From the IMG/VR virus record IMGVR_UViG_3300010354_000486, positions 1 through 27,645 of that record: DNA of 27,645 bases. One strand, written 5' to 3'. The notes under the pieces are model-generated. The model did not search any database and was not told where the DNA came from. It was given only the letters and a program-made list of their open reading frames with translations. Shown here one piece after another: positions 1 through 27,645 of the stretch. Every line of letters begins with the position of its first letter. Position 1 is the stretch's first letter. This DNA comes from a virus. Position numbers and translations under genes: made by a program.

Positions 1-575
1 CTACAGGTGCTACTGGATCTGTTACAATAGCTCTTGGATCTGATAACACTGGCGTTAACCGCTCTGTAACTGTTACTTCAGTATCAGTTGGTGGTGGTGG
101 CGAAACTCAAGGTACATTGCAACGTAGAATCCTTACTAAGATTCTTGCTGCTTCTAACTTGATCGCTACTCGTGGCCGTAGAGGACCTGCTACTTTCGCT
201 GTAACTGGCGGAAAGATGGCATCTGCTCTTCAGGACATCGCTGGATTCGTTGCTTACCCACTTTCAAATACAGTTAACCAAGCTGGTGGTTCTCTTTACC
301 CAATTGGAGCTATCGCAGGTGTTACTGTATATGTAGATCCAAACAGAGACTTTAACGATGTTAAGATCGCTGTAGGTCGTAAAGGTGATGGTAACTCTCC
401 TGGTTTGGTATTCATGCCTTACTTAATGGCTGAATCTGTTGAGACAATCGCAGAAGGAACTATGGCTCCTAAGATTGCGGTTAAATCTAGATTCGACTTA
501 GTAGACGCTGGATTCCACCCACAAACTATGTACTATGTATTGAACTTCAACTTCAACGGAGTTGATATTATCTAA
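1..575 (+). CDS. 23: Major capsid protein, gp23-like, C-terminal part
   Basis: The frame is open from the window edge (first full codon at 3) to the TAA ending at 575, so only the C-terminal ~190 residues are present. The methionine-like codon near 117 is an internal TTG and not a start. The stretch reading FMPYLMAESVETIAEG followed by KSRFDLVDAGFHP matches the late part of T4 gp23-type capsid proteins, where a PY-containing strand precedes the C-terminal region. T4 gp23 is 521 residues and forms the hexamers of the head shell. Codon use is richer in C-ending codons (aac, atc, ttc) than in the genes that follow, as expected for a very highly expressed protein. An intrinsic terminator follows at once. 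A gp24-type vertex paralogue is the main alternative. Confidence 0.8.
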   Translation, partial: TGATGSVTIALGSDNTGVNRSVTVTSVSVGGGGETQGTLQRRILTKILAASNLIATRGRRGPATFAVTGGKMASALQDIAGFVAYPLSNTVNQAGGSLYPIGAIAGVTVYVDPNRDFNDVKIAVGRKGDGNSPGLVFMPYLMAESVETIAEGTMAPKIAVKSRFDLVDAGFHPQTMYYVLNFNFNGVDII

Positions 576-597
576 TCAATAGTATTCATACTGTTTG

Positions 598-628
598 AAA
601 AGGTCCGCTTCGGCGGACCTTTTTTTTT
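598..628 (+). terminator. Intrinsic terminator after capsid gene
   Basis: A perfect 8-bp stem AGGTCCGC/GCGGACCT closes a TTCG tetraloop, flanked by A on the left and a run of nine T on the right. It lies 22 bases after the capsid stop codon and separates it from the repeat-family genes, which have their own promoter. Confidence 0.95.
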
Positions 629-631
629 CTT

Positions 632-644
632 AAATATATAAAAC
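632..644 (+). promoter_or_regulatory. Late promoter element (AAATATATAAAAC)
   Basis: This is one of about a dozen near-identical AATATATAA elements found just upstream of start codons in the window. It sits between the capsid terminator and the ATG at 657. T4 late promoters have a single TATAAATA -10 element read by the gp55 sigma factor; this is probably the equivalent here. Confidence 0.75.
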
Positions 645-656
645 AAAAATCAGCAT

Positions 657-902
657 ATGCCACAATCAGTTTATCGTTCAGCTGTTCTTTATAATTTTAC
701 TAGAAATCAATATGTTCTAATAGACCCAGGCACAATAGGCGGAGATCCTAACCAGGTAACATGGAGCTGGGTATCTAATCCTAACGATGCAACAAAGTGG
801 GTTAATGTACTGGAATTGCAATACTACTTAACCGATACACCTTTAGGTGATCCTACACAGAACCCATATCCTTGGGAGGTTCAGTGGTTATATTTTTCTT
901 AA
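657..902 (+). CDS. Single-domain repeat-family protein next to capsid
   Basis: This 81-residue protein is a single copy of the ~75-residue unit repeated three times in each of the next two genes. It opens with RSAVLYNFTRNQYVLIDP, then has WSWVSNPNDATKW (elsewhere NPWEAARF), a VLELQYY segment (elsewhere NLLEFQ) and a closing PWEVQWLYF (elsewhere GWEIPQFYF). It is rich in Trp and Tyr, with no signal peptide or membrane helix. It has its own late-type promoter and sits directly downstream of the capsid gene. That placement suggests a virion component such as head decoration, but this is inference; I do not recognise a named family. Confidence 0.8.
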   Translation: MPQSVYRSAVLYNFTRNQYVLIDPGTIGGDPNQVTWSWVSNPNDATKWVNVLELQYYLTDTPLGDPTQNPYPWEVQWLYFS

Positions 903-946
903 CAATCCTAGATAATGTAATCTATTCTAAAAATTTTTATGATATT

Positions 947-960
947 AAGATATATAAAAT
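947..960 (+). promoter_or_regulatory. Late promoter element (AAGATATATAAAAT)
   Basis: This copy of the shared ATATATAAA motif lies about 20 bases before the ATG at 979, in the A+T-rich gap after the 81-residue gene. Confidence 0.7.
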
Positions 961-978
961 TAAAAATAATAGATTACT

Positions 979-2463
979 ATGCCATCAATTACAAGAGCCG
1001 CTATTTTTTTAGCAAATGACGCAGGACGTTTTCTTATTCTTGATAATGATTTAGGTGTTCTAAAAGCCGAGACATATACAGAAAAAGAATATGCGTCAAG
1101 ATATGCCAATGTTGCAGCATTTCAGGCAATTGTACCAACTACATATTGGAGACCTAATCAATGGGGTGATGAAAATAAAACCCTAAATGATGCAGCGTAC
1201 GGGTTTCAAATTCGTGATAAGTACTGGATTAATCCGCAAGGAACACTTCAAGATTATGGTAATTCTTCTCCTAATACGGCAGGTGGTGCAAAATCTGTTA
1301 ATATATTAGATCGTACATCGGTAATGTACTCCTATGATAATGGGGCATTTCTTTGGATTGATCCGGCTACCCGAATGCTTCCTCCAGATCAAATGACATT
1401 TGCTTGGGTTGCTAGCCCATGGCAGGCTGCGAGATTTGATAATCTACTTGAATTCCAGACTATCATGGAAGGAACGAGTTTAGGTAGTATGAATTATGGT
1501 TGGGGTATACAACAATTTTTCTTTACAAAGGATCCTCTTTCGTATACTTTATCACAGCCGTTTTCTGCTGCTGGTGTTAGGCCTACTAGCGAAATTCAGA
1601 GAGCATTTGTACTATTTAATAATGATAAATCACTCTATCTTGCCATATCTAATCCTGATGATCCTATTCCTTCTATGAATTTAGATTGGACTAGAAATCC
1701 TTGGGAAGCCGCAAGATTTACAAATCTTATTCAATTCCAAAATATTTATGAATATCATTCAGGTTTCTTTGCTAATTTAATAAAAGGCTGGGAAATTCCT
1801 CAATTCTATTTTACACAAGAAAAGAAGGGTGCACCTGTTAGCGATCCTTATACAATTTTTTATTCGTCAAATCTTTGTTCAAGGGCTGTTAAATTACCTG
1901 GTGAATTTGCTAACGTATACCTGTGGATTGTGTATATGGCATCTCAAATTGACGATTGGCAATCTTTTTATAATTACATATGGGATTGGCTAAGTAATGT
2001 AAGAAACTTTAGAGATTACGATTGTTATAAAAAATGGTTTTATAATCAGGATCATAACTTAATGCAAACTTGGTTATATAACATATGGGCACCGAATTGG
2101 GGTAGAGAAACAATGCAACTCGAATTTGAAAAAGCTCTTGATATTCCAGGTCTTGAATGGGCTCGCCCAGATCTAGGATTTGGCGGTGGAATCGGGGATC
2201 CTATCTATGACTATTATACAGATAATTCAGACGGACAAATTCCTGAATGGCAGAACAAATACGGTAACATGACGGTAGGATTAGAGGCTCATGCAGGAGG
2301 ATTTCCAGATTGGGGTGAATTCGCCTATAAATACAGTACGATATTAGCTGATTGGAAATTATTTAATGGTCAAGAGGTATATGAAAAATGGTTTAATAAT
2401 CAGGATCAATCACTTATTGAACAGTATCTCTATAATAGATGGCGTATTGCTTGGGGTAAATAA
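979..2463 (+). CDS. Three-repeat virion-associated candidate, 494 aa
   Basis: The protein holds three tandem copies of one unit, at about residues 5-82, 112-184 and 207-280. The unit pattern is R-A/T-x-V-L/M-Y, a LxIxxP strand, WxxxPWxAARFxNLxEFQ, and a GWxIxQFFFT end. The first copy has extra shared text, PTTYWRPNQWGDE and DAAYGFQIRDK. After the units comes a different C-terminal region with two copies of another motif, residues ~325-375 and ~444-494, each with a KWFxNQDxxLxxxxLYNxW core. There is no signal peptide or membrane segment. The aromatic content is very high. It is the larger paralogue of the next gene and may be its co-transcribed partner. A role as a head decoration or surface protein is inferred from position only. 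Confidence 0.85.
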   Translation: MPSITRAAIFLANDAGRFLILDNDLGVLKAETYTEKEYASRYANVAAFQAIVPTTYWRPNQWGDENKTLNDAAYGFQIRDKYWINPQGTLQDYGNSSPNTAGGAKSVNILDRTSVMYSYDNGAFLWIDPATRMLPPDQMTFAWVASPWQAARFDNLLEFQTIMEGTSLGSMNYGWGIQQFFFTKDPLSYTLSQPFSAAGVRPTSEIQRAFVLFNNDKSLYLAISNPDDPIPSMNLDWTRNPWEAARFTNLIQFQNIYEYHSGFFANLIKGWEIPQFYFTQEKKGAPVSDPYTIFYSSNLCSRAVKLPGEFANVYLWIVYMASQIDDWQSFYNYIWDWLSNVRNFRDYDCYKKWFYNQDHNLMQTWLYNIWAPNWGRETMQLEFEKALDIPGLEWARPDLGFGGGIGDPIYDYYTDNSDGQIPEWQNKYGNMTVGLEAHAGGFPDWGEFAYKYSTILADWKLFNGQEVYEKWFNNQDQSLIEQYLYNRWRIAWGK

Positions 2464-2496
2464 AAACTTAAACTAAAAATAAAAAAAACTTAAACT

Positions 2497-3621
2497 ATGG
2501 CTATAGAAAGAAGAGCGGTCATCAAAGCACAAGACGCAGGCAGATGGCTCGTTGTAAAAAACATTTTTGGCGTCGATAAGGGAGACACCGTTGAATTGGT
2601 TACGGATGCTGATAGATATGCAAACCTTGCAGTTCTTGAAGCCCAAATCCCAACTACATACTGGTACCCTAACCAGTGGGGTGATGAAACTAAAACACTA
2701 TTTGATGCTGCTTATGGCTATCAAATTCGTGATAAGTTTTTCTCTGATTCACAAGGTGATCCTAATTTAGGAGTATCATCTACACCTAATGTTGCAGGCG
2801 GTGCAAAATCTGCTAATTCGTTGGATAGAACATCTGTTCTCTATTCAAATGACGTGGGTTGCTACATTGTAGTTACAAACCCTGGAGATCCGGTGACATC
2901 TTGGGAGGTTTATTGTACAACAAACCCGTTCTATGCTACAAGATTTGACGATCTTTCTAAGGTTGGTGACTGGTTAGATCAAACAAACTATGGTAATGTT
3001 GCATACGGATATAGCATAATGCAGTATGTTTTTACAAAGGACCCAGGTGTTGTAATAACCGATCCGTTTGTCCTACCGCCCCTAAATCCATTTAAGACTA
3101 TTCTTAGAGCATATGTTCCCTACTCTAATCAGGAAGGCGCATATCTGGTAATTGATAATCCTGCTGCTCCTATTCCTTCAATGACATTCCAGTACGTTAG
3201 AAACCCATGGGAAGCATCTCGTTTCCAGAACCTGGTTGATTTTAAGAATATCGTTGATGGTCGTCCTGATTTCTTTGGTACAACATTTAGAGCAGGCTGG
3301 GAAGTTCCGCAGTTCTTCTTTACACAGGATGCAAAACAACCTAGCGGTGATTGTAAAGATATATGGAGTTTTTTCCAGAGTGGAGATAAATGCTCACAAC
3401 TTCAATGGGCCGGTGACCAAACCTCATATGATATATTTGTAGATCTGGCACAAGCACAATGTTGTTCTTGGGAAGGCTTTTGGAAAAAAATCCAGTCGTG
3501 GATTTTTAATCCTCGTAACTTCCAGGATTCAGAATGTTATGACAAGTGGCTCCAATTCCAAGATCATACCCAATTAGAGCAATGTTTCTTTGCTCTGTGG
3601 AGAGAGTATGCATGTTGCTAA
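2497..3621 (+). CDS. Three-repeat paralogue, 374 aa
   Basis: This is a clear paralogue of the preceding gene. Units lie at about residues 5-80, 111-183 and 204-279, including PTTYWYPNQWGDETKTL, NPWEASRFQNLVDFKNI and GWEVPQFFFTQD. It ends with one copy of the second motif (residues ~324-374: ECYDKWLQFQDHTQLEQC), where the larger paralogue has two. The C-terminal part is cysteine-rich, including CC pairs near residue 322 and at the very end. The gap before it lacks the ATATATAA promoter but has a 13-base direct repeat (AAAACTTAAACTA at 2463 and 2485), so it probably shares the upstream transcript. An intrinsic terminator follows. Function unknown; duplication with the neighbour is evident. Confidence 0.85.
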   Translation: MAIERRAVIKAQDAGRWLVVKNIFGVDKGDTVELVTDADRYANLAVLEAQIPTTYWYPNQWGDETKTLFDAAYGYQIRDKFFSDSQGDPNLGVSSTPNVAGGAKSANSLDRTSVLYSNDVGCYIVVTNPGDPVTSWEVYCTTNPFYATRFDDLSKVGDWLDQTNYGNVAYGYSIMQYVFTKDPGVVITDPFVLPPLNPFKTILRAYVPYSNQEGAYLVIDNPAAPIPSMTFQYVRNPWEASRFQNLVDFKNIVDGRPDFFGTTFRAGWEVPQFFFTQDAKQPSGDCKDIWSFFQSGDKCSQLQWAGDQTSYDIFVDLAQAQCCSWEGFWKKIQSWIFNPRNFQDSECYDKWLQFQDHTQLEQCFFALWREYACC

Positions 3622-3642
3622 TTCTTTAATATTCTAAATTAT

Positions 3643-3672
3643 AAAAAGGTTCACGCAGGTGAACCTTTTTTT
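3643..3672 (+). terminator. Intrinsic terminator after repeat-family genes
   Basis: The stem GGTTCAC/GTGAACC with loop GCAG is flanked by five A on the left and seven T on the right, 21 bases after the stop of the 374-residue gene. Confidence 0.93.
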
Positions 3673-3685
3673 GCTCTATTTGCCT

Positions 3686-3698
3686 GAATATATAAATT
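3686..3698 (+). promoter_or_regulatory. Late promoter element (GAATATATAAATT)
   Basis: This is a full-length copy of the shared late element, directly after the terminator and 20 bases before the ATG at 3718. Confidence 0.8.
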
Positions 3699-3717
3699 AC
3701 TAAAAATAAAAAGTCAA

Positions 3718-4827
3718 ATGAAAGAACTTGTTAACTTTGAACATTTCAAAATTATAAAAGAAGCTGAGGCTAAACTGGAGTCATATCTTGATTCCCTAAT
3801 GGAACAGGCAATTAATGAAGCACCTGCGCAAACACAAGCTGGCGCTCTTTTCCAAAACCCTGTAAAATTCATGAAGATTAAGAATAATGCCAAGAAGTAT
3901 CAACAAGCGCTGGTACAAAAGGCTCTTAATAATGTTGATTATGAAAAGAAAAAGCAGGCTGCAGGTGGAGAAGTAGATAAAGATAAAATGGAGGTTCTTA
4001 AACAGGCAAATGCTGCAAAGAATCAGGCTCTCTCTGATAAAGCTTCTGCTATCAGTGATCGTATGACACAATTGGCAACCAGCCCAGGACTTCAGGCTGT
4101 TAAATCTCTTGCTGTTTCAAAGGCTAAAGTTGCTGCAGCTGAAACTGCACTTAAAGCTGCTGATGCCGAAGAGAGTAAACAACTTAAGGTACAGATTGCA
4201 AAACTAAATGCTCAGGCCGCAAAGGCAGAAAAGACTATTAAGGATTATGAAAAACAGGAAGAGCCTAAAGCAGAAACTCCAGCAGAAGCTCCACAACAGG
4301 CAATGCCTAATGTAAAAGCTGAAACTAAACCTGAGGCTAAACCTGAGGCTAAACCAGAGACTGACACCCAACCTACAGCTGAACCTGCCACTACTAAAAA
4401 GACAAGAAGGCAGGAAGTGGAGGATCAAATTGCACAAGATAATGCAGCTCCTGCAAAAATAACTAAAGAATCACCGGCCGAAAAGAAAGAACGTGAAAGA
4501 AAAGAAACTATAACTAATAAGATAAATGATGCTGAGGCTGCAATTCAGAAAGCAGAAGGTGATAAAACTGTAGCTCAACAGGAAAAGGATGATCTGGTAA
4601 AACAATTAAATGCAGCTAAAGGAACAGATAAAGAAAATGCATTAGCAGTAGATGTTGCAAATGCCGATAGAGCAGTTAAAGATATTGATAAAGGTATTAG
4701 CAATCTTAAACAAAATATAAAGGATTTAAGAAGTCAATTAAAGGGAGATTCTAATGAATCTGCTGGTTATATCGGCGAATCCTTTACTGATAAGTTTAGA
4801 AGACTAATGAAAGACGTTAATGTATAA
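3718..4827 (+). CDS. Ala/Lys/Glu-rich coiled-coil protein
   Basis: This 369-residue protein is very rich in Ala, Lys, Glu and Gln, and long predicted coiled coils cover roughly residues 75-185 and 255-345. Between them is a Pro/Thr/Glu linker containing a KPEA micro-repeat (12-base tandem repeats near 4325-4360). The N-terminus (VNFEHFKIIKEAEAKLESYL) and C-terminus (ESFTDKFRRLMKDVNV) are more ordinary amphipathic helices. There is no signal peptide or membrane segment. Such composition is compatible with a scaffold, internal head or tail-fibre-associated role, but nothing in the sequence decides between them. It starts a new late-type transcription unit and overlaps the next gene by eight bases. 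Confidence 0.8.
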   Translation: MKELVNFEHFKIIKEAEAKLESYLDSLMEQAINEAPAQTQAGALFQNPVKFMKIKNNAKKYQQALVQKALNNVDYEKKKQAAGGEVDKDKMEVLKQANAAKNQALSDKASAISDRMTQLATSPGLQAVKSLAVSKAKVAAAETALKAADAEESKQLKVQIAKLNAQAAKAEKTIKDYEKQEEPKAETPAEAPQQAMPNVKAETKPEAKPEAKPETDTQPTAEPATTKKTRRQEVEDQIAQDNAAPAKITKESPAEKKERERKETITNKINDAEAAIQKAEGDKTVAQQEKDDLVKQLNAAKGTDKENALAVDVANADRAVKDIDKGISNLKQNIKDLRSQLKGDSNESAGYIGESFTDKFRRLMKDVNV

Positions 4828-5308
4828 AGTTCGTAAGATAAACTTTGGATGGTATAAAAGGCGGCATGGAATTCTTTTAGAGAATCTGCCGCCTTTAAAG
4901 CAACGATTTATGATAGAGAATGACTATCTTAAATGGTTAGATGCAGATACTCAAGTCTTTGAAGTTATATTTAAGATTGAGGATATGAATGATCATGAAA
5001 AGAATCCCAATAAGATTCTTTGGAATCCTTTTCGTGAAACCTTTACTACAATCAAAGAAGTTGAATCTGACTCAAATGTAGTGGATTGGACTTGTGCAAT
5101 TTGTGATGCCGAGATTAAATCCAGAATGGATTCAAAAAAGATAGAAAACTTTGTATGTAAACCTTGTTCTGAGGCACATAACTCACGGAATAAAAGGGTT
5201 GATCAAAGAATAATAGATTCCTCTGTTAAGTTTACTAAACACTGTAAATCTCTTTTAAAGGGTGAACAAAGAGAGTTTATCACACACGTTAAGAGATCAT
5301 TTAAATGA
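4820..5308 (+). CDS. Zinc-ribbon protein of unknown function
   Basis: This 162-residue basic protein has two Cys pairs, C92-x2-C95 (CAIC) and C113-x2-C116 (CKPC), spaced as a zinc ribbon. The N-terminal part contains RRHGILLENLPPLKQRFMIE and has no motif I recognise; the C-terminal tail is rich in Lys and Arg. The ATG lies inside the end of the coiled-coil gene (the ATGTATAA overlap ends at 4827), which implies translational coupling. Its 3' end overlaps the convergent reverse-strand gene by 12 bases. A nucleic-acid-binding role is plausible from the ribbon and charge but unproven. Confidence 0.75.
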   Translation: MYKVRKINFGWYKRRHGILLENLPPLKQRFMIENDYLKWLDADTQVFEVIFKIEDMNDHEKNPNKILWNPFRETFTTIKEVESDSNVVDWTCAICDAEIKSRMDSKKIENFVCKPCSEAHNSRNKRVDQRIIDSSVKFTKHCKSLLKGEQREFITHVKRSFK

Positions 5309-6106
5309 TAAAGCTTTTTCAATTGTAATTTTTGGCCAAACATTTAATAGGCTTTTTGGGGAAGCATTATAGACTTCAACACCTTTTTCTTTTAACAGAT
5401 CTGCAATTATTTTAAAGCCTGGTATAAATTGATTTCGATAGATATCATCGCCCGTTACAGGAACTGGGTATCCGCTATGATGATGGCCAGTTTTTCCATC
5501 ATTTCCCATATCATATCCTAACAGTATAATTCTTTTTACTCCTAGATGATATGCTAAATTAATTGCTGCATATCCACTATTATTACCATGTGATAGGGTA
5601 TCTTTTGATTCTTCTAATCCAAACTTATTTCCTTTCTTAAGAATCTTAACGTCACCCAAATAAGATGGATGATCTCTGATAGTGTATTTAGGACCCTTAA
5701 ATTCATCTATTTCTTTCTTTAGCCAACTATAGACTCTTGAGTCAGTCCAATACATTATGTCTGCATTAGGATAAGAAGATAATGATTTATTAATTGCTAT
5801 TGTCTTTTTTCCAATTAAGGAATTCCAATTAAAGTCTCTAAGAGATGGACCACCGCCTATGATAAAAACTGTTTCACCTTTCCAAATAGGATCAACCTTA
5901 CTAATAGGTCTCTTTCTTACTTCCTGTGATGTAGTGATGTTAAAGTTTCTTTTCTGAACTATTGGAATATTATCAGGACTTACTGTAATTTTAGCAAACT
6001 TATCATTTGATGAACCTTTCTTAATAACAGTAGGTGGTACGCCTTTTGCTTCTTTAATGATAGGCGTTCTTCTATCATTTCCAAGTATTTTCCTTACTCT
6101 TCTCAT
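5297..6106 (-). CDS. DUF115/MptE-like Rossmann-fold protein, possible glycan or nucleotide-sugar enzyme
   Basis: This is the only reverse-strand gene in the window (269 residues). A basic, low-complexity N-terminus of ~70 residues precedes a Rossmann-like domain starting with KGETVFIIGGGPSL (residues 76-89), followed by TIAINKS and ADIMYWTD. The second half has the family-like run SGYAAINLAYHLGVKRIILL, then GYDMG and a HHHSGYP cluster (~198-204). These features resemble the DUF115/MptE-like family (6-hydroxymethylpterin diphosphokinase-like), which is related to some sialyl- and other glycosyltransferases. The phage protein might alter a glycan or a nucleotide-linked sugar, but the substrate cannot be read from sequence. 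It is convergent with the zinc-ribbon gene and divergent from the clamp loader. A CATATAAG sequence 7-15 bases upstream of its start may be a reverse-strand promoter. Confidence 0.7.
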   Translation of the reverse strand: MRRVRKILGNDRRTPIIKEAKGVPPTVIKKGSSNDKFAKITVSPDNIPIVQKRNFNITTSQEVRKRPISKVDPIWKGETVFIIGGGPSLRDFNWNSLIGKKTIAINKSLSSYPNADIMYWTDSRVYSWLKKEIDEFKGPKYTIRDHPSYLGDVKILKKGNKFGLEESKDTLSHGNNSGYAAINLAYHLGVKRIILLGYDMGNDGKTGHHHSGYPVPVTGDDIYRNQFIPGFKIIADLLKEKGVEVYNASPKSLLNVWPKITIEKALSFK

Positions 6107-6186
6107 TTAAGACTTATATGATTTTTTTATTTATCCTTAGTAAAACTATCACCCAGATTTGCATATAAAAATAAACTATATCTTAT

Positions 6187-7149
6187 ATGCGGAATGTTCA
6201 AAATATTTTATTGACAGAGAAGTATCGTCCACAGAATCTAGATGATCTTATTACACCAAAGAGAGTAGGTGATAAGCTGTCAAAGGGGGTTTACCAACAC
6301 CTTCTTTTACATGGTAGTCCAGGCACAGGTAAAACTTCTGCCGCTAAGGCATTGGTTAAACATTTTAAACATCCTTATTTATACATTAATGCATCAACCG
6401 ATACATCTGTTGATATTGTTAGAAATAGGATTACTGACTTTTGTGCAAATCGCTCAATCATGGATGAACCTGGAAAACTTAAGGTTATTATTCTTGATGA
6501 GATTGATGGAGTTTCTGATCAATTCTTTAAAGCACTTCGTGCTACGATGGATCAATTTGCTTCTAATGCAAGATTCATTGCTACATGTAATTATATTAAC
6601 AAAGTACCAGATCCTATCCAATCAAGATTTGAAATGATTGATTTTGATTTTACTAAGGAAGAAGAAACCGAAATTATGAAAGGGTATATTATGAGGGTTC
6701 TTCAAATCTGTAAAGAAGAAGGAATTGGAATTGATAAACATGCAGCCGTTGAATTAGTAAAAAGAAAATTTCCTGATCTTCGTAATATGCTTAATCAATT
6801 ACAAGGATTTAAGTCACAAGGTAAAGAATCTATTACTGTTGAGGATATCAAAAAATTTAGTTCTGTTTATAAAGATGTTTATGATTTAGTTATTGATAAC
6901 ACCGATCCTGTAAAAAATTATCAGTATATGTTATCAAATTATGCAAATCGTGTAGACGATGTCTTATCTTCTTTAGGGGCAGAATTTATTGAATACATAC
7001 AACAGGAAAGATCTTCATATATTCAATTCATACCTCAGGTTATTGTAACGGTTTCAAAATACCAATCACAAAGACAATTGGTAATTGATCCTGCCGTTTC
7101 AATGCTCGCTTGTATATATGAATTACAATCAATATTAAATGGCGCATAA
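6187..7149 (+). CDS. 44: Sliding-clamp loader large subunit (AAA+ ATPase), gp44-like
   Basis: At 320 residues this is almost exactly T4 gp44 length (319). The N-terminus LTEKYRPQNLDDL is the classic clamp-loader opening. Walker A is GSPGTGKTS (residues 43-51, K49), Walker B is VIILDEID (D104, E105), sensor 1 is FIATCN (N135) and the arginine-finger SRF motif is at 146-148, the equivalent of SRC. In T4 four gp44 copies plus one gp62 open the sliding clamp and load it onto primer-template DNA. The start at 6187 has no Shine-Dalgarno; an A+T-rich leader precedes it. A 54-residue gene follows, and the likely partner subunit lies at 8874-9284. Confidence 0.95.
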   Translation: MRNVQNILLTEKYRPQNLDDLITPKRVGDKLSKGVYQHLLLHGSPGTGKTSAAKALVKHFKHPYLYINASTDTSVDIVRNRITDFCANRSIMDEPGKLKVIILDEIDGVSDQFFKALRATMDQFASNARFIATCNYINKVPDPIQSRFEMIDFDFTKEEETEIMKGYIMRVLQICKEEGIGIDKHAAVELVKRKFPDLRNMLNQLQGFKSQGKESITVEDIKKFSSVYKDVYDLVIDNTDPVKNYQYMLSNYANRVDDVLSSLGAEFIEYIQQERSSYIQFIPQVIVTVSKYQSQRQLVIDPAVSMLACIYELQSILNGA

Positions 7150-7150
7150 T

Positions 7151-7315
7151 ATGACAGACTATTTGTTAGAAGAATTAATCAAAAGATATCCTAATCATTT
7201 TTCGTTAGGAGAAGCAGTTAAAAGATTTTGGGAGTTTAAAAGAGAAAGATCTAATAAATCATTAGATGAAATTGAAAAAGAATTTCTTGTAATAGACTTT
7301 CAGTTTAATCCTTGA
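7151..7315 (+). CDS. Small protein of 54 aa in the replication block
   Basis: The ATG comes one base after the clamp-loader stop and the frame stays open for 54 codons to TGA at 7315. The product starts MTDYLLEELIKRYPNHFSLG and is charged and probably helical (EAVKRFWEFKRERSN, then SLDEIEKEF). Tight spacing to the upstream gene and codon use like its neighbours support a real gene. I do not recognise a family. It is too short and too different to be gp62. Confidence 0.65.
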   Translation: MTDYLLEELIKRYPNHFSLGEAVKRFWEFKRERSNKSLDEIEKEFLVIDFQFNP

Positions 7316-7345
7316 CCTGTTATTATTTAATAAATTACTAATAGG

Positions 7346-8560
7346 ATGAAAAAATCAGGTAGACACACACTTGTTGTGGACGGAAATTATTTTCTGTTCA
7401 GAACATTATATGTCATGCCTCATCAGACTAAGTCTAAACAATTACTAGGATCCTCTGAAGAAGTACAATCATTTATGGCAAAGCTCGCAACAGACTTTGC
7501 ATATCAGGTTAGATTATTTGAAGGACTTATTGATAAAATCGTATGGACAATAGATTCACGTTCATGGCGTAAAGACTTTTACCCTGAGGCAGACTACAAA
7601 GGAAATCGTAAACAAGACACTTCAATAAACTGGGAAAACTTTTCTAAAGTTACTGATGACTTTATTGGCTTACTTATTCGCCAAGGAGTAATTGTTTCAA
7701 AGATAGAAGGTGCCGAAGGAGATGACCTTATGTATGCATGGAATACAGAATCATTAGCCAATAACAAGTCAGTAATTATGTTTACTGGTGACCGTGATCT
7801 TGTTCAGTTGGTAAATTGTAATAATGATACTTATACGATTCTCTTTTCACCGGCTCATAAAAAGCTTTATACGTATCAAGGCTTTTCTGAATGGATGAAT
7901 TCGGAAACTGATGATACCTCTACTGATATTTTTGACCTTATGAAGGTTTCGGTTTCCCCAGAAAATCAATCTAAAAAATTACTACAAACTCTTGTAAAAA
8001 AGAAAAAGGTTGATATTATAGAAGTAGATCCTGAAGAGTTTAGGTTTAGAAAGGTCTTAACAGGAGATGCTGGTGATAATGTTACCCCGGCATATTGGTA
8101 TGTTTCTAAAGGCCGTCGTTATGGTATTAGTGAAAAGAAGGCAGAGGAAATTGTCGCAGAATTTAAACATAAACATGGATCTCTTTCTCATATGTATCTC
8201 TATAATGATGAGCTCGTAACAGATCTTGCTAACATAACCATTAGAGTTATGAAGGCCAAACATATGAGTAGAGAACAGATCATTTCTAATATTAAGTCAA
8301 ATGTAAATCTTATGGTTCTTTCGGCAGAATCTATTCCTGAAGGAATCCTAGACGAAATGTTTCGTTCAATAGAAACAAAGATTACTCTTAATACACTTAA
8401 TCTAGGTGGAGTTTCTTCAATGAAATCCATTCTTGAAAATAGTTCATATAAGATTGAAGATACATCAATAGCAGTATCATCAAAAATATTTAAGGATGAA
8501 GATGGAGATTCCGACTTTTCTTTTATAACAGATCGTAAACAAAAAGGAAAAATATTTTAA
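7346..8560 (+). CDS. rnh: FEN-family 5'-3' nuclease (T4 RNase H-like)
   Basis: The metal-binding acidic motifs of the FEN/5'-nuclease family appear in order: VVDGNYFLFR (D12), TIDSRSWRKDFYPEADYKGN (D70, then the YKGNR helix), EGAEGDDLMY (E121, E124, D126, D127), FTGDRDLVQL (D149, D151) and LTGDAGDNV (D251, D254). Then comes a helix-3-turn-helix, YGISEKKAEEIV, that binds the DNA minor groove. T4 RNase H (305 residues) removes lagging-strand RNA primers; this protein is longer at 404, with an extended insert near residues 155-240 and a C-terminal tail. It lies between the two putative clamp-loader subunit genes, consistent with a replication module. Confidence 0.9.
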   Translation: MKKSGRHTLVVDGNYFLFRTLYVMPHQTKSKQLLGSSEEVQSFMAKLATDFAYQVRLFEGLIDKIVWTIDSRSWRKDFYPEADYKGNRKQDTSINWENFSKVTDDFIGLLIRQGVIVSKIEGAEGDDLMYAWNTESLANNKSVIMFTGDRDLVQLVNCNNDTYTILFSPAHKKLYTYQGFSEWMNSETDDTSTDIFDLMKVSVSPENQSKKLLQTLVKKKKVDIIEVDPEEFRFRKVLTGDAGDNVTPAYWYVSKGRRYGISEKKAEEIVAEFKHKHGSLSHMYLYNDELVTDLANITIRVMKAKHMSREQIISNIKSNVNLMVLSAESIPEGILDEMFRSIETKITLNTLNLGGVSSMKSILENSSYKIEDTSIAVSSKIFKDEDGDSDFSFITDRKQKGKIF

Positions 8561-8563
8561 GAC

Positions 8564-8854
8564 ATGACACCTAAAATGGAAAAAAAGATAGACGATGCAA
8601 TGTGGGAATGTTATCGTCGTATGTTTGCGCAATCAACACCAGCCGGTGATTTTGATAAACTATTTGAAGAAGCGGAATGGAATGAGTGGGGTCAAAAGGT
8701 AATCCCATTCATGGATTATGAATTAGATGAAAGTAAATGGGAACCTATCTTTTTAGATATCATTAAAGAATTTAAGATTCCAAAACGCTTTGATGGTATG
8801 TTTAGAAGAAGTATCTTATTAGGATGTTCTCCTAAAACAAAAATGGGTTGCTAA
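8564..8854 (+). CDS. Conserved-looking 96-aa protein, function unknown
   Basis: This acidic protein of 96 residues starts three bases after the stop of the nuclease gene and is probably co-transcribed with it. It has many aromatic residues (MWECYRRMFAQ, EWNEWGQKVIPFMDYE, KWEPIFLDIIKEF) and an end rich in Lys, Arg, Gly and Cys. There is no signal peptide, membrane helix or known motif. Its position inside the replication block suggests an accessory DNA-metabolism protein, which is only inference. Confidence 0.75.
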   Translation: MTPKMEKKIDDAMWECYRRMFAQSTPAGDFDKLFEEAEWNEWGQKVIPFMDYELDESKWEPIFLDIIKEFKIPKRFDGMFRRSILLGCSPKTKMGC

Positions 8855-8873
8855 CCTATAATAAAAAAGGGGT

Positions 8874-9284
8874 ATGCAATTATTTGACTACATAAAGGTT
8901 TTATTTGGTAAAGACGCACAATGGGATAAAGTTTCTAGCTATGATAAATCTAGAAATTCTTTTATGACAAATCGTTTTATGAGTATTAAATTTCCTATCC
9001 AGGCAAATCTATTTAATACTCTTAAAATTGATCCAGTAGGCCAAGCTGAAGCATGGAGAATGGTTGCTTCAAAATTTAATAAAGTTCCAGGTTTTATTTA
9101 CACTAAAGTAAAAAAACAAGAAAAAGAAAAAAAGTGGGTGCCTAATCCAAAGGCCGTAGAACTTTATATGAAATTTAATGAAATTGGTCATAGAGAATTT
9201 AAAGAATGCTTAAAATATAACCCAACGGAAGTCCAAGCTGCGATAGATATATTAGAAAAACAGATTGGCAATGATGTTGATTGA
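8874..9284 (+). CDS. 62: Clamp-loader small subunit, gp62-like
   Basis: This 136-residue protein opens MQLFDYIKVLFGKDAQWDKV, followed by SFMTNRFMSIKFPIQANLFN. That pattern (a short helix, then a hydrophobic FxxNRFxS segment, then a basic stretch with late FKECLKYNPTEVQAAIDIL helices) resembles the shorter gp62 versions I recall from cyanophages more than T4 gp62 itself (187 residues). In T4, gp62 is the single small subunit that completes the gp44 clamp loader. Its position two genes after the 5' nuclease and near the gp44-like gene supports the call. The next gene begins inside its end. Confidence 0.6.
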   Translation: MQLFDYIKVLFGKDAQWDKVSSYDKSRNSFMTNRFMSIKFPIQANLFNTLKIDPVGQAEAWRMVASKFNKVPGFIYTKVKKQEKEKKWVPNPKAVELYMKFNEIGHREFKECLKYNPTEVQAAIDILEKQIGNDVD

Positions 9285-9942
9285 TAACAAATTTGAACTA
9301 GGTATTCCAACTCACATTTACTTTACACTTTATAAGTTTGATCATATTGATAGTATTATCATATCAAGAGTGATTAAAGAGTGTAAAAATTGGAATAAAT
9401 CCGGTGATGAAAATCTTTTTACAATTACTGTAGAATCTTTTAAGACAGCTCTTAAAGGAAATAAGAGACTGGAAACTGAAATTCTAAAAGTAGAATCAGA
9501 AGGGTTAGCCCAAATGCCTGGTAATAAACCAAATTCTATAACTTTCTTGTGGTCTATAATGGAAAGATTAGAAAACCTTGAATGGCTAACCTTTAATGTA
9601 TCTTATGATAAAAAGTTTAGTAGAATTGTTAGGGTTGATAATAAAGAGATTATGAGCTTCTATTTTAAGATAGAGGAAGGCATTTTTGATTTAACTAAAG
9701 TATTTACGAGAAGTCAGCTTGATATCATTAATAAGAAGATTATTGAGTTTAAGATAATGCCTAATAAGTATCTAGAAAGACTTCCTTATTTTTATATGAA
9801 AGCATCCCTTTTATTTGAAATTTTAGGACAACTTGAAATGGATGAGTCATTAAATACATTTGAACTTCTAGACCACATTGATCCAAAATTAGAAGAAGAC
9901 GACCCCACCCTTTTGGTTAAGACAGACTATACTCCTTATTAA
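9271..9942 (+). CDS. Unknown protein, ~224 aa, replication block
   Basis: I chose the ATG at 9271 (a second ATG follows at 9274) rather than the in-frame TTG at 9265, because ATG starts are used throughout the window; it overlaps the gp62-like gene by 14 bases. The product is a soluble alpha/beta-looking protein of ~224 residues: N-terminal GIPTHIYFTLYKFDHIDSII, middle SITFLWSIMERLENLEWLTF, late LPYFYMKASLLFEILGQLEM and an acidic tail. There is no catalytic motif that I can recognise. It ends a run of coupled genes, and a late promoter follows. A replication accessory role is a guess from context. Confidence 0.7.
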   Translation: MMLIDNKFELGIPTHIYFTLYKFDHIDSIIISRVIKECKNWNKSGDENLFTITVESFKTALKGNKRLETEILKVESEGLAQMPGNKPNSITFLWSIMERLENLEWLTFNVSYDKKFSRIVRVDNKEIMSFYFKIEEGIFDLTKVFTRSQLDIINKKIIEFKIMPNKYLERLPYFYMKASLLFEILGQLEMDESLNTFELLDHIDPKLEEDDPTLLVKTDYTPY

Positions 9943-9943
9943 G

Positions 9944-9955
9944 GAATATATAAAC
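9944..9955 (+). promoter_or_regulatory. Late promoter element (GAATATATAAAC)
   Basis: This is an exact copy of the strongest form of the shared late element, just after the stop at 9942. An ATG at 9960 starts only a 13-codon frame, so the ATG at 9967 is the likely start of the next gene. Confidence 0.8.
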
Positions 9956-9966
9956 AAAAATGTCTT

Positions 9967-10395
9967 ATGAAAGGTTTTTTGAGAAGATGCTGCGAATCTA
10001 AGCGTGAATGTGTAACATATCTTTTAGTATTTTTATGGCTTGCGGTTGGAGTTACTGCAACATATTTTGAAACTGATTTTACCGCACTGGCTGCTTATTT
10101 TGTTTCTCTAACTGGATTTGTAGCATCCTATATCTTTGGGGAAAGCTTTCGTAAGAGTAATAATACTTCAATATTTTTACCAGGTCCAAATAGCAGAAGA
10201 GAAGTTATGATCTATGTTACCATAGCATTATGGCTAGTCATAGGAATCTGGGTAATTGTAAAAAAGGCTGATCTAATTGGTGTAAGTGCATATTTTGCTG
10301 CATTGGCGCCATTTGTTGGTTCCTATATTTTAGGGGAAACCTTTAAGAAAGAAATATCAGATATTGAAGATGATATTAAACAAATAAATTCATAA
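9967..10395 (+). CDS. Four-helix membrane protein made by internal duplication; possible holin-like protein
   Basis: This 142-residue protein has two hydrophobic helix pairs at about residues 15-58 and 79-124. The halves are clearly homologous: the first has FLWLAVGV, then AAYFVSLTGFVASYIFGESF; the second has ALWLVIGI, then SAYFAALAPFVGSYILGETF. Both halves end in the same G-E-S/T-F-R/K-K tail. The N-terminus is basic (KGFLRRCCESKREC) and the C-terminus is charged and probably cytoplasmic. Small size, four membrane helices and a strong late promoter are compatible with a holin or antiholin, but no lysis enzyme is visible nearby, so a membrane or superinfection role is equally possible. Confidence 0.75.
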   Translation: MKGFLRRCCESKRECVTYLLVFLWLAVGVTATYFETDFTALAAYFVSLTGFVASYIFGESFRKSNNTSIFLPGPNSRREVMIYVTIALWLVIGIWVIVKKADLIGVSAYFAALAPFVGSYILGETFKKEISDIEDDIKQINS

Positions 10396-10398
10396 TTC

Positions 10399-12357
10399 AT
10401 GGCCGTTATAGGAACAACCACTAATGAGAATGGCGATGCTATTTTAATAAGTCTACAAGAACCTTATAAAAATGTTGTAGAAGTTATCAGTTACAGTGAT
10501 CAGACTGTAGGTGAAACTACATCATGTTATTTTAGTAAATCTTTTAGATGGGGAATAGATGGTGTTACATATTCTGATTGGGTTCCCTTAACTAATGCGA
10601 ATCTAGATAGTTTATTACTTAACCCAATTAATCCATTTTGGGTGCAATATAAGTATGAACAGGTGGGCGACGGCACACTAGAATTTAAGTCTATTTCACT
10701 TGAAATAGTTACGGATGGTGGAGTTATTTGTAAAGTTCCACAGATAGATTGTTGTGATAGTGGATCATTATCAGGAGCACAAAACCTTGTTATTGATTGT
10801 TGTGGGTCTTCATGGAACCCATATGATTTATCAAGAGCTTCTCAAATGTATAATCAATTATCCGCAGTTGCTTCTAACCTATTTGGGTTCTGTGTTAAGT
10901 ACTTTAAGACGGCTGCCGATCAAAGAAGCAGAGACGTTATCCTAAAAGAATATTCTCTCTTTAATGTTATGTCAACCGCTGAGGTAAAAATAATGTTTCC
11001 TGATAACACATTACCAACAAGGGAGATTCAATATAATCCTCTTATGATGGATTTTCCTGTACAGTTTGAAGTACACATTGTTAAATCTGCATTTGAGCAA
11101 GTATTTGGAATTGGCGCAAAACCACAGATGAGAGACTATCTTTACTTTGAACAATATATGAATAGAATGTATGAGGTTGATGCAGTAGCTGAAGCCGATG
11201 ATTTCTTATATACTGGTTCATATTGGCGAGTTAGTCTTGTTCCATATCAACAAAGAACCGCTGTTCTTTATCCTGACAAAAACATTGAAATAGAAAAAGA
11301 TTCTTTAGTAAGTAGTGTTGAAAGTAAATTTGGTGAAGAAGCAAATAAAGAATACGATGACGTAAGAAAACCTAATCAATACAACACAATTGGAACACAA
11401 GGTAATGATTATGTTAGAAGAATACTTGATAAGAGATTATTAATAAAAGAAGAAAATGTTTATAATAACTGGACCATCATATCTAAATATAATTACCAGT
11501 TATCATCGATGGAAGTTGGGACAGAGGGTGTTGAATACAGATATGATAAGGGATGGAAAGAAACAGATGATAGAGCATTTACTTTCTGGGTAAGACCTAG
11601 ATATACTAATCCAATCGGATCAAACATTGCTATTACAAGTATTTCAAACAGTTCAGGCAAAGTAAAACTAAATACAGCAGGTCTTCCTACAGGACCTCAA
11701 AAACTTTTGGTCGGTGATTGGGTTAAAGTAGCCGGCACTGCTTCATATAATGGTATTCATAAGATTATTGCAATAGGTACATCAAGTATTGATATTGATA
11801 CACCTTATATTAATAATACATTTCAAGGAACTCCAAGATTTAATAAAGAGGCGAGTAATACCTTTATGATTTATGAAACTAAATTAATTCCTTCTGATCA
11901 ATTAGTAGAATTTACATATACACCAAATTGGTTTATCATAAAATTAGATAACACATACTTTAAGTACAATTTACAAAGTCAAGGATTATCTCTAATTGAA
12001 AATAAGTGGTATGCATTTGTGATCAATCTAAATTCGGTTGCTCAACAATTAAGTTTATTTGGTTATGAAACACTTGAACAAACCGGTGCAATTAATCCGC
12101 AAAATAGTGCATCTCTTAATAAAGTGTTTAATGAAATAAAAACTTATACACCAATAGAAGTACCAGATTCTAATTCATGGAAGCTTTTAGGTTGTAAGTC
12201 TGACATAACTAACATTCGTATTTGGAGTAAACCTATAGAAGAAGAATTACAAGAGTTGATACTTTCTCAATATGTGGTTAAAGATACTCATTTAACATTG
12301 TTACTTGATAATGCCGCACCACAGTTATTACTGCCAAGAGAAACCAATCCTCGCTAA
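10399..12357 (+). CDS. Large virion structural protein, C-terminal LamG/concanavalin-like fold suspected
   Basis: This 652-residue protein, starting three bases after the membrane-protein gene, looks like a beta-rich structural protein. The N-terminal part (to ~120) has a repeated strand pattern and two Cys-Cys pairs (QIDCCDSG, VIDCCGSS). The middle contains MRDYLYFEQYMNRMYEVDAV and a charged helix. The C-terminal ~270 residues contain FTFWVRPR, KWYAFVINLNSVAQQLSLFG and DITNIRIWSKPIEEE, a pattern typical of LamG/concanavalin-like sandwiches. Its place just before the terminase genes is where T4 has neck genes 13-15, so a neck or head-tail connector role is possible. I could not match it to a specific T4 gene. 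Confidence 0.75.
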   Translation: MAVIGTTTNENGDAILISLQEPYKNVVEVISYSDQTVGETTSCYFSKSFRWGIDGVTYSDWVPLTNANLDSLLLNPINPFWVQYKYEQVGDGTLEFKSISLEIVTDGGVICKVPQIDCCDSGSLSGAQNLVIDCCGSSWNPYDLSRASQMYNQLSAVASNLFGFCVKYFKTAADQRSRDVILKEYSLFNVMSTAEVKIMFPDNTLPTREIQYNPLMMDFPVQFEVHIVKSAFEQVFGIGAKPQMRDYLYFEQYMNRMYEVDAVAEADDFLYTGSYWRVSLVPYQQRTAVLYPDKNIEIEKDSLVSSVESKFGEEANKEYDDVRKPNQYNTIGTQGNDYVRRILDKRLLIKEENVYNNWTIISKYNYQLSSMEVGTEGVEYRYDKGWKETDDRAFTFWVRPRYTNPIGSNIAITSISNSSGKVKLNTAGLPTGPQKLLVGDWVKVAGTASYNGIHKIIAIGTSSIDIDTPYINNTFQGTPRFNKEASNTFMIYETKLIPSDQLVEFTYTPNWFIIKLDNTYFKYNLQSQGLSLIENKWYAFVINLNSVAQQLSLFGYETLEQTGAINPQNSASLNKVFNEIKTYTPIEVPDSNSWKLLGCKSDITNIRIWSKPIEEELQELILSQYVVKDTHLTLLLDNAAPQLLLPRETNPR

Positions 12358-12361
12358 GTTA

Positions 12362-12373
12362 GAATATATAATC
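12362..12373 (+). promoter_or_regulatory. Late promoter element (GAATATATAATC)
   Basis: This copy of the shared element lies between the 652-residue structural gene and the small terminase gene, 14 bases before its ATG at 12387. Confidence 0.75.
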
Positions 12374-12386
12374 TAAATAAGGATTA

Positions 12387-12998
12387 ATGAAAGAAGAGTC
12401 TAAAAATAAATTTAGAGACAGCCTTGGGGATTTGTTAAACGATTTACCTGATGAAGTTCCTGGATTAGAAGATACCCCACAATTACCTAAGGTTAGAGTT
12501 GAAGGTACGCAAGCCGTTGCATTACAAACTGCAAAGAATAAGGCACAAAAAGTTATGAATAATCTCCTTAAGTTTTACTTAAGTGAAGAGATTATTGAAG
12601 AACATGAATACATTAAAGTAAAAGCAGAACTTGATGAATATGCATTAGGTATGCTTATACGTCAAATGCAAAATAGTGAATCTGCAATTTCAACATTGAT
12701 GGACACCATTAATGAAGGTGATGTATCTCCAAGAATGTTTGAAGTACTTAGTGATCTTCAAAGAACTCTTTTAGATATTATAAAGAGTCAAACCATGTAT
12801 ATGGTTGCAATTGAAGAAAACGCTAAAAAGTTATCAAGAGATATTGATGTTTATCATGGTGGAAATGATAATACACAAAAGAAAGTTGGTAACACTGGTG
12901 TTAAGGCCAGAGGAACAAAGGATCTTATGAGGGCATTACAAGATAGTATTAACGAAGAAGATATACAAGATGTCGATGGAAATCAAGATGAAGAATAA
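12387..12998 (+). CDS. 16: Terminase small subunit, gp16-like
   Basis: This 203-residue acidic helical protein lies two genes before the large terminase. The N-terminal LPDEVPGLEDTPQLPKVRVE parallels the T4 gp16 opening, which has LPGIDGEE and then a Pro/Val-rich stretch. The central helices contain SPRMFEVLSDLQRTLLDIIK, matching the position of SPRHMEVFATL in gp16. The tail is Asp/Glu-rich and disordered. In T4, gp16 (164 residues) forms a ring that regulates gp17 ATPase and nuclease activity at packaging initiation. This protein is a little longer, mainly through its tail. The co-chaperonin gene starts inside its end. Confidence 0.75.
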   Translation: MKEESKNKFRDSLGDLLNDLPDEVPGLEDTPQLPKVRVEGTQAVALQTAKNKAQKVMNNLLKFYLSEEIIEEHEYIKVKAELDEYALGMLIRQMQNSESAISTLMDTINEGDVSPRMFEVLSDLQRTLLDIIKSQTMYMVAIEENAKKLSRDIDVYHGGNDNTQKKVGNTGVKARGTKDLMRALQDSINEEDIQDVDGNQDEE

Positions 12999-13239
12999 CT
13001 ATGTTCTCACAAAAGAGATCATAGAAGAAAAAATATCAGAAGGTGGTATCATACTCCCTTCTGAAAAGTACAACCGTATATGTATTGTAATTAAATCCGG
13101 CTTGGATGATGTAAAGGAAGGTTGTTCTATAATAAAAACAATAGGTAACGGTACGACTTTTAATATAAATGGTGAAGAATATGAAGTACTTCACGAAAGT
13201 CATATCCTAGGAATAATAGAAGATGGCACAGAAACCTAG
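12988..13239 (+). CDS. GroES/gp31-like co-chaperonin
   Basis: The run YVLTKEIIEEKISEGGIILP lines up without gaps with the GroES segment [20 protein letters not shown], which spans the first strand and the mobile loop whose GGI-V/I-L motif binds GroEL. Further matches are CIVIKSG, an INGEEYEVLH strand and the terminal ESHILGIIEDG, like SESDILAIVEA. The start could be 12970, 12976 or 12988; I favour 12988 because it leaves an N-terminus of GroES length (83 residues against 97 in E. coli and 111 in T4 gp31). It overlaps both flanking terminase genes. It probably acts as a cap for host GroEL during folding of phage proteins such as the capsid. The family assignment is by eye. Confidence 0.75.
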   Translation: MKNNYVLTKEIIEEKISEGGIILPSEKYNRICIVIKSGLDDVKEGCSIIKTIGNGTTFNINGEEYEVLHESHILGIIEDGTET

Positions 13240-15040
13240 AGCTGAAAGCGCTGGCTTTGATTTTAAGATTGATGCAGCAGAAGAATCCTTTTCATGGACA
13301 TCTGAAAGGGTTGAACAACTTATGCTTGCATTAGAAGAAGGTTATAAGCCTAAGTCCACTCCTTTTTATGAAGGTAATCCTAACTTAAGAAGAGGCAATA
13401 TAGTATTTAATTATACACCGCACGAATTAAGAGAAATTAAAAAGTGTGCAACTGATATTGTATATTTTGCAAATACTTATTGTACTGTAATGACTGATCA
13501 TGGTTTACAGACAATTAAATTAAGAGGATATCAGGAAGAAATGCTAAGACAGTTTCAGAAAGAGAGATTTAATGTCTGTTTAGCATCTCGTCAGATTGGT
13601 AAAACAATATGTTCATCAATATTTATTGCATGGTATTCATTATTTAATTATGATAAGAATTCTTTAATACTTTCAAATAAGGGTGCAACTACTCGTGAAA
13701 TTATTGATAAGGGAAAAACTATATTAGAGCACTTACCTTTCTTTCTAAAACCTGGAGTTATTAAATGGGATGTATTTAATTCAAAGTTTGATAACGGTTG
13801 TCGTATTATCGGTCAAACCACAACAAAGAAGGCTGCAATCGGTTTTACTATTCATCTATTATTTATGGATGAGTTCGCGCACATTCCTCAAAACTTTGTG
13901 GAAACATTCTATGAAAACGTTTATCCTACTGTTTCTGCTTCGTCTAATTCAAAGGTAATTATTACAAGTACTCCTAACGGCTTTAATAAATTTTATGACA
14001 TTTATTCAGCGGCAGAGAAAGGGTTAAATGAATACTCTCCGTTTAGGGTTGACTGGTGGGATGTACCTGGAAGAGATGAGGCCTGGATGAGACAGGAAGT
14101 TGCTAACCTTGGTTCGGAAGAAGCATTTAATAGACAATATGGAAATCAGTTTATTGCCAGCTCTTCTCTCTTATTAGGTGCAGATAGTCTTAAAAAGCTT
14201 CAGCAAAATCAAAAGGAATTTGTTCATAGAGAGATGCCGGCATTTGATGATGAAAATATTAACTATGATGGATTGGCATGGGATCCTGAATTTAATATTG
14301 ATGAAGTTGAAGAAGACACCAATTATTGGGTCTTTTCAATAGATATTGCTGAAGGTAACGGTGGGGACTATTCAATAATCAATATCTTTAAGATTGAAAT
14401 TATGGATGAACTAGACTGGAAAAGAATCACATCACCAGGTTCATTTATTGATTTTTTCAGAATTAGACAAATAGGAAGATTTAGAAGTAATGAACACACA
14501 ATAGAAGAATTTGCAAAAGCTGTTTATATTTTAGCATTTGATATGTTTCATTCAGAGAATGTTAAGTTAATTATTGAATGGAATATGTTTGGTGGTGAGT
14601 TAATAAAAAGACTTGAAACTGTCTTTCCGCAAAGAAATGAATTTGATGAGGAGATGGTTGTTAAATTTAAACATCGCATCGATGCAAGAACTAAAAACTT
14701 TGGTCTTAAAATAAAAAAGGATAATAAACCTATATTTTGCCAAAACTTTAAAAAATACATAACTCAAAATAGAATCATTATAAAAGATAAGAAAACCGTA
14801 TATGAAGCATCCACATTTGGAAAGATGCCAAACGGATCATATGCAGGCCAATTAGGTCATGATGATCTTATAATGACAAGTATAAATAGTTCTGAATTTT
14901 TCTTTACTTTAGATTTTTCTGATTTTGTTGAAGAGATATATGATACGATAGATGAATCACTCCAGACTAAGATTGATGAAATTTTAGAAAAGGATTCAAA
15001 GGGCGGAAATCTTAATTACGATATTTATGATCTAGTGTAG
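13223..15040 (+). CDS. 17: Terminase large subunit, gp17-like (ATPase and nuclease)
   Basis: This 605-residue protein matches T4 gp17 (610). The ATPase half has the Walker A motif ASRQIGKT (K127, T128; T4 SRQLGKT), Walker B LLFMDEF (D216, E217) and the coupling motif TSTPNG (238-243). The nuclease half has the RNase H-fold acidic residues: VFSIDIAEG (D374) with GGDYS, LIIEWNMFGG (E452) and QLGHDDLI (D547/D548). These fit the T4 triad D401, E458 and D542. It pumps DNA into the prohead and cuts concatemers. Its start overlaps the co-chaperonin gene by 17 bases, so small terminase, co-chaperonin and large terminase form one coupled unit. Confidence 0.97.
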   Translation: MAQKPRAESAGFDFKIDAAEESFSWTSERVEQLMLALEEGYKPKSTPFYEGNPNLRRGNIVFNYTPHELREIKKCATDIVYFANTYCTVMTDHGLQTIKLRGYQEEMLRQFQKERFNVCLASRQIGKTICSSIFIAWYSLFNYDKNSLILSNKGATTREIIDKGKTILEHLPFFLKPGVIKWDVFNSKFDNGCRIIGQTTTKKAAIGFTIHLLFMDEFAHIPQNFVETFYENVYPTVSASSNSKVIITSTPNGFNKFYDIYSAAEKGLNEYSPFRVDWWDVPGRDEAWMRQEVANLGSEEAFNRQYGNQFIASSSLLLGADSLKKLQQNQKEFVHREMPAFDDENINYDGLAWDPEFNIDEVEEDTNYWVFSIDIAEGNGGDYSIINIFKIEIMDELDWKRITSPGSFIDFFRIRQIGRFRSNEHTIEEFAKAVYILAFDMFHSENVKLIIEWNMFGGELIKRLETVFPQRNEFDEEMVVKFKHRIDARTKNFGLKIKKDNKPIFCQNFKKYITQNRIIIKDKKTVYEASTFGKMPNGSYAGQLGHDDLIMTSINSSEFFFTLDFSDFVEEIYDTIDESLQTKIDEILEKDSKGGNLNYDIYDLV

Positions 15041-15057
15041 AAAAGTGGCTATGCGTT

Positions 15058-15070
15058 GAATATATAAAAA
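15058..15070 (+). promoter_or_regulatory. Late promoter element (GAATATATAAAAA)
   Basis: This element starts 17 bases after the large terminase stop and lies 26 bases before the sheath ATG, so the very abundant sheath and tube proteins have their own promoter. Confidence 0.8.
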
Positions 15071-15096
15071 AAGCAATTAAAAAAATATAATACAAG

Positions 15097-18000
15097 ATGG
15101 CACTAGATCCAAAAATCGCTTCTCTTAAAGCCGCAGGTACATACCGCTTTGAATTTGACAAGAGTCAAGTTGTTAGTATTCCTGCAAACCAAACAAGATT
15201 AATTGTTGGTTTTTCTAAGAAAGGTCCTTTTAACACACCGGTTTTTGTACCAGACACTGCATTTTTTAAGCAAGTGTATGGTGATATTGACAGAAATCTT
15301 GAAAGAAAGGATTCTTACTTTCATAGAAGTTGTTTAGCTGCATTAGAAAGAGGCCCAATTCTTGCCCTTAATCTATTAGCATTAGATTCAGATGATAATG
15401 TAGACTACATTAAGTTAGGCACGGCTGCTACGCCAGAGGCCCAAAATAATGCAGGAGCATCCGCTGAATATCAAAAATTTTATAACAGAGATAAATTCTT
15501 TTATCCTGACAGTGATGCATTCCTGGATAATGTTAATGCAAACAGAAATACATTAAGTTCTTTGACAACCAATGATCTTTTGGATTTTGTTAATTTAGGA
15601 CAAAACCCAATTTCAATCATTGTAAGAAAAGCTGCAAATGAGAACGTTGCAAGCTTTAATGTTACTGTTGAAGAGTGGTACGGAACTGCTAATGTTCCAG
15701 GATTCTTAAATAAAGACAGTTTAATCTCTGACTTTATGGTAGATGTATTTGTAATCGAAGGTAACTTTGGTGGAAACTTCAGTTCAGCTACTCCTTATGA
15801 TAGATTTGCTGCTGATCCAACTTTCCAACAGTACTTTGATCCTACCAAAGGAATTCAAAGAAAGAAATTTGCATCTGATACAACCGATACAAAATTACAG
15901 GAATTCTTTAATGAGTCTGAGGTAAATCTAATTGCAACTTATACTGCATGTCTAATTCCTGATTTCGTTGATCTACTTGGAAATAATTTATTCGTTGAAA
16001 AATTGATTAATGCCGATAGTGCAACGACTGGTTTATTCTGCGCAGTAAATGAGGATCTCTTCAGTGGAGATTTTCTTATTGATGGTGTAAAAGGTGGTAT
16101 TGACCTAATTGGACATAACATTGAATATACCCAGACAACCGGTATTCAAGATGATATTAACTTCCTTTCTTATAGTGGAGCTATCGTATCTGATCTTGCA
16201 TATCCAAGAGCTGCCCAAGGAATTAATACCGAGGTCATTTCAACTGGTGATTCTATTAGCGTTACTACTTTAGGTAATGGTAATATTCAAATTGCGGTAA
16301 TTGGTTCTGTTGGAAATCCTTTATATGATGCATTTGCAAGTATGTCTGCAAACACTGCTTCAACAGTAGGTTCATACATCTTAGGTGCTCTTAGCGGAAA
16401 ATATGTTCCTGTATTATCAGTTAACGTAACAAACACTGTTGTTACTGTGGTTGTATCTGGTGTAGGTGGTATCGTTGCTGGAGATTTTCCAACTTCATTA
16501 GGTACTACATATACTTACATCAATGAATCTGATTTTAACTTTACTGTTCAAGAATTTGATGCTGCTAGTACAAATGCAAATATCATAGGTTCTTATGGAA
16601 CTTCTCTATATAGCGCATTTTCTGCCGGTACACTTACCGATGGTGATGAAGCAGTATATAGAATAAGTGGACAAGATTATACATCATACTTAGTATTTAA
16701 TGCAACTAATTATGGATTCATCCATACTGGTGTTCCTACAACTGGACTTGTTAAGAAGGCAATATCTGACCCTGCATATTATTTGCCAAGTGTTAGAGTA
16801 ACTCCTTATCAACAAGATGCATTTATAAACCCAACACTTAAGGCTCAATTTAACCTTGATAGTGCTACTGGATTCTTTAAGAATTCTGATGGTGTTTCTG
16901 TAGGATTAAATGTATTTAATGTACAAACACTTAAAGGTTCACTTAACCGTTCAATTGATATCATCGCTGATTCATCAACTGAACCGCTTCTTAAACCTAA
17001 CCAAGTACTTATTGCTTCTAATAACCCTGATGCATCAACTTTAATCGTAGGAAATTACTTATTAAACTTTGAAGGTAATATACAGATTCCTCATTCAAGA
17101 TTAACTAGAATCAATGAGATTCAAGGTGGTAAAACATCTGCTGAGTATCCTTCAATTCCGCCAGCCACAACGGCATTATTGGTAACATGTCAATCTGAAA
17201 TTGCTATTACCAGTGTAGGCGGTATTGATAAAGTGGAGTTATACTATCCTATTGATAATTGGATTGATTATTTTAATATCTTTACTCTTGATGGATTTAC
17301 ATTAGATGTAAATAAGCATGTTCCTAACGGATCTAACGAACGTCAAAACCAAATTCTAAACGGAACTTTAAATGGAACTAATCTATTTAAGGCATTAACC
17401 GATAGAGAAACCATTAACTTCCGTTATTTGGTAGATACATTTGGAAATGGTATTGAAAGTGGATCTAAAGCAATCTATACTAACTTATGTTCAACCAGAA
17501 AGAATGCATTTGCAATTATTAATGCTCCTTCTGCTAAAGATTTTAAGGCTAGTACTGATCCTTCATTCTTAGATATTAATGGAACATTATCTTCTAGATT
17601 TATTTCTAATGGTGGTGATCTTTCTAAGAACCCAACGGTTAGATACTCTTTACCTTCATCAACACAAGGTGGAAGTTGGGGAGCATTCTATTATCCTTTC
17701 ATTACAGTAAGGGATTTAGGAAAAAATATAAATGTTCCTCCTGCTGCTTATGTATCTAATAACTTTATTGCAAAGTATGAAACTGCTCTGCCATGGTCAT
17801 TGGTCGCAGGTGTTCGTAGAGGTGTTGTAGGTGGAACTGGGGTTGTAGGATTAGAAATTAATCTTGACCTAAGTGATAGAGAATACCTAGAACCATTTGG
17901 ATTAAACCCAATTATTTTCCAAAGCGGAACTGGTCCTACTATCTTTGCAAATAAAACCGCACAACAAACTCCAAAATCTGCATTAAGTTCAATTAATGTT

Positions 18001-18312
18001 AGAGAGGTTGTTATCTACATCCAAGATGGTATTGAGGCAATTCTTAAGAACTACTTATTTGAATTTAACACAGCTCAAACAAGATTGGAAATTAAAACAC
18101 TTGCTGATAACTTCTTATCAACAGTTCAAAACGATGATGGTGTATTTGACTTCCGTAACGTAATGGATGAAACAAATAACACACCAGAAGTTATTGATCA
18201 AAACGTAGGTATCCTAGATACTTATATTGAACCAGTAAGAGGAATGGAAATCTTAGTACAAAGAACCACTATTTTAAGAACTGGTGCAATTAGTTCAGGA
18301 AATTTCCAATAA
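15097..18312 (+). CDS. 18: Contractile tail sheath protein, gp18-like, enlarged
   Basis: At 1071 residues this is about 60% longer than T4 gp18 (659). The N-terminal ~100 residues have the sheath pattern QTRLIVGFSKKGPFNTPVFV, DTAFFKQVYGD and CLAALERGPILALNLL. The C-terminal ~100 residues carry the conserved sheath domain: VVIYIQDGIEAILKNYLFEF, RLEIKTLADNFLSTVQ and a final VDQNVG-like/EPVRGMEI region. The middle is beta-rich and Thr/Ser/Asn-rich, so the extra length is probably surface insertions in domains exposed on the tail. The tube gene follows, as in T4. The protein polymerises around the tube and contracts to drive DNA injection. Confidence 0.92.
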   Translation: MALDPKIASLKAAGTYRFEFDKSQVVSIPANQTRLIVGFSKKGPFNTPVFVPDTAFFKQVYGDIDRNLERKDSYFHRSCLAALERGPILALNLLALDSDDNVDYIKLGTAATPEAQNNAGASAEYQKFYNRDKFFYPDSDAFLDNVNANRNTLSSLTTNDLLDFVNLGQNPISIIVRKAANENVASFNVTVEEWYGTANVPGFLNKDSLISDFMVDVFVIEGNFGGNFSSATPYDRFAADPTFQQYFDPTKGIQRKKFASDTTDTKLQEFFNESEVNLIATYTACLIPDFVDLLGNNLFVEKLINADSATTGLFCAVNEDLFSGDFLIDGVKGGIDLIGHNIEYTQTTGIQDDINFLSYSGAIVSDLAYPRAAQGINTEVISTGDSISVTTLGNGNIQIAVIGSVGNPLYDAFASMSANTASTVGSYILGALSGKYVPVLSVNVTNTVVTVVVSGVGGIVAGDFPTSLGTTYTYINESDFNFTVQEFDAASTNANIIGSYGTSLYSAFSAGTLTDGDEAVYRISGQDYTSYLVFNATNYGFIHTGVPTTGLVKKAISDPAYYLPSVRVTPYQQDAFINPTLKAQFNLDSATGFFKNSDGVSVGLNVFNVQTLKGSLNRSIDIIADSSTEPLLKPNQVLIASNNPDASTLIVGNYLLNFEGNIQIPHSRLTRINEIQGGKTSAEYPSIPPATTALLVTCQSEIAITSVGGIDKVELYYPIDNWIDYFNIFTLDGFTLDVNKHVPNGSNERQNQILNGTLNGTNLFKALTDRETINFRYLVDTFGNGIESGSKAIYTNLCSTRKNAFAIINAPSAKDFKASTDPSFLDINGTLSSRFISNGGDLSKNPTVRYSLPSSTQGGSWGAFYYPFITVRDLGKNINVPPAAYVSNNFIAKYETALPWSLVAGVRRGVVGGTGVVGLEINLDLSDREYLEPFGLNPIIFQSGTGPTIFANKTAQQTPKSALSSINVREVVIYIQDGIEAILKNYLFEFNTAQTRLEIKTLADNFLSTVQNDDGVFDFRNVMDETNNTPEVIDQNVGILDTYIEPVRGMEILVQRTTILRTGAISSGNFQ

Positions 18313-18352
18313 GAAAGTAAAAGAAAGAATAAATAAAAAAATAAGTTAAGCT

Positions 18353-18916
18353 ATGCCATTACCACATTACACTCAATCAAGGGCAAGTAATAACAGATAT
18401 GAACCTATTCAACCTAACCTATTTGAGATAACATTGTTTACTCCAAATGGGGATGATACAGGTTTAATTTTGGAACATGTTAAGTCTGTTGCCGGATTAA
18501 ATGCATTGAACCCAGCAATTGAAGCAATTGGTCAAAAATATAAATTTGCTGACCGTTCATATGCAGGTATGCCTGGACAGACTTTCGTGGATCTTACTAT
18601 TGCATTTACATTGAACTTAAATGATGCAAACGAAAACTACATCTATAATACCATGAGAAACTGGTATAAATTAATCTATGATCCTCTAACAGGTGAAATG
18701 GGATTAAAGAAAGATTATGTAGGAAGTATGATCATTGTTCAATATAACCGTGCAGGTGATATCTATAGAAAGATTACTTGTAAAGATATTTTCCCAACAG
18801 GAAATCCTGAATTTATTGATACACTTGATTATGGAACAGCAGATGCCGCAGAGTTATCAATGACTTATCGTTGTGATAACTGGGTTGAAGAAAATGTTGG
18901 TGCTCCTAATAACTAA
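18353..18916 (+). CDS. 19: Tail tube protein, gp19-like
   Basis: At 187 residues it is close to T4 gp19 (163) and follows the sheath directly. The fold-typical text is visible: YEPIQPNLFEITLF at the start, a long hydrophobic QTFVDLTIAFTLNLND strand pair, YIYNTMRNWYKLIYDP, GSMIIVQYNRAGDIYRK and a terminal ELSMTYRCDNWVEE. Gp19-family proteins stack as hexamers to form the inner tube. It lacks an obvious promoter of its own and is read through from the sheath gene; an intrinsic terminator lies just after it, making sheath-tube a compact unit. Confidence 0.92.
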   Translation: MPLPHYTQSRASNNRYEPIQPNLFEITLFTPNGDDTGLILEHVKSVAGLNALNPAIEAIGQKYKFADRSYAGMPGQTFVDLTIAFTLNLNDANENYIYNTMRNWYKLIYDPLTGEMGLKKDYVGSMIIVQYNRAGDIYRKITCKDIFPTGNPEFIDTLDYGTADAAELSMTYRCDNWVEENVGAPNN

Positions 18917-18933
18917 TCTCATAAATTTTTAAT

Positions 18934-18960
18934 AAAACTGGCCTACGGGCCAGTTTTTTT
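18934..18960 (+). terminator. Intrinsic terminator after tail tube gene
   Basis: The ten-bp stem AAAACTGGCC/GGCCAGTTTT closes a TACG tetraloop and runs into seven T, 18 bases after the tube stop codon. Confidence 0.94.
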
Positions 18961-18970
18961 GTCTTAACTC

Positions 18971-18981
18971 TAATATATAAT
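18971..18981 (+). promoter_or_regulatory. Late promoter element (TAATATATAAT)
   Basis: This copy of the shared ATATATAA element, with T in place of the leading G, lies after the tube terminator and 23 bases before the nuclease ATG at 19005. Confidence 0.65.
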
Positions 18982-19004
18982 ATAGAATACATAATCTATA
19001 GATC

Positions 19005-19475
19005 ATGATCATATTTAAGGTTGAAAATATATCCGATAAGAAAACATATATTGGATATGCAGTTAATGATAATCCTAATAATCTAGGTACCGGTAAATAC
19101 ATTAAAAGAGCAGTAAAAGATTTTGGTATTACTTCTTTTAAGAGAGAAGTTTTAGAAACATTTAGCTCTGATGAATCACTAGGAACCGTAATGGATCGAG
19201 TTGAATATTGGATTAAAAAATACAAATCAGATAATCCTAAATTTGGTTATAATGAAAGTGTTCAGGAAATGATTCCTCAAAAAAAGAAACTAACTAAGAA
19301 ACTACAAGTTCTTTTAACGCCTGAAGACGAAGATAATCTAAATACTATTATTATTCAAAAATCAATGGAAAATGGGATTAAACCTATTCCTATTTCAAGA
19401 TATGTTAGAAATGTTATAGTAGAACATATTGTAAAAGAAACATCACCAGAAAAACAATTAACAAAAACAAGATAA
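19005..19475 (+). CDS. GIY-YIG homing-type endonuclease with C-terminal ribbon-helix-helix-like domain
   Basis: The N-terminal ~85 residues follow the Seg-type GIY-YIG layout: MIIFKVENISDKKTYIGYAV (YIG kept at 15-17, GIY degenerate to IIF), LGTGKYIKRAVKDFGITSFK and REVLETF, then the catalytic-helix candidate VEYWIKKY (E67) and a late GYN. The C-terminal part, KLQVLLTPEDEDNLNTIIIQ and PISRYVRNVIVEHIV, looks like a ribbon-helix-helix DNA-binding domain. Freestanding nucleases of this kind sit between structural genes in T4-like phages and promote their own spread. It starts just after a terminator and promoter. The degenerate GIY motif leaves catalytic activity uncertain. Confidence 0.75.
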   Translation: MIIFKVENISDKKTYIGYAVNDNPNNLGTGKYIKRAVKDFGITSFKREVLETFSSDESLGTVMDRVEYWIKKYKSDNPKFGYNESVQEMIPQKKKLTKKLQVLLTPEDEDNLNTIIIQKSMENGIKPIPISRYVRNVIVEHIVKETSPEKQLTKTR

Positions 19476-19476
19476 T

Positions 19477-20475
19477 ATGAGTACACACGAAGAAAATATT
19501 AAAAAAGAGTTTGAAGCAGCAGAAGGTATCACTCCAGAGAATGATACTGTTGTTACTGATGGTAAAGTCAGTTCATTAGGTAAAGTAGATCCAACTAGAG
19601 GAATGGGTATTACGTCGCCAGACGATCCTGAAATTAGAAGAATTCAGGAATTAACCGGTTATCTAAAAATGGATTTAGGTAATTTACCTTCAGGCGGAAA
19701 GTTTTATAGAGAAGATTTTGAATTACATATTAGAGCTGCTCGCGTCGGTGAGATTAGAGATTTTTCTACAATGGATGAAGAAAATATTAGAGATGTAGAT
19801 GAAAAGCTAAATGCAATTCTTGTAGGTTGTACTAAAATCATGTACGGATCACAAAGAGGATCATATCGTGATATCCTTGAAGAAGATCGTATTTTTGTTC
19901 TTTTGTCCATCAGAGAGCTTACATTCAAAAACGGTGAAGCAAAATTAATGATGCCAGTCGGTAAAAAGAAATGTACAACATCTGCATGTAAGTCTCAAGA
20001 AAGTGTAGAGTTAAGAACATCAAATGTTCAATTTAATAATGTAGATGAATTGATTGAAAAGTACTATGATCATGAAAATCGTTGCTATACAATACCAACT
20101 AAAAATCATGGAGAATTATCTTTAGCTCCGCCTACAATTGGAGTTATGAGAGCAATTACCGATTGGGCTAGAAAAAGAGAAGAAGAAAATAAATCATGGG
20201 ATAAGTCTGCTCTTGCTGTATTACCTTATGTACAGAGAGAATGGAGAGGATTTGATGAAAAGCAAATCTTTTCTGCTATGACTGCATTTCAAGGATGGGA
20301 TACTGGTAAATATTCATTAGTATTCAGACTTGTAGAAAAAATGAAAATAGGTATTAAACCTGAATTTGTTTATCCATGTATTTCTTGTGGTGCGGAGGTC
20401 ACAGTTCCGCTTTCCTTTCCCGGCGGAATCAAATCTCTGTTCATTATTCAGGATATCTCTTCTGAACTTCTATAA
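19477..20475 (+). CDS. gp26-like baseplate hub / tail-assembly protein
   Basis: This 332-residue protein starts one base after the nuclease stop. Residues ~65-165 match the pattern of the T4 gp26 family: LGNLPSGGKFYREDFELHIR, then RVGEIRDFSTMDEENI, LNAILVGCTKIMYGS and EEDRIFVLLSIRELTF. A Cys cluster (CTTSACKS) and a C-terminal ISCGAEVTVPLSFPGG recall the zinc-binding CxxC strands of these proteins. T4 gp26 has 208 residues and works at the baseplate hub with gp51; position before the tape measure is like that of the tail-assembly chaperones of other phages. It is larger than T4 gp26 because of an N-terminal acidic extension and longer C-terminal part. Confidence 0.7.
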   Translation: MSTHEENIKKEFEAAEGITPENDTVVTDGKVSSLGKVDPTRGMGITSPDDPEIRRIQELTGYLKMDLGNLPSGGKFYREDFELHIRAARVGEIRDFSTMDEENIRDVDEKLNAILVGCTKIMYGSQRGSYRDILEEDRIFVLLSIRELTFKNGEAKLMMPVGKKKCTTSACKSQESVELRTSNVQFNNVDELIEKYYDHENRCYTIPTKNHGELSLAPPTIGVMRAITDWARKREEENKSWDKSALAVLPYVQREWRGFDEKQIFSAMTAFQGWDTGKYSLVFRLVEKMKIGIKPEFVYPCISCGAEVTVPLSFPGGIKSLFIIQDISSELL

Positions 20476-20491
20476 ACTTAGAGTACTTCTT

Positions 20492-20734
20492 ATGGAGAAG
20501 CTCCATGTTCAACCAACTGAACTGGATCTTCTTCCGTACTATGAATTTGAATATACTCTTGAAATCTATAATGATATCATCAAGGAACGTAATGACGAAG
20601 AGAAGAAGCAGAATCAGGATGCCGAAGATAAATATAACATATCAGGCATGAAAAAGAATACTGCAGGTATGGCCAAAAATATGTCAGGCTATAAAATGCC
20701 TTCCATGCCTAAGATAAGTATGCCTCGTTTCTAA
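20492..20734 (+). CDS. Small tail-chaperone-like protein (gp51-like position)
   Basis: I place the start at ATG 20492 (80 residues), 16 bases after the preceding stop. The same frame stays open upstream from before 20366, overlapping the end of the gp26-like gene, but the upstream text is not credible protein. The product has LDLLPYYEFEYTLEIYNDII followed by a charged KERNDEEKKQNQDAE segment and a Met/Lys-rich tail with MPSMPKISMPRF. A short acidic/basic helical protein between a gp26-like gene and the tape measure fits the second member of a tail-assembly chaperone pair (T4 gp51, lambda gpT). I infer this from position and style, not from a firm motif. Confidence 0.6.
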   Translation: MEKLHVQPTELDLLPYYEFEYTLEIYNDIIKERNDEEKKQNQDAEDKYNISGMKKNTAGMAKNMSGYKMPSMPKISMPRF

Positions 20735-20744
20735 ATATATAATT
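20733..20744 (+). promoter_or_regulatory. Late promoter element (AAATATATAATT)
   Basis: This copy of the shared element overlaps the stop codon of the small tail-chaperone-like gene (TAA at 20732-20734) and lies 17 bases before the PKD-protein ATG. Confidence 0.75.
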
Positions 20745-20760
20745 AAAGATAACAGATACT

Positions 20761-21159
20761 ATGGATAGACAACAGATTCTTCAACAAATACAGGCCCAGA
20801 GTAGAACTGCATTTTCTCAAGCCAGATCACAAGCTTTACAGGAGGCTGTAAGAAATCTTCCTGCTAATGCTGCCGCTACTGGTGATTCTAGCGGTGGGGG
20901 CGGAAACGGACTTCCTTCAAACTGCATTCAATTTGTAGTTGATACAACCGAAGGTACATTCTTTACATTTAGCTTTAACACTACTGGTCCTATCAATTTT
21001 ACCGTTGATTGGGGTGATGGAACCACGCACGAAGATTCTGGGGCTGGTGGTTTTTATTCAGAAGAACACACATATCCTGACTCGGATACACAATATACAG
21101 TTAGATTATGTTTTGATGATATAACTACTGTTCTTGAATTTACATCATCACCTGACTAA
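20761..21159 (+). CDS. PKD-like domain protein (WGDG motif), probable virion protein
   Basis: This 132-residue protein has a Gln/Arg/Ala-rich helical N-terminus (~40 residues), a Gly-rich linker (SSGGGGNGLPS), then a beta-sandwich with the PKD hallmark VDWGDGTTHEDSG and the closing EEHTYPDSDTQYTVRL. PKD domains occur in many secreted Bacteroidota adhesins and glycanases. The end (DDITTVLEFTSSPD) resembles the lead-in to a leucine-rich repeat, and the next gene is one, so this gene and its neighbour may be a split version of a PKD-LRR protein. The frames differ, so it is not a simple nonsense mutation. Function is inferred to be surface binding. Confidence 0.75.
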   Translation: MDRQQILQQIQAQSRTAFSQARSQALQEAVRNLPANAAATGDSSGGGGNGLPSNCIQFVVDTTEGTFFTFSFNTTGPINFTVDWGDGTTHEDSGAGGFYSEEHTYPDSDTQYTVRLCFDDITTVLEFTSSPD

Positions 21160-21173
21160 AAACAAAAAATACT

Positions 21174-21773
21174 ATGGCACAAATTACCTCAATAACTGGT
21201 TTACAAAATCTTGTAAATCTACAATCACTTAATATAGATTTTAACGGGTTTCAATCTGTTGATTTATCTGGAATGTCAAATCTCTATGATGTTGATATTA
21301 GTGATTGTGATATTCCTGGAACTAATACCAATAGTTTAACTTCTGTAAATGTATCAGGATGTACGGCTCTTGAGCAACTTAGAATGGATGACAGTGATTT
21401 TTCAGGAGGATTTCCTGATTTAACCGGACTAAATAACTTGTTATATTTTGATGCAGATCAATGTAATATCACAGGGACACTTGATTTATCAGGTTTACCT
21501 TCATTAAGTGGATTTGATCTTAATGGTAACGATTCATTAACTAATGTCATTATTTCAAGTTCTCAACCACTCGGTGATGGCTGGAGTATTTTCTTATATG
21601 GCTGCGGGTTGACTCAAACTGCAGTTGATAACATCTTAGTAGCTTTAAGTACCAACGGTGTACTTAATGGTAGCATTGAGATGGATGGCGGTACAAATGC
21701 AACCCCTTCAGCTACTGGTCTCGCGGCTAAGTCTGTGTTGGAAGGAAACGGTTGGGAAGTTCTGGTAAACTAA
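21174..21773 (+). CDS. Leucine-rich-repeat protein, probable virion-exposed adhesin
   Basis: This 199-residue protein carries about six degenerate LRR units: ITGLQNLVNLQSLNIDFNG, VDLSGMSNLYDVDISDCDIP, SVNVSGCTALEQLRMDDSDF, LTGLNNLLYFDADQCNI and LDLSGLPSLSGFDLNGND. The end (GGTNATPSATGLAAKSVLEG, GWEVLVN) is of a type I associate with phage and Bacteroidota surface proteins. There is no signal peptide, unlike cellular BspA-like proteins, which fits a virion part. It begins 14 bases after the PKD gene and ends nine bases before the tape measure, so it is transcribed with tail genes. Adsorption-related binding is a reasonable inference. Confidence 0.78.
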   Translation: MAQITSITGLQNLVNLQSLNIDFNGFQSVDLSGMSNLYDVDISDCDIPGTNTNSLTSVNVSGCTALEQLRMDDSDFSGGFPDLTGLNNLLYFDADQCNITGTLDLSGLPSLSGFDLNGNDSLTNVIISSSQPLGDGWSIFLYGCGLTQTAVDNILVALSTNGVLNGSIEMDGGTNATPSATGLAAKSVLEGNGWEVLVN

Positions 21774-21782
21774 TTTTTATGA

Positions 21783-24700
21783 ATGGCAGTAGTAACACTA
21801 AAGGATCTAATGGATCCTCTAACAAAGATAGCAAAATCAACGGAAGAAACTTCCACGAAGCTTGATGCTGTTATTGCTGCTGTTTCTGGTGGCAGTGGTG
21901 GACAACTAAGTCAAGCCATTGTTACCGAATTACAAATCCAAACCGATTTATTAAGACAGATTGTTACCAACACTAAGGGAGGTTCTATTAATGTTGGTGG
22001 TAAACCTGTTGATCAGGATAAACTTAAAGAGGGTGCACAAGCCATCAAAATGTTAGGTGGTGGTGCATCCTCTTTGGCATTTGGATTAATCGCATTTATG
22101 CTGGTTCCTAAAGCGGCTGTAAGAAAATTTGCAACAACCATCAAAGATATCATGGATATTTTTGACAACATGGATACTGCTAAGGTTAAGCAGGGCGCTG
22201 AAGCATTTGAAATAATTGCCGGCAGTATTGGAAGATTTGCAAGAGGCTTGGCTGCTGCATCAATTCTTCTTATACCTGGTCTTCTTGGGGCTCTTTTATT
22301 AAAAGCTGCAATATACCTATTGGTGCCTACCTTTGAGTTATTAGGTAATAGTGAAAAGAATGTAAAAGGCGGAGCCGAAGTGCTAGGTATGATTGGAGAT
22401 TCATTACTTAGATTTGCCAAAGGATTAGTAATGGTTGCCATTGCATCTGCTATCGGTATATTATTCACTCCAATTATAGTTCTTGCAATGCTTCTTATAG
22501 GTGGTGCATTTGCATTACTGGGTATGTTTGATAAAACGATACGAGAAGGTGCAAGAGCTCTTAAAATGATGGGAGCAGCATTGGTATGGTTTTCTGTTGG
22601 TCTTGTTACATTTGCTTTGGCATCACTATTTATATTAATGGAGCCTAAAATACTATTAGGAATGGTTGCAACGATAGTAGTTTTAGGTACTGCATTTTTA
22701 CTATTAGGATTATTTGATAGACCAATCAGAAAGGGAGCGGTTGCACTAGTTTTAATGTCAATTGGTTTAGTTGCATTTACTATAGGATATCTTATATATG
22801 CTATTGCAACAGAAGGAGTTACATTAGACCAGATATTGTTACAGGCAGGTTTATTAGTTGGTTTAGGTGTAGCATTCGGTCTACTTGGTCAAGGCTTTGT
22901 GAGTATAGTAAAAGGTGCAGCAGCGGTTGCTGCAATTGGTTTTGGTCTCCTTGTATTTAGTTTAGGATATATGTTACTTTCTCATGCCACTAAAGACTTA
23001 ACTCTAGAAAGTGTTGCTGCACAGGCTGGTTTAATAGCAGCATTAGGAGTTGAATTTGGTGTAGCAGGACTTGGTGCCGGGTTTATAATACTAGGTGCTG
23101 CTGCATTTGCGTCAGTAGGTGGAGCTTTACTTTTACTTGCACCAGGTTTGGAAGCAATTAAAAAAGTAGACTTTACTACCGATGATGCTATAAAATTAAC
23201 AACAACTTTAGCTGGTGTTAAATCTGCATTTTTAGGTGGAAAGGATGCAGATGAAGGATTCTTTTCTAAATTAGGAGGAGCCATAACCGGTGCTATTGAT
23301 TCTGTTAGAATGCTTGAAGCCGCAGCCGGATTTTCTGCCGCTGGCCTTGCATTAATTCTATTAAGTAAAGGCCTAAATAGATTTAAAGAAGTAGGTTGGA
23401 ATGATGAACTTTCAAAGGACTTGGTGGTTATGTTAAATGGAGTTACTACTGCATTTGCATTAGCTGGTACAAGTCAACAGGTTCCTAGTTCATCATTCTT
23501 TGGTCAAATGTTTGGCTTTACGAGGACTGCTGTTGAAGAAGGTGTCAATTCTGTATTAGGTGCAGGTAGAGCACTTAAAGATATTGCCGATGGTCTTATA
23601 TCATTCAAAGCACTTATTGATAGTGGTATTCAATTTGGAGAACCTGATGAAAACGGTAGATACCAAAAAGGTACTCTAGGATATGCAGTAACAAATACAG
23701 TAGGCTTTGTAAGTGAAGCTTTTGCTGCAATTGCAGATCAAGGAAATGTTCAAGCTGGCGGTATATTTGGATCTCTGTTTGGTGTCAAAAAGAATAAAGT
23801 TGCCGAAGGTATTGAATCGGTAAAGGGTGCTGGTGAAGAATTAACTAATATTGCTACTGGTCTTCAGGCGTTTCAGCAAATGGTTGAACAAAATATTAAC
23901 TGGGATACATTAGGCCAGGCAATTAAAAAATCATTAACATTTGTAGGGGAAGCATTTGCCGCAATCGGATCAGGCGAAAATGAGGAAAAAGATGGCTGGT
24001 GGATTTTTAAGTGGGATGAGAATAAAACGGCAAAAGGAGTTGCAGCAGTTAAAGGTGCAGGAACCGAATTGACAAATATTGCAAACGGTCTTAAGACATT
24101 CCAAGATATGATCACAGCTAATGTTGATTTTAATGCATTGGGTAATGTAATTAAAACTACACTCACATTAGTTGGTGATGCCTTTGCTGTGGTTGGTGGT
24201 AAGGAACAAACAGACAGTACATTCTTTGGACTAATTGAATGGGATGAGAACCTTGTTCAAAAAGGTATAGATAATGTAAAGGGCGCAGGACAAGAACTTA
24301 CCAATATTGCAAAAGGTTTACAATCATTTGCAGATCTTAAAGATCCAAAAGCTATTGCAGAAAGTATTAAACAGATCTTTACATCAATAGGAGATACATT
24401 CACTTATTATTATGAAAAGCCTAAATTTAGTGGACAACTTGATCATATGAAGTCCTTCGTTAATACTATGTCCTATAATGCAAGTAAAGGACTTATTCAT
24501 AAAGCGGCAGATGGTATGTCTAAAATGGCTGATGCTATTAATAAAATTGATACAAGTAAAGCCGAAGCCTTTGCTGACCTATTTAAGGGAGCTGGTGAAT
24601 TAAGTACAAATACCTTAGCATATTTTCAATTGATTAATGCCGTTGAAGAGATTAGAGATGCATTAAGAGAGACTGCTCAACCTGCCCAAACTACAGGTAC

Positions 24701-24863
24701 AGCAACCGGTGGAGGTACTGGTACTGGTGGTGAAGGCACTACATCTTCTGTTGGATTAAAACCTGTTCTTTCTAATATTAACACTGTATTAGGTAATCTA
24801 AATACTACTCTTAATGGTTTACCTGGAAATATTGCTGTAGCGGTTAGTAAAAAAGAAGACTAA
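21783..24863 (+). CDS. Tail tape-measure protein with internal repeats
   Basis: At 1026 residues this is the largest late tail gene after the sheath and occupies the tape-measure place (T4 gp29 is 590). The protein is built of repeating units. The hydrophobic middle (residues ~95-460) repeats a motif such as VKGGAEVLGMIGDSLLRFAK and IREGARALKMMGAALVWFSV; the C-terminal half (~580-870) has four copies of a VxxGVxxVKGAGxELTNIAxGL unit spaced 75-89 residues. The ends are low-complexity: an N-terminal coiled coil with a GGSGG linker and a C-terminal Gly/Thr-rich linker. Several membrane-like stretches are expected for a protein released into the host envelope at injection. The assignment rests on size, hydrophobicity and position. 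Confidence 0.82.
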   Translation: MAVVTLKDLMDPLTKIAKSTEETSTKLDAVIAAVSGGSGGQLSQAIVTELQIQTDLLRQIVTNTKGGSINVGGKPVDQDKLKEGAQAIKMLGGGASSLAFGLIAFMLVPKAAVRKFATTIKDIMDIFDNMDTAKVKQGAEAFEIIAGSIGRFARGLAAASILLIPGLLGALLLKAAIYLLVPTFELLGNSEKNVKGGAEVLGMIGDSLLRFAKGLVMVAIASAIGILFTPIIVLAMLLIGGAFALLGMFDKTIREGARALKMMGAALVWFSVGLVTFALASLFILMEPKILLGMVATIVVLGTAFLLLGLFDRPIRKGAVALVLMSIGLVAFTIGYLIYAIATEGVTLDQILLQAGLLVGLGVAFGLLGQGFVSIVKGAAAVAAIGFGLLVFSLGYMLLSHATKDLTLESVAAQAGLIAALGVEFGVAGLGAGFIILGAAAFASVGGALLLLAPGLEAIKKVDFTTDDAIKLTTTLAGVKSAFLGGKDADEGFFSKLGGAITGAIDSVRMLEAAAGFSAAGLALILLSKGLNRFKEVGWNDELSKDLVVMLNGVTTAFALAGTSQQVPSSSFFGQMFGFTRTAVEEGVNSVLGAGRALKDIADGLISFKALIDSGIQFGEPDENGRYQKGTLGYAVTNTVGFVSEAFAAIADQGNVQAGGIFGSLFGVKKNKVAEGIESVKGAGEELTNIATGLQAFQQMVEQNINWDTLGQAIKKSLTFVGEAFAAIGSGENEEKDGWWIFKWDENKTAKGVAAVKGAGTELTNIANGLKTFQDMITANVDFNALGNVIKTTLTLVGDAFAVVGGKEQTDSTFFGLIEWDENLVQKGIDNVKGAGQELTNIAKGLQSFADLKDPKAIAESIKQIFTSIGDTFTYYYEKPKFSGQLDHMKSFVNTMSYNASKGLIHKAADGMSKMADAINKIDTSKAEAFADLFKGAGELSTNTLAYFQLINAVEEIRDALRETAQPAQTTGTATGGGTGTGGEGTTSSVGLKPVLSNINTVLGNLNTTLNGLPGNIAVAVSKKED

Positions 24864-24943
24864 TTTACCGGGTAAAAGGCCAGATGGTTAATATTTAAGT
24901 GTTTCTTAAATAGCTGCAAAATCTTAAAACTAAGTTAACCTGT

Positions 24944-24956
24944 TACTATATAAATT
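24944..24956 (+). promoter_or_regulatory. Probable promoter (TACTATATAAATT)
   Basis: This divergent copy of the ATATATAA motif (C in place of A before TATATAA) lies 31 bases before the exonuclease ATG, in a 124-base gap between the tape measure and the exonuclease. Apart from this element the gap holds a short TTTACC/GGTAAA inverted repeat near its start and nothing else I recognise. Confidence 0.5.
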
Positions 24957-24987
24957 TAACGGATTGTTCCACTAAAAGTATAGTAAT

Positions 24988-25782
24988 ATGGCTAAAAGTA
25001 TTGTTTGGTTTGATTTAGAAACTACTGGTGTTAACACAGCAACAGATAGGATTATTGAGATCTGTATGATTAAAACAGATTTTGAAGGTAATGAGATTGC
25101 ATCTTTTTATTCACTTGTAAATCCTGGCCCTGGTATTGAATGGCGCCAAGAGGCGATTGATAAACATGGTATCACACCAGATATGCTTGAGGACCAGGAT
25201 AGGTTTGAATTTATTGCCAAAGAAGTTATGGACTTTATAGGTGACTCTGACCTTGGTGGCTATAATGCACTTTACTTTGATATCCCAATGTTAACTGAAG
25301 AGTTTATGCGAGCCGGGTTAGTCTTTAACCCTCGTGGAAAAGCTGTAATTGATCCGTTCATTATCTATTCAAAATATGAAAGACGAGATCTAAGTACTGC
25401 TTATACAAAGTACACAGGTAAAACTTTAGAAGGTGCACACCGTGCAGAAACAGATATTCGTGCAACAATGGAAATCTTCCAGGCACAACGTAAACTTTAT
25501 GATATGCCAGGATCTGCTACTGAAATTGATCAAGCAGTTAATGAGTCTCGTCAAACACAAGTAGATCTTAGTGGTAAGTTTAAGTTTGCCGAAATTAATG
25601 GCAAAAAAGAAGTCGTATTCAATTTTGGAAAGTGGATGGGTAAACCCTTTAAAGAAGTTTATGAAGCCGATTCGCGTTACATTGAATGGATGATTGATAA
25701 AGGCGAATTTGCAAAAGAAACTAAGATCATAGCCAGAAAACTTGTAGAAAAAATGAAGGCTGAACCCCCAATGCCCTTCTAG
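24988..25782 (+). CDS. DEDDh-type 3'-5' exonuclease with C-terminal FGKxxGK module
   Basis: This 264-residue protein has the three exonuclease motifs: VWFDLETTG (D9, E11), GYNALYFDIPML (D98) and AHRAETDIRAT (H151, D156), so it belongs to the DEDDh class with DnaQ/epsilon and RNase T relatives. The C-terminal part (residues ~195-255) carries FNFGKWMGKPFKEV and YIEWMIDKGEF, a pattern I recall from a small domain (DUF3820-like) fused to such exonucleases. T4 has a comparable exonuclease, DexA (227 residues). Possible jobs are host DNA breakdown, repair or RNA trimming. It follows the tail genes and heads the small-gene group. Confidence 0.88.
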   Translation: MAKSIVWFDLETTGVNTATDRIIEICMIKTDFEGNEIASFYSLVNPGPGIEWRQEAIDKHGITPDMLEDQDRFEFIAKEVMDFIGDSDLGGYNALYFDIPMLTEEFMRAGLVFNPRGKAVIDPFIIYSKYERRDLSTAYTKYTGKTLEGAHRAETDIRATMEIFQAQRKLYDMPGSATEIDQAVNESRQTQVDLSGKFKFAEINGKKEVVFNFGKWMGKPFKEVYEADSRYIEWMIDKGEFAKETKIIARKLVEKMKAEPPMPF

Positions 25783-25812
25783 AAATTGTTAATAACTTTT
25801 CTAAAAAAAGTC

Positions 25813-25841
25813 TCCCAAAAATTTTCAAATCCCAAAAATTT
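25813..25841 (+). repeat. Direct repeat TCCCAAAAATTT, two copies
   Basis: Two exact 12-base copies start at 25813 and 25830, 17 bases apart, in the gap before the 66-residue gene. The spacing is about one and a half helical turns. This could be a binding site overlapping the promoter; its meaning is unknown. Confidence 0.6.
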
Positions 25842-25860
25842 GTTTTATATTTATATAAAA
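25823..25860 (+). promoter_or_regulatory. Promoter region; host-like TTTC-N19-TATATTTA overlapping TTATATAAAA
   Basis: TTTC at 25823-25826 is followed after 19 bases by TATATTTA (25846-25853), close to the Bacteroidota consensus TTTG-N~19-TAnnTTTG. A late-like TTATATAAAA overlaps at 25851-25860. Either or both could drive the three small genes that follow. Confidence 0.45.
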
Positions 25861-25870
25861 TAAAACGGAT

Positions 25871-26071
25871 ATGGAAATTAACATAGGATCAATCGTAAAG
25901 TATCAAAATGGCTACTACAAGGTAACCCGCTGTACCAAAGCAACCGTTAACCTTGGTTCAATATTTGGTAGCCACATTTATCACAAAGGAATTAATAAGT
26001 CTGAAGTAACTGAAGCTGCTGCTGAATGGCATGAAAGATGGAGTCAATCTGAAACCTATAAATGTATGTAA
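25871..26071 (+). CDS. Small SH3/KOW-like protein, 66 aa
   Basis: The short beta-rich sequence MEINIGSIVKYQNGYYKVTR then TVNLGSIFGSHIYHKGI resembles an SH3- or KOW-like barrel, with a C-terminal helix EAAAEWHERWSQSE. The start has an A-rich leader and a promoter 10-20 bases upstream, supporting a real gene. I think similar proteins occur in other Bacteroidota phages, but no function is known to me. The next gene starts two bases after its stop. Confidence 0.7.
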   Translation: MEINIGSIVKYQNGYYKVTRCTKATVNLGSIFGSHIYHKGINKSEVTEAAAEWHERWSQSETYKCM

Positions 26072-26072
26072 T

Positions 26073-26300
26073 ATGATACGAGAAAAAACACAACGCACCG
26101 AACCTATCATCATTGATCTAACAGGTCCTGATGGTAATGCATTCGTCTTAATGGGAATGGCTAAAAGATTTGGTCGCCAATTAGACTGGGATTCTGCTAA
26201 AACCGCAGATGTCATAAGTGAAATGATGAGTGGAGATTATGAGAATCTTATCCAAGTGTTTGATCGCGAATTTGGTAACTTTGTAATTTTAGAAAGATGA
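26073..26300 (+). CDS. Small protein with IDLTGPDGNAF motif, 75 aa
   Basis: I chose ATG 26073 (75 residues) over the in-frame ATG at 26031, which would lie inside the preceding gene. The product contains PIIIDLTGPDGNAFVLMGMA and then a conserved-looking SGDYENLIQVFDREFGNFVI. I recall similar short proteins as conserved hypotheticals in T4-like cyanophages and other large phages. The mix of a short strand with LTGPDGNA and two helices suggests a small soluble partner protein. It overlaps the next gene by four bases (ATGA), a sign of translational coupling. Confidence 0.75.
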   Translation: MIREKTQRTEPIIIDLTGPDGNAFVLMGMAKRFGRQLDWDSAKTADVISEMMSGDYENLIQVFDREFGNFVILER

Positions 26301-26602
26301 AAATAGACATTGAAAAACTCAAAAGAATCGAAGAAGTCTGCGGACACTTTGAAATTGGTCGGATCATGGGTGGTGGTGATCATAACTACCTTCGCTTTGG
26401 ATATTGGAGACCAACCGATTGGTCTGCTCTTCAGGAGATCTTAGGACCAACAATCATAGTAGAAGAAGATTCTGATTATGATGATGACTGTGGTTGGAAA
26501 TATTCCTATACACTCTATGATCGTTTTGAATGGGAAAGAATTCAAAAAGAAAGAAAGGAAAGATTAGAATCTTGGCGAGCACCCGTCTCAAAACAATTAT
26601 AA
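26297..26602 (+). CDS. Hypothetical protein, 101 aa, acidic and aromatic
   Basis: Coupled to the preceding gene through an ATGA overlap, this 101-residue protein has GHFEIGRIMGGGDHNYLRFG, a Trp-rich middle (YWRPTDWSALQEI), an acidic cluster (EEDSDYDDDCGW) and a charged helical C-terminus (RFEWERIQKERKERLE). I see no domain that I recognise. It is the last protein gene before the tmRNA, whose promoter lies just past its stop. Confidence 0.7.
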   Translation: MKIDIEKLKRIEEVCGHFEIGRIMGGGDHNYLRFGYWRPTDWSALQEILGPTIIVEEDSDYDDDCGWKYSYTLYDRFEWERIQKERKERLESWRAPVSKQL

Positions 26603-26607
26603 CATAG

Positions 26608-26622
26608 AGTTATATAAATAAC
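26608..26622 (+). promoter_or_regulatory. Late-type promoter for tmRNA
   Basis: AGTTATATAAATAAC contains TTATATAAATA, nearly both this phage's motif and the T4 late TATAAATA box. It ends 20 bases before the tmRNA 5' end, with a boxA-like element between, so the RNA may be made with late genes. Confidence 0.7.
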
Positions 26623-26627
26623 GAAAC

Positions 26628-26638
26628 GTTCTTTAACA
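26628..26638 (+). promoter_or_regulatory. boxA-like antitermination element before tmRNA
   Basis: GTTCTTTAACA matches the core of the E. coli rrn boxA (TGCTCTTTAACA), the RNA site bound by NusB/NusE. It lies four bases before the tmRNA. A sister copy, GTTCTTTGACA, precedes tRNA-Ser at 27453. Confidence 0.6.
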
Positions 26639-26642
26639 TAAA

Positions 26643-27018
26643 GGGGGTGACCTGGTTTTGACGGTTAAGCTGAAAATAGGTTACTGATGCAAGCAGGGTT
26701 AGATGGAAACCCTTAAACACCTATCACACAATAAAAGGCGAAGAGAAATCTTCATTCACCTGGGAAGACGCAATGTCTTTCATTGGTGCTGATTACGCAG
26801 TAGCTGCCTAGTCAGTCCCGCACTCATCGTGGGGTATTAAAAAGAATGAGAACTCCGAGTACTTCTCGCTGACTCTCTAAATAAGAGTGGGAAACATTGA
26901 TGGTAATGAAATGAAAACCCTTACCTATTTTGTACATTAAGAAAAATGTACTAAGCTTGTGAACGAGGGATTTAGGTTCCTTAATCGGACATGGGTTCGA
27001 ATCCCATCACCTCCACCA
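26643..27018 (+). ncRNA. ssrA: tmRNA (ssrA), complete, 24-codon tag
   Basis: The 376-base RNA has the tRNA-like ends of tmRNA: 5' GGGGGTG pairs with 3' CACCTCC, followed by A and an encoded CCA, and a T-arm ATGGGTTCGAATCCCAT. The 5' text GACCTGGTTTTGACGG is typical of the family. The tag frame most likely runs from GGC at 26737 to TAG at 26811. It encodes GEEKSSFTWEDAM, then SFIGADYAVAA. The YAVAA end is close to the usual YALAA degradation signal read by ClpXP-type proteases. The tag is long compared with the usual 8-15 residues or so. Later segments contain the hairpins expected of the pseudoknots. Phage tmRNAs are known but uncommon; the product would rescue stalled ribosomes during infection. 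Confidence 0.93.
26737..26811 (+). other. tmRNA tag reading frame (24 codons plus TAG)
   Basis: The resume codon is taken as GGC after ACAATAAAA; the frame then stays open to the stop. The last residues, ADYAVAA, fix the frame because they resemble the conserved tag end. The first residues Gly-Glu recall Bacteroidota tags as I remember them. The exact resume codon is inferred. Confidence 0.75.
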
Positions 27019-27021
27019 AAA

Positions 27022-27076
27022 AGGATGCTTACAGCAAATTAGGACTAGATTTGTAAACTATACTCCTCAGCATCCT
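27022..27076 (+). other. Structured spacer between tmRNA and tRNA-Gly
   Basis: An exact 8-bp inverted repeat (AGGATGCT at 27022, AGCATCCT at 27069) encloses an inner CAAAT/ATTTG hairpin with a nine-base loop. It has no T-arm, so it is not a tRNA, and no T-run, so it is not a terminator. A processing signal or a decayed tRNA-like element are possibilities. Confidence 0.5.
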
Positions 27077-27081
27077 GTAAT

Positions 27082-27154
27082 GCGGAAGTAGCTCAGTTGG
27101 TAGAGCACAACCTTGCCAAGGTTGGGGTCGCGAGTTCGAATCTCGTCTTCCGCT
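27082..27154 (+). tRNA. tRNA-Gly(GCC)
   Basis: The 73-base cloverleaf has acceptor GCGGAAG/CTTCCGC, D-arm AGCTCAGTTGGTAGAGC, anticodon stem CAACC/GGTTG with loop TTGCCAA (anticodon GCC), and T-arm CGAGTTCGAATCTCG. The CCA is not encoded (discriminator T, then CA). Probably co-transcribed with tmRNA. Confidence 0.96.
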
Positions 27155-27195
27155 CAAAAAGAAATTTTACTCAAATAGTGAAACAAACATAGTGT

Positions 27196-27209
27196 GAGTA
27201 TATATAAAC
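27196..27209 (+). promoter_or_regulatory. Late promoter element (GAGTATATATAAAC)
   Basis: This copy of the shared element lies 20 bases before the ATG of a 31-codon frame, in the space between tRNA-Gly and tRNA-Ser. Confidence 0.72.
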
Positions 27210-27229
27210 AGTAAATAAAAACAAATTAA

Positions 27230-27325
27230 ATGCAACTGCACGGATGTACATATTGGATGCTTAGTAATGTGGAGAAGAATTTTCCACAGGCGGATTCAAT
27301 TACACACATTCCAGGCAGGAGCTAA
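27230..27325 (+). CDS. Possible 31-aa minigene between tRNAs
   Basis: ATG at 27230 opens a 31-codon frame to TAA, product MQLHGCTYWMLSNVEKNF then PQADSITHIPGRS. It has its own late-type promoter, an A-rich leader like the other genes and a strong terminator 27 bases after its stop, so a monocistronic ~180-base transcript is likely. The peptide has no recognisable motif. The same transcript could instead be a small non-coding RNA, so I hold this lightly. See the findings for a possible attenuator. Confidence 0.45.
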   Translation: MQLHGCTYWMLSNVEKNFPQADSITHIPGRS

Positions 27326-27351
27326 TGAAATAAACTCATCTAATAATTTAG

Positions 27352-27389
27352 GCCTCCTGGAAAATAAAAAATTCCAGGAGGCTTTTTTT
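27352..27389 (+). terminator. Intrinsic terminator between tRNAs
   Basis: The 11-bp stem GCCTCCTGGAA/TTCCAGGAGGC has a nine-base A-rich loop and is followed by seven T. It ends the 31-codon transcript. Part of its left arm can also pair with TTCCAGG at 27309-27315 in the minigene. Confidence 0.93.
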
Positions 27390-27398
27390 ATGGGTCTC

Positions 27399-27429
27399 TT
27401 TCAGAAAAAGATTGAATGGTTTATATTTG
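27399..27429 (+). promoter_or_regulatory. Host-type promoter for tRNA-Ser/Gln
   Basis: TTTC at 27399-27402, 19 bases, then TATATTTG at 27422-27429, matching the Bacteroidota housekeeping form TTTG-N~19-TAnnTTTG. It follows the terminator and precedes the boxA and tRNA-Ser, so it would drive this tRNA pair with host RNA polymerase. Confidence 0.55.
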
Positions 27430-27452
27430 TTTAGATTAAGAATAACAAATTT

Positions 27453-27463
27453 GTTCTTTGACA
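27453..27463 (+). promoter_or_regulatory. boxA-like element before tRNA-Ser
   Basis: GTTCTTTGACA differs at one base from the element before tmRNA and resembles the leader of bacterial rRNA operons. It lies 16 bases before tRNA-Ser. Confidence 0.55.
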
Positions 27464-27479
27464 TATTGGTACCGATTTA

Positions 27480-27564
27480 GGAAGATTGGCAGAGTGGTCG
27501 ATCGCGGCAGTCTTGAAAACTGTTGAACTGCAAGGTTCCGTAGGTTCGAATCCTACATCTTCCG
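27480..27564 (+). tRNA. tRNA-Ser(UGA)
   Basis: The 85-base class II tRNA has acceptor GGAAGAT/ATCTTCC, anticodon stem GCAGT/ACTGT with loop CTTGAAA (anticodon TGA), a long variable arm and T-arm GTAGGTTCGAATCCTAC. The discriminator is G, as usual for Ser; the CCA is not fully encoded. Confidence 0.96.
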
Positions 27565-27573
27565 CAAATCAAA

Positions 27574-27645
27574 TTGCCCTCTCGTCTAATGGCAGGACAT
27601 GTGGTTTTGGTCCACAGTGTGGAGGTTCGAATCCTTCGGGGGCAA
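27574..27645 (+). tRNA. tRNA-Gln(UUG), cut by window edge
   Basis: The acceptor TTGCCC pairs with GGGCAA at the very end of the window. The anticodon loop is TTTTGGT (anticodon TTG) inside a TGTGG/CCACA stem, with T-arm GGAGGTTCGAATCCTTC. Only the discriminator base and CCA lie beyond the edge. It begins nine bases after tRNA-Ser, so both are probably on one transcript. Confidence 0.92.

Follow-up and report, generated by a model that had tools for sequence, protein, structure and literature searches.

What do the three adjacent genes just downstream of the major capsid gene in a stretch of viral DNA encode, and where do their products act? The stretch (the window, all 27,645 nucleotides of an IMG/VR virus record) carries at one end three genes, here called A, B and C, whose products share a repeated unit. 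The reading that we prefer, at a probability of roughly one half, is that a T4-like phage makes A, B and C late and carries them as dispensable proteins of the virion surface, probably as decorations of the head or neck, with the units docking and the C-terminus making contacts.

Layout of the locus

The window starts inside a gene of the T4 gp23 type, whose 3' part occupies positions 3 to 575 of the plus strand, as do all features below unless noted. Matches to Pfam Gp23 (5e-16), PHROG 28442 (8e-41) and PHROG 138, "major head protein" (3e-13), agree with a first-pass annotation of this DNA, which had called it the major capsid gene. An intrinsic terminator follows (597-624), composed of a 12-pair stem and a T tail, whose sequence is kept in relatives. 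Gene A (657-902) encodes an 81-aa protein with a single unit (669-899) and is 74-84% identical to the relatives' versions. Gene B (979-2463) encodes a 494-aa protein with units at 988-1236, 1306-1533 and 1594-1821, and is an extra copy with no counterpart in relatives. Gene C (2497-3621) encodes a 374-aa protein with units at 2503-2751, 2821-3042 and 3100-3330, and is the nearest to the relatives' single three-unit gene, with 51-55% identity.

The next gene (3718-4827), which lies directly 3' of the capsid gene in most relatives, forms the far boundary of the slot that holds A, B and C, and probably encodes an internal head or prohead-core protein. Its N-terminus, in our view, resembles those of T4 internal head proteins and includes a T4-like targeting sequence. 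In contigs L053-L118, the corresponding gene has starts such as MKRVKSYNEFIAES, which likewise look like a T4-type capsid targeting sequence. The middle of the gene, in the window and in L053-L118, is of low complexity and differs between near-identical contigs. Farther downstream, an MptE-like gene (PF01973, 2e-10) at 5297-6106 on the minus strand is the sole reverse-strand gene within the late region, and its position is kept in the inspected relatives.

Genes A and B are each preceded by the late-promoter-like element ATATATAA (634-641 and 950-957, respectively), which resembles the T4 late TATAAATA box. The element of gene A is conserved in relatives, and the same element is found before their single three-unit gene. 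The window contains nine forward copies, eight of which sit 21-37 nt upstream of a start codon; the genes concerned include A, B, the internal-protein gene and the tail sheath gene. Both strands together contain 10 copies, compared with 4.4 expected, and 5 of 100 shuffles reach 10. To judge by these figures, the count barely exceeds chance, and the spacing to start codons is the informative part. The element is not present upstream of gene C, which is presumably cotranscribed with B by using the element at 950-957. Thus, separate late promoters, as proposed in the first-pass annotation, are plausible for A and B, but not for C.

A repeated unit of about 75 residues

A profile of the unit matches residues 5-81 of A; 4-86, 110-185 and 206-281 of B; and 3-85, 109-182 and 202-278 of C. 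Because this profile was built from the same units, the test was repeated with a profile of only the three units of gene C. The scores are then 1e-63 to 1e-65 for distant three-unit homologues and 3e-4 to 0.055 for the five one-unit proteins; among 400 shuffled control sequences, the best score is 11. This non-circular test confirms the first-pass count of one, three and three copies in adjacent genes. The units range from 74 to 84 residues in length. The motifs described earlier, a core NPWEAARF and an ending GWEIPQFYFT, best fit the third units, whereas the first units have a divergent core and an insertion of 8-10 residues.

In a tree of units, copies cluster by position across phages, and the first-unit clade and the one-unit clade are each recovered at 100. 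The triplication therefore came before every known three-unit gene and before the clade of phages that carry them, which does not bear out the earlier suggestion that the family grew from a one-unit ancestor. Gene B is a long-branched extra copy in this tree, and might have originated by duplication in the lineage of the window or been left there by loss in other lineages.

Family and predicted fold

Searches of Pfam, NCBIfam and PADLOC with the unit proteins reveal no credible match; an Amidase_6 match (0.067) is below the family cut-off. However, phrog_7978 is matched by four of the eight three-unit proteins (best E 0.003). A member of this family, ORF150 of the Vibrio phage ICP1 (4e-40), is recovered from the ICP1 genome by the unit profile at 7e-4. 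Comparison by hhalign of the unit profile with phrog_7978 members gives P of 4e-5 to 8e-5, compared with 0.014 for the best of 58 unrelated control families. The sequence link appears weak but consistent. ORF150 and its family resemble the unit in length (about 77 aa), in a colinear core, T.NP.DATKF, and in predicted fold. Unlike the proteins of the locus, they are single-domain, lie away from the capsid-adjacent slot and lack the C-terminal domain described below. The first-pass annotation recognized no named family, which is correct for Pfam and NCBIfam, but the search with the aligned units that it proposed relates the unit to phrog_7978, a family that is known though unnamed.

Structure prediction, also proposed earlier for the 81-residue protein, gives models of moderate confidence (pLDDT 79.5 for that protein and 68.4 for a three-unit protein, in which the first unit is poor). 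The predicted fold of the unit is strand-hairpin-helix-strand, with four strands and one helix. In BFVD, the 81-aa model matches many small uncharacterised phage proteins at a Foldseek probability of 1.00, and ICP1 ORF150 is ranked second (E 0.012, probability 1.00, TM 0.63/0.68, 24% identity). The unit is thus not isolated, and is best read as a variant of a widespread small phage-protein domain.

The best PDB match of the model is 8qkh_N (chain N of 8QKH), which by sequence is gp56 of Staphylococcus phage 812, a terminator decoration protein on the outer neck surface (PMC12886913). This structural match is marginal and within the range of chance (Foldseek E 0.12, probability 0.66; VIA Z 5.1, 65 aligned residues, rmsd 3.9). 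The 87-aa gp56 is described as a small central domain framed by N- and C-terminal strands that run antiparallel, an arrangement like that of the unit. Unlike the unit proteins, gp56 forms neck dimers, has one domain only and has no detectable sequence similarity: its family, phrog_2811, gives an hhalign P of 0.37 against the unit, and the unit profile has no match in the phage 812 genome.

A different fold is suggested by weak sequence matches of the unit proteins to designed beta-trefoils (E 0.008) and to galactosidase 1ups (E 0.03), and by trefoil chains at Z 2.5-4.2; the proteins might then be carbohydrate-binding, lectin-like adhesins. However, the designed-trefoil match comes from a single 21-residue strand pair that contributes three times (E about 190 for each), and the structural matches stretch one unit of four strands and a helix across a whole 12-strand trefoil. 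The lead was rejected as a short strand-pair match, and we consider lectin-like adhesins highly improbable.

The fold alone does not imply a virion protein, because most proteins that share it are small and uncharacterised, and ICP1 ORF150 has small hypothetical genes clustered around it. These same observations favor the strongest rival to a virion-surface location, namely that A, B and C are late intracellular accessory proteins resembling "morons". The unit would then be a general protein-interaction domain, and the C-terminus would track a varying target in the host or in rival phages. The late-promoter-like elements and the place directly 3' of the capsid gene argue against an intracellular role, as does, though weakly, the fact that PADLOC matches none of the proteins to a known defence system.

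The capsid-adjacent slot in related phages

The locus, as recognized by the one-unit gene, is found in 12 other IMG/VR contigs; the record of the window itself was not among the contigs returned by these scans. The three-unit gene is present in 10 of the 12, and in the other two the locus is cut off by the contig end. Relatives with a complete locus have exactly one one-unit gene (82 aa) and one three-unit gene (371-384 aa) in the same place. The second three-unit gene and a duplicated C-terminal domain are specific to the window in comparison with the IMG/VR relatives found. Among 50,697 phage records, tblastn reveals no match to the 494-aa protein at E≤1 and none to units 2-3 of the 374-aa protein at E≤10, and solely unrelated matches to A (E 1-8). 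Similarly, the three-unit profile detects no relatives in genome_contigs, and the unit profile has no match in a Lak phage or in LR756500, a 462-kb phage record. LR756500 has homing-endonuclease-like genes and also a TnpB-like gene directly 3' of its capsid gene.

Outside the clade, among inspected relatives with 75-95% capsid identity, the internal-protein gene is usually within about 0.1 kb of the capsid gene. From the capsid gene to a downstream gene for a 163-aa protein, most of these outside relatives have about 1.0-1.4 kb, members of the clade 2.7 kb and the window 4.2 kb. The slot is filled by an unrelated protein of about 190 aa in the nearest outgroups (L053, L054, L055 and L061; 85-95%) and by a homing-endonuclease-like gene in L074 and L075 (at 100-1758 after the capsid gene in L074). 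No unit gene occurs in any searched capsid locus outside the clade, many of which are contig fragments. Empty in most of the outside relatives, and in some of them occupied by an unrelated protein or a homing-endonuclease-like gene, the slot is a site of gain and loss of dispensable genes. The patchy distribution of unit genes among relatives is as for dispensable genes.

Several other features of these loci were observed. The slot protein of L053, L054, L055 and L061, encoded just 3' of the capsid gene, contains FxxFN...FIKETYxLVEGHMSYDEY.... L006 and L007 also have homing-endonuclease-like genes directly downstream of the capsid gene. In L113, the capsid and internal-protein genes are in tandem duplicate, with the two capsid copies consecutive, which might be real or an assembly effect. 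In L054, from about 3.1 kb past the capsid gene, a clamp-loader gene is broken after GSPGTGK by an intein-like insertion.

Acceptance of homing endonucleases by the slot is also consistent with an intracellular role. Alternately, because the unit genes adjoin the capsid and internal-protein genes, their products could be head chaperones or assembly factors that are absent from the virion or minor in it, and for neck decoration proteins a chaperone function is considered possible by the authors of the phage 812 study (PMC12886913). However, the unit genes are missing in near relatives with 85-93% capsid identity, and are therefore not generally required. We regard an assembly role as improbable, also in view of the variability described below.

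A variable C-terminal domain

Proteins B and C both end in a domain of about 90 residues that is absent from the first-pass description of the three-unit proteins, although its diversification makes it the feature of the locus that tells most. It occurs twice in B (1843-2103 and 2200-2460) and once in C (3358-3618). The copies in B are matched by profile A8, the second at 6.7e-22, although the alignment already included most of this copy. The copy in C is Cys-rich and contains QDHxxL...W. The domain has the framework F..W..F...C..W...QDH..L....L...W and is mostly helical in the predicted model. No credible match was found in the PDB; helices of PNPase (Z 3.7) are a generic match. A match in LR756500 (E 0.036) is ascribed to chance; it involves a 352-aa ORF that lacks units and resembles the 332-aa protein of the window at 19477.

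The domain that matches the end of C is a hot spot of diversity in relatives. Contigs L009 and L011 show differences of about 0-3% along almost the whole of 16 kb; in the two 150-nt blocks coding for the C-terminal domain, the figures are 12% and 19%. Within the domain, 27 codons have amino-acid-changing differences and one has a silent difference, and 12 codons have more than one base altered. The pN is 0.18, the pS 0.06 and the dN/dS 3.4, in comparison with a dN/dS of 0.29 for the units of the same gene. The L011 allele is also present in L008 and L010 (identical genes) and is thus not a single assembly error; the L009 allele is found in one contig. Contigs L001 and L002 differ by 11-14% at the same hot spot. 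Synonymous change is also raised in this pair (pS 0.13), in the neighboring gene too, so the difference looks like recombination. In both pairs, from which alone the diversifying signal is drawn, changed codons are far more frequent in the C-terminus than in the units (Fisher p 1e-10 and 8e-8). Variation peaks at 3101 (L001/L002) and 10051 (L009/L011) fall within the internal-protein gene that follows, close to or inside its stretch of low complexity. Across the clade, the three-unit protein is the most divergent of the gene products compared, and the capsid protein is 99-100% identical. For a chaperone of so conserved a capsid protein, such high variability of the C-terminus would not be expected.

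A short 3'-terminal block of mostly nonsynonymous, often multi-base codon changes with a conserved frame is reminiscent of the variable region of a diversity-generating retroelement. However, no reverse transcriptase was found in seven records of 27-140 kb, nor a template repeat in contigs of 118 kb and 94 kb or the window, all of these sequences being incomplete, and the changes extend beyond AAY-type codons. The chance that a retroelement is involved seems very slim. The diversifying change also fits an intracellular arms race, and although an intracellular role is the strongest rival, we think it doubtful on the whole.

Possible function and implications

Late-type promoters, a gain-and-loss slot, a tandem domain whose closest solved look-alike, by a marginal match, is a neck decorator, and a diversifying end are together best fit by optional virion-surface proteins, and a virion-surface location is our leading interpretation. 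We infer the virion location, the docking role of the units and the binding role of the C-terminus from these features. The unit of about 75 residues would act as a docking module, present as one copy in A and as a covalent triple array in B and C. The C-terminal domain, which is helical and contains cysteines, would face outward and make the contacts. Its sequence seems to be diversified or swapped between phages that are almost identical elsewhere. Such diversification is expected if the domain contacts a changing partner, for example, a host or environmental surface. The window has a second three-unit gene, with the C-terminal domain doubled in one of the two copies (B).

T4 Hoc, which sits on the outer capsid surface, is composed of several domains (PMC3012670). 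Hoc and Soc, which are dispensable decorations of the gp23 head, provide a working analogy for A, B and C. Hoc is built of Ig-like domains, unlike the unit proteins, for which the searches gave no decoration family as a sequence match. Perhaps the locus even represents a capsid-docked, actively diversified display, in which the unit array is the anchor and the C-terminal domain is varied by a mechanism of its own, either targeted hypermutation or cassette exchange. We consider such a display rather unlikely; if it exists, these phages would have variable head-surface binders in addition to tail fibres.

The domain shared by many uncharacterised small phage proteins is, in this locus, capsid-adjacent, arranged in tandem and tipped with a diversifying end, which suggests a role for it. 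If B and C are located on the head, this clade would vary its head-surface proteins much as other phages vary the tips of their tail fibres, and the unit fold would gain a testable function, docking to virions.
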